DNA from: Microcella alkalica
GTDB taxonomy: Bacteria; Actinomycetota; Actinomycetes; Actinomycetales; Microbacteriaceae
Assembly (NCBI RefSeq): GCF_014595885.1
Contig: NZ_JABUKC010000001.1
Span: forward strand, 806,001-870,000
Direction: 5' to 3'
DNA: 64,000 bases
Made by a program: the position numbers and the translations under genes. This document shows positions 1 through 64,000 of the stretch, in pieces. Every line of letters begins with the position of its first letter. Within the stretch, counting starts at the first letter, position 1. A model generated the notes under the pieces. That model had not been told where the DNA came from, ran no database searches, and saw only the letters and a program-made list of their open reading frames with translations.

Positions 1-465
1 CGCATCGGCAAGCAGGTGCAGCAGGCCATCGCCGCCGCGAAGGCCGGCGACTGGTCGGTCGCGGGCGAGGGCGTGGTCGTCGGCGGCATCGCGCTCGAAC
101 CGGGCGAGTTCACGCTCGAGCTCGAGCTCGCCGACCCCGCCGCGGCCGTCGTCTTCCTGCCGGGGCAGGGCTTCGTGCTGCTCGACACGACGGTGACGCC
201 CGAGCTCGAGGCCGAGGGCCTCGCGCGCGACGTCATCCGCGCCGTGCAGCAGGCCCGCAAGGATGCCGGGCTCGACGTGAGCGACCGCATCGCGCTGACG
301 CTCGGCTCGCACGATGCGCCGGCGCGCGCCGCGATCGAGGCGCACCGCGAGCTCATCGGCGCCGAGACGCTCGCCATCTCGCTGAACGTGCGCGAGGCTG
401 GGGGAGGCGAGGCGGTCGCCGTCGGCGCCGGAGCATCCGTGACGATCGAGGTGGAGCGCGCATGA
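1..465 (+). CDS. ileS: Isoleucyl-tRNA synthetase, C-terminal part (5' end outside window)
   Basis: The frame is open from base 1 and ends at TGA 463-465, giving the last 154 residues. The tail has the features of the C-terminal domain of large actinobacterial IleS: an IGKQVQQAI segment, then LDTTVTPELEAEGLARDVIR, then the motif DAGLDVSDRI. This domain packs behind the anticodon-binding region; the catalytic HIGH and KMSKS motifs lie upstream, outside the window. IleS charges tRNA-Ile in the cytoplasm. The stop overlaps the folC start in an ATGA, so the two are probably co-translated. The identity rests on family recall of this tail only. Confidence 0.9.
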   Translation, partial: RIGKQVQQAIAAAKAGDWSVAGEGVVVGGIALEPGEFTLELELADPAAAVVFLPGQGFVLLDTTVTPELEAEGLARDVIRAVQQARKDAGLDVSDRIALTLGSHDAPARAAIEAHRELIGAETLAISLNVREAGGGEAVAVGAGASVTIEVERA

Positions 466-1844
466 CCGACGCCAGCAGCCGCCGCGAGCCGAGCGAGCAG
501 GAGCTCGCCGACCGGGCCGCGGCCGACGCCGTCTACACCGAGCTGCTCGCGCGGCTCGGCGAGGGCAGCCCGCAGCCGAGGCTCGAGCCGACGCGCCGCG
601 CCGTCGAGCTGCTCGGCGACCCGCAGCGCTCGTACGGGGTGATCCACCTCACGGGCACGAACGGCAAGACGTCGACGAGCCGCATGATCGAGAGCATCCT
701 GCGCGCCTACGGGCTGCGGGCGGGCCTCATGACGAGCCCGCACCTGGTGCGCGTTAACGAGCGCATCGTCATCGACGGCGAGCCGATCGCCGACCGCGCG
801 CTCGCCGACAACTGGGCCGACATCCAGCCCTACCTGCTCATGGTCGACGCCGAGCTCACCGCCAATGGCGACGAGCCGCTCACGTACTTCGAGGCGCTCA
901 CCGTGCTCGCCTTCGCGTGCTTCGCCGACGCACCCGTCGACGTCGTCGTGCTCGAGGTGGGCATGGGCGGCGAGTGGGATTCGACCAACGTCGCCGACGG
1001 CGACGTCGCCGTGTTCACGCCCATCGCGCTCGACCACGAGAACCGACTGGGCCGCACCGTCAGCGAGATCGCGCGCACCAAGGCGGGCATCATCAAGCCC
1101 GCCGCGCAGGTCGTCTCGGCGCTGCAGAGCATCGAGGCGATGGACGAGATCCACCGCGCCGCCGAGCTCGACGAGGCTTCGGTCGCGATCGAGGGCGTCG
1201 ACTTCGCGGTGCTGGATGCCCGCCTCGCGGTCGGCGGCCAGCTCATCGACGTGCGCGGCCGAGCGGGGGAGTACCGCGACCTCTTCCTGCCCCTCTACGG
1301 CGAGCACCAGGCGCACAACGCCGCCCTCGCGATCGCGGCCGTCGAGTCGTTCCTCGGCGGCGGGTCGCAGGCCCTCTCGATGGAGGTGCTGCACGAGGCG
1401 TTCGCGACCGTCACGAGCCCGGGCCGCCTGCAGCTCGTCGCGACCGAGCCGAGCGTGCTCGTCGACGCCGCCCACAACCCGCACGGCGCGCAGGCGCTCG
1501 CGAACGCACTGCTCGGCTCGTTCGCGTTCGAGGGCATCACGGCGATCGTCGGCATCCTCGCCGACAAGGACGCCCGCGGCATCATCGAGGCGCTCGACCC
1601 GGTCGTGTCGCGGTTCATCGTCACCCAGTCGGAGTCGGAGCGCGCCCTCGACGCCGACGAGCTCGCCGAGCTCGTCACCCACATCGCCGGCCCCGAGCGC
1701 GTGCGCATCGAGCCCGAGCTCTCGGTCGCGCTCGAGGAGGCCCGCGACGAGGCCGGCCCGAACGACGCCGTGCTCGTCACCGGCTCGATCACGCTCGTCG
1801 GCCAGGCCATCCGCCTCGCCGCGGAGGAGGGCTGGGGCCGATGA
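462..1844 (+). CDS. folC: Folylpolyglutamate synthase / dihydrofolate synthase
   Basis: 460 residues, the usual length of bacterial FolC. It adds glutamate to dihydropteroate or folates with ATP, in the cytoplasm. The P-loop GTNGKTS is at residues 65-71, followed by the folate-binding-loop-like [12 protein letters not shown] and the Mur-ligase-type [12 protein letters not shown]. The C-terminal domain has DAAHNPHGA. The ATG overlaps the ileS stop, and its own stop overlaps the start of the small membrane gene at 1841, so ileS-folC-membrane protein form one tightly packed unit. Whether it performs both synthase steps cannot be read from sequence. Confidence 0.95.
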
Positions 1845-2230
1845 CGACGGATGCTCCCGCCGGGCAGCCCGCCCGCAAGCCGCGCCGCCAGCGCTCGGCG
1901 ACCGAGTCGCTGCTGAGCGTCGTGCTCATTCTCGAGGCGGTCGTGGTGTTCTTCGGCACGCTCGTGATCTTCGGCCTGCGCGTCGTCGACCCGGTGCTCG
2001 CGTTCGGGGGCGGCGCCGCGCTCATCCTGCTGCTCGTCATCGCCGCGCGCGTCGTGCGCTGGCGCTGGGGCCAGTGGCTCGGGCACGCGCTGCAGCTCGT
2101 GCTGCTCGCGACCGTCGTGCTCGAGGTGCTCGCCGGCCTCGCCGCCGCGATCTTCGTGGGATTCTGGATCTGGGCGTTCGTCAAGGGTCGCCAGCTCGAT
2201 CGCGCGAACGGCGTGAGCCCAGCATCCTGA
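1841..2230 (+). CDS. DUF4233-type small membrane protein
   Basis: 129 residues with a basic, Arg-rich N-terminus (about residues 1-20) and three to four hydrophobic stretches starting at [16 protein letters not shown]. The ATG overlaps the folC stop (ATGA 1841-1844). Proteins of this size and pattern directly after folC and before ndk are a conserved feature of actinobacteria and are grouped as DUF4233. Function is unknown; position alone suggests nothing more than co-expression with folC. The start is fixed by the overlap. Confidence 0.85.
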
Positions 2231-2292
2231 CCGCACCTCTCGCTCTTTCTCTCACCACCGCACACCGACATCTACCGCGCCGGGAGGCCACC

Positions 2293-2715
2293 ATGACCAC
2301 GACCGTCGAAGAGACCCTCGTTCTGCTCAAGCCGGATGCGGTCGCCCGCAACCTGACCGGCGAGATCCTGCGCCGCATCGAGGCGAAGGGCTACCAGCTC
2401 GTCGATCTGCGCATGGTGCAGCCGAGTCGCGAGCTGCTCGCCGCGCACTACGCCGAGCACGAGGGCAAGCCGTTCTACGAGCCGCTCATCGAGTTCATGG
2501 AGTCGGGCCCCGTGGTCGCTGCCCGTGTCGCCGGGCACCGCGTCATCGAGGGCTTCCGCTCGCTCGCCGGCACGACCGACCCGACGACCGCCGCGCCCGG
2601 CACCATTCGCGGCGACCTCGGCCGCGACTGGGGGCTGCGCGTGCAGCAGAACCTCGTGCACGGCAGCGACTCGGCCGAGTCGGCCGAGCGCGAGCTCGCC
2701 CTCTGGTTCGCCTGA
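2293..2715 (+). CDS. ndk: Nucleoside diphosphate kinase
   Basis: 140 residues, standard length. It moves the gamma phosphate from ATP to other (d)NDPs through a phospho-histidine, in the cytoplasm. The active-site motif NLVHGSDS places the catalytic histidine at residue 123. The N-terminal [11 protein letters not shown] and the Kpn-loop region are intact. ATG 2293 was chosen over upstream in-frame codons because GGGAGG sits just before it and the protein then starts where the family does. It follows the DUF4233 gene after 62 bases and ends at a strong hairpin. Confidence 0.97.
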
Positions 2716-2763
2716 GCCGCCGGGCCGGCTAGCCGCGCTTCGGGCGCCCACACGGGCACTTCT

Positions 2764-2796
2764 GTCGAGACGGGTCTTCCAAGAGCCCGCCTCGAC
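2764..2796. terminator. Hairpin terminator between convergent ndk and VKOR genes
   Basis: Arms GTCGAG (2764-2769) and CTCGAC (2791-2796) enclose further pairing (CGGG with CCCG, TCTT with AAGA). It lies between two convergent genes, so it can serve both. No T-tract is visible, which is usual at this G+C. Confidence 0.7.
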
Positions 2797-2807
2797 GCAA
2801 GCGCCCG

Positions 2808-3464
2808 CTAGAACAGGCTCGGCAGCAGGGTCGGGAACTGCGCGATGATCGCCACGACGATTCCCGCGTAGTTCGCCACGACGAGCACCCACGTGAACGG
2901 CAGCACGGCGCGGCCCACGCGCTGCGCCGCCCCGCCCTCGCCGGTGAGCCGGCCCGTCGCGAGCAGCCACGCGGCGAGCATCCAGAACATCGGGATCACC
3001 GCCGCCCAGACGAGCATGCACCACGGGCACAGCGCGCCGATCTCGTAGACGGCCTGCACGAACAGCCACGTGACGAACACCCACGCGGCCGACACCCCGG
3101 TCAGGAACAGCCACCAGAACCAGCGCGCGAACCTCGCACCGGCGAGCAGTGCGACCCCGACCGCCATCGGCGCGACGAAGCCCGCGACGCCCAGGAGGGG
3201 GTTCGGGAAGCCCAGCAGCGACGCCTGCCAGCTCGTCATGACGGTGCCGCATGAGATGAGCGGGTTGATGTCGCAGGTGATGACGTGGCTCGGGTCGATG
3301 AGCTTCGCGATGCGCTCGGTGATGAGCTCCATGGCGCCCCACCAGCCGAGCGCGCCCGTGACGAGCAGGAACACGCCCATCGCCCACGGGCGGCGCTCGC
3401 TCGGCGCCGCCTCGACGACGTGCGGGGAGTCGGGGCGCGTGGCGGTGGAGTCGGCGGCGGTCAC
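2808..3464 (-). CDS. Vitamin K epoxide reductase (VKOR) family membrane protein
   Basis: 218 residues from GTG 3464, with about five membrane segments. VKOR homologs in bacteria reoxidise a DsbA-like partner and pass electrons to menaquinone, supporting disulfide formation outside the membrane. The two cysteine pairs of the family are visible: a loop pair in TCDINPLISCG and the CPWC active pair. The GTG is preferred over ATG 3482 because AGGA lies 7 nt upstream of it and nothing comparable precedes the ATG; the same bases can also be read as a -10 (CAGGAT 3471-3476), making the transcript leaderless. A redox-type box lies upstream at 3500-3513. Confidence 0.88.
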   Translation of the reverse strand: MTAADSTATRPDSPHVVEAAPSERRPWAMGVFLLVTGALGWWGAMELITERIAKLIDPSHVITCDINPLISCGTVMTSWQASLLGFPNPLLGVAGFVAPMAVGVALLAGARFARWFWWLFLTGVSAAWVFVTWLFVQAVYEIGALCPWCMLVWAAVIPMFWMLAAWLLATGRLTGEGGAAQRVGRAVLPFTWVLVVANYAGIVVAIIAQFPTLLPSLF

Positions 3465-3499
3465 GCTTCGATCCTGACGCATGCGGCGCGCCCGCGCTG

Positions 3500-3513
3500 G
3501 GGTCGAAGGTCCC
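3500..3513 (-). promoter_or_regulatory. DevR/DosR-like box upstream of the VKOR gene
   Basis: Read toward the VKOR gene the bases are GGGACCTTCGACCC. The same word, in the same orientation and at nearly the same distance from a -10, precedes cydA and the PPOX gene. The gap to the proposed -10 (3471-3476) is 23 nt. The box also lies upstream of the rne promoter on the other strand. Confidence 0.5.
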
Positions 3514-3532
3514 CCTCCTGCGTGGGCCGTGC

Positions 3533-3538
3533 GATAAT
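3533..3538 (+). promoter_or_regulatory. -10 hexamer GATAAT for rne
   Basis: GATAAT is one of the few AT-rich words nearby. No good -35 is visible. Transcription would begin near 3545, about 257 nt before the rne start codon. Confidence 0.5.
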
Positions 3539-3544
3539 GAGGGG

Positions 3545-3801
3545 CAGTCGTCGCCAGCCGCGCTCGCGACGCACCAGAAGAAGCTTTCCGGGCACACCGT
3601 GCCCGGTCACCGGACATCATCGCGACCCCGCGTCGCGACCCGTCGGAGAACCGGTTCCGACAGGCGCAGTGAGAGTGCGCGAGCCACCGTGAGCCCCCTG
3701 GGCGGCCGTGGCTCGATAAGAGAAGAGTTTCGCAGCGGGTGCGCCCGTTGCCGAGAGTTCCCGTCCGGGCGCGGCCCGGGCGGACGAGGAGTGCACCAGC
3801 G
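3545..3801 (+). promoter_or_regulatory. Long structured 5' leader of rne
   Basis: This non-coding stretch contains a run of strong hairpins: CCGGGCAC/GTGCCCGG with loop ACC (3588-3606), TCGCGAC/GTCGCGA (3620-3638), GTCGGA/TCCGAC (3642-3661), and CGTCCG/CGGACG with an inner GC-rich stem (3762-3786). It ends in AGGAG before the ATG. In other bacteria RNase E limits its own synthesis by cutting its leader; that this leader does so is inference. I do not recognise a named RNA family. Confidence 0.5.
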
Positions 3802-6528
3802 ATGGTGAGTGACGACAACGACACCGGTTCCAAGAAGCGCACGCGCCTGTTCGCGCCGCGATCGGCACGCAAGAAGGCGGATGCTCCGCCCGCGGCGCCC
3901 TCGCCCGACGAGGTGCCCGTGATCGAGCCCGAGGCGCAGGCCGAGCCGGCCGAGGTCGAGGCGCCGGCCGAGGCGCCCGCGCCCGCGGAGGCGGCCGAGG
4001 CCGCGCCCGCGGAGGCGGCCGGCGAGCCGGAGCAGCCTTCCGAGCATGCGGCGCCCGCCGAGGCCGAGCAGCCCGCCGGGCAGGAGCAGCCCGCCCCCGC
4101 CGAGGACGAGCCCGCAGCCGAGCCCGAGCAGCCCGCCGAGGCCGAGCAGCCCGCCGAGCCCGAGGCCCCCCGCTTCCCGGTGCTGAAGCCCGAGAGCACG
4201 ACCTCGCTGCTGTTCTACGCGCCGCCGGCGGAGTACCTCGCGCCGCGTCCCGGCACCGGCCCGGCTCGCCCGGCGGATGACGACGACGAGGACGAGCCCG
4301 GCACCTCGAGCCGCCGCCGCTCGCGCTCGCGTCGCGGCCGCGGCGGAGCATCCGTCGACGCCGACCAGGGCACGACCGAGCGCGACGACCGCGCCGATCG
4401 CGTCGAGCGCCGCGATCGTCGCGACCGCGAGCGCCGCGCGCCCGAGCCCATCACCGAGCCGCAGCGCATCAAGGGCTCGACGCGGCTCGAGGCCAAGAAG
4501 CAGCGCCGCCGCGACGGCCGCGACGCCGGCCGCCGCCGCCCCGTCATCACCGAGGCCGAGTTCCTCGCCCGCCGCGAGAGCGTCGACCGCGTCATGGTCG
4601 TGCGCTCGAAGGAGGGGCGCATCCAGATCGGCGTGCTGGAGGATGGCGTGCTCGTCGAGCACTACGTCGCCCGCTCGCAGGAATCCAGCCTCATCGGCAA
4701 CGTCTACCTCGGCCGCGTGCAGAACGTGCTGCCGAGCATGGAGGCCGCCTTCGTCGACATCGGCCGCGGCCGCAACGCCGTGCTCTACTCCGGCGAGGTC
4801 GACTGGGAGGCCGCGCAGGCCGAGGGCGAGAAGAACCAGCCCCGCCGCATCGAGCTCGCGCTCAAGCCCGGCGACCGCATTCTCGTGCAGGTCACGAAAG
4901 ACCCGATCGGCCACAAGGGCGCGCGTCTCACGAGCCAGGTGAGCCTGCCAGGCCGCTACCTCGTTTACGTGCCCAACGGCTCGATGAACGGCATCAGCCG
5001 CAAGCTGCCCGACACCGAGCGGGCGCGCCTGAAGAAGATCCTCAAGGAGGTGCTGCCCGACAACGTCGGCGTCATCGTGCGCACCGCCGCCGAGGGCGCC
5101 ACCGAGGAGCAGCTGACGCTCGACGTCAACCGCCTCACCGCGCAGTGGGCCGAGATCTCGAAGCAGGTCGCGAACCCCAACGCGCAGGCGCCGATGATGC
5201 TGCACAGCGAGCCCGACCTGCTCGTGAAGATCGTGCGCGACGTCTTCAATGAAGACTTCCGCGCCATGGTCATCCACGGTCAGGATGCCCAGCAGACCAT
5301 CGAGGCCTACCTGCGGTCGGTCGCGCCCGATCTTCTCGATCGCGTGCAGCAGCACGAGGGCGACGTCGACCCCTTCGACGAGTACCGCATCACCGAGCAG
5401 ATTGAGAAGGCCCTCGAGCGCAAGGTGTGGCTGCCCTCCGGCGGCTCGCTCGTCATCGACCGCACCGAGGCGATGACCGTCGTCGACGTCAACACCGGCA
5501 AGTTCGTCGGCTCCGGCGGCAACCTGGAGGAGACGGTCACCAAGAACAACCTCGAGGCCGCGGAGGAGATCGTGCGCCAGCTGCGGCTGCGCGACATCGG
5601 CGGCATCATCGTCGTCGACTTCATCGACATGGTGCTCGAGTCGAACCGCGACCTCGTGCTGCGGCGCCTCGTCGAGTGCCTCAGCCGCGACCGCACCAAG
5701 CACCAGGTCGCCGAAGTGACGAGCCTCGGCCTCGTGCAGATGACCCGCAAGCGCCTCGGTCTCGGCCTGCTCGAGACCTTCAGTGAGCAGTGCGAGGTGT
5801 GCGCCGGCCGCGGCCTCATCGTGCACCACGACCCCGTCGTGAAGCACCGCTCGAACGGTGGCGACCGCGGTGGCGACCAGGGCGGCTCGCGCCGCGGCGG
5901 TCGCGGCGGCGGCAGCGCTGGCGGCGGCAACGGCGGCGGCCAGCGTCAGCAGGGCGGCTCGTCGAAGCCCGCCGCGAGCACCGGCACGCACGCGATCACG
6001 GAGGACGTCTCGAAGGCGCTCGCCACGATCGCCGCGAAGACCGTGCACCACGAGCACGCGGGCGAGAGCGCCGCATCGCCCGCCTCCGCCCCTGCGGCAT
6101 CCGGCTCGGCGGGCTCGGCCCCCGAGGCCGCCACCAGCGGTTCCTCGTCGGCGTCCGCGCCGACGCCCGAGGCGGAGGCCGCCGAGGCTCCCGCTCGCTC
6201 CGGCCGTTCGCGCGGCCGACGCGGCCGCGGTGGCCGTGCGACGGCCGAGGCGACCACGGGCGAGTCGGCGCCGACGATCGCGCTGCCGGTCATCGAGGTG
6301 CCCGTCATCGACCTGCCCGCGCAGCCCGCCTCGCGCTCGCGTCAGCGCATCGACCCGCAGGCCGCCGAGCAGCTGCTCGGCTCGGTGCTCGAGGCGCTGC
6401 CCGAGCCGCCGGCCCCCGGCACGCGCAAGCGCGGCTCGCGCCGCGTCTCGAGCGGCACGATCACGACCGCGACCGGAGAGGCCGGCGCCGCCGCCTCGCC
6501 CGCCGCCGACGCCGCGAGCGACGCCTAG
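3802..6528 (+). CDS. rne: Ribonuclease E/G family endoribonuclease
   Basis: 908 residues. The first 260 residues are a low-complexity Ala/Glu/Pro and then Arg-rich extension. The catalytic core follows: an S1 RNA-binding segment from about residue 262 (VRSKEGRIQIGVLEDG), the RNase H-like region with metal-binding DVNTGKFVGSG near residue 561 and VVDFIDM near 604, and the CxxC zinc-link (CEVCAGRG) near 662. A Gly/Arg-rich and then Ala-rich tail follows. This extension-core-extension layout is typical of actinobacterial RNase E. It processes rRNA and tRNA precursors and mRNA in the cytoplasm. ATG 3802 follows AGGAG; an upstream in-frame start at 3739 lacks a site and would run through the leader hairpins. 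Confidence 0.93.
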   Translation: MVSDDNDTGSKKRTRLFAPRSARKKADAPPAAPSPDEVPVIEPEAQAEPAEVEAPAEAPAPAEAAEAAPAEAAGEPEQPSEHAAPAEAEQPAGQEQPAPAEDEPAAEPEQPAEAEQPAEPEAPRFPVLKPESTTSLLFYAPPAEYLAPRPGTGPARPADDDDEDEPGTSSRRRSRSRRGRGGASVDADQGTTERDDRADRVERRDRRDRERRAPEPITEPQRIKGSTRLEAKKQRRRDGRDAGRRRPVITEAEFLARRESVDRVMVVRSKEGRIQIGVLEDGVLVEHYVARSQESSLIGNVYLGRVQNVLPSMEAAFVDIGRGRNAVLYSGEVDWEAAQAEGEKNQPRRIELALKPGDRILVQVTKDPIGHKGARLTSQVSLPGRYLVYVPNGSMNGISRKLPDTERARLKKILKEVLPDNVGVIVRTAAEGATEEQLTLDVNRLTAQWAEISKQVANPNAQAPMMLHSEPDLLVKIVRDVFNEDFRAMVIHGQDAQQTIEAYLRSVAPDLLDRVQQHEGDVDPFDEYRITEQIEKALERKVWLPSGGSLVIDRTEAMTVVDVNTGKFVGSGGNLEETVTKNNLEAAEEIVRQLRLRDIGGIIVVDFIDMVLESNRDLVLRRLVECLSRDRTKHQVAEVTSLGLVQMTRKRLGLGLLETFSEQCEVCAGRGLIVHHDPVVKHRSNGGDRGGDQGGSRRGGRGGGSAGGGNGGGQRQQGGSSKPAASTGTHAITEDVSKALATIAAKTVHHEHAGESAASPASAPAASGSAGSAPEAATSGSSSASAPTPEAEAAEAPARSGRSRGRRGRGGRATAEATTGESAPTIALPVIEVPVIDLPAQPASRSRQRIDPQAAEQLLGSVLEALPEPPAPGTRKRGSRRVSSGTITTATGEAGAAASPAADAASDA

Positions 6529-6534
6529 CGATTC

Positions 6535-7578
6535 ATGCCCGTCGCGCTCGAGACACCGCAGACCCGTGAGGCCCGCAGGGCCTCGCGGCGCTGGGGGGCC
6601 CGTCACCTCGTAGCGGCGGGCCTCGGGCTCGCCGGCATCGCGGGGCTCATCGCCCTGCGCGCGACGACGGCCGGGGCGGGGCCCGCCGGGCTGCCCGACG
6701 CCGCGCAGGATCTCATCACGCTCGCCACGAGCGTCATCATCGAGTCGCTGCCGTTCATCGTGCTCGGCATCGCCCTGTCGATTCTGGTGCAGGTGTGGAT
6801 TCCCGAGCAGTGGCTCCTGCGCATCCTGCCCCGCAACCCCTGGGGTCGCCGGGCGGCCATCTCGCTCTTCGGCATGTTCCTGCCCGTGTGCGAGTGCGGC
6901 AACGTGCCGCTCGCGCGCGGCATCGTGCGCCGCGGCTTCACCGTGCCGGAGTCGATGGTGTTCCTGCTCGCGGCGCCCATCCTCAACCCGGTCACGATCC
7001 TCACCACGCACGCCGCTTTCGGCTTCGACGACGGCATTCTCGTCGCGCGCCTGCTGGGCGGGTTCCTCATCGCCAACGTGCTCGGCTGGCTGTTCTCGCT
7101 GCACCCCGAGCCCGAGCGGCTCCTCACCGGCCGGTTCGCCGAGCAGTGCCGCATCGACGACGGGCATCAGCACGGCACGCGCGCCGAGCAGACGATCGAC
7201 CTGTTCGTGCGCGAGTCGAGCATCCTCATGCCGGCGCTCGTCATCGGCGCGATCGTCGCCGGCGCAGTGCAGGTGGCGGTGCCGCGCGACGTGCTCGTCG
7301 CGCTCGGCAGCGACCCGCTGTGGAGTGTGCTGGCGATGATGGCGCTCGCGTTCATCATCTCGGTCTGCTCGAACGTCGACGCCTTCTTCATCCTGCCGTT
7401 CGCCTCGACGTTCCTGCCCGGCTCGATCGTGGCGTTCCTCGTCTTCGGCCCGATCATCGACATCAAGATGCTCGCGCTCATGCGCACCACGTACGCCGCC
7501 CGCACGCTCGTGCAGGTCACCGTCATCGTCGCGCTGCTGAGCGCCGTGCTCGGACTGGTGGTGAACTATGTGGTCTAG
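6535..7578 (+). CDS. Permease of the DUF318/ArsP type
   Basis: 347 residues with about eight to nine membrane segments. The family signature FLPVCECGNVPLARG is present, followed by AAPILNPVTILTT and a late SVCSNVDAFFILPF. A His-rich cytoplasmic patch (DDGHQHGT) separates the two halves. The family includes ArsP-like exporters; substrate is not known for this branch. The gene overlaps the next one by 11 bases, and the pair (this permease plus a TIGR03943 protein) recurs in Gram-positive bacteria, sometimes in predicted zinc (Zur) regulons. I see no convincing Zur site here. It starts 6 bases after the rne stop. Confidence 0.82.
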   Translation: MPVALETPQTREARRASRRWGARHLVAAGLGLAGIAGLIALRATTAGAGPAGLPDAAQDLITLATSVIIESLPFIVLGIALSILVQVWIPEQWLLRILPRNPWGRRAAISLFGMFLPVCECGNVPLARGIVRRGFTVPESMVFLLAAPILNPVTILTTHAAFGFDDGILVARLLGGFLIANVLGWLFSLHPEPERLLTGRFAEQCRIDDGHQHGTRAEQTIDLFVRESSILMPALVIGAIVAGAVQVAVPRDVLVALGSDPLWSVLAMMALAFIISVCSNVDAFFILPFASTFLPGSIVAFLVFGPIIDIKMLALMRTTYAARTLVQVTVIVALLSAVLGLVVNYVV

Positions 7579-8320
7579 CGTGCAGCGGTGGCGCGGCGTC
7601 GCCCTCATCGGCGCGATCGCCGCCGTCGCGATCTGGCTCGCGGTGACCGGTCAGCTCGTGCTGTACATCCACCCGCGCTACATCGTCTTCACGGTCGTCA
7701 TGGCCGCGATCGCGCTCGTGCTCGTCGTCGCGGCGGTCGCCTCCGCGGCGTCGCGACGGGCGCGCGACCCCGAGGCCCCGGCCTCGCGCCGCGAGCGCGT
7801 GATCGGCCTCCTCGCGGCGGCCACCGCGGGCGTCTTCGTCATCGGGATGCTCGTGCTGCCGCCCGCCACGCTCAGCCAGGCCACGGCGCAGCAGCGGCAG
7901 ATCAACGCCACCGCGGCCGACCTCGACGCCCTCGACGAGGCGGCCTCCGCCGACGACGCCGCCGTGGCCCGGTTCACCGTGCGGGAGTGGTCGGGCATCC
8001 TGCGCCAGACCAGCGACCTGTCGTTCTTCGCCGACAAGCCCGTGACCGACCTCGTCGGCTTCGTCGCGCCCGACCCGGACGCCCCGGAGGACGTCTTCTA
8101 CGTCTCCCGCTTCGTCATCACCTGCTGCGCCGTCGACGCCCAGCCGCTCGGCGTGCCTGTGCACCTGCCCGGCTGGCAGGAGCGCTTCGCCGTCGACTCG
8201 TGGGTGAGCGTCTCGGGGTCGTTCGTGGCCAACCCGAGCGAGGCGAGCCAGCAGCCGCTCGTCGTCGAGCCCGACGCCGTCGAGGCGGTGGAGCAGCCGA
8301 GTGAGCCCTACCTCTTCTGA
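7568..8320 (+). CDS. TIGR03943 (DUF1980) family permease partner
   Basis: 250 residues. Three hydrophobic segments lie in the first 100 residues, then a soluble C-terminal half with FTVREWSGILRQTSDLSFF, GFVAPDP and SRFVITCCAVDAQPLGVPV, the conserved part of the family, where the double Cys is characteristic. It is translationally coupled to the DUF318 permease (11-base overlap) and to the next gene (20-base overlap). Role is inferred from this pairing: an accessory subunit of the permease, possibly for a metal ion. Confidence 0.8.
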   Translation: MWSSVQRWRGVALIGAIAAVAIWLAVTGQLVLYIHPRYIVFTVVMAAIALVLVVAAVASAASRRARDPEAPASRRERVIGLLAAATAGVFVIGMLVLPPATLSQATAQQRQINATAADLDALDEAASADDAAVARFTVREWSGILRQTSDLSFFADKPVTDLVGFVAPDPDAPEDVFYVSRFVITCCAVDAQPLGVPVHLPGWQERFAVDSWVSVSGSFVANPSEASQQPLVVEPDAVEAVEQPSEPYLF

Positions 8321-9779
8321 GCCGAGCACGCGCGTCGAGGAGCGCTTCCCTGGCATGGCGCGCGCGGCCGAGCACGGTCGCCAGCTGCGCGAGGAGCGCG
8401 AGCGCCGCCGCTTCGGCCGCGCCTTCGCCTGGCTCGTCGGCGGGCTCGTCATGCTCGCCGCGATCTTCACCGTGCTCGGCGCGCTGCAGGGGCCGAAGCT
8501 CGAGCAGGCGCAGGTCGACGCCGAGCGCGTCACCCAGCAGTCGGGGCAGCAGCTGCGGCTGTTCATGAACCAGCCGGTCGACGCCATCGACGCGAGCGCG
8601 CTCACCGTCGAGCCGAGCGCCGTCGCGAGCGTGAGCGTGCAGGGCGACCTCGTCGTCGTGCAGTTCGACGAGCGGCTGCGGCACGGCACCGAGTACACGG
8701 TGCGGCTGGAGGGCGTCGGGGCGCCCTCGCGCCCGAGCACGAGCACGATCGAGCACCGCTTCACGACGGCGGGCGCGAGCCTGCTGTACGTCGACCGCGC
8801 CGAGAGCGGCGATGACGAGGTGCTGCGCGCGGCCGTCGACGGCGCGGGTCGCGGCGAGGTCGTGCACCGTGCGCCGGGCATCCAGCACGCGGTGCCCGTC
8901 GAGGGCGTGCTCGTGGTGGCCCGCGACGGCGAGGGCGGCACCTCCGTGCTCGAATCGGTGGATGCCCGCAGCGGGCGCACCGAAACGCTGCGGCTGCCCG
9001 CCGGCGTGCGCGTCGATCGCGTGATCGCGCCCGGCGCGGGCACGACGATCGCGCTCGTGCTTTCGCCCGCGAGCGGCGCGACCGGAGCCGAGTCGCTCGC
9101 CCCGCGCACGCTCGCCCTGCTCGACATCGGCGGCGACCGCCAGGTGCGCCCCCTCGCCGACCTGGACGGCGAGCCGCTCACGGCGCTGGGGGCGTGGTTC
9201 CTGCCCGACGGCGCGCTCGTCGTGCACACGGTCGACGAGACGCTCGTGCGGCTCGACCCGGCGGCGCCCGAGGCGCTGCTGCCCGTGGGCGCCTACCCGA
9301 CGGTGCACGGCGTCTCGAGCGACGGCGGGCGCGTGAGCGCGGCCGACAGCTTCGGCGGCGTCGCCCTCGACCTCGCCACGGGCGAGGAGGAGCGGCTCAA
9401 CCCCTCCCTCGTGGAGGGCGAGGTCGCGTTCGCGGGCGAGACGCAGCTGACCGCGAGCGGGCTGCGCGTGGCCAAGGTCGCCGTCGCCGATGCCGTCTCG
9501 GGCGCCTTCGCGACCGTGCTCGTCGCCGACGACGGCGGGGGAGAGGCCCGCGTCATCGCCCGCACGATCGAGAACCGCGGCAGCCTCGGCCCCGTGCTGC
9601 TGTCGCCGAACGATCAGTACGTCGTCGTCGAGGTCACACCCGACGTCGCGGCGGCCGTCGGCGACGGTCGGGAGGTCGAGGAGCGCCCGACGAGCATCAC
9701 CCTCGCCGTCATCGACCTCGCCTCCGGCCAGCTCGTGCGCACCCTCGAGGGCTTCGGCGCCGTCTGGGGCGTCGAGTAG
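8301..9779 (+). CDS. Membrane-anchored Ig-like plus propeller-like protein
   Basis: 492 residues from GTG 8301, with GGAG 7 nt upstream. A basic cytoplasmic N-terminus is followed by one membrane segment near residues 42-63, so the bulk is outside the cell. Residues about 75-155 resemble a bacterial Ig-like domain (LRLFMNQPVDAIDASALTV, GTEYTVRL), then a repetitive region with Asp/Gly turns resembling beta-propeller blades. No enzyme motif was recognised. It overlaps the TIGR03943 gene by 20 bases, so it may be an extracytoplasmic partner of that system. That is inference. Confidence 0.65.
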   Translation: MSPTSSEPSTRVEERFPGMARAAEHGRQLREERERRRFGRAFAWLVGGLVMLAAIFTVLGALQGPKLEQAQVDAERVTQQSGQQLRLFMNQPVDAIDASALTVEPSAVASVSVQGDLVVVQFDERLRHGTEYTVRLEGVGAPSRPSTSTIEHRFTTAGASLLYVDRAESGDDEVLRAAVDGAGRGEVVHRAPGIQHAVPVEGVLVVARDGEGGTSVLESVDARSGRTETLRLPAGVRVDRVIAPGAGTTIALVLSPASGATGAESLAPRTLALLDIGGDRQVRPLADLDGEPLTALGAWFLPDGALVVHTVDETLVRLDPAAPEALLPVGAYPTVHGVSSDGGRVSAADSFGGVALDLATGEEERLNPSLVEGEVAFAGETQLTASGLRVAKVAVADAVSGAFATVLVADDGGGEARVIARTIENRGSLGPVLLSPNDQYVVVEVTPDVAAAVGDGREVEERPTSITLAVIDLASGQLVRTLEGFGAVWGVE

Positions 9780-9782
9780 GCG

Positions 9783-10064
9783 TCAGTCGCGCCGCAGCCC
9801 GCGCTTCTCGCGCTGGCTGACGCGCAGCCCTGCGGCGCTGAGTCGGGCGACGAGCTCCTTGCCGGTCACGGGCACGGCGCCCTGCGCAACGAGGGCGTCG
9901 TAGCGCTCCTCGGGATAGTCGTAGTGGTCGTGGTCGAAGCCGCGCTCGGGGATGCCCGCGGCGCGCGCGAAGGCGTGCAGCTCGTCGAGCGAATCGTCGC
10001 TCACGAGATGCCCCCAGAGCCGGCCGTGCGCGGGCCAGATCGGCTCGTCGATCAGCACGGCCAT
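9783..10064 (-). CDS. DUF4031 family protein
   Basis: 93 residues, starting MAVLIDEPIWPAHGRLWGHL and carrying GFDHDHYDYPEERYDAL. This short, His/Asp/Tyr-rich pattern is the DUF4031 family, common in actinobacteria; function unknown. It is convergent with the upstream gene with only 3 bases between stops. A good -10 (TACAAT 10072-10077) lies 7 nt before the ATG and there is no ribosome site, so the mRNA is probably leaderless. Confidence 0.8.
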   Translation of the reverse strand: MAVLIDEPIWPAHGRLWGHLVSDDSLDELHAFARAAGIPERGFDHDHYDYPEERYDALVAQGAVPVTGKELVARLSAAGLRVSQREKRGLRRD

Positions 10065-10071
10065 GCGAAGG

Positions 10072-10077
10072 ATTGTA
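10072..10077 (-). promoter_or_regulatory. -10 TACAAT, leaderless promoter of the DUF4031 gene
   Basis: TACAAT on the minus strand ends 7 nt before the ATG at 10064, placing the transcription start at or next to the start codon. Confidence 0.6.
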
Positions 10078-10113
10078 GGCTGGGGTCACGCGGTTCGAGC
10101 CGCGCCGGCTCTT

Positions 10114-10142
10114 TTGACCGGCCTGACCCGATCAGGTATGCT
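10114..10142 (+). promoter_or_regulatory. Housekeeping sigma promoter of rplU-rpmA
   Basis: TTGACC (10114-10119), 17-nt spacer, TATGCT (10137-10142). This is the best -35/-10 pair in the window. Start of transcription would be near 10149, leaving a leader of about 70 nt before rplU. Confidence 0.8.
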
Positions 10143-10218
10143 CGACCGTTGGCGTGCGCTGGGCTGTGCCCGCGCGAGACGCCGGAGTTTTCTTCCAAAC
10201 CAGACGTAAGGGTGAACA

Positions 10219-10527
10219 GTGGTCTACGCAGTTGTGCGCGCCGGTGGGCGGCAGGAGAAGGTCGAGGTCGGCACGGTCGTCGTCCTCGATCGAGTCAAGG
10301 CGGGCGCGGATGGCACCATCCAGCTGACCCCCGTGCTCCACGTCGACGGTGACACGGTCACGACCGACGCCAAGAAGCTCGCGAAGATCACCGTGACGGC
10401 TGAGGTGCTCGGCGACCTCCGCGGCCCGAAGATCGTCATCCAGAAGTTCAAGAACAAGACCGGGTACAAGAAGCGCCAGGGCTTCCGCGCTGACCTGACC
10501 CGCGTCAAGATCACCGGCATCAAGTAA
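10219..10527 (+). CDS. rplU: 50S ribosomal protein L21
   Basis: 102 residues from GTG 10219, which matches the family start (M/V)[14 protein letters not shown]. It carries the usual KKRQGF(R) motif near the C-terminus and binds 23S rRNA. AAGGG lies 6-7 bases upstream of the GTG. It is followed after 15 bases by rpmA, the universal order. Confidence 0.97.
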
Positions 10528-10542
10528 GAAGGGGCGCGAAGA

Positions 10543-13221
<2,679 letters not shown>

Positions 13222-13250
13222 CGGCACGGGGGCGCGCGCGGCGCCGCGCC

Positions 13251-13256
13251 TAGACT
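13251..13256 (+). promoter_or_regulatory. -10 TAGACT, likely leaderless promoter of proA
   Basis: TAGACT ends 7 nt before the proA ATG at 13264. The intervening GGAGGG is too close to the ATG to be an ordinary ribosome site. Confidence 0.55.
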
Positions 13257-13263
13257 GGAGGGC

Positions 13264-14538
13264 ATGACCGCCCCCGACGCCGTCGCCGAGGCTCCCGCCC
13301 TCACCGACCTGCTCTCTGCCTCGAAGGAGGCCTCGCGCGAGCTCGCGACGCTCACCGCGAACGTCAAGAACGCCGCGCTCGAGGCGATCGCCGCATCGCT
13401 CGAGGGGGCCGTCGACCGCGTGCTCGTCGCCAACGAGCTCGACCTCGCCAACGGTCGCGAGAACGGCCTCTCGACCGGACTGCTCGACCGGCTGCGACTC
13501 GACGAGCAGCGCATCGCCGGCCTCGCCCGCGCCGTGCGAGACGTCGTCGCGCTGCCTGACCCGGTCGGCACCGTCGTGCGCGGCTCGACGCTGCCCAACG
13601 GCGTGCGCCTGAGCCAGGTGCGGGTGCCGTTCGGCGTGGTCGGCGCGATCTACGAGGCGCGCCCCAACGTCACGATCGACATCGCCGCGCTCGCGCTCAA
13701 GAGCGGCAACGCCGCCGTGCTGCGCGGCGGCAGTGCGGCCGAGAGCACCAACCGCGAGCTCGTCGCCCTCATCCAGGGCGCCCTGGAGTCGGTCGGCCTC
13801 CCGAGGGCCGCCGTGCAGACGATCGACCCGCTCGGCCGTGCCGGCGCGACCGAGCTCATGCGCGCCCGTGGGTACGTCGACGTGCTCATCCCGCGCGGCA
13901 GCGCCGACCTCATCCAGACCGTCGTGCGCGAGTCGACCGTGCCCGTCATCGAGACCGGCGCCGGAGTCGTGCACATCGTGCTCGACGCGAGCGCCGACGA
14001 GACCATGGCGGTCGAGATCGTGCACAACGCGAAGGTGCAGCGGCCGAGCGTCTGCAACGCGGTCGAGACAGTGCTCGTGCACCGCGACGCCGCTGCCCGC
14101 CTGCTGCCGCCGGTGCTGGGAGCCCTCCGGGCATCCGGCGTCACGGTGCGCGGCGACGAGCGCGCCCGCGCTGTCGACCCGACCCTCGAGCCCGCGACCG
14201 ACGACGACTTCGCGACCGAGCACATGGCGCTCGAGCTGAGCGTCGCGGTCGTCGACGATCTCGACGCGGCGCTCGCGCACATCCGCCGCTTCTCGACCCA
14301 GCACACCGAGTCGATCATCACCGCCGACATGGCCAGCGCCGAGCGGTTCCTCGCCGAGGTCGACTCGGCCGTCGTCATGGTCAACGCCTCCACGCGCTTC
14401 AGCGACGGCGGCGAGTTCGGCTTCGGCGCCGAGGTCGGCATCTCGACCCAGAAGCTGCACGCGCGCGGCCCCATGGGCCTGCCCGAGCTTACGAGCACCA
14501 AGTGGATCGTGCGCGGCGACGGGCAGGTTCGCGCCTGA
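13264..14538 (+). CDS. proA: Gamma-glutamyl phosphate reductase
   Basis: 424 residues, standard length. It reduces glutamyl-5-phosphate with NADPH to glutamate semialdehyde. The aldehyde-dehydrogenase-type catalytic cysteine is residue 264 in QRPSVCNAVET. The cofactor region IYEARPNVTIDIAALALKSGNA and the C-terminal FGAEVGISTQKLHARGPMGL are intact. It follows proB, so the two first steps of proline synthesis sit together. Confidence 0.97.
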   Translation: MTAPDAVAEAPALTDLLSASKEASRELATLTANVKNAALEAIAASLEGAVDRVLVANELDLANGRENGLSTGLLDRLRLDEQRIAGLARAVRDVVALPDPVGTVVRGSTLPNGVRLSQVRVPFGVVGAIYEARPNVTIDIAALALKSGNAAVLRGGSAAESTNRELVALIQGALESVGLPRAAVQTIDPLGRAGATELMRARGYVDVLIPRGSADLIQTVVRESTVPVIETGAGVVHIVLDASADETMAVEIVHNAKVQRPSVCNAVETVLVHRDAAARLLPPVLGALRASGVTVRGDERARAVDPTLEPATDDDFATEHMALELSVAVVDDLDAALAHIRRFSTQHTESIITADMASAERFLAEVDSAVVMVNASTRFSDGGEFGFGAEVGISTQKLHARGPMGLPELTSTKWIVRGDGQVRA

Positions 14539-14546
14539 CCGCGCGA

Positions 14547-14552
14547 TAGACT
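14547..14552 (+). promoter_or_regulatory. -10 TAGACT upstream of the 68-residue membrane gene
   Basis: TAGACT just after the proA stop. The start of transcription would be near 14559, about 30 nt before ATG 14590, with AGGAGAG in between. Confidence 0.45.
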
Positions 14553-14589
14553 GACCGCTGAAGCCTCGACCTCGTCAGGAGAGACCCGC

Positions 14590-14796
14590 ATGACGCTCAC
14601 CAGCCTCCTCATCGCCTCGGAGGAGCAGCTCGCGCCGCTCATCGCCCCGCCGCTCGTGATCGCCGGCGTCGCCGCGCTCGCGTTCCTCATGATGGGTCTC
14701 GTGACCTTCGCGTACCGCGACGTCGCCAACCGTCACGCTCACAAGCGCGCCGCGCAGGGCGGTCACGACGCCGGTCACGGCGCCGACCACCACTAG
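14590..14796 (+). CDS. Small single-pass membrane protein (proA-nadD spacer gene)
   Basis: 68 residues. One membrane segment (about residues 18-40, [21 protein letters not shown]) and a His-rich cytoplasmic tail ending [18 protein letters not shown] precedes the ATG. Small proteins of this kind are often found between proA and nadD in actinobacteria. Function unknown; the His-rich end might bind a metal. Confidence 0.7.
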
Positions 14797-14866
14797 ACCG
14801 GTCGCCGCGATCACTGCCGCCGCCAGCACGCCGACGCCCGCCCCCGCGCGGGCGCGGATCGGCATC

Positions 14867-15433
14867 ATGGGCGGCACCTTCGACCCCATCCACCACGGCC
14901 ACCTCGTGGCCGCGAGCGAGGTCGCCGCCCACTTCCAGCTCGACGAGGTCGTCTTCGTGCCGACCGGGCAGCCGTACCAGAAGCCCGAGGCGACCGAGAG
15001 CGAGCACCGGTACCTCATGACGGTCATCGCGACCGCCTCGAACCCGCGCTTCAGCGTCAGCCGCGTCGACATCGATCGCGGCGGGCCCACCTACACGATC
15101 GACACGCTGCGCGACCTGCGCGCGCGGTTCCCCGAGGCCGAGCTGTTCTTCATCTCGGGGGCCGACGCGATCGCGCAGATCCTCGACTGGAAGGACGTCG
15201 ACGAGCTGTGGGCGCTCGCTCACTTCGTCGCCGTGAGTCGGCCCGGTCATCCGCTCACCGTGAGCGGCCTGCCGGAGGGCGACGTAAGCTTGGTCGAGAT
15301 CCCGGCCCTCGCCATCTCGTCGACCGACTGTCGCGAACGCGTCGAGCGGGGGTCGCCCGTGTGGTACCTCGTGCCCGATGGCGTCGTCCAGTACATCGCC
15401 AAGCACCGCCTGTACCGGAGAACCACCTCATGA
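14867..15433 (+). CDS. nadD: Nicotinate-nucleotide adenylyltransferase (start codon unclear)
   Basis: 188 residues if started at ATG 14867 ([12 protein letters not shown]). NadD joins ATP and nicotinate mononucleotide to form deamido-NAD. The nucleotidyltransferase motif [11 protein letters not shown] and the late SSTDCRE (the ISSTxIR motif) are clear. Homologs begin several residues earlier with a first strand like RIGIMGGTF; here the in-frame codons just upstream do encode ARARIGIM, but no ATG, GTG, TTG or CTG occurs in that frame back to the stop at 14702-14704. The true start is thus probably a rare codon (ATC 14810 is one candidate), or the sequence has an error. Its stop overlaps the next start (ATGA). 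Confidence 0.85.
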
Positions 15434-16953
15434 CCAACGATCAGCCGCTCAGCCGCCGTGCCGCGCGCCTCGCGCAGCAGGCGGAGCAGGGTGAGCCCGC
15501 GCAGCACGACGGGATCTCGCCGGCGCCGCTGCAGCCCGCGGTGCCGTCGTCGGCGAGCTTCGCGGCGTCACGGCCGAGCGCCGCCGACGCGATCGACTAC
15601 CGCACCGAGGTGCGCCCGCGCGTGCCGCGCTACGAGCCGGCGCCCCTGGAGTCCGTGCCTGAGCTGCCGTCGTCGAGCCCGCTCGCGCCGCCGTTCGCGC
15701 CGCCCACGGCCCCCGCGCCCGACCGCGAGGTGCGCTCGCGCGACTTCCGCCCGCGCAGCGATAGCGCCGTCGCCTCGAGCTTCGCCCCCGCCCAGCCCGA
15801 TGACGCGCACCTCGACTACCGCACGCAGGGCGGGCCGCTCGACCTCGGCCACGCCGGTGGGGTGACGCCCGCCGCGGGTTCCTCGGCCTCGGCGCGCTCC
15901 GCCTCCGCGCCCCTCGCGCCGTCAGCGGCCGAGCCCGCCGTCGACCCGGCCTTCGCCGAGCTCGAGGGCCAGCCGGGGCCGCTCGGCGAGAACCCCCTCG
16001 TCATCGCGGAGTACACCATGACGCGGCGCGAGCTCCGCGCGCTGCGGGAGGCGCAGGCCGCGCAGGCGGGCGAGGCCGCCCCGGCGGGCGAGACCGTCGC
16101 GACCGACGCTGTCCCGACCGGGGCCGCACCGGTCGAGGCGGAGGCGACCGACGCCGAGGCGATGGCCGCCGCGCCGGCCGAGGCCGAGTCGGCCGACGCC
16201 GAGCCGGCCGAACAGGAGTCGGCCGACGCCGAGCCCGCCGACGCCGAACCCCTCGACCCCTTCGAGGCGCTGCTCTCGTCGCGCCCCTCGGCGCCGGCCG
16301 CCGACACGCCCGCCGAGACGCCCACCGAGGCGAACGGGTCGGCCGCGGCGGAGGAGCCCGCCGAGGAGCCCGCACCCGTGCACCTGTGGCAGCCCACCTC
16401 CATCGGCTCGGCCGCGCCCGCGCCGCTCATCGAGCCGGCGCCGCTCCAGAGCGACAGCGTCGCCTCGCCCGCGGGCTCGACCGCGACCGGGTCGCACTGG
16501 TCGGCCGGCTTCAGCGACCCGGCGGACGACCCCTTCGAGAACACCTTCAGTCGCCAGGTCGGCTCCGCCTCGGTCTCGACGAACGCCCTCGTGCTGCCGG
16601 AGATGCCGACCGGCAGCCTGACCGGCCCCGTGCCGGGCACGGGCGAGATCATCATCACGGGCATGGTCGAGGTGCCGACGAGCATCGCCTCCACCGGCGC
16701 TGTGCCCTCGGTGCACGACAGCCCCGACATCGACGAGCTGCTCGACGCGGGAGACCGCGAGTTCGTCAGCACCGACTCGGCTCCGGTGAGCGCGATCAAC
16801 GCCGTGAGCAGCCACACCGCGACGCGCAACGTCATCGCGGGCCGCAAGCCGCGCGGCAACGCGCTCACGACGGTGCTCATCGTCTCGACCGTCGTCATGG
16901 CCGTCGCGGCGGTGACGATCTTCGTGGTCGCGGCCGTCAACGGTCTATTCTGA
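15430..16953 (+). CDS. Ala/Glu/Pro-rich protein with one C-terminal membrane segment
   Basis: 507 residues. The first 470 are low-complexity (Ala, Glu, Pro, Ser) with repeated SADAEPA-like units near residues 245-275; the last 30 ([23 protein letters not shown]) form a membrane segment, so the long part is probably cytoplasmic. A short motif [15 protein letters not shown] recurs in weakened form ([11 protein letters not shown]). It lies between nadD and rsfS with an ATGA overlap to nadD. No domain was recognised; it is likely a conserved but undescribed protein of this family of bacteria. Confidence 0.7.
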
Positions 16954-16984
16954 TCACTCCCCGCCGCCCCACCCGAAGGATTCC

Positions 16985-17371
16985 GTGACCGCCACCGATC
17001 GCGCCATCGACCTCGCGAAGGTCGCCGCCCGGGCCGCCGACGACAAGCAGGGCGTCGACATCGTCGCGCTCGACGTCTCGGGGCCGCTGCCGCTCGCCGA
17101 CGCCTTCGTGCTCGTGACGGGGCGCAACGAGCGCAACGTGCAGGCGATCGCCTCCGAGGTGGAGGACAGGATGATCGAGGCCGGCGCGAAGCCGCTGCGC
17201 CGCGAGGGGCGGGCCGAGGGCCGGTGGGTGCTGCTCGACTTCGGCGACGTCGTCGTGCACGTCTTCCACGAGGAGGAGCGCCTGTACTACTCGCTCGAGC
17301 GACTGTGGAAGGACTGCCCGGTCATCCCGCTCGACCTTCCGGCGCACGCTCCGGCGGGCGACGAGGCCTGA
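16985..17371 (+). CDS. rsfS: Ribosome silencing factor RsfS
   Basis: 128 residues from GTG 16985, with GAAGGA upstream. It binds L14 and prevents subunit joining during starvation. Family motifs are clear: ADDKQGVDIVALDVSG, DAFVLVTGRNERNVQAIA, and GRWVLLDFGDVVVHVFHEEER followed by YYSLERLW. The nadD - membrane protein - rsfS order is usual in actinobacteria. Confidence 0.95.
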   Translation: MTATDRAIDLAKVAARAADDKQGVDIVALDVSGPLPLADAFVLVTGRNERNVQAIASEVEDRMIEAGAKPLRREGRAEGRWVLLDFGDVVVHVFHEEERLYYSLERLWKDCPVIPLDLPAHAPAGDEA

Positions 17372-17470
17372 ACCTCGCGCGGCGCTTGCCGCGATCGCGA
17401 GGCGGTGACTCGCACCGCGCGCTCCGCGCGCGCACAGGCGACGCATAGTCCCGCTCGCCAGCATCGGGGC

Positions 17471-17860
17471 ATGAAATGCCCCACGGATGACTCCACTCTC
17501 GTGATGAGCGAGCGCAACGGCATCGAGATCGACTACTGCCCCCAGTGCCGGGGCGTCTGGCTCGACCGCGGCGAGCTCGACAAGATCATCGATCGAGCGG
17601 CGGGCATCGATGCCGCCGCGGCTGCGCCCGCGGCGTCCGCCGCACCGCGCGTCGACCTGCCCCGCGACGTGCCCCCGCCCCCGCAGAACGGCATGCCTGC
17701 ACCGGGCTACGCCCAGCCGGGGTACCCCCAGCCCGCCTACGGGCAGCCGGGGTACGGCCGCCCGCGCTGGGGCTCGAACTCGCCGTCATCGGCGCCGCGC
17801 TACGGCCATGGGGCCTACCCGCACAAGCGCAAGCACTGGCTCAGCGAGCTGTTCGACTGA
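17471..17860 (+). CDS. TFIIB-type zinc ribbon protein
   Basis: 129 residues from ATG 17471 (MKCPTDDSTLVM). The N-terminus has the zf-TFIIB pattern: CP near residue 3 and CPQCRGVWLDRGELDKI. The rest is a Gly/Pro/Tyr-rich spacer (PGYAQPGYPQPAYGQPGY) and a basic end HKRKHWLSELFD typical of this family. Such proteins bind zinc through the ribbon; their cellular role is not defined. Earlier in-frame starts would put low-complexity residues before the first cysteine and are unlikely. Confidence 0.85.
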   Translation: MKCPTDDSTLVMSERNGIEIDYCPQCRGVWLDRGELDKIIDRAAGIDAAAAAPAASAAPRVDLPRDVPPPPQNGMPAPGYAQPGYPQPAYGQPGYGRPRWGSNSPSSAPRYGHGAYPHKRKHWLSELFD

Positions 17861-17918
17861 GGCGTCACGCGGGCGGCCGCACGGTCGGCGAGCGACGCTC
17901 CCGACCGGCTCGGCCGAA

Positions 17919-17948
17919 TTGGTCGAGGCCGCCCGCGTGTACTACAGT
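17919..17948 (+). promoter_or_regulatory. Promoter of tRNA-Ala
   Basis: TTGGTC (17919-17924), 18-nt spacer, TACAGT (17943-17948). Transcription would start near 17955, 27 nt before the tRNA. Confidence 0.65.
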
Positions 17949-17981
17949 GAACGAGTTGTCGGCGCGGTTCGCGCCGGTCAC

Positions 17982-18057
17982 GGGCCTGTGGCGCAGCTGG
18001 TAGCGCACCTGCATGGCATGCAGGGGGTCAGGGGTTCGAGTCCCCTCAGGTCCACCA
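17982..18057 (+). tRNA. tRNA-Ala (anticodon GGC)
   Basis: The cloverleaf is complete. Acceptor GGGCCTG (17982-17988) pairs with CAGGTCC (18047-18053, one G-U). The anticodon stem CCTGC/GCAGG encloses the loop ATGGCAT with anticodon GGC, reading GCC and GCU. The T arm has GGGGTTCGAGTCCCC. The 3' CCA is encoded (18055-18057). A promoter lies upstream and a terminator just downstream, so it is a single-gene unit. Confidence 0.97.
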
Positions 18058-18064
18058 CACGATT

Positions 18065-18086
18065 CCCGGCTTCGGCCGGGTTTCGT
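18065..18086 (+). terminator. Terminator of tRNA-Ala
   Basis: Stem CCCGGC/GCCGGG (18065-18070, 18075-18080) with a TTCG loop, followed by TTTCGT. Confidence 0.85.
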
Positions 18087-18170
18087 CGTCTTCGGCGCCT
18101 GCTGACCCGATCGGCGGGGCGGCGCGCCGGAGGTCGGCATCGTCGCCGGCCCGGCCCGAGAGGACCACCC

Positions 18171-19574
18171 GTGAGCAGCTCGCTCCCCGCCGCCCACCGT
18201 TCCGCCGCTGATCGCATGCACGTCGTGAGCGACGAGACCGCGCAGATCGCCGACATGGTGCTCGACTACGCCCGTCGTCGGATGATGAGCACCGACAACC
18301 CGCTCGACAAGCCGTTCTCGCCAGCGGAGCTCACCCGACTGGCCTCCGGCAGCATCGGCGAGGAGGGCATCGGCGCCCGCCGTGCCCTCGCTCTATTCGA
18401 GAACGTGCTGGCACCGTCGTGCATCACGACCGACCACCCGCAGTACCTCTCGTTCATCCCCTCCGCGCCGACGAAGGCGGCGACCGCGTTCGACCTCGTC
18501 GTCTCGGCGACCGCCGTCTACGGCGGGTCGTGGCTGGAGGGCTCCGGGGCCGTGTTCGCCGAGAACGAGGTGCTGCGCTTCCTCGCCCGCGAGTTCGGCC
18601 TGCCCGAGTCGGCGGGCGGCGTCTTCGTGCAGGGCGGCACGATCGGCAACCTCTCCGCTCTCGTCGCCGCGCGGGAGCACCGCGCCCGCCAGCTCGAGGC
18701 GGCCGGGCGCCCCCGCCCGGCGCGCTGGGTGATCGTCTGCGGAGCCGAGGCGCACTCCTCGATCGTCTCGGCCGCGCGCGTCATGGATGTCGACGTGGCC
18801 GTCGTGCCCGTGGGCGACAGCGGCATGCTGCGCGGGGATGCCGTCGAGCCCGCCCTGCTCGAGCACGGCGACGCCGTCATCGCGGTCGTCGCGACCGCCG
18901 GGTCGACGAACTTCGGCATCGTGGACGACATCGCCTCGATCGCTGCGCTGAAGGACGCGCACGACTTCTGGCTGCACGTCGACGGCGCCTACGGGCTCGC
19001 CGCGATGCTCGCGCCGAGCGCGCGGCACCGCTTCGCCGGGGTGGAGCGCGCGGACTCCGCGATCGTCGACCCCCACAAGTGGCTCTTCGCGCCCTTCGAC
19101 GCCTGCGCGCTGCTCTACCGCGATCCGCACCACGGGCGGCTCGCGCACACGCAGCACGCCGAGTACCTCGACACGCTCACCGAGACCGCCGACTGGAACC
19201 CCTCCGACTACGCCGTGCAGCTGACCCGACGCTCGCGCGGGCTGCCGATGTGGTTCTCGCTCGCCACCTTCGGCGCGAGCGTCTACCGCGAGGCCATTGA
19301 GGCCTCGATCGAGCTCGCTCGCCGCATCGCGGATGAGATCGAGCGCCGGCCGGGCCTGCGCCTGGTGCGGCAGCCGCAGCTCTCGGTCGTCGTGTTCGAG
19401 CGCGACGGGTGGGAGGCGGCCGACTACGCCGCCTGGAGCGATCGACTGCTCGACAACCAGCACGCCTTCGTCGTGCCGAGCTCGCACACGGGCCGTGTGA
19501 ACACGCGCTTCGCGATCGTGAACCCGCGCACGACCTTCGAGCAGTTGACGGCGATCCTCGACACGATGGACTGA
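18171..19574 (+). CDS. PLP-dependent decarboxylase (group II, aromatic-L-amino-acid type)
   Basis: 467 residues from GTG 18171 with GAGGA 7-8 bases upstream. The fold-type I decarboxylase pattern is clear: GGSWLEGSGAVFAENEVLRFL, GGTIGNLSALVAAR, the AEAHSSI aromatic-stacking region, VDGAYG, and the cofactor lysine at residue 303 in DPHKWLF. It would remove CO2 from an amino acid; the substrate cannot be told from sequence. pdxH, which makes its cofactor PLP, lies 3.8 kb downstream on the same strand. Confidence 0.88.
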   Translation: MSSSLPAAHRSAADRMHVVSDETAQIADMVLDYARRRMMSTDNPLDKPFSPAELTRLASGSIGEEGIGARRALALFENVLAPSCITTDHPQYLSFIPSAPTKAATAFDLVVSATAVYGGSWLEGSGAVFAENEVLRFLAREFGLPESAGGVFVQGGTIGNLSALVAAREHRARQLEAAGRPRPARWVIVCGAEAHSSIVSAARVMDVDVAVVPVGDSGMLRGDAVEPALLEHGDAVIAVVATAGSTNFGIVDDIASIAALKDAHDFWLHVDGAYGLAAMLAPSARHRFAGVERADSAIVDPHKWLFAPFDACALLYRDPHHGRLAHTQHAEYLDTLTETADWNPSDYAVQLTRRSRGLPMWFSLATFGASVYREAIEASIELARRIADEIERRPGLRLVRQPQLSVVVFERDGWEAADYAAWSDRLLDNQHAFVVPSSHTGRVNTRFAIVNPRTTFEQLTAILDTMD

Positions 19575-19606
19575 GGCCGTGCGCCGCTGCGGCGCGAGCG
19601 CGGCCC

Positions 19607-19612
19607 TATGCT
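19607..19612 (+). promoter_or_regulatory. -10 TATGCT, likely leaderless promoter
   Basis: TATGCT ends 7 nt before GTG 19620. An ATG at 19608 lies inside the hexamer and is therefore unlikely to be the start. Confidence 0.55.
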
Positions 19613-19619
19613 GACGCTC

Positions 19620-21512
19620 GTGACCACTGGGGCGCCCGAGTCGGCCCGAGTGCCGGAGGAGCCGCCGAGCCCGCGCTCCGGTGCCCCTGCGCTCGGCGCG
19701 GGTCGGGCTCGCGCGCTCACCGTGGTCGCCTGGCTCGTCACGCCGACCCTCGCGCTCGCGCTCGGCGTCGCGCTCGAGGCCGCGGACCGCGAGCCCGCCG
19801 AGGGCCTCGGGGGAGCATCCGCCCGCTATCTGCCCGCCGAGGGCGACCGGACCACGGCGCTGGATGCCGACGGACGGTCGATCGTCACGGAGCACGCTCG
19901 CAGCACGGGCATCGAGGCCCTGCTCACCGCCCCGACGCTCGTCGCCTCCAGCCTGCTCGGAGCGCTCGGCGAGGAGGACGCGATGCGCGCTCAGTGGTGG
20001 CGCGCCGAGCGCGTCGAGGAGGACGGTGCACGGTCGACCTCCCTGCACCGGCTGAGCCCCGACGGCGTCGCGCTCGCGGCAGTGTGGGGCGGCGAGCTCG
20101 GGTTCGTCTTCGAGCCCCACCTGCCGCTGCTGCCGGCTGGCGTGCGACCCGGCTCGGCGTGGAGCGCCAGCGGGACGGCGCTGCCTGGGGAGGCCCTCGC
20201 CTACGCCGCCGAGTTCTCGGCCTGGTCGCCCGCGGAGCCGCCCCTCGACGCGGCAGGAGACCCGATCCCCCTCACCGGCGGGTGCCTCGGCGTCGACGCC
20301 CGCCTGCGCATCAGCCAGCCGGGCGGCGGCTTCGAGCGGCAGATCGACGAGTCGACCGTGTGGTGCCCCGGCCGCGGCGCGGTGTGGAGCAGCGCGACCG
20401 TCGACGGCGTCGCGGTCGGCTTCACCGAGCAGCGCCAGGCCCGCCTGGTCGCCGCGCGAGCGCCGAGCGCCGCGGCTCCCTCCTGGCGCGACGTCGTCGA
20501 GCAGGATGCTCGACTCGGGGTCGGCGGGCAGCTCGAGCGCATCGTGCAGGACCCCTTCTTCGGCGCGGCGGCGACGGACGGGCAGTACTCCGTCCGGCCC
20601 GCCGTCACCGCCGACGGGAGGCTCGTGGTCGCGAACGACCGGGGCGACGACCTCGAGGTGTGGAGTCTCGCTGCGACGACGGCCGAGCTCGACTTGTCGG
20701 CGCATCCCGGGGGCACGATCGTCGCCGTGGGGTCGGCAGGAGGCCTCGTGCTCGCGGCGACCTCGCTGCGACGCATCGTGGCCTACGACCCGCTCGGTCG
20801 CCGCCTGTGGAGCACGCCGACGGACGAGCTCGTGCTCGCGGCGCCCGTCGCTGTCGACGACGGGTCGGGTGACGTCGTCGCCCTCACCCGCGCAGGCTCC
20901 GTCGTCCGCATCGCCGCAGCCGACGGGGGTGAGGTGTGGCGCACGAGCCTCGGAGGCGACGGGCGAGGCGAGCTCGCCGTCGCCGGCGGGCAGGTGCTCG
21001 CGTCGGACGAGCGCGGACGGGTGAGTGCGCTCCGGCTCGCCGACGGGGCGCTGCAGTGGCGATCCGAACCCGGCCTCGTCGATGCGCTCGCCGCCGACGC
21101 CGAGGCGGGGGTCGTCGCCGTCGCCACCGACGACGGCGCCGTGGTGCTCCTCGGGCTCGAGCGGGGCGAGGAGCGCGGCGGCACCCGGATGCCGGGCATC
21201 GCGACCGGGATCGTCGTCGCGGGCGACGCGGTCGTCGCGCTCACCGACGAGCGCCTGCTGGTGCTCGACGCGGACGACCTCGCCGTGCGCTGGTCGGGGG
21301 AGGGCGGGGCCGCGCTCCTCGGCGAGGGGGAGGCCGTCGCCGTCGTCGGGGCCGCCGACGTCGTGCTGCGGTCATCCGCGGACGGTGCAGAACGGGGCAG
21401 GCGCGAGCTCCCGGCCGAGGCGCTCGCCGAGTCGAGGGCGGCCGTCGCCGTCGGCGCGGCCGTGGTGGCGCTCGACACCGACGGCGGGCTGCACCGCTGG
21501 GAGCTCGAATGA
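19620..21512 (+). CDS. Membrane-anchored PQQ-type beta-propeller protein
   Basis: 630 residues from GTG 19620. One membrane segment near residues 32-55 (VVAWLVTPTLALALGVALEA) anchors a large extracytoplasmic part. From about residue 330 blade-like repeats appear, each with a W/L-W turn (VWSLAATTAELDL, LWSTPTDELVLAAPV, VWRTSLGGDGRGELAV, LQWRSEPGLVDAL), as in PQQ-binding-like propellers. No catalytic residues were recognised, so it is probably a binding or scaffold protein. The stop overlaps the start of the next gene (ATGA), which encodes a large membrane protein; the two are likely partners. Substrate and role unknown. Confidence 0.7.
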   Translation: MTTGAPESARVPEEPPSPRSGAPALGAGRARALTVVAWLVTPTLALALGVALEAADREPAEGLGGASARYLPAEGDRTTALDADGRSIVTEHARSTGIEALLTAPTLVASSLLGALGEEDAMRAQWWRAERVEEDGARSTSLHRLSPDGVALAAVWGGELGFVFEPHLPLLPAGVRPGSAWSASGTALPGEALAYAAEFSAWSPAEPPLDAAGDPIPLTGGCLGVDARLRISQPGGGFERQIDESTVWCPGRGAVWSSATVDGVAVGFTEQRQARLVAARAPSAAAPSWRDVVEQDARLGVGGQLERIVQDPFFGAAATDGQYSVRPAVTADGRLVVANDRGDDLEVWSLAATTAELDLSAHPGGTIVAVGSAGGLVLAATSLRRIVAYDPLGRRLWSTPTDELVLAAPVAVDDGSGDVVALTRAGSVVRIAAADGGEVWRTSLGGDGRGELAVAGGQVLASDERGRVSALRLADGALQWRSEPGLVDALAADAEAGVVAVATDDGAVVLLGLERGEERGGTRMPGIATGIVVAGDAVVALTDERLLVLDADDLAVRWSGEGGAALLGEGEAVAVVGAADVVLRSSADGAERGRRELPAEALAESRAAVAVGAAVVALDTDGGLHRWELE

Positions 21513-23350
21513 CGGCCCTCCGACGAGCAGGCGCGGCGCTCACGGGGTTCCTGGGTCGGCTCATCGTCGAGCCGGTGCGGCGCGGCCGCCTGCGCGACCA
21601 CGCGTGGCCGCAGGGGCTGCGCCCCGTCGTCGCGGTCGGGGTGGGCGCGTTCTGGCTCGCCGTGGCCCTCATCGTCGCCGCCCCACTCGTCCGAGACCTG
21701 TCGCCGCTGACCGTCAGCGTCGGATCGACTGTCCTCTCGCTGCCGCGGACGCTGCTGCCGACGATCCTCTGGCTCGTGCTGCTCGCGGCGGTGCTCGCGC
21801 AGACCGCGGCGCTGCACGCCCGTCTCGTCGTCGCGATCGTGCTCACGTCGACGGTCTCCCTCGTCGTGCTCTTCCTCGGCGGGCTCGACCTCGGCGCGGA
21901 CGCCGGCGCGATCACCGTGACGCCCGGCAAGGTCGTCTCCGTCGTCGTCGTCCTCACGCTCGTCGCGCTCCTGGTGGCGCGACGGCGCCGAGCGTTCGCG
22001 TGGTGGGAGTTCCCCGTCGTGCTGACCCTGATCGGCGCCGCGGCGGTGACGGCGATCGGTCGCAGCTCGTCGGCGAGCGCGGCCTTCGGCCTCGACTTCG
22101 CACCCGTGGCGACCTCGCTCGTCATCTCCTCGATCGGGCAGCTCGCCGTGCCGGCGGCGATCGCGGCGGGGGTCGCCGTCGCGGAGCTGGCGGTCGTCGC
22201 GACGGTGGCGGCGGTCGCCGCACTCCGGCGGGCGTCGACGCCCGCCACCCAGGTGGCCGTCGAGGCCGGAGTGGCGGATGCACCGCCCGGTCCTCCGCGC
22301 ACCAGGAGGCTGCTCGTGGCGGCGCTCCTCGTCGTCGGGGCCTGGCGATGCCTCGAGCTCGCACTGGCGCCGGTGGTGGGAGAGCCGCTCGACGCCGACG
22401 CCGTCGGGCCATCGATCGTGCTGCTCGGCGCGCTCGGGCTGCTGTGGTGGGCGCTCGCGGCCGTGCGCCGGTCCGCGACGGCCTCCGTCGACGACGTGCT
22501 CGATCACCTGGACGGTATCGCGCTGCCGGTCGCCGTCGCGCTCTCCGTGACGCTCGCCCCCGTGGTGCTCGCGCTGCTGTCGGTGCAGATCGCGACGGCC
22601 TGGGGCGCCCCGCCCGAGCCGTCGGCGCTCGCGCTCGCGGCTGCGGAGACGCTGCGCGGCACCGTCGCACTCACCGCCGTGCGGCTCGCGGTGGGGGCGG
22701 CGCTCGTCGGCGCCGCCGTCGTGCTCGCCCGGCGAGGTCGTCGCGGTGCGCCCGAGCTGGTGGGGGCGATCGGCGTCGTGACCCTGGTGAGCACCGCGCC
22801 GCGGGCACTGAGCCTCGACTTCGGGTGGTCATCGGATGCGCTGGCGGCGCTGCTCGCGCTCGGGTCGCTCGCGCTCACCGGCGTGCTCCTCCTGCGCGGG
22901 CAGCTCGACGAGCGCCGACTGGCCCTTCTGGTCTCCGCTCTGCTCCTCTCCGCGGCCGCCGCGTGGCGCGACGTGATCGCCGACCCGCTCGGCGTCCTCC
23001 TGGGCGCGAGTGGCCTCGCGCTCGTGCTCCTCGGCTTCGTGTGGGGCTTCCTGACCGATGCCGAGGGGACCCACGGCGACAGCGCCCGCTACCCGCGCCC
23101 CACGCGGGTGCTGCTCTTTCTCGCGAACGCGGTGTTCGGCGTGGCTGTGCTCGCCTTCGGCGCGCTCGCGCGCGACGTCTCTGCCGGCATCGACCTGGAT
23201 GCCTTCGCCCGCTCGGGCGACGAGCTGCTCGGCACCGCGCTCATCGTCGCGGCGGCGATGGCGGTGTGGGCCGGTGCCCTCCCCAGCCGACGCCCGCGAG
23301 CGCGCCCGCTCGGCCGGCTCTCGGCGGCCGGGCCTAGCGTGGAGCCATGA
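21509..23350 (+). CDS. Large polytopic membrane protein, unknown function
   Basis: 613 residues with about 14-16 hydrophobic segments and short Arg-rich loops. No transporter signature, ATP-binding site or catalytic motif was recognised. The ATG overlaps the stop of the propeller gene and its stop overlaps the pdxH ATG, so translation is coupled on both sides. The second half is very Leu/Ala/Val-rich. A complex with the propeller protein is the natural inference. Alternatives include a polysaccharide or lipid-handling protein, but nothing in the sequence decides. Confidence 0.65.
   Translation: MTALRRAGAALTGFLGRLIVEPVRRGRLRDHAWPQGLRPVVAVGVGAFWLAVALIVAAPLVRDLSPLTVSVGSTVLSLPRTLLPTILWLVLLAAVLAQTAALHARLVVAIVLTSTVSLVVLFLGGLDLGADAGAITVTPGKVVSVVVVLTLVALLVARRRRAFAWWEFPVVLTLIGAAAVTAIGRSSSASAAFGLDFAPVATSLVISSIGQLAVPAAIAAGVAVAELAVVATVAAVAALRRASTPATQVAVEAGVADAPPGPPRTRRLLVAALLVVGAWRCLELALAPVVGEPLDADAVGPSIVLLGALGLLWWALAAVRRSATASVDDVLDHLDGIALPVAVALSVTLAPVVLALLSVQIATAWGAPPEPSALALAAAETLRGTVALTAVRLAVGAALVGAAVVLARRGRRGAPELVGAIGVVTLVSTAPRALSLDFGWSSDALAALLALGSLALTGVLLLRGQLDERRLALLVSALLLSAAAAWRDVIADPLGVLLGASGLALVLLGFVWGFLTDAEGTHGDSARYPRPTRVLLFLANAVFGVAVLAFGALARDVSAGIDLDAFARSGDELLGTALIVAAAMAVWAGALPSRRPRARPLGRLSAAGPSVEP
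23335..23340 (+). promoter_or_regulatory. -10 TAGCGT inside the preceding gene, for pdxH
   Basis: TAGCGT ends 6 nt before the pdxH ATG. It offers a leaderless start independent of the upstream membrane genes. Confidence 0.45.
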
Positions 23351-24018
23351 CCGACGACTCGCGTGACGAGGCCCTGCGCAGCGCCCTGCGCACCCACACC
23401 GACTATGGCGCCGAGCGCCTCGAGGAGGCCGACGTCGCGGCCGATCCATTCACGCAGTTCACGGCCTGGCTCGCCGAAGCGGCCGAGCGCGGCGTCTACG
23501 AGCCGAACGCGATGGTGCTCGGCACGATCGACCCCGACGGCGCGCCCTCGATCCGCACGGTGCTGCTGCGCGGCGTCGATGAGCGCGGCTTCGAGTTCTA
23601 CACCGACTACACCTCCCGCAAGGGCCGGGCGCTGCTGGCGAACCCCGCCGTCTCGCTCGTCTTCCCCTGGTACACGCTGCACCGGCAGGTCATCGCCTTC
23701 GGCGAGGCGCACTCGGTCGAGCGCGAGGCGAGCGACGCCTACTTCGCGGCCCGGCCGCGCGGCGCGCAGATCGCGGCGTGGTCGAGCGATCAGTCGCAGC
23801 CGATCGCCTCGCGCGAGGCGCTCGAGCAGAAGGTGCGCGACACCGAGCAGCGCTTCGAGGGCGAGGAGGTCGTGCCGCGGCCCGAGCGCTGGGGCGGGTT
23901 CCGGGTCGTGCCGCACCGGGTCGAGTTCTGGCAGGGGCGCACCTCGCGCCTGCACGACCGCCTGGTGTTCCGGGCGGCCGTGGGCGGGGGATGGGAGCTC
24001 GAGCGCATCCAGCCGTGA
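23347..24018 (+). CDS. pdxH: Pyridoxamine/pyridoxine 5'-phosphate oxidase
   Basis: 223 residues, full length. FMN-dependent oxidation of PNP or PMP to pyridoxal 5'-phosphate. Family motifs: PNAMVLGTIDPDGAPSIRTVLLRGVDERGF, YTDYTSRKGRALLANP, SDQSQPIASREAL and the C-terminal PERWGGFRVVPHRVEFWQGRTSRLHDR, which binds FMN and substrate. ATG 23347 overlaps the preceding stop. The enzyme would serve PLP enzymes such as the decarboxylase at 18171. Confidence 0.96.
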   Translation: MTDDSRDEALRSALRTHTDYGAERLEEADVAADPFTQFTAWLAEAAERGVYEPNAMVLGTIDPDGAPSIRTVLLRGVDERGFEFYTDYTSRKGRALLANPAVSLVFPWYTLHRQVIAFGEAHSVEREASDAYFAARPRGAQIAAWSSDQSQPIASREALEQKVRDTEQRFEGEEVVPRPERWGGFRVVPHRVEFWQGRTSRLHDRLVFRAAVGGGWELERIQP

Positions 24019-24040
24019 GGATGCTGCGGGAATACCGCGC

Positions 24041-24076
24041 GCATCCATGCGTTTGCATGATTCGATACGCTCGTAT
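24041..24076 (+). promoter_or_regulatory. Clustered short palindromes upstream of the LLM gene
   Basis: GCAT-CC-ATGC-GTTT-GCAT (24041-24058) has two overlapping inverted repeats of the same four bases, and ATACG-CT-CGTAT (24065-24076) follows. TTGCAT (24053-24058) may also be a -35. The dense symmetry suggests a repressor site controlling the gene at 24107. Confidence 0.4.
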
Positions 24077-24106
24077 TGCCCGAGAACGCGAGAGAGACGG
24101 AAAGCC

Positions 24107-25171
24107 ATGACCGCGACCATCGACCCGGCCCGCCTGCAGTTCGGCCTCAACACCTTCGGCGACGTCAGCCACGACGAGCACGGGCAGCCCGTGCCCTACC
24201 CGCAGGTGATCCGCGACGTCGTGGCAGAGGGCGTGCTCGCCGACCAGGTCGGCATCGACGCCTTCGCGATCGGGGAGCACCACCGCGACGACTACGCGGT
24301 CTCGGCCCCCGACGTGCTGCTCGCCGCGATCGCCGCGCGCACCGAGCGGGTGCGGCTCTCCTCCGCGGTGACGGTGCTGAGCTCGGACGACCCCATCCGC
24401 GTCTTCCAGCGGTTCTCGACGATCGACGCGATCTCGAACGGCCGCGCGGAGATCATCGTCGGGCGCGGCTCGTTCACCGAGTCGTTCCCGCTGTTCGGCT
24501 TCGAGCTCAGCGACTACCAGGTGCTCTTCGACGAGAAGCTCGACCTGCTCTCGCAGGTGCTGCAGGAGGGCCCCGTGACGTGGCAGGGCAGCACGCGCCG
24601 CCCGCTCGACGGCGTCGAGATCTACCCCAAGACCGCCTCGGGTCGCATCCCCACCTGGGTCGGCGTCGGCGGCAGCCCCGAGTCGGTCGTGCGCACCGCG
24701 CACTACGGCATGCCCATGATGCTCGCCATCATCGGCGGCGACCCGCAGCGCTTCGCCCCCTACGTCGACCTCTTCGGTCGCGCCCTCGACCAGATGGGCA
24801 AGGATCGCCTGCCCGTCGGCGTGCACTCGCCCGGCTTCATCGCCGACAGCGACGAGGAGGCCCGCGAGCTGTTCTGGCCGCACTACGCCACCGCGTTCGG
24901 CCGCATCGGCCGCGAGCGCGGTTGGGGCCCCACCACGCGCGAGCACTACGACGCCGAGATCGAGCACGGCTCGCTCTACGTCGGTGGGCCCGAGACCGTC
25001 GCGCGCAAGATCGCCGCGACCGTGACGGGGCTCGGCATCGAGCGCTTCGACCTCAAGTACACGACCGGCCCCGTGCCGCACGCGGCGAACCTGCGGGCGA
25101 TCGAGCTCTACGGCACGCAGGTCATCCCGATGGTGCGCGAGCTCGTCGCCGAGGCGGTGCCGGTCGGCTAG
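24107..25171 (+). CDS. LLM-class flavin-dependent oxidoreductase
   Basis: 354 residues, a TIM-barrel luciferase-like monooxygenase. Visible features: LQFGLNTFGDV at the start, DAFAIGEHHRDDYAVSAPDVLLAAIAARTERVRLSSAVTVLSSDDPIRVFQ, GRAEIIVGRGSFTESFPLFGF, and the late YVGGPETVARKIA. Such enzymes use FMNH2 and oxygen on unknown small substrates. The gene has its own upstream region with palindromes. Its TAG stop shares a CTAG with the stop of the convergent antiporter gene, leaving no terminator between them. Confidence 0.9.
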   Translation: MTATIDPARLQFGLNTFGDVSHDEHGQPVPYPQVIRDVVAEGVLADQVGIDAFAIGEHHRDDYAVSAPDVLLAAIAARTERVRLSSAVTVLSSDDPIRVFQRFSTIDAISNGRAEIIVGRGSFTESFPLFGFELSDYQVLFDEKLDLLSQVLQEGPVTWQGSTRRPLDGVEIYPKTASGRIPTWVGVGGSPESVVRTAHYGMPMMLAIIGGDPQRFAPYVDLFGRALDQMGKDRLPVGVHSPGFIADSDEEARELFWPHYATAFGRIGRERGWGPTTREHYDAEIEHGSLYVGGPETVARKIAATVTGLGIERFDLKYTTGPVPHAANLRAIELYGTQVIPMVRELVAEAVPVG

Positions 25172-26367
25172 GCCCCGGCGACGGGGGCGGATGCTCGCGC
25201 GCGGGCCGCGACGAGCATCCGCTGCTTGAACCACACCGCGTCGGGCACGCGCGCGAGCACCGAGCCGGCCACGATCGTGATGAGCACGTAGGCCGTCGCG
25301 AGCGGCGCGAGCTGCGGCTCGAGCCCGGCGGCGACGGCGAGGCCGGCGATCACGATCGAGAACTCGCCGCGCGGCGTGAGGGTGAGGCCGGCGCGCCAGC
25401 GTCCCGGCAGCGCGATACCGGCCTCGCGCGCCGCGAGCCACCCGGTCGCGACCTTCGTGCCCATCGTGGCGACGGCGAGCACGATCGCCGGAACGAGCAC
25501 GGGCACGATGTCGGCCGGGTCGGTGGCGATGCCGAAGAACACGAAGAAGACCGCGGCGAACAGGTCGCGCAGCGGCGAGAGCACGGCCTCTGCCGAGCTC
25601 GCCACCTGGCCGGAGATCGCGATGCCGACGAGGAAGGCCCCGACTGCCGCCGAGACGTTGACCTGCTGGGCGACGCCCGCGACGAGCATCGTGAGGCCGA
25701 GCACGCCGAGCACGAGCGACTCGGCGTGGTGCGGCGAGAACAGCGCCGAGACGATGCGCCCGTGCTTGAGGGCGAGGAAGAGGATGAGCAGCGCGACGGC
25801 GACCGCGATCACGAGCGCCGTCGCGCCGGCGAGCAGGCCCGCCCCGATGACGAGGGCCGAGAGCACCGGCAGGTAGAAGGCCATCGCGAGATCCTCGATC
25901 ACGAGGATCGACAGGATCGTCGGCGTCTCGCGGTTCGACAGACGGCCGAGGTCGCGCAGCACCTTCGCGATGACGCCCGACGACGAGACCCATGTGACGC
26001 CGGCGAGCGCGACCGCCGCGACCGGGCCCCAGCCGAGGATGAGCGCCATCGCCGCACCGGGCAGCGCGTTGAGCAGGGCGTCGAGCAGCCCCGCCCGGCG
26101 AGAGCCCTTGAGGCTGTCGACGAGCTCGCTCGCCGTGTACTCGAGCCCGAGCATGAGCAGCAGCAGGATGACGCCGATCTCGCTGCCGATCGCGAAGAAC
26201 TCCTCGCTCGCCTCGATGGGCACGAGGCCGCCCTCGCCGATGAGCAGGCCGATGACGAGGAAGAGCGGGATGGGCGAGAACCCGAGCCGGTCGGCCAGGC
26301 GCGAGAGCAGACCGAGCACGAGCAGGAGGGCGCCGACCTCGATGAGGAGGAGCGTCGTCCCGTGCAC
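25168..26367 (-). CDS. CPA2-type cation/proton antiporter (K+/H+ efflux, KefB-like)
   Basis: 399 residues with about 12-13 membrane segments. Starts at GTG 26367, two bases after the stop of its regulatory subunit gene. The unwound-helix region GVTWVSSSGVIAKVL, ILVIEDLAMAFYLP with the transport-site Glu-Asp pair, and TPRGEFSIVIAG mark the CPA2 family. It lacks the soluble RCK domain of E. coli KefB/C; that role is supplied by the adjacent TrkA-C protein, an arrangement like KhtU-KhtT. It would expel K+ or Na+ in exchange for H+ at the cell membrane. Confidence 0.88.
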   Translation of the reverse strand: MHGTTLLLIEVGALLLVLGLLSRLADRLGFSPIPLFLVIGLLIGEGGLVPIEASEEFFAIGSEIGVILLLLMLGLEYTASELVDSLKGSRRAGLLDALLNALPGAAMALILGWGPVAAVALAGVTWVSSSGVIAKVLRDLGRLSNRETPTILSILVIEDLAMAFYLPVLSALVIGAGLLAGATALVIAVAVALLILFLALKHGRIVSALFSPHHAESLVLGVLGLTMLVAGVAQQVNVSAAVGAFLVGIAISGQVASSAEAVLSPLRDLFAAVFFVFFGIATDPADIVPVLVPAIVLAVATMGTKVATGWLAAREAGIALPGRWRAGLTLTPRGEFSIVIAGLAVAAGLEPQLAPLATAYVLITIVAGSVLARVPDAVWFKQRMLVAARARASAPVAGA

Positions 26368-26369
26368 GA

Positions 26370-26870
26370 TCAGCCCGGCAGCGTTCCGTCGGCGAGCAGT
26401 CGCGCGAGCGACTCCAGCGCCGGCCGCGTGCCCACGACGATGAGCGTGTCGCCCGCCTGCAGCTCGGTCTGCGGCGTCGGCGAGGGGATCACCTCGCTGT
26501 CGCGCACGATCGCGACGACCGAGGTGCCGGTGAGGGTGCGCGCCTTCGTGTCGCCGAGGCACCCGCCGACGAAGGGCGAGGTGGCCGGCAGCAGCAGCTG
26601 CTCGGTGAACAGGCCCGCCGCCTGCTCGCGGATGCCGGCGAGCTGCCCCAGCATGACCGAGGCGCCGAGCACGTCGGCGAGGGCGAGCGCCTCGTCCTCG
26701 CTGAGGTGCACGCGCTCGCGGCACGCGTCGGGGTCGAGCTCGTCGAACACGCCGAGCTCGCGCTCGCCCGTGCGATGCGAGACGACGCCGATGCGGCGGC
26801 CGTTCTCGGTGACGATGTCGTGCCGCGTGCCGATGCCCGGCAGGTCGATCTTCTCGATGCGCACTCCCAC
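26370..26870 (-). CDS. Cation/proton antiporter regulatory subunit with TrkA-C domain
   Basis: 166 residues from GTG 26870. The first half is an N-terminal helper region found in AmhM/KhtT-like subunits (GTRHDIVTENGRRIGVVSHRTGERELGVFD), the second a TrkA-C/RCK-C domain (GTSVVAIVRDSEVIPSPTPQTELQAGDTLIVVGT), which binds nucleotides or c-di-AMP in relatives. It lies immediately upstream of the antiporter and would gate it. A possible -10 (GATACC, minus strand) lies 8 nt before the GTG. Confidence 0.85.
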   Translation of the reverse strand: MGVRIEKIDLPGIGTRHDIVTENGRRIGVVSHRTGERELGVFDELDPDACRERVHLSEDEALALADVLGASVMLGQLAGIREQAAGLFTEQLLLPATSPFVGGCLGDTKARTLTGTSVVAIVRDSEVIPSPTPQTELQAGDTLIVVGTRPALESLARLLADGTLPG

Positions 26871-26918
26871 GCGCTCACGGTATCAGCGGGCGGCGCCGTC
26901 GCCGTCGCCTCGCGGGCC

Positions 26919-27791
26919 TCAGGGGGCGGATGCGGGCGCCGCCGGCCCCGCCGCGCCTCCCGCCTCCCCGACGAGCAGGCCGCCGGCCCCGGCCAGGCTC
27001 ACGACCGCCGCGAGCGCGGCGGCCATGATCACGCGGAACAGCGCTCGTGACCGCGGTGCCCGCCGCACGACGACGGCGCCGACGACGAGCAGCACGACCC
27101 CGCTCGCGGCGCCGATCGCGCCGAGGGGCGTCAGCCGTGCCGGCCCGACGACCCCGAGCACGGCGGCGAGGGCGAGGCTGCCGAGGGCGACGAGGCCGGA
27201 GGCGCGCGCACCGAGACGGTGGGGGAGGGCGCGGATGCCGTGCCGGGCATCCTCGTCGAGGTCGGGCAGCACGTTGGCGAAGTGCGCGGCGATGCCGAGG
27301 AGGGCGCCCATCGCGATCGCCCACCACGGGGCGGGCCGCGGCTCGGGGGCGGCGAGGGCGATGATGAGCGGCAGGCAGCCGAAGCCGATCGCGTAGCACG
27401 CGGTGGCCAGCAGCCCTCGCTTGAGGCCGAGGTTGTAGGCCCAGCCGCAGAGCAGGAAGACGGCGTGCGCGACGGCGACGCCGGGGCCGAGGGTCGCGGA
27501 GAGCGCGACGGCGCCGAGCGCGGCGCCCACCGCGAGCGCGAGCACGAGGCGGGCGTCGAGATCGCCGCGCGCGATCGGCTTGTCGCTGCGCCCGTCGGCC
27601 CGATCGCGTCGCGCGTCGAGGGCGTCGTTCGACCAGCCGATCGACAGCTGCTGCAGCAGGATCATGACCGTCACGAGAGCGGCGCGCGCGGGGTCGAGTC
27701 CTGCGGCGAGGCTCAGTGCGAGGGTGACGGCCGTGACGACGACCGTCGGCCCGCCGTGCGCCGCGGCGAGAAGGGCGCTCAGGCGTGGCAT
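26919..27791 (-). CDS. UbiA-family prenyltransferase
   Basis: 290 residues with about eight membrane segments. The first Asp-rich motif NDALDARRDRADGRSDKPIARG and the second DLDEDARHGIRALPHRLG, which hold Mg-diphosphate, are present. The family attaches prenyl chains to aromatic or other acceptors. The neighbourhood gives no acceptor: this is not next to men genes, and the set around it suggests an SCO-type small UbiA of unknown product. -10 TAGCAT (27798-27803, minus strand) ends 6 nt before the ATG. Confidence 0.88.
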   Translation of the reverse strand: MPRLSALLAAAHGGPTVVVTAVTLALSLAAGLDPARAALVTVMILLQQLSIGWSNDALDARRDRADGRSDKPIARGDLDARLVLALAVGAALGAVALSATLGPGVAVAHAVFLLCGWAYNLGLKRGLLATACYAIGFGCLPLIIALAAPEPRPAPWWAIAMGALLGIAAHFANVLPDLDEDARHGIRALPHRLGARASGLVALGSLALAAVLGVVGPARLTPLGAIGAASGVVLLVVGAVVVRRAPRSRALFRVIMAAALAAVVSLAGAGGLLVGEAGGAAGPAAPASAP

Positions 27792-27797
27792 GCGCTC

Positions 27798-27803
27798 ATG
27801 CTA
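27798..27803 (-). promoter_or_regulatory. -10 TAGCAT, leaderless promoter of the UbiA gene
   Basis: TAGCAT on the minus strand, 6 nt before the ATG at 27791. Confidence 0.5.
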
Positions 27804-27843
27804 GGGCGCGGCCGCCGGCTCGCCTCGCGCGGGCGGCGACGAC

Positions 27844-28095
27844 TCACAGCGTCGGCAGCTGCAGGTCGCGGACGGTGCGCTCGTCGCTGATGCCCGTGAA
27901 GCCGCGCGTCGGCCCGCCGTCGGGGTCGGCGGTGAGCGCGAGCGTGCCGAGCGCAGAGACCGTGGTCGCGACGACGCCCACGACGGCGAGCCAGATGATG
28001 CGCCTGGTGTGCTCCGCGACGGTGCGCGGCGGCCGGAGCGCGCGGTGGAGGAGCCTCGTCGTCGAGGTTCGGCCGCGCGCGAGCAGCGTCCACAT
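27844..28095 (-). CDS. Small single-pass membrane protein, unknown
   Basis: 83 residues from ATG 28095, which has GAGGGGG upstream. Residues 1-28 are Arg/Thr-rich, then a membrane segment (IIWLAVVGVVATTVSALGTLALTA), then a polar tail GFTGISDERTVRDLQL. Not recognised as a known family. The earlier in-frame starts to 28278 would add a long Arg/Pro-rich stretch with no support. Confidence 0.55.
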   Translation of the reverse strand: MWTLLARGRTSTTRLLHRALRPPRTVAEHTRRIIWLAVVGVVATTVSALGTLALTADPDGGPTRGFTGISDERTVRDLQLPTL

Positions 28096-28289
28096 GGGGT
28101 GCCCCCTCGGGTCAGGGAACGCCGGCCATCTCGGGTCAGGGGCCGGTGGGCGATCGAGGTTCGGGTTCGATCGCTCGCGACCAGAGTAGACCTCACCGGC
28201 CCGCCGAGGAGAGAGACTTTCGCCTCGTTCGCGGCGAGACGCGCGGCGCGGTTCGCTCTCGCGCCCCGCATCCCTCATGATGAGGAGCG

Positions 28290-29522
28290 ATGAGTGCCCA
28301 CGATTCCCCCGTGCTCCACCGCGACGTGCTGCACGCCGTCGCGAGCTCGCTGGGCTCGTCGCTCGTCGACGCGCACGCGCTGCAGATCGAGCCCACCGGC
28401 CAGGGCTTCACGCACGGCTACCGGGTGACGCTGCGCGACGAGGCGGGCGGCACCGCCGATCACACCGTGTTCGTCGAGACCTCGCCGCCCGACACGACCC
28501 GGGCGGGCGTGCTCACGCTGACGCAGCCGGAGACGGGCGAGCGGGTCGACGTGTGGGTGTATCCGGCCGACCCCTCGCTGCCGGCGCTGCGCACCGCCGT
28601 CTACGCCGAGGCGGCCTCGATCGTGCTCGCGCGCCTGGGCCTGCCGGTCGAGGATCTGCGGGTGAGCCTCGCGGCCTACCGCCCCGGCAAGCGCGCGGTC
28701 GTCCGCGTCGACACGGCGCGCACCGCCTACTTCCTCAAGGTCGTGCGGCCCCCCGCGGCCGAGCCGCTGCAGGCCAAGCACACGCACTGGCGCCACGAGG
28801 GCGTTCCCGTGCCGACCGTGCTCGGCTGGAGCGAGGAGGGCCTCGTCGCCCTCGAGGCGCTCGCCGGCGTCGAGCTCATCTCGGTGCTCGATCGCGTGCC
28901 GAATCCGGATGCCCTGCTCGACGAGATCGTGCGCCTCATGCAGCGCATCGCCGCCGTGCCGTCGACCGCGCCCGCGCGCGCCTCGCTCGTGCGCCGCCTC
29001 GACTGGTACGAGGAGCGCCTGGTCGAGCAGCTGCCCGCCTACGACGGCCTCATCGAGCAGACCTCGCGCGCGATCGCCCGTCGGTTCCGCGCGGGCGGCA
29101 CCCCGCCGCCGAGCCGCACCGTGCACGGCGACCTGCACCTGGCCCAGCTGCTCGTGGACGCCTCGGCGCCGACGACGATCACGGGCGTGCTCGACATCGA
29201 CACCTCGGGCTGGGGCGACCCGGCCGACGACGCCGCCGCGCTGTACGCGCACCTCATCGCCACGGTCGTGCACGACGGCGGCAGCCGAGCCACGCTGCGG
29301 GCCTCGCGCGCCTCGGTGCTCGCCGACGGCTGGCGCCGACGCTGGTTCGCGTGGCCGGAGGCGGGCTTCGTCGACCGCGCGCACGCGATCGCCGCGACCC
29401 AGCTGCTCGGCCACGCCCTCGCGCGCTCGGCGGCCGGCTCCGACGACGCGGCCGTGCTCATCGAGCGCGCCCACCGGGTCGTCGCCGCGGGGGATGCCCC
29501 GCTCACCACGGCCGTCTGGTGA
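28290..29522 (+). CDS. Aminoglycoside-phosphotransferase-like kinase
   Basis: 410 residues. The APH/choline-kinase fold is visible in the second half: catalytic loop TVHGDLHLAQLLV (HGD with Q in place of the usual N) and metal-binding GVLDIDTSGWGDPADDAA. The N-terminal 120 residues form a beta-rich segment with QGFTHGYRVTL. AGGAG lies before ATG 28290. Members phosphorylate small hydroxyl or amino compounds such as maltose, homoserine or antibiotics; the N-terminal cap is reminiscent of maltokinase-like proteins but I cannot assign a substrate. Confidence 0.75.
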   Translation: MSAHDSPVLHRDVLHAVASSLGSSLVDAHALQIEPTGQGFTHGYRVTLRDEAGGTADHTVFVETSPPDTTRAGVLTLTQPETGERVDVWVYPADPSLPALRTAVYAEAASIVLARLGLPVEDLRVSLAAYRPGKRAVVRVDTARTAYFLKVVRPPAAEPLQAKHTHWRHEGVPVPTVLGWSEEGLVALEALAGVELISVLDRVPNPDALLDEIVRLMQRIAAVPSTAPARASLVRRLDWYEERLVEQLPAYDGLIEQTSRAIARRFRAGGTPPPSRTVHGDLHLAQLLVDASAPTTITGVLDIDTSGWGDPADDAAALYAHLIATVVHDGGSRATLRASRASVLADGWRRRWFAWPEAGFVDRAHAIAATQLLGHALARSAAGSDDAAVLIERAHRVVAAGDAPLTTAVW

Positions 29523-29569
29523 CGCTCCGGGGCCCCGCCCCCGCACCCCTCACCACGGGCTCGGCCGCG

Positions 29570-29583
29570 TGAGAGTTCTCTCA
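29570..29583 (+). promoter_or_regulatory. Operator TGAGAG-TT-CTCTCA upstream of the secreted-protein gene
   Basis: A perfect 14-bp palindrome. The same palindrome, with matching flanking bases (CTCTCAT, then G or C, then CT), occurs upstream of the histidine-kinase operon at 32397-32410. The gap to the -10-like CACGAT at 29613-29618 is 29 nt, the same as at the other site. Confidence 0.6.
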
Positions 29584-29664
29584 TGCTCGCTGCGCGCGCT
29601 CACGCCGCCTGCCACGATGGACTCGGCGCACCCTGCGCCCTCGACCCTTGACGGAGGTGCGCTC

Positions 29665-30042
29665 GTGGAGCAGCGCGGCTGGATCGCCCTCGGCGCCGCC
29701 TCGGCGCTCGGCCTCGGCGTGCTCGCGGGCGCGGCGGTGTCGGTGGCGACGGCCATGCCGCTCGTCGACTCCTCGGAGTCGGTCTCGATCGCACCGATCA
29801 CGAACGCACCCGCCGACGGCAGAGGCACCACGAACGGCGGCGACCGCATGCCGAGCGCGAGCCCCTCGGCGGCGCCCTCCTCGTCGCCGGGGCCGTCGAG
29901 CTCGCCGACACCGAGCCCGACGCCGACACCGAGCCCGACGACGACCCAGGCGCCGCAGCCGGTGCCGGTCGCGCCCGCGCCGCAGCCGACCTCGGTGCAG
30001 TCGGTCGACGACGACGGCGACGACAGCTCCGACGACGGCTGA
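29665..30042 (+). CDS. Small anchored extracytoplasmic protein with Ser/Pro/Thr-rich tail
   Basis: 125 residues from GTG 29665, chosen because GGAGG sits 7 nt upstream. One N-terminal membrane segment (about residues 8-30), then a disordered outside part with an SPTPSPTPTPSP run and an Asp-rich end (DDDGDDSSDDG). No known domain. It is convergent with the two-component operon and shares that operon's upstream palindrome, so it is probably a target of the response regulator. Confidence 0.6.
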   Translation: MEQRGWIALGAASALGLGVLAGAAVSVATAMPLVDSSESVSIAPITNAPADGRGTTNGGDRMPSASPSAAPSSSPGPSSSPTPSPTPTPSPTTTQAPQPVPVAPAPQPTSVQSVDDDGDDSSDDG

Positions 30043-30112
30043 CACCGGCTCGCGCTGACCCCGGCCCGCGTCGACCCCGGCCCGCGCCGAGCCTCGGCCG
30101 GGCATCCGCCGA

Positions 30113-30781
30113 TCAGACCAGCCGGTAGCCCATGCCGCGCACCGTCTCGATGCGGTCGGCCCCGATCTTGCCGCGCAGGTAGCGCACGTACACGTCGACG
30201 ACGTTCGAGCCGGGGTCGAAGTCGAAGCCCCACACGCGCGAGAGCAGCTGCTCGCGCGAGAGCACCTGCTCAGGGTGCTGCAGGAACTGCTCGGCGAGCG
30301 CGAACTCGCGCGCCGAGAGGTCGACCGCGCTCTGGCCGACGGTGACCCGGCGGGTGCGCAGGTCGAGGGAGAGGTCGCCGTGGCGCAGCACGGTCTCGGT
30401 CGTCGCGCTCGCCCGCCCCGCCTCGCGCAGCCGCAGGCGGATGCGCGCGAGCAGCTCGTCGAACTTGAACGGCTTCGGCACGTAGTCGTTGGCGCCCGAG
30501 TCGAGCCCCTGCACCGTGTCGTCGAGGCTCGTGCGAGCCGTGAGCATGATGACCGGGGTGGCGTCGCCGCGCTCGCGCAGACGACCCAGCACCCCGAAGC
30601 CGTCGAGCCCGCCCGGCAGGCCCACGTCGAGCAGCACGAGGTCGAACGAGCCCGTCGCGAGGTAGTCGAGCGCCTCGACGCCCGTGCCGACGACGGTCGG
30701 GGCGTAGCCGCTCGCCGTGAGTCCCTTCTCGACGAAGGTCGCGATGCGCGCCTCGTCCTCGACGACGAGGATGCTCGTCAT
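30113..30781 (-). CDS. OmpR-family response regulator
   Basis: 222 residues. Receiver domain with acid pocket E8/D9, phosphoacceptor D52 (VLLDVGLPG) and K103 (PKPF), then a winged-helix DNA-binding domain (LSAREFALAEQFLQHPEQVLSREQLLSRVWG, VVDVYVRYLRGKIG). AGGAGG precedes the ATG, and ATGA overlaps the kinase stop, so it is translated with its partner. Likely DNA site: the TGAGAG-NN-CTCTCA palindromes on both sides of the operon. Confidence 0.92.
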   Translation of the reverse strand: MTSILVVEDEARIATFVEKGLTASGYAPTVVGTGVEALDYLATGSFDLVLLDVGLPGGLDGFGVLGRLRERGDATPVIMLTARTSLDDTVQGLDSGANDYVPKPFKFDELLARIRLRLREAGRASATTETVLRHGDLSLDLRTRRVTVGQSAVDLSAREFALAEQFLQHPEQVLSREQLLSRVWGFDFDPGSNVVDVYVRYLRGKIGADRIETVRGMGYRLV

Positions 30782-32355
30782 CGCACCTCCTGGTTCGTGC
30801 GGTCGGCGGGCGCCGGGTCGGCCGCCGGCGGGGGAGCGGGCGCCTGGGGCGCGACCGGCACGACGATGCCGAAGCGCGATCCCGCCGGCGAGGTCTGCAG
30901 GCTCACGTGGCCGCCGTGCGCGCGGGCGATCGCCGCGACGATCGGGAGGCCGAGGCCCGAGCCGGCGACGCCGCGCCCCGTGTCGGCGCGCCCGAAGCGC
31001 TCGAAGATGCGCTCGCGAGACTCCTCGGGGATGCCCGGGCCCTCGTCGGCCACCCAGAACTCGACCGCCCCTTGGTACCCGCTTGCGCCGATGCGGATCG
31101 TCGAACCGGCAGGCGAGCACTTCGCCGCGTTGTCGGCCAGCTGCAGCCACGCCTGGGTGATGCGCGACGGCGACACGCTCGCGACGGCGTCGACCGCACC
31201 GTCGAGCACCCACTCGTGGTCCCCGATCGCCTGCACCTTGCCGAACACTGCGGCGGTGAGGTCGGCGACGTCGGTGGGCTCGGTGACGAGCATGCCGCGC
31301 TCGTTGCGGGCGAGGTCGTCGATGTCACTCACGAGGTCGGCCATGCGGTCGAGCTCGTCGAGGGCGAGGTCGCGCACGGCCCGCACCTCGTCGGGCCGCC
31401 CGGCGTCGAGCAGCTCGAGGTGGCCGCGCACGATCGTGATGGGCGTCTTGAGCTCGTGGCGCACGTCGTCGAGCAGCTGCCGCTGCGCGGTGAGCGCGCC
31501 GTCGAGACGGTCGAGCATCGCGTTGACGGTCGTCGTGAGCGCGCCGAGGTCGTCGCGCGAGCGCACGGGGATGCGCTCGGAGGTGTCACGGTCGGTGATG
31601 CGCTCGGCGGCGAGCCGCAGCTCGCGCAGCGGCGAGAGCAGGCGCCCGGAGACGAACCAGCCGACGAGGCCGATGAGCACGATCGTGAGGGCGCTGAGCC
31701 AGGCGTAGGTGACGAAGGCGCCGCCGACCTGGTCGACCTCGCGCTGCACGTCGATCGCGGTGACGTACGCGCCGAGCTCGGGCGAGTCGGCGATCTCGAC
31801 CGGGGCGACGACGTAGCGCACGGCGCGCACGTCGTCGAGCGCCGTGGAGTTCGCGGTGCCGAGCACGACGGTGCCGCCGAGGGCCTCCTGCCAGGCGCGC
31901 TCGAGCAGGGCGGGGTCGTCGGCGAGCGAGAACGACTGCTCGACGGGCGGCGCCCAGCGCGGGGCGCCGTCGACGAGCGCGATGCTCGACTCGTGCCGGC
32001 CCGGGATCACGAAGGTCATGATCGCGCGCAACGCCTCGGTCGCCGAGTCGTAGACGGGCGGCTCGGGCGCCCCAGCGCTCGTGTCGGCGCCGTCGCCGCC
32101 CGGCTCGGTGGGTGCTCCGGCCGCCCCTTCAGCCGCCTCGTCGATCGAGGCGGCGGCGGGTGCCGTCGCGAGCACGGCGCGCGCGGACTCGACGGCGGCG
32201 AGCAGCTCCTGGTCGATGCCCTCGATGACGCGGTCGCGCTGCACGAAGTACGCGCTGATGCCCGCGAAGGTCATCCCCACCGTCGTGATCACGAGGATGT
32301 CGGCGAGGATGCGCGCCCGCACCGTGAAGGTCGGCAGGGTCAGCGCGCGGGGCAT
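30778..32355 (-). CDS. Sensor histidine kinase with HAMP domain
   Basis: 525 residues. First membrane segment near residues 15-37, an outer sensor region of about 165 residues containing a Gly/Ala/Glu-rich insert, a second segment (TYAWLSALTIVLIGLVGWFVSG), HAMP, then the H-box RHELKTP with the phosphorylated His at residue 300, N-box QLADNAAKCS, DEGPGIP and GSGLGLPIV. The C-terminus is Ala/Pro-rich. The signal is unknown. -10 GATAAT lies 6 nt before the ATG. Confidence 0.92.
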   Translation of the reverse strand: MPRALTLPTFTVRARILADILVITTVGMTFAGISAYFVQRDRVIEGIDQELLAAVESARAVLATAPAAASIDEAAEGAAGAPTEPGGDGADTSAGAPEPPVYDSATEALRAIMTFVIPGRHESSIALVDGAPRWAPPVEQSFSLADDPALLERAWQEALGGTVVLGTANSTALDDVRAVRYVVAPVEIADSPELGAYVTAIDVQREVDQVGGAFVTYAWLSALTIVLIGLVGWFVSGRLLSPLRELRLAAERITDRDTSERIPVRSRDDLGALTTTVNAMLDRLDGALTAQRQLLDDVRHELKTPITIVRGHLELLDAGRPDEVRAVRDLALDELDRMADLVSDIDDLARNERGMLVTEPTDVADLTAAVFGKVQAIGDHEWVLDGAVDAVASVSPSRITQAWLQLADNAAKCSPAGSTIRIGASGYQGAVEFWVADEGPGIPEESRERIFERFGRADTGRGVAGSGLGLPIVAAIARAHGGHVSLQTSPAGSRFGIVVPVAPQAPAPPPAADPAPADRTNQEVR

Positions 32356-32361
32356 GCCCTC

Positions 32362-32367
32362 ATTATC
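32362..32367 (-). promoter_or_regulatory. -10 GATAAT of the two-component operon
   Basis: GATAAT (minus strand) ends 6 nt before the kinase ATG at 32355, so the operon mRNA is likely leaderless. Confidence 0.6.
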
Positions 32368-32396
32368 GGCACCGCGTCTGTCGCGGGGGCTCAGGA

Positions 32397-32410
32397 TGAG
32401 AGGACTCTCA
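32397..32410 (-). promoter_or_regulatory. Operator TGAGAG-TC-CTCTCA upstream of the kinase-regulator operon
   Basis: Perfect arms with two central bases, 29 nt before the -10 at 32362-32367. It matches the site at 29570 including the downstream flank. It lies only 7 bases beyond the stop of the neighbouring phosphatase gene. Confidence 0.6.
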
Positions 32411-32417
32411 CGCCCGC

Positions 32418-33494
32418 TCAGTCGAGGCGCGGCGTGTCGCTCTCGTCGAGCACGCCGCGCGCGCCGAGCTCGAGCGCGAGCCCTGCCCCGTCGGGCGCCC
32501 ACACCCAGGGCGCGTCCGACGCGGTGGCCTCCGGGTCGTCGACGTGGCGGCGTCCTCCGGCGAGCACGGCCTCGCCCGTCGAGAGCTGACGGATCGCGAC
32601 CGCCTCGACGTTCTCGGGGTGCGCGTCGGCGAAGTCGCGGTAGAGCTCCTCGTCGTGCTGGCCGTCGTCGCCGACGAGGATCCAGCGGATGGTCGGGAAC
32701 TCCCGCGCGAGGCGCTCGAGGCTCGCGGCCTTGTGGTCTCGGCCGCTGCGGAACAGCCGATCGTGCGTCGGCCCCCAGTCGGTCAGCAGTAGCGTGCCCT
32801 CCGGGTACAGGTGCCGCGACAGGAACCGGTCGAGCGTCGGGGCGACGTTCCACGCGCCCGTCGAGAGGTAGACGACGGGGCACGACGGATGCTCGCGCAC
32901 GATGCGCTCGTAGAGCACGGCCATGCCCGGCACGGGCTGGCGGGCGTGCTCGTCGAGCACGAAGGTGTTCCACGCGGCGAGGAAGGGCCGGGGGAGCGCG
33001 GTGACCATGACGGTGTCGTCGATGTCGCTCACGAGGCCGACCCGGGCATCCGGGCTCACGACGTGGATGGGGGCCTCGACGGGCGGGCTGTCCTCCACCT
33101 GCAGCTCGATCGTGCGCAGGCCCGGCTCGAGCTCGACGCGCACGTCGACGTCGATGACGCCCCCGCGGTCGGCGTAGACGGTGACCTGCTGGCCGCCCGC
33201 GCGCACCGTCACCTCGGCGCCGCCGATCGCGATGCTCGTGAAGCTGCGCCACCCGCGCAGCGCCTTGGCCGGGCGGTGCAGGTCGAGCCCCGGCTTGACG
33301 AGCAGCACGCGCGCGAGCACCCGGATCCAGCCGGGCCCGCCGTAGCCGGCGTAGGGCACGACGACGGGCACGAGCCCCCGCTTGCGGCCGCGGCGCTCGC
33401 GGATGCGGTGCACCGAGTCCTCGAGCGCGGCCGCGCGACGCGCCCACGTCGATCGGGGGGCGCGCGCGGCGGTGTCGGGAGCGTCGGCCGGCAT
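32418..33494 (-). CDS. App1-type phosphatidate phosphatase domain protein (DUF2183)
   Basis: 358 residues. The central motif SDIDDTV (DxDxT/V of the HAD superfamily) and the later YLSTGAWN, GRDHKAASLERLAREFP and VGDDGQHDEELYRDFA define the App1/DUF2183 family, which in yeast removes phosphate from phosphatidate. A beta-rich domain precedes it (about residues 80-150), as in the family. No signal peptide or membrane segment. The bacterial role is not known. The stop is close to the operator of the kinase operon. Confidence 0.85.
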   Translation of the reverse strand: MPADAPDTAARAPRSTWARRAAALEDSVHRIRERRGRKRGLVPVVVPYAGYGGPGWIRVLARVLLVKPGLDLHRPAKALRGWRSFTSIAIGGAEVTVRAGGQQVTVYADRGGVIDVDVRVELEPGLRTIELQVEDSPPVEAPIHVVSPDARVGLVSDIDDTVMVTALPRPFLAAWNTFVLDEHARQPVPGMAVLYERIVREHPSCPVVYLSTGAWNVAPTLDRFLSRHLYPEGTLLLTDWGPTHDRLFRSGRDHKAASLERLAREFPTIRWILVGDDGQHDEELYRDFADAHPENVEAVAIRQLSTGEAVLAGGRRHVDDPEATASDAPWVWAPDGAGLALELGARGVLDESDTPRLD

Positions 33495-33569
33495 CGCTCC
33501 AGTCTTGCATGCGGGTCATGCCCGCCCCCGACGTTCGATGAGCGAACAGCGTGGAATCGAACTCGAATA

Positions 33570-33582
33570 TTCCTGCCAGGAA
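33570..33582 (+). promoter_or_regulatory. Palindrome TTCCT-gcc-AGGAA upstream of the TetR gene
   Basis: A 13-bp inverted repeat in the most AT-rich stretch of this intergenic region, just upstream of the proposed -35. TetR proteins often bind such sites beside their own gene. Confidence 0.45.
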
Positions 33583-33587
33583 AAACA

Positions 33588-33615
33588 GTCGAACACTCAG
33601 GTTGCGCGCTAGCAT
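33588..33615 (+). promoter_or_regulatory. Candidate promoter of the TetR gene
   Basis: GTCGAA (33588-33593), 16-nt spacer, TAGCAT (33610-33615). The leader to ATG 33652 is about 30 nt. Confidence 0.4.
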
Positions 33616-33651
33616 CCAAGCAGCCCGGTCGTCGAAAGGTACCCAGCCGCT

Positions 33652-34296
33652 ATGTCCTCCATCATCGAACTCAGCACGACGCTGCTCGCCGCGTCGGCTC
33701 CCATCCGCAACGAGCCCGTGCAGGCGCGCAGCACCGCGCGCCTGGCCGCCCTCCTCGACTCCGCCGCCGCGGTGATCGACGAGATCGGCTACGAGCGCCT
33801 GACGACGGCGATGGTCGCCGACCGCGCCGGCGCCTCCATCGGCACCGTCTACCGCTACTTCCCCGACCGCATCGCCGTGCTGCAGGCGCTCGCGGCACGC
33901 AACTCCGAGCGACTGCTCGAGCGCCTCGTCGGCGAGCTCGCCTCCGACGCCCACGCGACCGCGACCGACGCCGTGCTCGGCGTGCTCGAGGTCACCGTCG
34001 AGCTCTTCCGCATGGAGCCGGGCTACCGCTCGCTGCGCGTCGGCGACGTGCTCGACCTGCTGCCGCCGGCCGCCGACGAGACCGCCAACAGCGTCGTCGC
34101 CGGTGCCGTCGCCGCCGCGCTCCAGCAGCGCTTCGACGTCTCGGCCGACGACGCCGCGCGCCGTGCCATCGGCAGCGCCGTCGAGGTCATCGACGCCCTC
34201 GTCGCCCGCGCCTTCGCGCGCGACGCCGATGGCGACGCCGTACTGCTCGACGAGGCCCGCCGCGTCGTCCGCGCGACCCTCGCCGGCGTGCTCTAG
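33652..34296 (+). CDS. TetR/AcrR-family transcriptional regulator
   Basis: 214 residues. The helix-turn-helix is in residues 30-75: ALLDSAAAVIDEIGYERLTTAMVADRAG then ASIGTVYRYFPDRIAVLQAL. The ligand-binding half ends in several Ala/Val-rich helices. It lies directly upstream of, and in the same direction as, the betaine-type ABC operon but is separated from it by a strong terminator; it may regulate that operon or only itself. The upstream palindrome at 33570 is a possible operator. Confidence 0.88.
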   Translation: MSSIIELSTTLLAASAPIRNEPVQARSTARLAALLDSAAAVIDEIGYERLTTAMVADRAGASIGTVYRYFPDRIAVLQALAARNSERLLERLVGELASDAHATATDAVLGVLEVTVELFRMEPGYRSLRVGDVLDLLPPAADETANSVVAGAVAAALQQRFDVSADDAARRAIGSAVEVIDALVARAFARDADGDAVLLDEARRVVRATLAGVL

Positions 34297-34348
34297 GCGC
34301 CGCACGACCCCTGCGCGACCCGGCACCGCTCCGCCGGTCGTCGCCCTC

Positions 34349-34384
34349 ACGAGAGCCCCTCGCCCGTCGGCGAGGGGCTCTCGT
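34349..34384 (+). terminator. Terminator after the TetR gene
   Basis: A 16-bp perfect stem (34349-34364 with 34369-34384) and a CGTC loop, followed by CGTCGG. One of the strongest hairpins in the window. Confidence 0.85.
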
Positions 34385-34451
34385 CGTCGGCGCCGAGCCC
34401 GGGCGGAGCATCCGCATCGTCTGCGCAGATGCCGAGAAAAGGGGAGCATTC

Positions 34452-34482
34452 GTGACGAACGGTCGGTGACGACTGCTTGACT
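34452..34482 (+). promoter_or_regulatory. Direct repeats GTGACGA and -35 upstream of the betaine ABC operon
   Basis: GTGACGA occurs at 34452-34458 and 34466-34472 (14-bp period), followed by TTGACT (34477-34482), a good -35. The matching -10 is weak. Repeats placed just upstream of a -35 suggest an activator site. Confidence 0.4.
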
Positions 34483-34534
34483 GGGAACGCGCTGAGCGCA
34501 CCCTCAGTGCTGATCCAACCGAGAGTCGAGCATC

Positions 34535-35371
34535 GTGATCGAGTTCCGCTCCATCTCCAAGCGCTTCGACGACGGCACCCTCGCCGTCGACGACTTCAGC
34601 CTCGTCATCCCCTCCCGCCGCACGACCGTCTTCGTCGGCTCGAGCGGCTGCGGCAAGACGACCCTGCTACGCATGATCAACCGCATGGTCGACGCGTCGA
34701 GCGGCGCGCTCGAGATCGACGGCGAGAACGTCTCCGCGATCGAGCCCGTGCAGCTGCGGCGCCGCATCGGCTACGTCATGCAGAACTCCGGCCTGCTGCC
34801 GCACCGCACGGTGATCGACAACATCGCGACGGTGCCGCGGCTCAACGGCGTTCCCAAGCGTGCCGCCCACGAGCGCGCGCTCGAGCTCATGGACACGGTC
34901 GGGCTCGATCGCGCGATGGCCAAGCGCTACCCCTCGCAGCTCTCCGGCGGCCAGCAGCAGCGCGTCGGCGTCGCGCGCGGGCTCGCCGTCGACCCCAACA
35001 TCCTGCTCATGGACGAGCCCTTCGGTGCCGTCGACCCGATCGTGCGCGCCGAGCTGCAGCAGGAGCTGCTGCGCCTGCAGCGCGAGCTCGGCAAGACCGT
35101 CGTGTTCGTGACGCACGACATCGACGAGGCGTTCCTGCTCGGCGACCAGGTCGTCATCCTCGAGAAGGGCGCGCGCATCGCCCAGCGCGGTACGCCGGAG
35201 GAGATCCTCGCCAACCCCGCGAGCGACTTCGTGGCGAGCTTCGTCGGCGCCGACCGCGGCCGACGCGCATTGAGCATCCGCGAGGTCGACGGCGCTCGCG
35301 TGCTCGTCGACGCCGACGGCAACCTCGCCGGCCGGCTCGTCGACCGACCGGCGGAGGCGAGCGCCTCGTGA
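34535..35371 (+). CDS. Glycine betaine/choline ABC transporter, ATP-binding subunit
   Basis: 278 residues from GTG 34535. Walker A GSSGCGKTT, Q-loop VMQNSGLLPHRTV, signature LSGGQQQR and Walker B ILLMDEP are intact; the LLPHRTV after the Q-loop is characteristic of OpuCA/ProV-like ATPases. The C-terminal part is only about 40 residues, so the tandem CBS domains that sense ionic strength in OpuA/OpuCA are missing. GTGA overlap with the next gene. Confidence 0.9.
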   Translation: MIEFRSISKRFDDGTLAVDDFSLVIPSRRTTVFVGSSGCGKTTLLRMINRMVDASSGALEIDGENVSAIEPVQLRRRIGYVMQNSGLLPHRTVIDNIATVPRLNGVPKRAAHERALELMDTVGLDRAMAKRYPSQLSGGQQQRVGVARGLAVDPNILLMDEPFGAVDPIVRAELQQELLRLQRELGKTVVFVTHDIDEAFLLGDQVVILEKGARIAQRGTPEEILANPASDFVASFVGADRGRRALSIREVDGARVLVDADGNLAGRLVDRPAEASAS

Positions 35372-36096
35372 CCTGGGTGCTCGCGAACCTCGAGCAGATC
35401 CTCGAGCTCTCGCTCACGCACCTGCGCCTGAGCCTGCTGCCGATCGTGCTCGGCTTCGTCATCGCGATCCCGCTGGGCTGGGTGGCGCACCGATACCGCC
35501 TCACGCGAGGCCTCATCCTCACGCTCGTCGGCCTGCTCTACACGATCCCCTCGCTCGCGCTGTTCGTCGTGCTGCCGCCGCTGCTCGGCACGCCGTTCCT
35601 CAGCGAGGCGAACGTGCTCATCGCGCTCACCATCTACGCGGTCGCGATCATGGCGCGATCGACGGCGGATGCCCTGGCGAGCGTCGATCCGGACATCCAG
35701 CAGGCCGCCACGGCCATGGGGTACTCCTCCTGGCGCCGATTCTGGGTGGTCGACCTCCCTCTCGCCGGGCCCGTGCTGCTCGCGGGCCTGCGCGTCGTCG
35801 CCGTGAGCACGGTGAGCCTGCTCACGGTTGGGGTCATCGTCGGCGTCGACAGCCTCGGCTACCTGTTCACCAACGGCTACCAGCGCGGCATCCTCGCCTC
35901 GGTGCTCACGGGCGTCGTCGTGACGGTGCTCATCGCCCTGCTGCTCGACCGCGTGCTCGCGCTGCTGGGCGCCTGGCTCATGCCATGGACGAGAGCGGGG
36001 CGCGCGAGTCGCCGGTCGCGCGTCGCGCAGCCCAGCCAGCTCGTCGATCGCGCGCCCGCGACGGTCGGCACGGGCGTGCAGGGGAGCGGCGCATGA
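35368..36096 (+). CDS. Betaine-type ABC transporter permease 1
   Basis: 242 residues from GTG 35368, overlapping the ATPase stop. About five to six membrane segments. The permease EAA-like loop (DPDIQQAATAMGYSSWRRFWVVDLPLAGPVLLAGLR) contacts the ATPase. N-terminal HLRLSLLPIVLGFVIAIPLGWVAHRYR is typical of OpuCB/OpuCD. The C-terminal 35 residues are basic and Ser-rich. Overlaps the second permease (ATGA). Confidence 0.9.
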   Translation: MTWVLANLEQILELSLTHLRLSLLPIVLGFVIAIPLGWVAHRYRLTRGLILTLVGLLYTIPSLALFVVLPPLLGTPFLSEANVLIALTIYAVAIMARSTADALASVDPDIQQAATAMGYSSWRRFWVVDLPLAGPVLLAGLRVVAVSTVSLLTVGVIVGVDSLGYLFTNGYQRGILASVLTGVVVTVLIALLLDRVLALLGAWLMPWTRAGRASRRSRVAQPSQLVDRAPATVGTGVQGSGA

Positions 36097-36824
36097 ACCT
36101 CTTCCTCGACGCCTTCGCCTGGATCGCCGCGCCCGAGCAGTGGAGCGGCTCCGGGTCGCTGCCGCAGAGGCTCGGCGAGCACTTGCTCTACACCGTCATC
36201 GCCGTCGGCGTCGCGGCCCTCATCGCGGTGCCGATCGGCTGGCTGATCGGCCACACCGGCCGGGGGCGCGAGTTCGCCGTCGGGCTCTCCGGCGCGGCGC
36301 GTGCGCTGCCCTCGTTCGGCCTGCTGTTCCTGTTCGTCATGCTCGTCGGGGTCACCCTCCGCGGCCCGATCGTCATCGCGGTGCTCGTCCTCCTGGCGAT
36401 CCCGCCGATCCTCGCCGGGGCGTACGCGGGATTCGAGGTCATCGACCGCCGCACGATCGACGCCGCGCGCGCGATGGGCATGACCGAGGGGCAGATCCTC
36501 TGGCGCGTCGAGGTGCCGCTCGGGCTGCCGCTGCTGTTCGGCGGCCTGCGCAGCGCGACCCTCCAGGTCGTCGCGACCGCCGTGCTCGCCGTCTTCGTCG
36601 GCCTCGGCGGGCTCGGCTACGGCATCGTGCAGGGCATCGCCGTGCGCCAGTTCGACCAGATGCTCGGCAGCGCGCTGCTCATCATCGCGCTGGCCCTGCT
36701 GCTCGACGCGGTCTTCGCGCTGCTCGAGCGCTTCGCGGTGCCGCGCGGCGTGCGCGCGGGCCGCACCCCCATCGTCCGCTCGGCGTCACCGCGACGCCGG
36801 GCGGTGGCGGAGCCCTCCGCCTGA
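36093..36824 (+). CDS. Betaine-type ABC transporter permease 2
   Basis: 243 residues. Its EAA-type loop is RRTIDAARAMGMTEGQILWRVEVPLGLPLLFGGLR, and it has GLGGLGYGIVQGIAVRQFDQMLGSALL, diagnostic of the OpuC-type second permease. Together with permease 1 it forms the membrane channel. ATG 36093 overlaps the upstream stop. Confidence 0.9.
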   Translation: MNLFLDAFAWIAAPEQWSGSGSLPQRLGEHLLYTVIAVGVAALIAVPIGWLIGHTGRGREFAVGLSGAARALPSFGLLFLFVMLVGVTLRGPIVIAVLVLLAIPPILAGAYAGFEVIDRRTIDAARAMGMTEGQILWRVEVPLGLPLLFGGLRSATLQVVATAVLAVFVGLGGLGYGIVQGIAVRQFDQMLGSALLIIALALLLDAVFALLERFAVPRGVRAGRTPIVRSASPRRRAVAEPSA

Positions 36825-36846
36825 ACCGAGAAGAAGGAAGAGTGTG

Positions 36847-37764
36847 ATGATCACAGCAAGGAACAAGGGCCGGTTCGCGCTCGGCGCGACCGTGGTCGGG
36901 GCGGCATTGGCCCTGGCAGGGTGCGCGTCGGGGGATCCGCTGGACCCCGGTACGGAACCCGGCGACAGCGGCTCCGGCGACACCATCGTCGTCGGCTCGC
37001 AGGCGTACTACTCGAACGAGATCATCGCCGAGATCTACGCGCAGGCGCTCGAGAGCGCCGGCTTCGACGTCGAGCGCAACCTCAACATCGGCCAGCGCGA
37101 CGCGTACATTCCGGCGATCGAGGCCGGCGAGGTCGACCTCTTCCCCGAGTACACCGGCAACCTGCTGCAGTTCTACGTGCCCGACACGACGGCCACCGAG
37201 GCCGACGCGGTGTACGAGGAGCTGCAGGGCGCCGTGCCCGAGGGCCTGCAGGTGCTCGACTACAGCCCCGCGACCGACCAGGACAGCTACAACGTCACGC
37301 GCGAGTTCGCCGAGGCCAACGACCTCACGACGATCGCCGACCTCGCCGGCGTCGAGGGCCTCATCCTCGGCGGCAATCCCGAGCTCGAGGAGCGCCCCTA
37401 CGGCCCGACCGGCCTGCAGGAGGTCTACGGCGTGACGGTCGAGTTCCAGGCGACCGGCGAGACGACCGTCGACGCCCTGCTCGAGGGCGTCGTGAACATC
37501 GCCAACGTCTACAGCGCCGACCCGCGCATCGGCGAGAACGACCTCGTGACCCTGGAGGACCCGGAGGGGCTCTTCCTCGCCTCGAACGTCGTGCCGCTCG
37601 CGAGCGCCGACCTGCCGCAGGAGGCCGTCGACCTCATCAACGAGATCAGCGCCGCCCTCACGCCCGAGGGCCTCGTCGCCCTCAACGTGCAGAGCACGGT
37701 CGACCAGCTGAGCGCCGCCGAGATCGCGGAGGGCTGGCTGACCGAGAACGGGTTCCTCGAGTAG
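36847..37764 (+). CDS. Betaine/choline/carnitine-binding lipoprotein (OpuAC/QAT type)
   Basis: 305 residues from ATG 36847 (GTG 36844 is directly adjacent; AAGGAAG upstream suits either). Signal peptide ends in a lipobox LAGC with the lipidated Cys near residue 23. The mature part has DTIVVGSQAYYSNEIIAEIYAQALESAGFDV, EYTGNLLQFYVPDTTATEADAVYEEL and a late EISAALTPEGLVALN, the QAT substrate-binding fold. It captures a quaternary amine outside the membrane for the two permeases. A very strong terminator follows. Confidence 0.92.
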   Translation: MITARNKGRFALGATVVGAALALAGCASGDPLDPGTEPGDSGSGDTIVVGSQAYYSNEIIAEIYAQALESAGFDVERNLNIGQRDAYIPAIEAGEVDLFPEYTGNLLQFYVPDTTATEADAVYEELQGAVPEGLQVLDYSPATDQDSYNVTREFAEANDLTTIADLAGVEGLILGGNPELEERPYGPTGLQEVYGVTVEFQATGETTVDALLEGVVNIANVYSADPRIGENDLVTLEDPEGLFLASNVVPLASADLPQEAVDLINEISAALTPEGLVALNVQSTVDQLSAAEIAEGWLTENGFLE

Positions 37765-37785
37765 GCGACCCGCGGCATCCACGCC

Positions 37786-37822
37786 ACGACGGGGGCGGAG
37801 CGTCAGGCTCCGCCCCCGTCGT
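37786..37822 (+). terminator. Terminator of the betaine ABC operon
   Basis: A 15-bp perfect stem (37786-37800 with 37808-37822) with a 7-nt loop CGTCAGG. It also lies 40 bases before the convergent DedA stop and may act in both directions. Confidence 0.88.
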
Positions 37823-37862
37823 CATGTGCAGCGGATGCCCGGCGCGGGCCCCGCGCGCCCGC

Positions 37863-38534
37863 TCAGTCCTCCCGCGTGGTCGCGTCGCGATCGCCCGGGT
37901 GGTCGGCGAAGCGCGACGAGTACCGCTCGAGCAGCTTCTTCACGCCCCACACGAGGGCGAGGAAGACGAGGATGATGCCCACGAAGAGGTACGCCGCCCA
38001 GCTGAGCTGGTCGTCGAGCTCGCGGTAGGTGCCCGCGGCGGCGGAGCCGACCGAGACGTAGAGGAACGACCAGATGGTCGACGCCGCCGCGAGCCAGGCG
38101 ATGAACGTGCGGAAGCGCAGGGTCGACATGCCAACGGTGAGCGGTGTGAGCGAGTGCAGCACGGGCAGGAACCGTGAGACGAAGACGGCGATGCCGCCGC
38201 GGTGGTCGAGGAAGTTCTCCGCCCGCACCCAGTTCCTCTCGCCGATGAGGCGGCCCGCTCGCGACCGGCGCAGCCAGGGCCCGATCGTGCGGCCGATCCA
38301 GAACCCGATCGAGCCGCCGGCGAGGGCGCCGACGATGCAGGTGAGCGCGAGGCCGAAGTACTCGGCGGGGGAGTCGACGGCGGTCGAGGCGACGAGCACG
38401 ACGGTGTCGCCCGGCACGACGAGCCCGATGAGCACGCTCGTCTCGAGCATGATGAAGAGCCCGGCGAGCAGCGTGCGCACGACCGGGTCGACGCTCTCGA
38501 CCGTGTCGAGGAGGCCGCCAAGGAGGTCGTTCAC
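37863..38534 (-). CDS. DedA-family membrane protein
   Basis: 223 residues from GTG 38534. Features: GDTVVLVASTAVDSPAEYFG, the reentrant-loop glycines GALAGGSIGFWIGRTIG, and FLDHRGGIAVFVSRFLPVLHSLTPLTVGMSTLRFRTF with the conserved Arg. DedA proteins move phospholipids such as undecaprenyl phosphate across the membrane. Longer starts to 38714 add Arg-rich residues and are unlikely. -10 TAGGCT (minus strand, 38542-38547) is 7 nt before the GTG. Confidence 0.9.
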   Translation of the reverse strand: MNDLLGGLLDTVESVDPVVRTLLAGLFIMLETSVLIGLVVPGDTVVLVASTAVDSPAEYFGLALTCIVGALAGGSIGFWIGRTIGPWLRRSRAGRLIGERNWVRAENFLDHRGGIAVFVSRFLPVLHSLTPLTVGMSTLRFRTFIAWLAAASTIWSFLYVSVGSAAAGTYRELDDQLSWAAYLFVGIILVFLALVWGVKKLLERYSSRFADHPGDRDATTRED

Positions 38535-38541
38535 GAGCGGG

Positions 38542-38547
38542 AGCCTA
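38542..38547 (-). promoter_or_regulatory. -10 TAGGCT, leaderless promoter of dedA-type gene
   Basis: TAGGCT on the minus strand, 7 nt before GTG 38534. Confidence 0.5.
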
Positions 38548-38604
38548 CCCAGCGACCGCCGGTGTGCGCTGAGCGCCAACGCGGCGCGCGCCGCCCGCGA
38601 TCTC

Positions 38605-38618
38605 GGGACCTTCGGCCC
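38605..38618 (+). promoter_or_regulatory. DevR/DosR-like box upstream of cydA
   Basis: GGGACCTTCGGCCC, 24 nt before the -10 TAGGGT. Centre is about 43 nt before the expected transcription start, where DevR-type activators usually bind. Same word and orientation as at 3500 and 56525. Confidence 0.6.
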
Positions 38619-38642
38619 GTGCCCGTCGCGCGACCGTCTTCC

Positions 38643-38648
38643 TAGGGT
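38643..38648 (+). promoter_or_regulatory. -10 TAGGGT of the cyd operon
   Basis: TAGGGT with no clear -35, as expected of an activator-dependent promoter. Start near 38655 leaves a leader of about 38 nt before GTG 38693. Confidence 0.5.
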
Positions 38649-38692
38649 TGAACCGTACCCACCCCTCACTGACGCAAGGCGGTCTGACTCCC

Positions 38693-40099
38693 GTGCTCGA
38701 ATGGCTCGACCCACTCGCCCTCGCCCGCTGGCAGTTCGGTCTCACGACCTTGTACCACTTCCTCTTCGTGCCGCTCACGATCGGCATGGCCCTGCTCGTG
38801 GCCATCCTGCAGACCGCGTGGGTGCGCACGGGCACGCTGAAGTACCTGCACCTGACGCGCCTGTTCGGCCGCATCTTCCTCATCAACTTCGCGATGGGCG
38901 TTGTGACGGGCATCGTGCAGGAGTTCCAGTTCGGCATGAACTGGAGCGACTACTCGCGCTTCGTCGGCGACGTCTTCGGCGCGCCGCTCGCGATGGAGGG
39001 TCTGCTCGCGTTCTTCCTCGAGGCGACTTTCATCGGCCTGTGGATCTTCGGCTGGGACAAGCTGCCGGCGAAGCTGCACCTGCTGTCGATCTGGATGGTG
39101 TCGATCTCCACCGCGATGTCGGCCTACTTCATCCTCGCCGCGAACGCGTTCATGCAGAACCCAGTCGGCTACCAGATCAACGAGATGCGCGGTCGGGCCG
39201 AGCTCACCGACATCGGGGCCGTGCTCACGAATCCGGTCGTGCTCGCGTCGTTCCCGCACACGATCTTCGCCTCGATCATGTTCGCCGCCGTCGTCATCGT
39301 CGCGGTCGCGGCGTATCACCTCTCGCGCGGCCAGTACGACGACACCATGCGCACGGCGCTGAAGTTCGGCGGCGTCGTGAACCTCATCGCCTTCGCCGGC
39401 GTCGCGATCAGCGGCGACCAGCTGAGCCTCGTCATGGTCGCGACCCAGCCCATGAAGATGGCCGCGGCCGAGGCCCTCTACGAGACGGCGGGCCCGGCGA
39501 GCTTCTCGCTCTTCTCGCTCGGCACGCCCGACGGCTCGAACGAGATCTTCTCGGTGCGCGTGCCGTACCTGCTGTCGCTGCTGTCGACCCACACCCTCAC
39601 GGGCGAGGTCGAGGGCATCAACGACCTGCAGGCGCAGTACGCCGAGCAGTGGGGCCCCGGCGACTACACGCCGATCATCTGGGTGACCTACTGGGCCTTC
39701 CGCTGGATGATCGGCCTCGGCGCCCTCGCCGCGCTCATCTCGGCCGTCGGCCTGTGGATCACCCGAGGTGGCCGCCGACCGGCCGGCTGGGCGTGGAAGG
39801 TCGCCATCTGGGCCGCGCCGCTGCCCATGATCGCGAGCCTCGTCGGCTGGATCTTCACCGAGATGGGCCGCCAGCCGTGGCTCGTCTTCGGCCTCATGAA
39901 GACGGAGGACGGCGTCTCACCGAACGTCACGGGCCTCGAGGTGCTCATCTCGCTCGTCGTGTTCACGATCGTCTACGGCGCGCTCGCCGTCGTCGACTTC
40001 CGCCTCATCAAGCGCGCCGCGATCGAGGGCCCGAAGGAGTGGGAGCAGCACTCCGACCCGGACGCCGTCGACCCGCAGAAGCTCGCCACGGTCTACTAG
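38693..40099 (+). CDS. cydA: Cytochrome bd ubiquinol/menaquinol oxidase subunit I
   Basis: 468 residues from GTG 38693, chosen because the family starts shortly before LDLARWQFG (here DPLALARWQFGLTTLYHF); a TTG at 38648 lies inside the -10. Heme ligands: His in LYHFLFVPLTIG and the Glu-rich helix AMEGLLAFFLEATF; the second His-rich region and QMKMAAAEA-like quinol site (QPMKMAAAEALYE) are intact. The Q-loop is short. With CydB it reduces oxygen with high affinity at the membrane. The upstream box suggests induction at low oxygen. Confidence 0.95.
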   Translation: MLEWLDPLALARWQFGLTTLYHFLFVPLTIGMALLVAILQTAWVRTGTLKYLHLTRLFGRIFLINFAMGVVTGIVQEFQFGMNWSDYSRFVGDVFGAPLAMEGLLAFFLEATFIGLWIFGWDKLPAKLHLLSIWMVSISTAMSAYFILAANAFMQNPVGYQINEMRGRAELTDIGAVLTNPVVLASFPHTIFASIMFAAVVIVAVAAYHLSRGQYDDTMRTALKFGGVVNLIAFAGVAISGDQLSLVMVATQPMKMAAAEALYETAGPASFSLFSLGTPDGSNEIFSVRVPYLLSLLSTHTLTGEVEGINDLQAQYAEQWGPGDYTPIIWVTYWAFRWMIGLGALAALISAVGLWITRGGRRPAGWAWKVAIWAAPLPMIASLVGWIFTEMGRQPWLVFGLMKTEDGVSPNVTGLEVLISLVVFTIVYGALAVVDFRLIKRAAIEGPKEWEQHSDPDAVDPQKLATVY

Positions 40100-40108
40100 G
40101 AGCCCCTC

Positions 40109-41128
40109 ATGGATCTCGCATTCCTCTGGTTCGTCATCGTCGGGTTCTTCTTCGTCGGCTACTTCGTGCTCGACGGCTTCGACTTCGGCGTGGGCATGTC
40201 GCTGCCCTTCCTCGGCAAGGACGACACCGACCGCCGGCAGATCATCAACACGATCGGCCCGGTCTGGGATCTCAACGAGACCTGGCTCATCGTCGCCGGC
40301 GCCGCGCTGTTCGCGGCCTTCCCGTACTGGTACGCCACGCTGTTCAGCGGGTTCTACCTCGCGCTGCTGCTGATCCTCGTGGCGCTCATCCTGCGCGGCG
40401 TCTCGTTCGAGTACCGCCATCAGGGCCGCAGCCCGCAGTGGGCGAAGCGCTTCGACCTCATGATCGTCGTCGGCTCGGCCGTACCGGCGTTCCTGTGGGG
40501 TGTCGCCTTCGCCAACATCGTGCAGGGCACGCCGATCGACGAGGCCGGCAACTACACCGGCACGCTGTTCACGCTGCTGAACCCGTACGGCATCCTCGGC
40601 GGGCTCGCGACGCTGCTGCTGTTCTTCACGCACGGCGTGCAGTTCGTCGCGCTCAAGACCGACGGCGAGCTGCGTGAGCGCGCCCGCGCCCTCGCCGGCC
40701 GCTCGGGCATCGTCACGATCGTGGTCGCCGCGGCGTTCCTGGTCTGGACGGTCGTCGCCCACCTCGGGGTCGACCACGCGCCGCTCATCGCCGCCTTCGC
40801 CGCCGCCGCCGCGGTCGCCCTCATCGGTGCGACGGTCGCCAACCGGGTCGGGCGCGAGGGCGTCGCCTTCACCCTCTCGGCCGTCACGACGCTCTTCGCG
40901 GTCGCGACGATCCTCGCGGCCCTGTTCCCGAACGTCATGCCCTCGACGATCGACCCCGCGTTCAGCCTCACGATCGAGAACGCGTCGAGCTCGCAGTACA
41001 CCCTCGAGGTCATGACGTGGGTGGCGGTGTTCATGATCCCGCTCGTGCTGCTCTATCAGGGCTGGACGTACTGGGTCTTCCGCAAGCGGGTCACGCGCGC
41101 CTCGATCCCGGTGGGGGCGGCGCACTGA
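40109..41128 (+). CDS. cydB: Cytochrome bd oxidase subunit II
   Basis: 339 residues, about nine membrane segments. Starts MDLAFLWFVIVGFFFVGYFVLDGFDFGVGM, the family N-terminus with the conserved Asp; GPVWDLNETWLIVAGAALFAAFP and the ILRGVSFEYR motif follow. AGGAG lies 7-8 nt before ATG 40109. Nine bases after cydA. It packs against CydA to complete the oxidase. Confidence 0.96.
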   Translation: MDLAFLWFVIVGFFFVGYFVLDGFDFGVGMSLPFLGKDDTDRRQIINTIGPVWDLNETWLIVAGAALFAAFPYWYATLFSGFYLALLLILVALILRGVSFEYRHQGRSPQWAKRFDLMIVVGSAVPAFLWGVAFANIVQGTPIDEAGNYTGTLFTLLNPYGILGGLATLLLFFTHGVQFVALKTDGELRERARALAGRSGIVTIVVAAAFLVWTVVAHLGVDHAPLIAAFAAAAAVALIGATVANRVGREGVAFTLSAVTTLFAVATILAALFPNVMPSTIDPAFSLTIENASSSQYTLEVMTWVAVFMIPLVLLYQGWTYWVFRKRVTRASIPVGAAH

Positions 41129-42807
41129 AGCCCCTCGACCCGCGCCTGCTGCGCACCGCGTCGGCCGCGAGATCCCTGCTCGCGGTCGGCGCGGCCGTCG
41201 CCGCCCTGCACGTCGCCAGCATCATCGCCTTCTGCTGGTTCGCCGCGCAGAGCATCGCGCGCGTCATCGAGGGCGCGCCGCTGAGCGAGGCGGGGATGCT
41301 CGTGGCGGCGACCGCCGCATCCGTCGTCGTGCGATCGCTCACCCAGGCCGCGCTCGACGCGCTCGCCGCCCGCGGCGCCGCCCGGGTGAAGAGCCAGCTG
41401 CGCCGGCGCGTCATCGAGGCGGTCGACCGCGGTGGCTCGGCGGCGCTCGGGCAGCGGTCGAGCGCGGGCATCGCGACGCTCGTCGGGCAGGGGCTCGACG
41501 CCCTCGACGGCTACGTCGGGCAGTACCTGCCGCAGCTGATCCTCACGGCGGTCGCCACGCCGCTCGTCGTCGCCGCGCTGCTGCTGAGCGACCTCGCCAC
41601 GGGCATCGCCGTCATCGTGACCCTGCCGCTGATCCCGCTGTTCATGGTGCTCATCGGCTGGGCGACGCAGGCGATGCAGCGCTCGCAGTGGCAGGCGCTG
41701 CAGCGGCTCTCGCAGGGCTTCCTCGAGGTCGTGCAGGGCCTGTCGACCCTGACGATCTTCGGCCGGCAGCACCGGCAGTCGGCCCGCATCGAGCGCGTCA
41801 CCGACGACTATCGCGTGCGCACGATGCGCGTGCTGCGGGTGTCGTTCCTGTCGAGCTTCGCGCTCGAGCTCGCCGCGAGCCTGTCGGTCGCGGTCGTCGC
41901 CGTCTCGGTGGGCGTGCGCCTCATCGAGGGCTCGATCCCGTTCGCGCTCGGCCTGTTCGTGCTCATCCTGGCCCCTGAGGCGTACCTGCCGCTGCGCATG
42001 GTCGGTGCTCGCTTCCACGCCGCCGCCGACGGGCTCGCGGCCGCCGAGGAGGTGCTCGACCTGCTGCACGAGGCGGATGCCCGCCCCGACGCCGCCGCGC
42101 CCGTCGCGCCCGCGGCGGCCCGGCCCGGCGAGGCGCACGGCGTCGCCCTCGCGCTCAAGGGCGTGAGCGTCGACCGCGGCGGCGTGCGCGTCGTCGACGG
42201 GCTCGACGCCGCGTGGCGGCGCGGCACGGTCGTCGCGGTGACCGGCTCGAGCGGCACCGGCAAGTCGTCGCTGCTCGCGGCGATCCTCGGCTTCGCGCCG
42301 CACGGCGGCCGCGTGCTGATCGACGGCGTCGCGCTGCCGCCGGATCAGCGACCGGCGCGGCTGGCCTGGGCGGGGCAGCGTCCCGAGCTGACCGCCGGGC
42401 CGCTCGTCGACGTCGTCGCTCTCGGGGAGGCCACGCCCGATGCGGCGCTCGCCGCGCGCGCCCTCGCCCTCGCGGGCGCGATCGACGTGCCCGTCGCGAC
42501 GGTGCTCGGCCCCGCGGGCGCCGGACTCTCCGGCGGCCAGGCGCAGCGCGTCGCGATCGCGCGAGCCCTCTACCGGGCGCTCGCGCATGACCTCGACGTC
42601 GTGCTGCTCGACGAGCCCACGTCGGCGCTCGACGTCGACGCCGAGCGGCGGGTCGTCGACGGCCTGCGCGCGATGGCCGACGCGGGGCGGCTCGTCGTGG
42701 TCGTCACCCACCGACCCGCCGTCGTGGAGGCGGCCGACGAGGTGCTCGACCTGGCCGCGCATCGTGCGGGCGCCCGGGCGACACTGGAGGAGGTGCGGAG
42801 CCGATGA
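41125..42807 (+). CDS. cydD: CydD subunit of the heterodimeric CydDC ABC exporter (probable CTG start)
   Basis: 560 residues if started at CTG 41125. Six membrane segments, then an ATPase domain with Walker A GSSGTGKSS, signature LSGGQAQR and Walker B VVLLDEP. CydDC exports thiols or heme-related compounds needed to build cytochrome bd. Homologs begin MKPLDPRLLR; here the codon at the Met position is CTG, giving LKPLDPRLLR. The only standard in-frame start nearby, GTG 41017, would add 36 residues overlapping cydB by 112 bases. CTGA would overlap the cydB stop just as ATGA does at the other junctions. Confidence 0.9.
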   Translation: MKPLDPRLLRTASAARSLLAVGAAVAALHVASIIAFCWFAAQSIARVIEGAPLSEAGMLVAATAASVVVRSLTQAALDALAARGAARVKSQLRRRVIEAVDRGGSAALGQRSSAGIATLVGQGLDALDGYVGQYLPQLILTAVATPLVVAALLLSDLATGIAVIVTLPLIPLFMVLIGWATQAMQRSQWQALQRLSQGFLEVVQGLSTLTIFGRQHRQSARIERVTDDYRVRTMRVLRVSFLSSFALELAASLSVAVVAVSVGVRLIEGSIPFALGLFVLILAPEAYLPLRMVGARFHAAADGLAAAEEVLDLLHEADARPDAAAPVAPAAARPGEAHGVALALKGVSVDRGGVRVVDGLDAAWRRGTVVAVTGSSGTGKSSLLAAILGFAPHGGRVLIDGVALPPDQRPARLAWAGQRPELTAGPLVDVVALGEATPDAALAARALALAGAIDVPVATVLGPAGAGLSGGQAQRVAIARALYRALAHDLDVVLLDEPTSALDVDAERRVVDGLRAMADAGRLVVVVTHRPAVVEAADEVLDLAAHRAGARATLEEVRSR

Positions 42808-44492
42808 CCGCGACATCGCAGCCCGCCCCGCCCGCCGCCGCGAGCATCCGCCCCGTGCTGCGCGCCGCGCAGCCGCCGCTGCGGGCCGCCGCCCCTGCCC
42901 TCCTGCTCGGCGCCCTCGCCGCCGGGTCGTCGGTCGCGCTGCTCGCGACCGCCTCCTGGCTCATCGCCCGCGCCGCCGAGCAGCCGCCGATCCTCTTCCT
43001 CGGCATGTCGATCGTCGGCGTGCGCGCCTTCGCAATCGGTCGGGCCGTCTTCCGCTACCTCGAGCGCGTCGTTGGCCACGACGCGGCCTTCCGCGCGCTC
43101 GCGGGTCTGCGCGTCAGCGTCTTCCGCCGGCTGCTGCCGGTCGCGCCGGACGGGTTGCGCGGCACGCGCTCCGGCGACGTGCTGACGACCCTCGTGCGCG
43201 ACGTCGACACCCTGCAGGATCTGCCGCTGCGGGTCGTGCAGCCGCTCGTGAGCGCGGCGATCGTCGCCGGCCTCGCCGTCGTCGGCGTCGCCTGGCTGTC
43301 GCCCGTCGCCGCGGCCGTGCTGCTCGTCGGCCTCATCGCGACGACCGCCGCGGCGACCGCCGTGCTGTCGGCGCTCAGTCGCGACGCGGAGCGCCGCATC
43401 GCGCCCCTGCGCGCGGAGCTCGCCGACGCGGTGCTGGAGTACCTCGCCCGGTGGGAGACGCTGCGGGCCTTCGGGGCCGACGCCGCCCGCCGAGAGCGCG
43501 TGCTCGACCTCGACGCACGCCTGCGGCGCGCGCAATCGCGGCAGTCGGCCGCGCAGGGCTCCGTCGCCGCCCTCGTCACGCTGGGCGGCGGGGGGATGCT
43601 CGTCGCGACGTTGCTCGTCGTGCAGCCCGAGCTCGCCGCGGGCGCCCTCACGGGCCCCGAACTTGCCCTGCTCGTGCTCGTGCCGCTCGCGATCGTCGAG
43701 GTCGTCGGCGCTCTGCCCGCCGCGCTCGGCGCCTGGTGGCGCGTGCGCGCGAGCGCCGAGCGGGTGGCCGACGTCGTGCCCGAGTCGGTGCCGGTGGAGA
43801 TCCCCGTCGCGCCGCAGCAGCCGGTGTCGATCGAGGGGCTCGAGCCGAGCATCCGCCTGCGGGGTGTGTCGGCGCGCTGGCCGGGAGCCGCGCGCCCGGC
43901 CCTCGCACCGCTCGACCTCGACCTGCGGCCCGGCGACCGCGTCGTGCTGCACGGGCCGAGCGGCGCCGGCAAGACGACGCTCGCGCACGTGCTCGTGCGG
44001 TTCCTCGAGCACGAGGGGCGCTACGAGCTCGGCGGCGTCGACGTGCGCCGACTGCACCCCGACGATGTGCGGCGGCGCGTGGTGCTGCTCGAGCAGCAGC
44101 CGCACCTGTTCGACGAGTCGATCCGGCAGAACCTGCTGTTCGCGCGCGACACGGCGACCGACGCCGAGCTGCTCGCGGTGCTCGAGCGCGTCGGGCTCGC
44201 CGAGTGGGTCGCCGAGCGCGGCGGGCTCGACGCGCCCGTCGGCGAGCGCGGCCGCCTCGTGTCGGGCGGGCAGGCGCAGCGCCTCGCGCTCGCGCGCGGG
44301 CTGCTGTGCGAGGCGCCCGTGCTCGTGCTCGACGAGCCGACCGCGAACGTCGACCCCGAGCGCGCCGAGGCCGTGCTCGAGCAGCTGCTCGGCGCGGCCA
44401 TCGGCGACGACCGCGCGGTGCTCGTCATCTCGCACGCGCCCGTGCCCTCGCACCTGGTGACGCGACGCGTGCGCCTCGAGCCCGCCCCCTAG
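42804..44492 (+). CDS. cydC: CydC subunit of the CydDC ABC exporter
   Basis: 562 residues, ATG overlapping the cydD stop. Membrane domain with the family motifs LLATASWLIARAAEQPPILFLGMSIVGVRAFAIGRAVFRYLERVVGHDAAF and RDVDTLQDLPLRVVQP; ATPase domain with GPSGAGKTT, VSGGQAQR and VLVLDEP. It pairs with CydD. The TAG stop is also the first three bases of the TAGACT -10 for aspA. Confidence 0.95.
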   Translation: MTATSQPAPPAAASIRPVLRAAQPPLRAAAPALLLGALAAGSSVALLATASWLIARAAEQPPILFLGMSIVGVRAFAIGRAVFRYLERVVGHDAAFRALAGLRVSVFRRLLPVAPDGLRGTRSGDVLTTLVRDVDTLQDLPLRVVQPLVSAAIVAGLAVVGVAWLSPVAAAVLLVGLIATTAAATAVLSALSRDAERRIAPLRAELADAVLEYLARWETLRAFGADAARRERVLDLDARLRRAQSRQSAAQGSVAALVTLGGGGMLVATLLVVQPELAAGALTGPELALLVLVPLAIVEVVGALPAALGAWWRVRASAERVADVVPESVPVEIPVAPQQPVSIEGLEPSIRLRGVSARWPGAARPALAPLDLDLRPGDRVVLHGPSGAGKTTLAHVLVRFLEHEGRYELGGVDVRRLHPDDVRRRVVLLEQQPHLFDESIRQNLLFARDTATDAELLAVLERVGLAEWVAERGGLDAPVGERGRLVSGGQAQRLALARGLLCEAPVLVLDEPTANVDPERAEAVLEQLLGAAIGDDRAVLVISHAPVPSHLVTRRVRLEPAP

Positions 44493-44495
44493 ACT
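44490..44495 (+). promoter_or_regulatory. -10 TAGACT of aspA, overlapping the cydC stop codon
   Basis: TAGACT; its first three bases are the cydC stop. A start near 44502 would give a leader of about 45 nt with AAGGAAGA before the ATG. Confidence 0.5.
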
Positions 44496-44546
44496 GGGAG
44501 GGCCACCGCCACTGCTGTCGGACCCACAAGGAAGAGGCATCCATCC

Positions 44547-46079
44547 ATGGTGCGCACCACCGGCCCTGCTCCCAGTTTCACGACGAGCGACGACGGAGTC
44601 CCGATCTACCGCCCGGGGCTCGCGGAGGGGGGTGACGGGCCGCGCGAGATGCGCATGGAGCACGATTCGCTCGGCTCGATGCCCATCCCCGCCGACGCCT
44701 ACTGGGGCATCCACACCGCGCGAGCGCTCGAGAACTTCCCGATCACGCGGCGCGCTCTCTCGAATCACCCGAACCTCGTCATCGCCCTCGCGTACGTCAA
44801 GCAGGCGGCCGCGCGCGCGAACCGCGAGATCGGCGTCCTCGACCCGGCGAAGGCCGACGTCATCGACCGCGCCTGCCAGGAGGTCATCGAGGGCCACCTC
44901 CACGACCAGTTCGTGCTCGGCGTGCTGCAGGGCGGCGCCGGCACGAGCACGAACATGTCGGTCAACGAGATCATCGCCAACCGCGGCCTCGAGCTGCTCG
45001 GCCACGCCAAGGGCGAGTACGAGCACCTGCACCCGATCGACGACGTCAACCGCAGCCAGTCGACGAACGACGTCTACCCGACGGCGATCAAGCTCGGCAT
45101 GGTGCTGAGCCTGCGCACGCTGCTCGACGAGCACGAGCTTCTGAGCGAGGCGTTCTCGCGCAAGGGCCGCGAGTTCGCGCACATCCTCAAGGTGGGGCGC
45201 ACGCAGCTGCAGGATGCCGTGCCGATGACCCTCGGGCAGGAGTTCCGCGGCTTCGCCACGACCCTCCGCGAGGACTACGACCGGCTCTCTGAGGTCATCC
45301 CGTGGCTCAACGAGATCAACCTCGGCGCGACCGCGATCGGCACCGGCATCACCGCCGACCCCCGCTACGCCGAGGCGGTGCGCCGGCACCTCAGCGAGAT
45401 CTCCGGCTACGAGATGCAGACCGCGCCCGACCTCATCGAGGCCACGAGCGACGCGGGCATCTTCATGACGCTCTCCGGCACGCTCAAGCGCGCCGCGGTG
45501 AAGCTGTCGAAGATCTGCAACGACTTGCGCCTGCTGTCGTCGGGCCCGCAGGCCGGTCTCGGCGAGATCAACCTGCCGCCGCGCCAGGCGGGCTCGTCGA
45601 TCATGCCCGGCAAGGTCAACCCGGTGATCCCGGAGGTCGTCAACCAGGTCGCGTTCTCGATCATCGGCGCGGATGCGACGGTCACGGCCGCCGCCGAGGC
45701 GGGGCAGCTGCAGCTCAACGCCTTCGAGCCGGTCATTGCGACGAGCATCATGCAGTCGCTCGCGTGGATGACGAACGCCTGCCGCACGCTGCGCCTCAAC
45801 TGCGTCGACGGCATCACCGCCAACGTCGAGCGCCTGACCGAGATGGTCGACCTGAGCGTCGGCGTCGTGACCGCCCTCACGCCCTACATCGGCTACCAGG
45901 CCTCGGCGAAGCTCGCGTACGAGGCGCTGAACTCGCCGCTGTCGATCCGGCAGATCGTCGTCGAACGGGGCCTCATGTCGGCGGAGGACGTCGAGCGCGT
46001 GCTCTCGCCCGAGCGGCTCTCGGGCGCCGTGCCGGCCACCGGCGCGATCGCGCTGCCGATGGTGCCCGTCGAGGACTGA
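44547..46079 (+). CDS. aspA: Aspartate ammonia-lyase
   Basis: 510 residues. Fumarase/aspartase fold with MRMEHDSLGSMPIPADAYWGIHTARALENFPI, GGAGTSTNMSVNEIIANRGLELLG, the SQSTNDVYPTA motif, and the catalytic serine loop GSSIMPGKVNP. The residues GQEFRGFATTLREDYDRL favour aspartase over fumarase. It converts aspartate to fumarate and ammonia. The first 35 residues are an extension before the family start. Position after the cyd operon suggests a link to low-oxygen growth, where fumarate can be an electron acceptor; that is inference. Confidence 0.92.
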   Translation: MVRTTGPAPSFTTSDDGVPIYRPGLAEGGDGPREMRMEHDSLGSMPIPADAYWGIHTARALENFPITRRALSNHPNLVIALAYVKQAAARANREIGVLDPAKADVIDRACQEVIEGHLHDQFVLGVLQGGAGTSTNMSVNEIIANRGLELLGHAKGEYEHLHPIDDVNRSQSTNDVYPTAIKLGMVLSLRTLLDEHELLSEAFSRKGREFAHILKVGRTQLQDAVPMTLGQEFRGFATTLREDYDRLSEVIPWLNEINLGATAIGTGITADPRYAEAVRRHLSEISGYEMQTAPDLIEATSDAGIFMTLSGTLKRAAVKLSKICNDLRLLSSGPQAGLGEINLPPRQAGSSIMPGKVNPVIPEVVNQVAFSIIGADATVTAAAEAGQLQLNAFEPVIATSIMQSLAWMTNACRTLRLNCVDGITANVERLTEMVDLSVGVVTALTPYIGYQASAKLAYEALNSPLSIRQIVVERGLMSAEDVERVLSPERLSGAVPATGAIALPMVPVED

Positions 46080-46097
46080 CCGCACCCTCGCGCGACG

Positions 46098-46127
46098 CGG
46101 CGGCCGCTCCCGAGGGGGCGGCCGCCG
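46098..46127. terminator. Terminator after aspA
   Basis: A 10-bp stem CGGCGGCCGC/GCGGCCGCCG with a 10-nt loop, then TCGTCGTT. It lies between convergent genes and can serve both. Confidence 0.8.
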
Positions 46128-46150
46128 TCGTCGTTCGCGGATGCTCCTGC

Positions 46151-46420
46151 CTAGTGCTCGCGCAGCATCGCGATGAGCTCGCTCTTGCGCTTGCCCGAGT
46201 ACCCGGTGAGACCGAGCTCCTTGGCGCGGGCGCGCAGCTCGGAGACCGTCCGCGCCTCGTAGTCCTCGCCCTTGCCGCCGCGGCGGCCGACGGCCGAGCG
46301 GCCGTCGCGCGCCGCGGCGTTGCTGATGCGCGCGGCCTTGCTCTCACTCATGCCCTCGCCGGTGAGCTTGTCGTACAGCTCCGGGTCCTTGAGGCTCGGC
46401 CGGGCATCCGTCGGCGCCAT
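46151..46420 (-). CDS. Small Rho-N/SAP-like domain protein (DUF7218 type)
   Basis: 89 residues. N-terminal LKDPELYDKLTGEGMSESKAARISNAAA and the C-terminal TVSELRARAKELGLTGYSGKRKSELIAMLRE, the Rho termination factor N-terminal/SAP helix-turn-helix fold that binds nucleic acid. A Gly/Lys-rich linker (RRGGKGEDYE) separates them. The start shares one base with the stop of the SDR gene upstream, so the two are co-translated. Function unknown; such proteins often accompany stress genes. Confidence 0.8.
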   Translation of the reverse strand: MAPTDARPSLKDPELYDKLTGEGMSESKAARISNAAARDGRSAVGRRGGKGEDYEARTVSELRARAKELGLTGYSGKRKSELIAMLREH

Positions 46421-47337
46421 CAGAGCGCCTTCCCGCCGGTGACCGGCAGCACGCCGCCGGAGACGTAGCTGGCCTGCTCGCTCGCGAGGTACACGTACGC
46501 AGGCGCGACCTCGGCGGGCTGGCCGGCGCGGCCGAGCGGGGTGTCCTGCCCGAAGCTCGGCAGCGAGTCCGGCCAGCTCGTGGCGGGGATCAGCGGGGTC
46601 CAGATCGGCCCGGGCGCGACGGCGTTGACGCGGATGCCCCGCTCGCCGAGCTCGTCGGCCATCGCCCGCACGAACGCGACCTGCGCGGCCTTCGTCATGG
46701 CGTAGTCGACGAGCTTCGCCGAGGGCTGGAAGGCCTGGATCGACGCGGTCACGATGATCGACGCGCCGGGGCTGAGGTGCGGCACGGCCGCCTTCGCGCT
46801 CGCGACGAGCCCGTAGAGATTCGTCTTCATGACGCGGTCGAAGTCGTCCATCGGCAGCGACTCGAGGCTGTCGCGGTTCTCCTGGTAGGCGGCGTTGAGC
46901 ACGAGCACGTCGAGCCCGCCGAGCGCCTCGACGGTGCGCTCGACGATGCGCGCCGCGTGCTCGACGTCGCGAACGTCGCCCGGCAGCAGCTCGCAGTGCC
47001 GGCCGGCCTCGCGCACCCAGCGCGCGGTCTCCTCCGCGTCGGCCTGCTCCTCGCGCAGGTAGGCGATCGCGACGTCGGCGCCCTCGCGCGCGAAGGCGAT
47101 CGCGACGGCCCGGCCGATGCCGCTGTCGCCGCCGGTGATGAGCGTGCGACGGCCCTCGAGCCGTCCGCTGCCGCGGTACGACTGCTCGCCGTGGTCAGGG
47201 GCGGGCGTCGTCTCGCTCGTGAGGCCCGGCTGGTCCTGCTCCTGCTCGGGGAATCCCTCGGCGTGGTGCTTCGTCGTCGGGTCGGTGCGCTGATTCGGGT
47301 CGGTCTGCTGCTTCGGCTCGTGCTGCTGGTCGGTCAC
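46420..47337 (-). CDS. SDR-family oxidoreductase (general stress protein 39 / YhdF type)
   Basis: 305 residues. A charged, Gln-rich N-terminal extension of about 58 residues precedes the Rossmann fold: GDSGIGRA cofactor motif, LNAAYQ (NAA variant of NNAG), catalytic Ser in TASIQAFQ and YxxxK in DYAMTKAA, and the late NAVAPGPIWTPLIP. This long-N-terminus branch includes Bacillus general-stress SDRs. NAD(P)-linked; substrate unknown. Confidence 0.9.
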   Translation of the reverse strand: MTDQQHEPKQQTDPNQRTDPTTKHHAEGFPEQEQDQPGLTSETTPAPDHGEQSYRGSGRLEGRRTLITGGDSGIGRAVAIAFAREGADVAIAYLREEQADAEETARWVREAGRHCELLPGDVRDVEHAARIVERTVEALGGLDVLVLNAAYQENRDSLESLPMDDFDRVMKTNLYGLVASAKAAVPHLSPGASIIVTASIQAFQPSAKLVDYAMTKAAQVAFVRAMADELGERGIRVNAVAPGPIWTPLIPATSWPDSLPSFGQDTPLGRAGQPAEVAPAYVYLASEQASYVSGGVLPVTGGKAL

Positions 47338-47437
47338 GACGCTCCCTTCCGCGGCCGCGGGTGCGGCGGCGCGGCCACCGTAGGCGGGCGGCGCTCGCCG
47401 CGGCGACGGGGTTGACAGCGGCGTGAGGCGGCGCGGC

Positions 47438-47731
47438 TCAGTTCGATTCGGCGCTGCCCTTCTCGACGAGCCGCTTCGACAGCAGCACGATGAGGATCAC
47501 GCCGTAAGTGTCGGCGACGAGGCTGATGTTGTACTCCCAGAAGAACCAGATCCAGAACTCGCCGGCCTCGAGCGGTTCGCCGGCGTGCTGCTGCTCGCCG
47601 ACCCAGACGTGGTGGCCGGCGAGCACGGCGAGCGCGGTCTGCGCGATGAGGATGGCGGCGAGCACGATCGACAGGCTGTGGCGCTGCCAGAAGGTGCCCT
47701 GCGTGCTGGCGCCGCGGTATCGCATGATCAT
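47438..47731 (-). CDS. DUF6766-like small membrane protein
   Basis: 97 residues with two membrane segments: HSLSIVLAAILIAQTALAVLAGHHVW and ISLVADTYGVILIVLLSKRL. A middle loop has FWIWFFWEYN. This pattern matches small actinobacterial proteins annotated as DUF6766; function unknown. ATG 47731 was taken because TAGCGT (47738-47743, minus strand) lies 6 nt before it; a second ATG two codons in is possible. Confidence 0.65.
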   Translation of the reverse strand: MIMRYRGASTQGTFWQRHSLSIVLAAILIAQTALAVLAGHHVWVGEQQHAGEPLEAGEFWIWFFWEYNISLVADTYGVILIVLLSKRLVEKGSAESN

Positions 47732-47737
47732 GGCCGC

Positions 47738-47743
47738 ACGCTA
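47738..47743 (-). promoter_or_regulatory. -10 TAGCGT, leaderless promoter
   Basis: TAGCGT on the minus strand, 6 nt before ATG 47731. Confidence 0.45.
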
Positions 47744-47794
47744 ACGACGCCGCGTGCCGCGCGGCACGGGGTTGCGCCGAGGCGTTGCGGCGGG

Positions 47795-48019
47795 TCAGCC
47801 GGCCGGGCGGTCGCCGTCGAGCGCGATGTCCGGGTCGGGCTCGGCCTCGACGCGCTCCTCGGGGTCGAGGGTCGGCGGGGGCAGCTCGAGCTCGGCGTCG
47901 TCGTCGAGGTCGACGTCGCGTCGGGCGTCGGGGTCGAGCGGGGCCGACTCCTCGAGCCGGTCGTCGTCGGTGAGCGGGTCGTGCAGCGGGTCGTGCAGGT
48001 CGTGCTCGCGGTCGGTCAT
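47795..48019 (-). CDS. Small highly acidic protein
   Basis: 74 residues, mostly Asp, Glu, Leu and Pro (LHDPLHDPLTDDDRLEESAPLDPDARRDVDLDDD). No domain recognised. GGAAGGA is 7 nt upstream of the ATG, and ATGA overlaps the stop of the glycosylase gene, which supports it as a real gene of that operon rather than a chance frame. Confidence 0.6.
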   Translation of the reverse strand: MTDREHDLHDPLHDPLTDDDRLEESAPLDPDARRDVDLDDDAELELPPPTLDPEERVEAEPDPDIALDGDRPAG

Positions 48020-49578
48020 CGCTCGTCCTTCCGTGCGCGGATCGGGGCCGCACCATCCTCCCGCGCTCGCCGCATCGGCGGGGGAGCCGCTCTCCACAGG
48101 TGCAGGGTCGCGTAGCTGCGCCACGGCGCCCAGCGCGCGCCGAGCATCCGTGCGCCTGTCGCCGTCTCGGCGGCGCCGAGCGCGCGCAGCGACCGCAGCA
48201 GCACGAGGTCGTGCTCGAGCAGGATGTCCGGTGCGCCGAGCACGCGCATCGTCACGTAGCCGGCCGTCCACGGCCCGACCCCCGGCAGGGCCTCCAGGCG
48301 CGCCCGGAGCTCGGCGGCCGGCATGCCCACGTCGATCGCGAGGGCGCCGCTCGCGAGCGCCTCCGCCACGCCGAGTACCGTGCGGATGCGGCTCGCCGGT
48401 CCGCGCAGCACCGCGGCGCCGTGCGCCGCGATGCGGTCGGCGCCCGGGAACTCCCGCAGCCCGGCGACCGGCTCGCGCCCCTCGAGCGCGTCGAGGTCGG
48501 CGGCGAGCCGGCCCAGCACGGTGCGCGCGGCGGGCAGCGAGATCTGCTGCCCGACGATCGTGCGCAGCAGCGTCTCGCCCGGGTCGACGGCTCCGGCGAT
48601 GCGGATGCCCGGCTGCTGCGCCACGAGCGGCCCGAGCAGGGCATCCGCTCCCAGGGCCGCGTCGATCGCGGCCGCGTCGGCGTCCAGATCGAACCAGCGC
48701 CGCACGCGCGCCACGAGCGGTGCGACGTCGGCGAGGGCGCTCACGCTCGCCGTGCACACGACGCCCGGCCGCTCGTCGTCGAGCCGCACCCGCACGAGCG
48801 CGCGGCCGTGGGGCAGCGGCAGCCAGCGCCGCACGACGCCGTCGACGACCTCCTCGACGCCGTGCACGGCGTGGTCGGCGACGTAGCGCACGAGTCCGGC
48901 GCCGTCGAACGGCGCGCGGGCCGCGAGTCGCACGGTCACGGTCGTGAGGCCCGTCGCATCGGGGGAGAGCGCGGCGTGCGCGACGGCGTCGAGGCGCACG
49001 CCGACCCGGCCCGATCGGGCGAGGCGGCGCAGCTCGGTCGGGGCGAGCCCGTACACCTCGCGCACGGTGTCGTTGCACTGCCGCAGGCTCGCGAAGCCCG
49101 CGGCGAACGCCACCTCCGACACCGGCAGGTCGGTGCCGGCGAGCAGGGCTCGGGCCGACTCGGCGCGGTGGGCGCGGGCGAGGGCGAGCGGGCCGGCACC
49201 GAGCTCGCCCTGCAGCACGCGCCCAAGGTGCCTGCTGGAGTACCCGAGCCGCGCCGCGAGGCCCGGCACGCCCTCGCGCTCGACGACGCCGTCGGTGATG
49301 AGCCGCATGGCACGCGCGGCGAGGTCGTCGCGCAGGTTCCAGTCGGGGTTGCCGGGCACGGCGTCGGGCTGGCAGCGCTTGCACGCGCGCAGGCCCGCCT
49401 CGTGCGCGGCGGCGGCGGTCGGGTAGAAGCTGACGTTGTGCGGCTTCGGCGTCGTCGCCGGGCACGAGGGGCGGCAGTAGATGCCGGTCGTGCGCACGCC
49501 CGCGATGAACTGGCCGTCGAATCGCGCGTCGCGCGAGGCGAGGGCCCGGTAGCAGGTGGCGTGGTCGAGGGGCGGCAC
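48016..49578 (-). CDS. Ada-type regulator fused to AlkA DNA-3-methyladenine glycosylase
   Basis: 520 residues from GTG 49578. Order of domains: Ada metal-binding N-terminal domain (residues about 1-75; Cys in YCRPSCP and CKRC coordinate zinc and one accepts methyl groups from phosphotriesters), AraC-type helix-turn-helix (GLAARLGYSSRHLGRVLQ, AFAAGFASLRQCNDTVREVYG), AlkA N-terminal domain, and the HhH-GPD glycosylase with LPGVGPWTAGYVTMRVLG and the following Asp. It removes alkylated bases and probably activates its own operon when methylated. The O6-methylguanine transferase domain (PCHRV) of full Ada is absent. Confidence 0.92.
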   Translation of the reverse strand: MPPLDHATCYRALASRDARFDGQFIAGVRTTGIYCRPSCPATTPKPHNVSFYPTAAAAHEAGLRACKRCQPDAVPGNPDWNLRDDLAARAMRLITDGVVEREGVPGLAARLGYSSRHLGRVLQGELGAGPLALARAHRAESARALLAGTDLPVSEVAFAAGFASLRQCNDTVREVYGLAPTELRRLARSGRVGVRLDAVAHAALSPDATGLTTVTVRLAARAPFDGAGLVRYVADHAVHGVEEVVDGVVRRWLPLPHGRALVRVRLDDERPGVVCTASVSALADVAPLVARVRRWFDLDADAAAIDAALGADALLGPLVAQQPGIRIAGAVDPGETLLRTIVGQQISLPAARTVLGRLAADLDALEGREPVAGLREFPGADRIAAHGAAVLRGPASRIRTVLGVAEALASGALAIDVGMPAAELRARLEALPGVGPWTAGYVTMRVLGAPDILLEHDLVLLRSLRALGAAETATGARMLGARWAPWRSYATLHLWRAAPPPMRRAREDGAAPIRARKDER

Positions 49579-49662
49579 GCGACCACGATGCCACCGGGGG
49601 GATGCTCGCACCAGCGGAAAACGGACATCCCCGTCGTCGACGCCCGCGTCGCACGCCGTCGC

Positions 49663-49668
49663 TATGCT
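49663..49668 (+). promoter_or_regulatory. -10 TATGCT, leaderless promoter of the PrsW-like gene
   Basis: TATGCT ends 7 nt before ATG 49676. Confidence 0.55.
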
Positions 49669-49675
49669 CGCGACC

Positions 49676-50944
49676 ATGACCCAGCACCCCGACGCGAGCG
49701 CGCACCTCGCGCGCACGCCCGACTGGTCGGCGACGGGCGGGCTCGCCCCCGGCGCCTCCGCCGCCCCGACGGCCGCGCCCGAGAGCGTCCGGGCTGAAGC
49801 GGCGTCACCCGCGCAGCCGGTGCTCGGCACGACGCCCCGACGACGCTCGGCGGCGCTCACCGTGCTCGCCGTCCTCGGCTTCGCGCTCGTCGGCGTCGTC
49901 GCGCTGCTGGTCGCCCTGTACCTGCTCGTCGGGCTCGGCCCCGCGGGGGTGGTCGTCGGTGGCGTCATGGCGCTCGTGCCGCTCGCGATCGTCTTCGCGG
50001 GCATCCGCTGGATCGACCGGTGGGAGCCGGAGCCCCGCGGGGCGCTCGCCTTCGCGTTTCTGTGGGGTGCGGGGGTGAGCGTGCTCATCGCGCTCGTCGT
50101 CGACGCCGAGATCCAGAGCATCGTCGCCGGCATCGACGCCGACCCGGGCGCGGTCGAGTTCCTGGGGGCCGCGGTGCAGGCACCGATCGTCGAGGAGCTC
50201 GGCAAAGGCCTCGGTGTGCTGCTGCTGTTCTGGTTCGTGCGGCGGCACTTCGACGGCCCCGTCGACGGCATCGTCTACGCGGCGACCGTCGCCGGAGGGT
50301 TCGCCTTCACCGAGAACATCCTCTACTTCGGCACGCAGCTGGCCGAGGGCGGACTGCTGAGCGCCGGCACGATCGAGATCTTCCTCATCCGGGGGCTCAT
50401 GTCGCCCTTCGCGCACGTCATGTTCACCGCCTTCATCGGCGTCGCGCTCGGCTTCGCCGCGCGGCACGTCGGGGCGGTCGCGGGAGTTCTGCTGTTCCTG
50501 CTCGGCGCGGTGCCGGCCATCCTGCTGCACGCGTTCTGGAACGGCGCGCTGTTATTCGTCGGCGACTTCTATGGCTACTACGTCGTCGTGCAGGTGCCGA
50601 TGTTCCTGCTCGCCGTCTGGTTCGTCGTGCTGCTGCGGCGCCAGGAGCAGCGGCTCACCGCCGAGCGGCTCGCCGAGTACGCCGCGGTCGGCTGGTTCCA
50701 CCCGCAGGAGGTCGCGATGCTCGCCACGCCCGCCGGGCGGCGCACGGCGCAGGCGTGGGCCGCGCGCCACGGGGTGGCGGGGCTCATGCGCGCGTTCGTG
50801 CGCGACGCGACGCGCCTCGCGCACGCGCGCCAGCGCATCCTCGGCGATCGTGACCGCATCGGCGCGCAGCTCGACGAGGCGGAGCTGCTGCAGCGGGTGG
50901 CGCGCTCGCGGCACGCCCTCATGACCGGGCGCGTCACGCCCTAG
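49676..50944 (+). CDS. PrsW-family intramembrane metalloprotease-like protein
   Basis: 422 residues. A disordered N-terminus of about 55 residues, then about eight membrane segments. The PrsW/CPBP-like motifs are present: VEELGKG (EExxK type), GFAFTENILYFG (FxxxEN), SPFAHVMFTAFIGVALGF and LLHAFWNG (HxxxN). In Bacillus PrsW cuts an anti-sigma factor. An ECF sigma/anti-sigma pair lies 3 kb downstream, but there is no evidence that this protein acts on it. The C-terminus is a soluble helical region. Confidence 0.88.
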   Translation: MTQHPDASAHLARTPDWSATGGLAPGASAAPTAAPESVRAEAASPAQPVLGTTPRRRSAALTVLAVLGFALVGVVALLVALYLLVGLGPAGVVVGGVMALVPLAIVFAGIRWIDRWEPEPRGALAFAFLWGAGVSVLIALVVDAEIQSIVAGIDADPGAVEFLGAAVQAPIVEELGKGLGVLLLFWFVRRHFDGPVDGIVYAATVAGGFAFTENILYFGTQLAEGGLLSAGTIEIFLIRGLMSPFAHVMFTAFIGVALGFAARHVGAVAGVLLFLLGAVPAILLHAFWNGALLFVGDFYGYYVVVQVPMFLLAVWFVVLLRRQEQRLTAERLAEYAAVGWFHPQEVAMLATPAGRRTAQAWAARHGVAGLMRAFVRDATRLAHARQRILGDRDRIGAQLDEAELLQRVARSRHALMTGRVTP

Positions 50945-50963
50945 CGTCGCCGAGCGGGAATGG

Positions 50964-50999
50964 GGGCCGGTCGTCGCGCCCCCGCGCGTCGACCGGCCC
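50964..50999 (+). terminator. Terminator after the PrsW-like gene
   Basis: Stem GGGCCGGTCG/CGACCGGCCC (50964-50973, 50990-50999) with a 16-nt GC-rich loop. A second hairpin GTCGCGG/CCGCGAC follows at 51018-51035. Confidence 0.7.
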
Positions 51000-51380
51000 G
51001 TCCGAGTCCTCCCTGCCGTCGCGGCCCCCCGCGACGCTCCCCCCGGATGCAACCCCCCGGAGTCCTCGGCTCGTTCCCGATACGCGTGGTGTTCGGCGCT
51101 GCTGCACGAAGGGTTTGCTCCGACTGGACCCCACGTTCGGGGGACACGACCGACGAGCGTTAACAGACTCGCCGCCCAGTGGCGGGGCGAAGCCTCCGGC
51201 GCTCCTGGGCGGCGAGTTGATCTGCCCCTATGGTGCCCCGGCGATCCGTCCAGGGTCAAGAGCGCGCGAGCGCTCCACCCCCTCACGGGGGCGAGATGAG
51301 CGAGCGTCGGCGTCGCTAGCCTCGCAGAGGGGCCGCTCTCGAGCCCCGCCCACCCGAGCGAGAGAAGGCGGTGACGGCCT
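51000..51380. other. Gene-free stretch of about 380 bases with hairpins
   Basis: No reading frame here has a ribosome site or recognisable product. It holds C-rich runs, the 51018-51035 hairpin, a 13-bp stem with a 25-nt loop at 51167-51217, a CCCC/GGGG hairpin near 51279-51290, and a possible -10 TAGCCT about 50 bases before the next gene. It may be a long leader or a non-coding RNA. Confidence 0.4.
51167..51217 (+). repeat. Inverted repeat with 13-bp perfect stem
   Basis: ACTCGCCGCCCAG (51167-51179) and CTGGGCGGCGAGT (51205-51217) flank 25 bases. A stem this long inside an intergenic region, without a following T-run, points to a structured RNA rather than a simple terminator. Confidence 0.55.
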
Positions 51381-52313
51381 GTGGCGGCATGCCCGGTGTG
51401 CGCCGCGCCGATCCGCGACGGCCAGCGCTTCTGCACCCAGTGCGGCGCGCCGCTCATCGCCGCCTCGACACCGCCGGCTGCGGTGCCAGCGGCTGCGGCC
51501 GCCCCGATCACGGTGCCCGAGTCGATCGCGCCGCAGCCGACGCCCGTCACGCCCTCGCCGACGGCCCCCGTGGCCGAGCCGCCCGCCGACTTCGAGCCGG
51601 TGCCCGCCCTCGGGCCGCTGGCTCCCGCACCCGCCGAGCGCACGAGCATCCTCGGCCTGCTCGCTGAGCGCGAGGCCGAGGCGGCGCCCGTCGAGCATCC
51701 GCTGGGGGTGCCCGTGATCACCGCACGCACGCTGCCGGGCCCGGGAGCGAACCCCGCCCACATCGGGCGCGCGAGCGACTACGCGACGCCCGCCTCCGCC
51801 GGATCGAACGGGTCGACCGGGTCGGCCTCGCCGGCTGAAGCCGCCCCCTCGACCGTCTCGCCGGCGGAGGTCGCCGGTGCATCCGCCGCCAGCCCGGCGA
51901 GCCCGGTCGGCGCGCGTGCGGCCGCCCCGCGCCGGTACACGCCGCCACCGGCGCGCAGCCGGGCCGCAACCTGGGCGCTCGTCACGGGCATCCTGCCGGT
52001 CGTCGTCTCGGTGCTCGGCAACCTGCTGACCGCCGAGCTCGGGCGTCAGGCGGTCGCGGCCACGGAGGCCGGCGTCACCACCGGGGCGTGGGCCCCCGTG
52101 TTCGTCTCGCTCTCCGTCGTGTTCGTCGTCAACGCCGCGCTGCTGACCGTCTGCGCGATCACCGGCACGCGCGGTGTGCGCGAGACAGGCAACGGCGTCA
52201 CCCGGGGTCGCGGGCTCGCGGTCGCCGGGCTTGCGGCTGGCGCCGTCAACCTCGTGCTGCTCGTCGCGGGCCTCGTCATCTCGATCTCGGGCTTCTCCGC
52301 CGTCCTCGCCTGA
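51381..52313 (+). CDS. Zinc-ribbon membrane protein with long linker
   Basis: 310 residues from GTG 51381. N-terminal double CxxC zinc ribbon (CPVCAAPIRDGQRFCTQCGAPL), a long Ala/Pro/Ser-rich linker (about residues 25-190), and three membrane segments from about residue 195 (WALVTGILPVVVSVLGNLL). This is the common zinc-ribbon plus DUF4190-like layout of actinobacterial membrane proteins; function unknown. It lies between the PrsW-like gene and the surface-protein module and may not be part of either. Confidence 0.75.
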   Translation: MAACPVCAAPIRDGQRFCTQCGAPLIAASTPPAAVPAAAAAPITVPESIAPQPTPVTPSPTAPVAEPPADFEPVPALGPLAPAPAERTSILGLLAEREAEAAPVEHPLGVPVITARTLPGPGANPAHIGRASDYATPASAGSNGSTGSASPAEAAPSTVSPAEVAGASAASPASPVGARAAAPRRYTPPPARSRAATWALVTGILPVVVSVLGNLLTAELGRQAVAATEAGVTTGAWAPVFVSLSVVFVVNAALLTVCAITGTRGVRETGNGVTRGRGLAVAGLAAGAVNLVLLVAGLVISISGFSAVLA

Positions 52314-52410
52314 CGTGCGCTGACTCGCCGAGGCGGCGCGGGCGTTCGACCAGCATCCTCCCGGTTCTCTCTCAGCTTGAGCCGCATCCGTCCGGGCACC
52401 TGCGCCGGAA

Positions 52411-52478
52411 GTGATCACTGTAAGGCGAATCCCGCCTTGACCCCGCAAGGGGCGCGAGCCCCACGGGGCCGATCACTG
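52411..52478 (+). promoter_or_regulatory. Structured leader of the DUF4397 gene
   Basis: The palindrome GTGATCAC (52411-52418) and a repeat of GATCACTG (52413-52420 and 52471-52478) frame several hairpins: AAGGCG/CGCCTT (52422-52438), CCCC-GCAA-GGGG (52441-52452), and the competing GGGG-CGCGAG-CCCC (52449-52462). The last two cannot form together because they share GGGG. Confidence 0.4.
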
Positions 52479-52486
52479 GAGGAACC

Positions 52487-53320
52487 ATGCGCAATCGAAT
52501 TCTCGCGGGCCTGGGCGTCGCCGCCCTCGCCACCGTCGGCGTCGCGGCTCCCGCGAACGCCATCAGCGACACCTCGGCCGACCTGTACGTGGTCCACGCC
52601 GTTCCCGGCGTCACCGTCGACGTCTACGCCGACGTCACGGGCGACCCGGTCCTGGAGGGCTTCGAGCCCATGGACGTGGCCGGCCCGCTCGACCTGCCCG
52701 CTGGCGACTACACGTTCACGATCGTTCCCACGGGCACCGACCCGCAGGACGAGGCCAACGTCGCCATCCAGGCGGACGTAACGCTCGAGGCCAACACGAG
52801 CTACACCGCTGTCGCGCAGCCGCAGGAGGGTGGCGAGCTCACGCTCGGCGCCTTCGTCAACGACATCTCGGAGATCCCCGCCGGCCAGGGCAAGATCACG
52901 GTGCGCCACACGGCTGACGCCCCGGCGGTCGACGTCCGCAGCGGTGACACCGAGCTCGCCGGCGACCTCGCGAACGGCGAGGAGATCGTCCTCGGCCCGC
53001 TCGCTGCCGACACCTACGCCGACATCAACGTCGTCCTCGCCGGCACCGACACGCGCGCCATCGAGCTCGGCGACGTCGAGCTGCCCGCCGGCACGAACAT
53101 CTTCGTGCACGCCTTCGGCCCCATGGAGGACGAGACCTACAGCGCCGTGATCTTCACGATCGACGGCCTGGGCGCCACCCCGGCCGGCGTGCCCGCGGGT
53201 GAGGCCGGTCTCGGCCAGCAGAACAACGGCGGCCTCATCGCCCTCGGCGCGGCGCTCCTGCTCGCGCTCGCGGCCGGTGCCGTGGTCGTCCGTCGTCAGA
53301 CCGTCGGCGCCGAGCGCTAA
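52487..53320 (+). CDS. DUF4397 surface protein with C-terminal anchor
   Basis: 277 residues. Sec signal peptide (MRNRILAGLGVAALATVGVAAPANA), two similar beta-rich repeats, each with the DUF4397 pattern (YVVHAVPGVTVDVYADVTGDPVLEGFEP and VRHTADAPAVDVRSGDTELAGDLANGEE), then a membrane segment and an Arg-Arg end. The tail resembles a sortase sorting signal, but no LPxTG-type motif precedes it. GGAGGAA is 2-3 nt from the ATG region (52479-52485). A class F sortase gene follows 15 bases later. Confidence 0.88.
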   Translation: MRNRILAGLGVAALATVGVAAPANAISDTSADLYVVHAVPGVTVDVYADVTGDPVLEGFEPMDVAGPLDLPAGDYTFTIVPTGTDPQDEANVAIQADVTLEANTSYTAVAQPQEGGELTLGAFVNDISEIPAGQGKITVRHTADAPAVDVRSGDTELAGDLANGEEIVLGPLAADTYADINVVLAGTDTRAIELGDVELPAGTNIFVHAFGPMEDETYSAVIFTIDGLGATPAGVPAGEAGLGQQNNGGLIALGAALLLALAAGAVVVRRQTVGAER

Positions 53321-53335
53321 GACGGTTTGCATCTC

Positions 53336-53983
53336 ATGTCGATGAGCGGGAGGTCGGTGCGGGCGATCGGGTTCACCGTCGCCGGCCTCCTGCTCCTCGC
53401 CGGTTGCGCTGCTCCGGAGCCCGACGCGGCTCCGGAGCAGCGCCCTTCGGCGTCGCCGACGCCGACGTCCACCGCCTTCACCGACCCGCGCGAGGCGCTC
53501 GACGCCCTCGCCGCCCGGGTCGCCCCCGCCCCCGTCTCGCTGTCGGTGCCCGACCTCGGCATCGAGATGGACGTCGAGCCGCAGGGCCTCGACGAGCGCG
53601 GCCAGATGGCGCTGCCGCGCAGCGCCTTCGACGCCGGGTGGTACCAGTACAGCGCTGGCCCCGGCGCGAGCCAGGGCGCGACCGTGCTCGCCTCGCACGT
53701 CTTCACCGTCGCCGAGGGCGAGGGGCCGTTCCTGCGGCTGCTGGACGCGCAGCCCGGGCAGCTCGTCTCCCTCGTCGATGCCGAGGGCGTCCGACACGAG
53801 TACCGGGTGGCGACCGTGGAGCAGATCCCGAAGGACGACGTCCCGCTCGATCGGGTGTTCACGACGACGGGGGAGCCCCACCTGGTCATGGTGACCTGCG
53901 GCGGCGACTACGACTCCAGCTACAACGGGGGCGTGGGCCGCTACGAGGACAACGTGATCGTCACGGCGGAACGACTCTCGTGA
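53336..53983 (+). CDS. Class F sortase, lipoprotein-like
   Basis: 215 residues from ATG 53336 (TTG 53327 and ATG 53342 are alternatives). N-terminal membrane segment ends in LLAGC, a lipobox. The sortase fold shows PVSLSVPDLGIEMDVEPQG, the catalytic His in LASHVF, Cys in MVTCGGDYD (TLxTC class pattern) and Arg in VGRYEDNVIV. It would cleave and transfer a surface protein; the adjacent DUF4397 protein is the obvious candidate. The end overlaps a possible GTG start (53980) of the sigma factor. Confidence 0.9.
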   Translation: MSMSGRSVRAIGFTVAGLLLLAGCAAPEPDAAPEQRPSASPTPTSTAFTDPREALDALAARVAPAPVSLSVPDLGIEMDVEPQGLDERGQMALPRSAFDAGWYQYSAGPGASQGATVLASHVFTVAEGEGPFLRLLDAQPGQLVSLVDAEGVRHEYRVATVEQIPKDDVPLDRVFTTTGEPHLVMVTCGGDYDSSYNGGVGRYEDNVIVTAERLS

Positions 53984-54000
53984 CAGCTTCCTTCGCTACC

Positions 54001-54624
54001 ATGACGCGCACGACCGGCACCCGCGCCGGTCGGTCGACGCAGCAGGAGCGGAGCCGCCAGGTGGAGACAGCGGTCGATGACGGCACCGAGCTCGCCCGCC
54101 GCTTCGTGCGGGGTGAGGAGCGAGCGCTCGCCGACGTCTACGGCCGCTGGAGCTCACTCGTCTACTCGCTCGCCCTGCGCTCGCTCGGCGACGTGCCCGA
54201 CGCGGAGGACGCCACGCAGCGCGTCTTCGTGAAGGCCTGGCAGAGCCGCGAGCGCTACGACCCGTCACGGGCGAGCCTCTCGGCCTGGCTCGTCGGCATC
54301 ACCCGCAACGTTATCGCCGACGCGTACGAGGCGCGCACCCGCGAGCGCTCCATCACCGAGCAGCTCACGGCCATCACCGCGAGCGACGAGGCCCCGGCGC
54401 CCGACGTGGCGCTCGCCGATCGGCTGGTGGTCGCCGACGAGATGGCGCGACTCGAGCCCGTGCCGCGCAAGGTCGTCGAGCTGGCATTCTTCGATGACCT
54501 GACGCACACGCAGATCGCCGACCGACTGGGGCTCCCAGTCGGCACGGTGAAGTCCCACATCAGACGCAGCCTCGCGAGGCTCCGAGACCGCATGGAGGTG
54601 AGCCATGGAGCAGCGGACGCCTGA
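54001..54624 (+). CDS. ECF sigma factor, SigK-like
   Basis: 207 residues from ATG 54001. Region 2: ELARRFVRGEERALADVYGRWSSLVYSLALRSLGDVPDAEDATQRVFVKAWQ; region 4: LTHTQIADRLGLPVGTVKSHIRRSLARLRD. The start is uncertain: GTG 53980 overlaps the sortase stop (GTGA), and GTG 54061 has GGAG 7 nt upstream and begins just before the conserved domain. It overlaps the anti-sigma gene by 20 bases, the SigK-RskA arrangement of actinobacteria. Confidence 0.9.
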   Translation: MTRTTGTRAGRSTQQERSRQVETAVDDGTELARRFVRGEERALADVYGRWSSLVYSLALRSLGDVPDAEDATQRVFVKAWQSRERYDPSRASLSAWLVGITRNVIADAYEARTRERSITEQLTAITASDEAPAPDVALADRLVVADEMARLEPVPRKVVELAFFDDLTHTQIADRLGLPVGTVKSHIRRSLARLRDRMEVSHGAADA

Positions 54625-55447
54625 CCGCGACACGCACGCGCCCTGGGCGCACCTCGACGCCGACGCGCTCGCGCTCCTCGCCATCGGCGAGGCGCCCGCG
54701 GGCGAGGCCGAGTTGCAGCACCTGGGCGAGTGCGCGGCCTGCCGGGCCGAGTTCGACGCCCTCAGCGGCGCCGCGAGCGTCGCTCGCACGACCCTCGGGC
54801 AGGGCGCGCTCGTCTCACCGCCGAGCAGCGTCTGGGCGGGCATCCAGCGCGAGCTCGGGCTGCCGGCCGACCTGCGGCCCGGGCCCCCCGCCCCGCTGCC
54901 GGCCGTGCTCGCCTCGGCGCCGTCGCCCGCCGGTCCGGGTGAGGGCGAGTCCGCGGCCGAGCGACCGTCGGCCGTCGCCGATCTGGCGGATGCCCGTGCG
55001 CGGCGCTCCCGCCGCCGTCGCCTCATCGCGCCCCTCGTCGGTGTCGCGGCCGCCGCCGCGCTCGTGGCGACCGTCGCCCTCTCCTGGGACGCGCTGCGGC
55101 CAGCTCCGCCGGTGACCCTCGCGAGCGCCTCGCTCGACGCGCTGCCGGCCTGGGCCGGCGCCTCCGGCGAGGCGGTCGTGCTCGAGCGCCCCGACGGCGA
55201 GCGCGTGGTGTCGATCACGGTCGCCGACGCCGCCGAGGCGGAGGGCGTGCGCGAGGTGTGGCTGCTGACCCCCGAGGTCGACGGCCTCATCAGCCTCGGG
55301 CTGCTCGAGGGCGACTCGGGCGAGTTCGCGATCCCCGCGGGCATCGACCTGGGCGAGTACCCGATCGTCGACGTGAGCCTCGAGCCGGTCGACGGCGACC
55401 CGGCGCACTCGGGCGATTCGATCGTGCGCGGCGCGCTCGACGTCTGA
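54605..55447 (+). CDS. RskA-type anti-sigma factor
   Basis: 280 residues. N-terminal zinc-binding anti-sigma domain with HLGECAACRAEF (HxxxCxxC), Pro/Ala-rich linker, one membrane segment near residues 140-160 (LIAPLVGVAAAAALVATVAL), and the outer RskA C-terminal domain (VLERPDGERVVSITVADAAEAEGVREVWLLTPEVDGLISLGLLEG). It holds the sigma factor at the membrane until cut by proteases in response to an outside signal. Confidence 0.92.
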   Translation: MEQRTPDRDTHAPWAHLDADALALLAIGEAPAGEAELQHLGECAACRAEFDALSGAASVARTTLGQGALVSPPSSVWAGIQRELGLPADLRPGPPAPLPAVLASAPSPAGPGEGESAAERPSAVADLADARARRSRRRRLIAPLVGVAAAAALVATVALSWDALRPAPPVTLASASLDALPAWAGASGEAVVLERPDGERVVSITVADAAEAEGVREVWLLTPEVDGLISLGLLEGDSGEFAIPAGIDLGEYPIVDVSLEPVDGDPAHSGDSIVRGALDV

Positions 55448-55476
55448 GTCTCGCGGCGCGGCCGGTCGCCGGCTGT

Positions 55477-56016
55477 TCAGCGGGCGGCGCGACGGGCGAG
55501 CACCCCGACGAGCACGAGCAGCAGGCCGGCGACGATGAGGAACACGGCACCGACGATGAGCACCGTCGCGAGCGCGGCCCCGGGCATCGCGAGCACGAGG
55601 ATGCCCGCGACGATCGAGAGCACGCACGTCGCGATCGCGAGGCCCCGCGGCACGATCGCGGCGTCGGGCATGCCGCCGAACAGCGCCGCGACGCCGTCGA
55701 TGATCCACGCGATGCCGATGAGGTAGGCCAGCAGCGTGAGCTGCCCGGCGGGGTTCGCGATCGTGACGACGCCGAGCGCGAGCACGGCGAGGCCCAGCAC
55801 GCCGACGAACCAGCGCAGCGCGCGCGGCAGCTCGTGTCCGCGCCAGGCGACCCAGAGCCGCAGCCCGCCGACGAGCACGAGGTGCACGCCGAACAGCAGC
55901 GCGAGCGTCAGCAGGGTGGCTTGCGGCCAGGCCAGGGCGGCGACGCCGAGGGCGATCGAGAGCGCTCCGAGCAGCAGCAGGGGCAGGGGCGGGCGCGGCG
56001 CGGGCGTGTCGGTCAT
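55477..56016 (-). CDS. HdeD/DUF308-family membrane protein
   Basis: 179 residues from ATG 56016. Six membrane segments arranged as three hairpins, beginning LLLLGALSIALGVAALAWP, the pattern of HdeD-like DUF308 proteins, which in E. coli are linked to acid stress. An earlier start (56040) adds eight residues and has no site; -10-like CACACT ends 6 nt before ATG 56016. Confidence 0.85.
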   Translation of the reverse strand: MTDTPAPRPPLPLLLLGALSIALGVAALAWPQATLLTLALLFGVHLVLVGGLRLWVAWRGHELPRALRWFVGVLGLAVLALGVVTIANPAGQLTLLAYLIGIAWIIDGVAALFGGMPDAAIVPRGLAIATCVLSIVAGILVLAMPGAALATVLIVGAVFLIVAGLLLVLVGVLARRAAR

Positions 56017-56046
56017 GGCATCAGTGTGCCGCACCCGCACCGGGTG

Positions 56047-56469
56047 TCAGTAACGCTCGGGCTCGGGGGCGCGCTCGAAGCGGCGCCCGGTCAGCTCGAC
56101 GGGGCGGATGCGCACCCACCGGTACTTCAGCGTCGGAACCCACGGCTGCAGCGGCAGCCGGTCGGCCGCGTCGATCTCGCTCTGCAGCTCCACGCGCTCG
56201 GCGACGCCCTTCACGACGACGCTCCACGCCTCGCGCTCGCTCGCGCCGTCGATCTCGAAGGCGACGCGATCGTTGATGGAGAGCTCGAGCAGCTTGGTGC
56301 CCGGCGCGGTGCGGAAGTAGAGCATCCGGTCGTCGACCGCGTAGTTGACGGGGAAGATGTCGACGGTGCCGGCGGCGGTGACGGCGAGGCGGCCCAGGGA
56401 GTGGTCGGCGAGCACGCGCCAGCACTCGTCGACGCTGAGTTCGGTGACGGGGCCGAGTCCGATGGTCAT
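56047..56469 (-). CDS. Pyridoxamine 5'-phosphate oxidase (PPOX) family protein
   Basis: 140 residues. The FMN-binding split-barrel pattern is visible: LSVDECWRVLADHSLGRLAVTAAGTVDIFPVNYAVDDRMLYFRTAPGTKLLELSINDRVAFEIDG then WSVVVKGVAERV. This short branch binds flavin, F420 or heme and is common in low-oxygen and stress regulons of actinobacteria. AAAGGAG lies before the ATG. A box shared with cydA is upstream at 56525. Confidence 0.88.
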   Translation of the reverse strand: MTIGLGPVTELSVDECWRVLADHSLGRLAVTAAGTVDIFPVNYAVDDRMLYFRTAPGTKLLELSINDRVAFEIDGASEREAWSVVVKGVAERVELQSEIDAADRLPLQPWVPTLKYRWVRIRPVELTGRRFERAPEPERY

Positions 56470-56494
56470 GGCGGGCTCCTTTCGAGGTGCCCTC

Positions 56495-56500
56495 ATTGCA
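56495..56500 (-). promoter_or_regulatory. -10 TGCAAT of the PPOX gene
   Basis: TGCAAT on the minus strand, 24 nt downstream of the regulatory box. Start near 56488, leader of about 20 nt containing AAAGGAG. Confidence 0.5.
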
Positions 56501-56524
56501 CTCTCTCGCGCGCCGCGCGCGTCA

Positions 56525-56538
56525 GGGCCGAAGGTCCT
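56525..56538 (-). promoter_or_regulatory. DevR/DosR-like box upstream of the PPOX gene
   Basis: Read toward the gene: AGGACCTTCGGCCC, differing from the cydA box by one base. It sits inside a larger palindrome with arms GTCAGG (56521-56526) and CCTGAC (56536-56541). Confidence 0.6.
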
Positions 56539-56558
56539 GACCCTGCCGCCGCCGGCGC

Positions 56559-57737
56559 TCAGCGCTGGCAGCTGCCGGTGCTGACGCGCTCGCTGAGGTC
56601 GGGAGCGGCCGCGATCACCGGGTCGAGCTCGGCCATGGTGTGCGCGTAGCCGACGTCGTCGCGGTTCTGGGCCTTCGCGAAGATCATGCCGACGACGGCG
56701 CCGTCGAGCGCGAGCAGCGGCCCTCCGGAGTTGCCGGGGTTGACGTCCGCGGCGAGCGTGTAGGTGTCGCGCGGGTACGAGCCCTCGCCGTCGATGCCGG
56801 CCGTGCTGAGGGTGCCGACCTGCACGACCTCCGCGCCGCCGGAGACGAAGGGTCCGCCCCAGGGGTAGCCCTGCACGGCTCCCACGGCGCCGACCTCGAG
56901 GGTGTCGCCGATCGCGAGCTCCTCGACGGGCAGGTCGTCGACGGCGACGACGGCGATGTCCTGCTCGCCGTCGAAGTAGACCACGCGCCCCGGCAGGCCG
57001 CCCACGCCGGGGAACTCGATGGTCGGCTCGGCGACGCCCGCGACGACGTGCGCGTTGGTGAGCAGTCGGTCGTCGGCGATGACGAACGCGGTGCCCGACT
57101 GCACCTGCCCGCACGAGTAGGCGGAGCCCGTGATGCGGCCGACCGACTGCCCGGCCCGGCGCAGCTCGGGGTTCTGGGCGTCGATCTGCGGGGGCGGGGG
57201 AGGGGCGACGTCGCCGAGCGCGTCGGCGATGCGGGGGATGCCCTCGCTCACGACGAGCCCGCGCACCTGCCCGAGCGCGCTCGCGACGGGCGGCGGCGTG
57301 AAGCGGTCGATCGTGCGCAGCACGGTCGAGCTCGCCGTCGTCGTCGAGACGAGCGGGATGCCGAGCGCGGTCACCGTCGACCCGACCAGGCTCATGACGA
57401 GCAGCGAGACGACGCCGCCCGCAAGCGCGCCGCCGACGCGGTCGAGGGGGCGGGCGCGCCGGGCGACGCCTCGACGCCAGCGGTGCCCGAGGCGCTCGCC
57501 GAGCGTGAGGCCGCCGACGACGAACAGCACGATCGCGACGAAGACGGCGGCGGCGCGCCACATCGGCTCGGAGATCCAGGTCGTGATGGGCGGGATGAGC
57601 AGGAAGGCGAGCACGGCGCCGACGCTCGCGCCGATCACCGATCCGAGCGTGAAGAGGAATCCCGAGGCCGCCCCGCGGGCGATCGCGCCGACGAGCAGCA
57701 GCAGCAGGAGCACGTCGAGCAGCAGCGGCAGCAGCAT
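56559..57737 (-). CDS. MarP-like membrane serine protease (CvpA plus trypsin domains)
   Basis: 392 residues from ATG 57737 with GGGAGG upstream. Four membrane segments of the CvpA type in the first 165 residues, then an outer trypsin-like domain with His-230 (NAHVVAG), Asp in QDIAVV and Ser-337 (NPGNSGGP). Two Cys (SCGQ and the C-terminal GSCQR) could form the redox disulfide known in mycobacterial MarP, which protects cells from acid. The neighbour PPOX gene is co-directed 90 bases downstream. Confidence 0.92.
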   Translation of the reverse strand: MLLPLLLDVLLLLLLVGAIARGAASGFLFTLGSVIGASVGAVLAFLLIPPITTWISEPMWRAAAVFVAIVLFVVGGLTLGERLGHRWRRGVARRARPLDRVGGALAGGVVSLLVMSLVGSTVTALGIPLVSTTTASSTVLRTIDRFTPPPVASALGQVRGLVVSEGIPRIADALGDVAPPPPPQIDAQNPELRRAGQSVGRITGSAYSCGQVQSGTAFVIADDRLLTNAHVVAGVAEPTIEFPGVGGLPGRVVYFDGEQDIAVVAVDDLPVEELAIGDTLEVGAVGAVQGYPWGGPFVSGGAEVVQVGTLSTAGIDGEGSYPRDTYTLAADVNPGNSGGPLLALDGAVVGMIFAKAQNRDDVGYAHTMAELDPVIAAAPDLSERVSTGSCQR

Positions 57738-57850
57738 CCGGCCTCCCGTCGTCGGCTCGCGGCGTCGTGAGCATCCTGGCACGCGCGACCGCTCGCTGTC
57801 TGCGCGTGCGGTCGAGGCGGCGGATGCTCGGCGCCCGCCCGGGCGACTGC

Positions 57851-57856
57851 TAGTAT
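57851..57856 (+). promoter_or_regulatory. -10 TAGTAT of rpsO
   Basis: TAGTAT preceded by TGC (extended -10). Leader of about 80 nt before ATG 57945, long enough for S15 feedback binding. Confidence 0.6.
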
Positions 57857-57944
57857 CGGGAGGTTGCCGTCGAACGGCCGCGGAGAAAGAGAGCCCGAGC
57901 ATCCCGCTCAGGGCGCCGCGCAACGAGGAGGAAGGGGATCACCT

Positions 57945-58214
57945 ATGGCTCTGGATGCAGAGGTCAAGAAGGCGATCATCGACGAGTACGCGACGCACCC
58001 CGGTGACACCGGATCCCCCGAGGTGCAGGTCGCGATGCTCACGCAGCGCATCAAGGACCTGACCGAGCACCTCAAGGCGCACAAGCACGACCACCACTCG
58101 CGTCGTGGCCTGCTGCTCCTCGTGGGTCAGCGTCGCCGTCTGCTGGGCTACCTGCAGAACGTCGACATCGAGCGCTACCGCTCGCTGATCGAGCGTCTGG
58201 GTCTGCGCCGCTAG
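57945..58214 (+). CDS. rpsO: 30S ribosomal protein S15
   Basis: 89 residues, complete: [51 protein letters not shown]. It binds the 16S rRNA central domain. GAGGAGGAAGGGG lies upstream of the ATG. A strong terminator follows; pnp, which usually comes next, is about 4 kb away. Confidence 0.98.
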
Positions 58215-58256
58215 CGCATCGCGCGAGCGGTCGATGAGACCGCGATCTTCTTGCGC

Positions 58257-58291
58257 GAAGGCCGCCCCCGGGTCACCGGGAGGCGGCCTTC
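58257..58291 (+). terminator. Terminator of rpsO
   Basis: Stem GAAGGCCGCC/GGCGGCCTTC (58257-58266, 58282-58291) continued by CCCGG/CCCGG-type pairing around a GTCA loop, followed by GTCGTTCTG. Confidence 0.85.
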
Positions 58292-58356
58292 GTCGTTCTG
58301 CGAACAGGAACGATCGGAATTGTGGCACTTCCGCGCGAGGCGCCCCCGGAGGGGGC

Positions 58357-58362
58357 TACTGT
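58357..58362 (+). promoter_or_regulatory. -10 TACTGT, leaderless promoter of the TetR gene
   Basis: TACTGT ends 7 nt before ATG 58370. Confidence 0.5.
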
Positions 58363-58369
58363 GGCTCGG

Positions 58370-58960
58370 ATGAACGAACCACGCCGCCGCGGCCGCCCCG
58401 TCGAGCTCGACCTCGATCGCGTCTCGCACGTCGCCCTCGACATGTTCCGCGAGCAGGGCTACGACGTCGTGACGATGGAGGACATCGCCCGCGTCGTCGG
58501 CCACAGCCGGCGCACCATCTTCCGGCACTTCCCGGCGAAGGCGGCGCTGGTCTGGGCGGGCACCGAGCAGTTCATCGCCCTGCTGCAGCACGAGCTCGCC
58601 CAGGTCGACCCCGAGGTGCCGGCGCTCGACGCCGTGCGCACCGCCTACGTCGCCGCCGCGAAGATCCCGGAGCAGTACGTCGCCGTCACGCGCCAGCGGC
58701 TGCGCCTCATCGGCGAGAACCACACGCTCTACGCCGACGGCGTCGTGCGCTTCGCCGAGGCGCGCGCGACGGTGCGGCAGGCCTTCGTCGAGCGCGACGG
58801 CCTCGACCCCGACGGCCCCGAGGCCGCCATGGTCGGCGATGTCGTCGTGCTCGCTGCGCATCAGGCGCTCGTCTGGTGGGCCAGCAACGACGACGGCGAC
58901 CCCGGTCTCGTCATCGACCGGGTGCTCGCTCGCCTCGGCGACGGCCTGCGCCGCCGGTGA
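58370..58960 (+). CDS. TetR-family transcriptional regulator
   Basis: 196 residues from ATG 58370. DNA-binding domain RVSHVALDMFREQGYDVVTMEDIARVVGHSRRTIFRHFPAKAALVWAG; helical effector domain after it. Its basic N-terminus (RRRGRPVEL) is typical. The stop overlaps the next small membrane gene (GTGA), so that gene is a likely co-regulated target. Confidence 0.9.
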   Translation: MNEPRRRGRPVELDLDRVSHVALDMFREQGYDVVTMEDIARVVGHSRRTIFRHFPAKAALVWAGTEQFIALLQHELAQVDPEVPALDAVRTAYVAAAKIPEQYVAVTRQRLRLIGENHTLYADGVVRFAEARATVRQAFVERDGLDPDGPEAAMVGDVVVLAAHQALVWWASNDDGDPGLVIDRVLARLGDGLRRR

Positions 58961-59160
58961 GCCGCCGACCGACGCCGCTCTCGCGCATCCGCCCCGGCCG
59001 TCTCGCGGTCGCCCTGCTGCTCATCGGGCTGCTCGTCGCCGCGGCGTCGCCCGCCCTGGGTGCGGCGCGCGGCGTGGCTCGCGCGGTGCTCGTCGTCGTC
59101 GCGGTCGCCGTCGCCGTGAGCTGGATGCTCGACCTGCTGCGCCGGCGCCGCTCCCGCTGA
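58957..59160 (+). CDS. Small two-segment membrane protein
   Basis: 67 residues from GTG 58957, overlapping the TetR stop. Two membrane segments (LAVALLLIGLLVAAASPAL and VLVVVAVAVAVSWMLDLL) with Arg-rich ends. No family recognised. The overlap with TetR is the main support. Confidence 0.6.
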   Translation: MSRRPTPLSRIRPGRLAVALLLIGLLVAAASPALGAARGVARAVLVVVAVAVAVSWMLDLLRRRRSR

Positions 59161-59218
59161 GCGCGGCGCGGCCCCGATTCCCGGCGCAATCCCGGGCGCG
59201 GCGTGGCACGCTGGCGGC

Positions 59219-59929
59219 ATGCTCGAGCAGCGTCGCCTCGGTCGCGGCATGCGCGCGCGCCCGCGACGGCGGGTGCTGGGCGCCGTGCTCGCGTCGGTGG
59301 CGGCTGTGGGCATCCTCGCCGGGTGCGCCGTGCCGTCGGCCGACGCGCGCGACCGCCTGGGGCGCGTCGCCGAGCAGCGCGATCGGGTGGCCGAGCAGGC
59401 TCACGAGCGCGCGATGACGCGCTTCGCGGAGGCGGTGCGCGCCAAGTGGGGGCCGGTCTCGCTGCCGGAGGTGCGCATCGTGCGCTGGGTCGACTACGCC
59501 GAGTGGGGCGGGCTCATGGCCGAGTGCCTCGCCGACGCCGGGTTCCCGGGGGCGCGCGCGGCCGACAGCGGCGAGCGCATCGACTTCAGCGGTGTCGACG
59601 TCGACTCCGCTCGTGAGCTCTTCGACGTCGATGTCGCCACCTTCGACTGCCAGGGGCGCTACCCGGTGCGCAGCTGGTTCGCCGAGTCGGTGCGCGCGAT
59701 CGAGGTGCCGTGGGCCTTCGACTACGCCACTTCCGCGCTGCCGGCCTGCCTCGCCCGCCACGGGTGGGCCGTCGCGCCGCCTCCCACGGAGGAGGGCTTC
59801 GCCTCGGGCTGGCGCACGCCCGAGCGGTACGACCCGTACGCGCTCGTCGGGCCCGACCCGCTCGAGCGGGCGGCCGCCGCCTCCCGCTGCCCCTCGCCCG
59901 AGGCGCTGCTCGACGGGGCGGGCTCGTGA
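59219..59929 (+). CDS. Secreted lipoprotein, paralog 1 of 3
   Basis: 236 residues. Arg-rich N-terminus, membrane segment and lipobox LAGC (lipidated Cys near residue 36). After a charged helix it has four cysteines: AECL, FDCQ, LPACLARHGW and SRCPSPEALLD. The same spaced cysteines occur in the next two genes, so the three are tandem paralogs. No known family. GTGA overlap with paralog 2. Confidence 0.7.
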   Translation: MLEQRRLGRGMRARPRRRVLGAVLASVAAVGILAGCAVPSADARDRLGRVAEQRDRVAEQAHERAMTRFAEAVRAKWGPVSLPEVRIVRWVDYAEWGGLMAECLADAGFPGARAADSGERIDFSGVDVDSARELFDVDVATFDCQGRYPVRSWFAESVRAIEVPWAFDYATSALPACLARHGWAVAPPPTEEGFASGWRTPERYDPYALVGPDPLERAAAASRCPSPEALLDGAGS

Positions 59930-60645
59930 GCGCGCGGAGGGTGCTCGGGGCGATCGCTGCTTCGGCCGCCGTCGTCGCGACCATCGTCGCGGGGTCCGCT
60001 CTGGTGGCGTCGACCGCGGCTCGGACGGAGCCGCTCGGGCTCGACGACGTCGTCGCCGAGCGCTCCGAGATCGTGTCGATTCAGTGGCGCGCCGCCGCCG
60101 CGAACTCGACGCGCTTCGTGCGCGAGCGCTGGCCGGAGGCCGACCTTACCGTGGCCTTCGACCGGTGGGTGCCGGTCGAGGCGCTCGACGAGGCCCGGGC
60201 CGACTGCCTCTCCGAGGCGCTCGGTCGCGAGGTGACGGTGACCGAGACGCAGGGCCTGCTGCAGGTGGGCCCGGTGCCGCCCACGGAGCCGGCGTGGAGC
60301 GCCCCCGTCGCCGACATCGGCTGCGGCCTCTCGCTGCAGCCCTGGAGCGGTCTCTACCCGTTCGGCGGGCCGGTCGAGCGCGAGTGGGTGCGCCAGCAGC
60401 TGCTCATCGGCCTGCCGGCGTGCGCGCGGGGCTTCGGCGCGCGCATCGTCGTGCCCGACGTCGAGGCCGCCGTCGACGGCGCCATCTACCCCACGAGCGT
60501 CGGGCGCGCGGTGAGCCCCATGCAGAGCGTCTGGCCGCACGTGCGGATCGTCGGCGACCCCTCCGCCACGATGCGGGTGCAGCGACTGTGCCCCGACCCG
60601 GGGCAGGTGCTGCTCGACCTCGAGCCGCCGGAGATCGTGCCGTGA
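59926..60645 (+). CDS. Secreted protein, paralog 2 of 3 (lipobox Cys lost)
   Basis: 239 residues from GTG 59926. N-terminal membrane segment with VAGS where paralog 1 has LAGC, so it is probably anchored by the uncleaved segment or secreted. Shared features: FDRWVP...ADCLSEALGREV, IGCG, LPFGGPVEREW-like (YPFGGPVEREWVRQQLLIGLPACARGFGARI) and LCPDPGQVLLDL. GTGA overlap with paralog 3. Function unknown. Confidence 0.7.
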   Translation: MSARRVLGAIAASAAVVATIVAGSALVASTAARTEPLGLDDVVAERSEIVSIQWRAAAANSTRFVRERWPEADLTVAFDRWVPVEALDEARADCLSEALGREVTVTETQGLLQVGPVPPTEPAWSAPVADIGCGLSLQPWSGLYPFGGPVEREWVRQQLLIGLPACARGFGARIVVPDVEAAVDGAIYPTSVGRAVSPMQSVWPHVRIVGDPSATMRVQRLCPDPGQVLLDLEPPEIVP

Positions 60646-61322
60646 GGCGCGCCCCGCGTCGCTCGCCGATCGTCGCCCTCGCGACTGCCGTCGCGATCGG
60701 CGCGGGCGGATGCTCGGGCGTCGAGCCGGCGAGCGTGAGCCTCGAGCTCGTGCAGGCCGAGCGCGCGGAGCGCCTCGTCGGCATCTGGTACGACAGCGCG
60801 CAGATCACCCAGCGCGACCTGCGGGAGCGGTTCCCCGACTCACCGCCGCTCGAGTTCCGTTTCACCGAGTGGGTCGAGCCCACGCAGTACCGCCAGCGCC
60901 TGCTGCAGTGCATCGGCGACGAGCTCGGTCGCGAGGTCGACGACGTCGGCCAGCCGGCGGTCGAGGGAGAGCAGCCGTGGGAGCCAGCGGACGCAGAGGC
61001 GCTGTGCCGCCACGAGTTCCCGCCGTTCACGCCCGAGTTCTCGCTCGGCGGGCCGATCGAGGCGCGCTGGCTCGACCATCAGCTGAGCGTGGTGCTGCCG
61101 GCCTGCGTGCGATCGTTCGGCGGTCGGCTCGAGCTCGCCGACACTGCGCCCGTCATCGACGCCATCCGCGACCGCCCGCGCAGCTTCGAGGGGCCGCGTG
61201 ACATCTTCTCGATCGTCGCGGTCTCCGGGGTGAGCCTCCTCGACCGCGAGGCGATGCGCGCGACCTGCCCCGACCCTGGCCTCGCGCTCGACGCGCTGCC
61301 GCTGCCCGTCATCGACCGCTGA
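60642..61322 (+). CDS. Secreted lipoprotein, paralog 3 of 3
   Basis: 226 residues from GTG 60642. Signal peptide ending AGGC, a weak lipobox. Aligns well with paralog 2: FTEWVEPTQYRQRLLQCIGDELGREV, ALCRHEFPPFTPEFSLGGPIEARWLDHQLSVVLPACVRSFGGRL, TCPDPGLALDAL. The four conserved Cys suggest two disulfides. Function unknown. Confidence 0.7.
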   Translation: MRRAPRRSPIVALATAVAIGAGGCSGVEPASVSLELVQAERAERLVGIWYDSAQITQRDLRERFPDSPPLEFRFTEWVEPTQYRQRLLQCIGDELGREVDDVGQPAVEGEQPWEPADAEALCRHEFPPFTPEFSLGGPIEARWLDHQLSVVLPACVRSFGGRLELADTAPVIDAIRDRPRSFEGPRDIFSIVAVSGVSLLDREAMRATCPDPGLALDALPLPVIDR

Positions 61323-61375
61323 GCACTCAGCGCGCTCCCATCCCGCGCCCCGGCCGTGCGCCGCACAATGAGGGC

Positions 61376-61867
61376 ATGACGAGCGAGGAGGGCCTGCTGC
61401 GACCGACCGCGGTCGTGCGGGCCGGGGCGGGCCCATGGGGGCTGCGCCTGGCGCTCGCCGCGATCGCGATGGTGGCGGCGGCCGCCGTGCTCGTCGTCGG
61501 AGCGGCGCCCCCGGGCATCCTCACGGGTCTTGCGATCGCGGTCACGCTCGGGGCCTTCCTCGTGGTCGCGGCGAGCATGATGCAGATCACGACGCGCTGG
61601 CGCACGAGTCTGCGCTCCGATGGCTGGGCACTCGTCGTGCGAGCCCCCTTCGCGGTGGCCGAGCACTCCTACGGCCACGAGCTCGCCATCGGCCGGTGGG
61701 TCGACGAGCGACGACGGCGCCCCGAGCACTGGATCATCGAGTCCGGCCGCATCGCGACCCCCATCGGCGAGGCCCTCGAACCCGTGCGCGTCGAGGCCTT
61801 CGCGCTCGCCGTGGGCGTGCCGATCGTCGACCTCGAGGGGCCTCCGCCGAGCGCGGGTCTGCGCTAG
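61376..61867 (+). CDS. Membrane protein with PH-like tail, unknown
   Basis: 163 residues. Two membrane segments near residues 22-68, then a soluble part with TTRWRTSLRSDGWALVVRAPFAVAEHSYGHELAIGRWVDERRRRPEHWIIESGRIATPIGEALEPVRVEAFALAV. The beta-rich tail resembles a bacterial PH-type domain but the match is loose. -10-like CACAAT ends 6 nt before the ATG. Confidence 0.55.
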   Translation: MTSEEGLLRPTAVVRAGAGPWGLRLALAAIAMVAAAAVLVVGAAPPGILTGLAIAVTLGAFLVVAASMMQITTRWRTSLRSDGWALVVRAPFAVAEHSYGHELAIGRWVDERRRRPEHWIIESGRIATPIGEALEPVRVEAFALAVGVPIVDLEGPPPSAGLR

Positions 61868-61926
61868 TCGCGACCCGCGTGACGCGCCCCGCGCGCAGGA
61901 GACTAGGCCGCGACACGCCGTGCTGA

Positions 61927-61932
61927 TAGCCT
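61927..61932 (+). promoter_or_regulatory. -10 TAGCCT of pnp
   Basis: TAGCCT in GATAGCCT. Transcription would start near 61939, about 240 nt before pnp. Confidence 0.45.
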
Positions 61933-61938
61933 GATGAG

Positions 61939-62179
61939 CGGTGCGATTCCGCGCCGCACAAACGAAGACCGCACGGAGCAGGCCGGCTCGAAGCTGGTCA
62001 CCGGTGGTGATCTCCCGTCCCGCAGCCCCCGAGGCTGGAGGAACGGTGGATGTCTACTGTTGGCCAGAGCAGACCCGGCGGCACACTCGCCGACGTCCCT
62101 TCCTGCCCGCTCCTGCTCCGCGCGTCGCGCGCGCATCCCTGACGGATGCCCGTGCGCAGATGCAAAGGAGAGAGACCTC
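61939..62179 (+). ncRNA. Structured pnp leader, candidate Actino-pnp motif
   Basis: No gene lies in the 311 bases between 61868 and 62179. Hairpins: TCACC-GGT-GGTGA (61998-62010), CAGCC-CCCGA-GGCTG (62023-62037), and an imperfect stem in 62044-62061 (ACGGTGGA with TCTACTGT). The Actino-pnp RNA motif is a known cis element in 5' regions of actinobacterial pnp genes; I assign it by position and hairpin density, not by a consensus match. Confidence 0.5.
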
Positions 62180-64000
62180 GTGGAAGGTCCTGAGATCAAG
62201 TTCGCCGAGGCCGTGCTCGACAACGGCAAGTACGGCACCCGCACCGTCCGATTCGAGACCGGCCGTCTCGCCCAGCAGGCGCAGGGCGCCGTCGCCGCCT
62301 ACCTCGACGAGGAGACCATGCTGCTGAGCGCCACGAGCGCCGGCAAGCACCCTCGCGAGGGCTTCGACTTCTTCCCCCTGACGGTCGACGTCGAGGAGCG
62401 CTCGTACGCCGCGGGCAAGATCCCCGGCTCGTTCTTCCGCCGCGAGGGCCGTCCCTCGACCGAGGCGATCCTCGTGTGCCGCCTCATCGACCGCCCCCTG
62501 CGCCCCTCGTTCGTCGAGGGCCTGCGCAACGAGGTGCAGATCGTTATCACGGTGCTCAGCATCGCGCCCGACGAGTTCTACGACGCCCTCGCCATCAACG
62601 CCGCGAGCGCCTCGACGCAGATCTCGGGCCTGCCGTTCAGCGGCCCGATCGCGGGCATCCGTCTCGCGCTCATGCCGCAGAGCGACGGCACCGGCCAGTG
62701 GGTCGCGTTCCCGAAGCACAGCCAGCTCGCCGAGGCCGTCTTCGACCTCACGGTCGCCGGCCGCATCGTCACGAAGGCCGACGGCTCCGAGGATGTCGCG
62801 ATCATGATGGTCGAGGCCGAGGCGACCGAGGGCAGCTGGAACCTCATTCAGGGCGGCGCCATCAAGCCGAGCGAGTCGGTCGTGGCCGAGGGCCTCGAGG
62901 CGGCGAAGCCGTTCCTCGCCCAGCTCGTCAAGGCGCAGCAGCAGCTCGCCGCGCAGAGCGCCAAGGAGGTGCAGGAGTACCCCGTCTTCGTAAACTACAG
63001 CGACGAGCTGTACGCCGCGATCGACGCGATCGCGCACGACGAGCTCGCTCGCGTATACCAGATCGCCGACAAGGTCGAGCGCCAGAACGCTGACGACGAG
63101 CTCAAGGCCCGCGTCAAGCAGCAGATCACCGAGAAGGTCGAGGCGGGCGAGCTGCCCGAGGAGGCGCTCGCGCAGTTCAGCGCCGGCTACAAGGGCGTCT
63201 CGAAGACGATCATGCGCCACCGCGTGCTCACCGAGGGCGTGCGCATCGACGGCCGCGGCCTGGCCGACATCCGTGCGCTCGACGCCGAGGTCCAGGTGAT
63301 CCCGCGCGTGCACGGCTCGGCGATCTTCCAGCGCGGCGAGACGCAGATCCTCGGCGTCACGACGCTGAACATGCTGAAGATGGAGCAGCAGATCGACTCG
63401 CTCAACCCCGTGACGAGCAAGCGCTACCTGCACCACTACAACTTCCCGCCCTACTCGACCGGTGAGACGGGCCGCGTCGGCAGCCCGAAGCGTCGCGAGA
63501 TCGGCCACGGCTTCCTCGCCGAGCGCGCACTCGTGCCGGTGCTGCCGAGCCGCGAGGAGTTCCCCTACGCGATCCGTCAGGTCTCCGAGGCCCTCGGCTC
63601 GAACGGCTCGACCTCGATGGGCTCGGTCTGCGCCTCGACGCTGTCGCTGCTCAACGCCGGTGTGCCGCTCAAGGCGCCTGTCGCGGGCATCGCGATGGGT
63701 CTCATCAGCGACGAGGTCGACGGCGAGACGCGCTACGCGGCCCTCACCGACATCCTCGGCGCGGAGGACGCGCTCGGCGACATGGACTTCAAGGTCGCCG
63801 GCACGAGCGAGTTCGTCACGGCCATCCAGCTCGACACCAAGCTCGACGGCATCCCCTCGTCGGTGCTGCACCAGGCCCTCGGTCAGGCGAAGGATGCCCG
63901 TCTGGCGATCCTCGCGGTCATGAACCAGGCGATCGACGCCCCCGACGAGATGGCGCCGACCGCGCCTCGCGTCATCAGCGTGCAGATCCCGGTCGACAAG
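62180..64000 (+). CDS. pnp: Polynucleotide phosphorylase (3' end outside window)
   Basis: 607 residues visible, frame open at the window end. PNPase degrades RNA 3' to 5' with phosphate and can also add tails. First RNase PH domain begins [30 protein letters not shown] and has [27 protein letters not shown]; second has [50 protein letters not shown] and [16 protein letters not shown] with catalytic acid [11 protein letters not shown] and S1 domains would lie beyond the window. GTG 62180 follows AAAGGAG by 9 nt. Confidence 0.97.

Follow-up and report, generated by a model that had tools for sequence, protein, structure and literature searches.

Boxes, predicted promoters and genes

The window, meaning the whole 64-kb stretch of the Microcella alkalica genome analysed here, carries a 14-bp box before three genes, encoding cytochrome bd oxidase subunit I (cydA), a VKOR-family protein and a Pyridoxamine 5'-phosphate oxidase-like (PPOX) protein, with a putative -10 element following each box:

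38605..38618, plus strand: box GGGACCTTCGGCCC before cydA, the same 14 letters in three congeners
38643..38648, plus strand: putative -10 element TAGGGT of cydA; TAGGGT, TACGCT or TAGGCT at equal offset in the three congeners
38693..40099, plus strand: cydA, cytochrome bd oxidase subunit I (PF01654, E 3.9e-160)
40109..41128, plus strand: cydB (TIGR00203, above cut-off)
41296..42807, plus strand: cydD (TIGR02857, above cut-off)
42804..44492, plus strand: cydC (TIGR02868, above cut-off)
3500..3513, minus strand: box GGGACCTTCGACCC before the VKOR gene, which two of the three congeners also have, altered in one of them
3471..3476, minus strand: putative -10 element CAGGAT of VKOR, predicted from sequence
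2808..3464, minus strand: VKOR-family gene (PF07884, E 1.6e-36)
56525..56538, minus strand: box AGGACCTTCGGCCC before the PPOX gene; three congeners have boxed PPOX-like genes
56495..56500, minus strand: putative -10 element TGCAAT of PPOX, its second base deviating from NANNNT
56047..56469, minus strand: PPOX gene (PF12900, E 1.1e-31)

The coordinates bear out the original observation that the three boxes face their genes at nearly constant distances from the -10 element, this distance being 24 nt for cydA (box to TAGGGT), 24 nt for PPOX (box to TGCAAT) and 23 nt for VKOR (box to CAGGAT). The gene starts follow the boxes by 74 nt (the GTG of cydA), 55 nt (PPOX) and 35 nt (VKOR), and the VKOR transcript would, from the predicted elements, start at the GTG start codon itself. 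The cydBDC genes are presumed to lie on the same transcript as cydA. A reading of the box as a terminator stem was set aside by inspection, -10 elements rather than T runs following the boxes.

Frequency and position of the word

The word is not enriched in the window when up to three mismatches are allowed (21 places found against 17.9 expected), and the 2.49-Mb assembly holds 9 places at no more than one mismatch against 3 for the reversed word, with no excess at up to two mismatches (51 against 53 for the reversed control). The counts of three congeners at up to one mismatch show no excess either, with 10, 3 and 5 for the word and 8, 5 and 4 for its reverse, although exact matches to the degenerate word GGGACYTTNGNCCC do, numbering 7, 3 and 3 compared with 0, 0 and 1 when reversed. 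Because of the null results at two mismatches in the genome and at one mismatch in the congeners, the count by itself is weak evidence, and the case rests on the position and spacing of the boxes, not on their number. The earlier statement that chance hardly explains the shared word holds for the spacing and the place before genes, which are non-random, but not for the word count in the window, which lies at expectation. Nor is the redox likeness of the three genes independent evidence, since the genes had been picked for carrying the word.

The outcome named beforehand as speaking against a regulatory site, a word equally common inside genes or at random distance from -10 elements, is not what the genome shows, the offset being fixed and seven of the nine places with at most one mismatch preceding a co-directional gene (at 27–74 nt, with one at 120 nt if the later start is taken); of the other two, one lies within a permease gene, where a site is seen also in congener G074, and no called gene follows the second. 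The boxed genes besides cydA, VKOR and PPOX are those for ribose-5-phosphate isomerase B (rpiB, box 27 nt before), a GerMN/Gmad2 lipoprotein (preferred ATG at 66 nt, start chosen by script at 120 nt) and a VTT-domain protein (68 nt), the last followed by a PfkB-family kinase gene, together with a short flavodoxin-like frame (48 aa, spanning 39 of 143 family positions) that has an exact box 35 nt before it (L003:1319-1514). Words with two or three mismatches were dropped as sites, showing no excess over control and lying mostly inside genes. Of the 42 two-mismatch places in the genome 41 were read, and 35 of them are in genes; four of the 41 precede genes, and two of these four have a -10 element at 23 or 24 and are held as candidate targets. 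One candidate is a beta-CASP metallo-beta-lactamase RNase-like gene (L033:59-1429, minus strand) with GGGACTTTCGCCCC 71 nt upstream and a -10 element at 23, the other a short-chain dehydrogenase gene (L026) with a two-mismatch box and a -10 element at 23 or 24.

Promoter geometry

With the -10 hexamer placed at -12 to -7, a -10 element 23–24 nt past the box puts the box centre at about -42.5 to -43.5, and arithmetic on the predicted elements gives -43.5 for cydA, -43.5 for PPOX and -42.5 for VKOR, in keeping with the expected position near -42.5. The same offset recurs beyond the window. Among the four congeners, 21 upstream regions are boxed once in-gene and gene-less box places are set aside, and NANNNT starts at offset 23 in eight of them and at 24 in six, other offsets accounting for 0–2 each, and in other genera NANNNT stands at 23 or 24 in 21 of 30 cydA and PPOX sites (23 genomes), shuffling of the spacers of the same 30 sites giving a mean of 1.8 and a maximum of 7 in 5000 shuffles. 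The surroundings of 80 named DevR genes hold 49 boxes (reversed control, 0), for which the -10 peaks lie at 23–24 (17) and 34–35 (12), two peaks that suggest one helix face. Across the four cydA promoters, the invariant positions number 14 of 14 in the box, 6 in the next 22 and 6 in the last 8; because the box served as the search key, conservation of the spacer and the -10 element alone is free of selection bias. The rpiB promoter differs, its -10 element TAGAAT lying at offset 14, ten base pairs nearer, in both boxed species (L007:1501-1542 and L237), and its predicted transcript start would land at the ATG. A palindromic box overlapping the -35 of target promoters, a trait of DevR/OsdR-type regulons, is found here as judged from predicted -10 elements and start points.

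A DevS–DevR pair on contig 4

The binder had been expected to lie outside the window, and none of the ten GerE matches of the genome falls within it, a DevS–DevR operon being encoded on contig 4, a contig other than that of cydA and PPOX. The DevR-like regulator (217 residues, L020:4756-5409) has DevR as its best relative of solved structure (3c3w, E 4.6e-62) and alone among the ten GerE loci carries the KTVKN recognition helix; its closest named relative among the matches listed is that of Microcella putealis at 77% identity, with one congener at equal level. Membership in MadR was rejected, the NF047785 score of 157.9 bits lying below the cut-off of 300. Directly before devR stands the gene of a DevS-like kinase (516 residues, L020:3209-4759) with GAF, HisKA_3 and HATPase_c domains, so that a KTVKN response regulator and an adjoining DevS/DosT-type kinase, both traits of DevR/OsdR-type regulons, are present together. 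A TerC-family gene (L020:2405-3205) ends 3 nt before devS, and another TerC-like gene, in congener G074 (L236), starts 41 nt after a one-mismatch box.

The GAF domain of the kinase is nearest to DosT (2vzw, E 6e-42), followed by DevS entries (near 1e-38). It keeps HHPPM, as DosT does, the DevS entries having YHPPM, and like DosT it has Gly at a site occupied by Glu in 2w3d and 4ynr, by Gly in 2y8h and by Ala in 2y79, the latter two presumably being mutant structures. The His of the HHPPM motif is taken here to bind heme, and Glu at the GAF site reportedly restricts oxygen access in DosS; on these roles the kinase is read as DosT-like, and by analogy it would carry heme.

A box upstream of the DevR homolog, proposed as a check, is missing at up to two mismatches in the 8.5 kb of L020 read around the operon, and autoregulation of devSR was dropped for this reason; such a box is common in DevR/OsdR-type regulons, not defining.

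Box and regulator across the Microbacteriaceae

The suggestion that the box is of DevR/DosR type is supported by the DevR homolog of the genome and by the co-occurrence of regulator and box throughout the family. Among 199 family genomes, a DevR match reaches E 1e-40 in 78, and in 69 of these it lies below 1e-55 and is termed strong. Counted in the same 199 genomes against the reversed word, per genome and with no tree correction, GGGACYTTNGNCCC boxes average 3.14 in the 69 genomes with strong DevR (control 0.96), 1.33 in the nine with intermediate DevR (control 0.78) and 0.27 in the 121 without DevR (control 0.98). In the 22 genera that are mixed in this respect, the members with DevR have more boxes in 18, fewer in one and equal numbers in three (sign test, 8e-5). 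There are exceptions on both sides: the box is missing from 9 of the 69 strong-DevR genomes, 29 of the 121 genomes lacking strong DevR carry one or more (two in four of them), and one intermediate genome has eight. In these 121 genomes the box occurs 33 times and the reversed control 119 times, a deficit that looks like avoidance or a compositional bias against the word. The KTVKN helix, for its part, is found in 29 of 30 family DevR loci and in none of 30 regulator loci taken from six genomes that lack strong DevR, as well as in 77 of the 80 named DevR loci, for which the search had been seeded partly with the KTVKN motif.

Boxed genes in relatives

Upstream regions of cydA (300 nt) were surveyed in 90 cases, 30 search loci and 60 fetched, which make up part of the cydA places in 152 genomes and leave the weakest places outside. 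Of the 59 regions from strong-DevR genomes, 22 have a box with at most one mismatch on either strand, three of the 22 reversed, and the other 37 are unboxed; such a box is absent from both intermediate and all 29 DevR-less regions, and the reversed control from all 90. Where two cydA copies were read, in four genomes, one copy is boxed in three (G042, G090 and G155) and neither in the fourth (G026). For PPOX, with the 30 best places in 98 genomes considered, the box is found in 12 of 24 regions with strong DevR, 1 of 3 intermediate and 0 of 3 without (control 0). The VKOR site is weaker than the cydA and PPOX sites: among 30 loci from 196 genomes it is boxed in 3 of 13 strong-DevR regions, all of the same genus as M. 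alkalica, in 0 of 3 intermediate regions and in 3 of 14 DevR-less regions, all of genus g36 (control 0). Upstream of VKOR in g36 (L174, L179 and L187), GGG(A/G)CCTTCGCCCC stands at an equal place and NANNNT at 23–24 is absent; the g36 genomes are without strong DevR, and the KTVKN helix is absent from their regulator loci read.

Within the genus, the four species have the box before cydA in four, a PPOX-like gene in four, VKOR in three, the VTT–PfkB pair in three, rpiB in two and the lipoprotein gene in two, the boxed PPOX-like gene of G137 being a distant paralogue (42% identity). In relatives the presumed targets can also lie close to the regulator: of the 55 strong-DevR genomes for which a cydA was listed, 16 have it no more than 15 kb from devR, and PPOX lies within that distance in 32 of 53 genomes. 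The recurrent devR–cydA neighbourhood would point to a pairing that is old, or has been selected repeatedly, in Microbacteriaceae. Universal stress protein and nitroreductase genes, usual as targets in the family of DevR/OsdR-type regulons and held here to be non-defining, do not belong to the set, the M. alkalica genome having no match to PF00582 or PF00881 at E 0.001; they were ruled out as targets on this ground, and the proposed checks for box enrichment upstream of such genes have no object in this genome.

Proposed mechanism and alternatives

Judged from the sequences, the 14-bp word is very probably the site of the organism's own DevR/OsdR-type regulator, paired with the adjoining DevS/DosT-like kinase of contig 4 and serving a small regulon that includes cydA. 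At low oxygen the kinase would phosphorylate DevR, which would then bind the near-palindrome about 43 bp upstream of the start point, over the -35 region, and aid RNA polymerase at the -10 element lying 23–24 nt past the box. The predicted targets are cydA with cydBDC, the PPOX-like gene, VKOR, the VTT-domain protein with the PfkB-family kinase, ribose-phosphate isomerase B and the GerMN/Gmad2 lipoprotein, and the outcome at low oxygen would probably be more cytochrome bd and exporter along with redox and sugar-phosphate enzymes. Directly observed are the boxes with their spacing and the two-component pair, as well as the joint occurrence of box and regulator across genomes and, in relatives, the proximity of devR to cydA and PPOX. 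Heme, phosphorylation, oxygen as the signal, DNA binding and activation rather than repression are carried over from the family and would apply here by analogy.

It is very unlikely that another LuxR/NarL-type regulator of the genome binds the word instead of DevR; nine further GerE loci are available, one of them about 0.9 kb from an exact box on contig 2, but the KTVKN helix is absent from all nine, and box number tracks DevR across genera. The fixed distance to the -10 element would also suit a constitutive upstream promoter element with no dedicated regulator, and the boxed VKOR of the DevR-less genus g36 points the same way; this, too, is highly improbable given that DevR-less genomes have fewer boxes than the reversed control and that none of the 29 DevR-less cydA regions is boxed. 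Coincidence in GC-rich sequence draws on the missing excess in the window (up to three mismatches), the genome (up to two) and the congeners (up to one), yet it hardly deserves credence against boxes of which seven in nine precede genes, which keep their spacing in other genera and whose number is tied to DevR.

That cydA and PPOX are true DevR targets and the VKOR box alone is a chance or unrelated likeness is unlikely; in its favour, VKOR is boxed in strong-DevR regions only within the genus itself (3 of 13), the three other boxed VKOR regions coming from DevR-less genomes, and against it, the box keeps its offset of 23 to the -10 element in three species of the genus.

Relation to known systems and implications

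OsdR/OsdK of Streptomyces coelicolor likewise comprises a DevR-family regulator and a kinase and acts through a palindromic box, and in the available text of the source OsdR recognises a related palindrome with the printed consensus AGGGCCGATCGGCCCT, the exact 14-mer lying inside the predicted SCO5979 site (PMC5069765). The PPOX gene SCO0214 is among the predicted targets there, as a PPOX gene is boxed here, whereas the universal stress proteins and nitroreductase also given as OsdR/OsdK targets are absent from the M. alkalica genome (same available text, PMC5069765); neither 'cytochrome' nor 'cydA' occurs in the main text of that paper (PMC5069765). The DevR/DosR system of mycobacteria has a like regulator and, by sequence, a like kinase, together with a start-proximal site over the -35, and activation at mycobacterial DevR promoters proceeds from the start-proximal site overlapping the -35, according to the portion available (PMC3029386). 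Regulator, box and geometry are of the DevR kind, and the target set is a variant. In Mycobacterium smegmatis, as far as the accessible part of the report goes, loss of devR leaves cydA inducible (data not shown in that paper), and cydAB lies outside the DevR regulon and under other regulators, in contrast to the box that precedes cydA here (PMC7739888). The sequences make it seem that cytochrome bd is under DevR in M. alkalica, unlike in that mycobacterium. 'cyd' is absent from the main text of a paper on M. abscessus DosRS (PMC10034137), and cytochrome bd and dos proteins are stated, in the text available, both to increase with CO (PMC8125079). The DevR studies found in the literature search concern mycobacteria and Streptomyces, and in the open literature, covered in part and with subscription papers outside, no report was found that places cytochrome bd under DevR in Microbacteriaceae.

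It is somewhat probable that DevSR has been rewired in Microbacteriaceae, the usual dormancy targets being gone here and the pair directly driving cytochrome bd, a high-affinity oxidase of low-oxygen respiration, and the CydDC exporter. If this is true, oxygen sensing would be coupled to a terminal oxidase in a single step. A compact DevR regulon with a terminal oxidase as its main target would reveal what role the switch has when the usual dormancy genes are missing, and a handful of genes would make both oxygen sensing and respiratory rewiring testable in an environmental bacterium.
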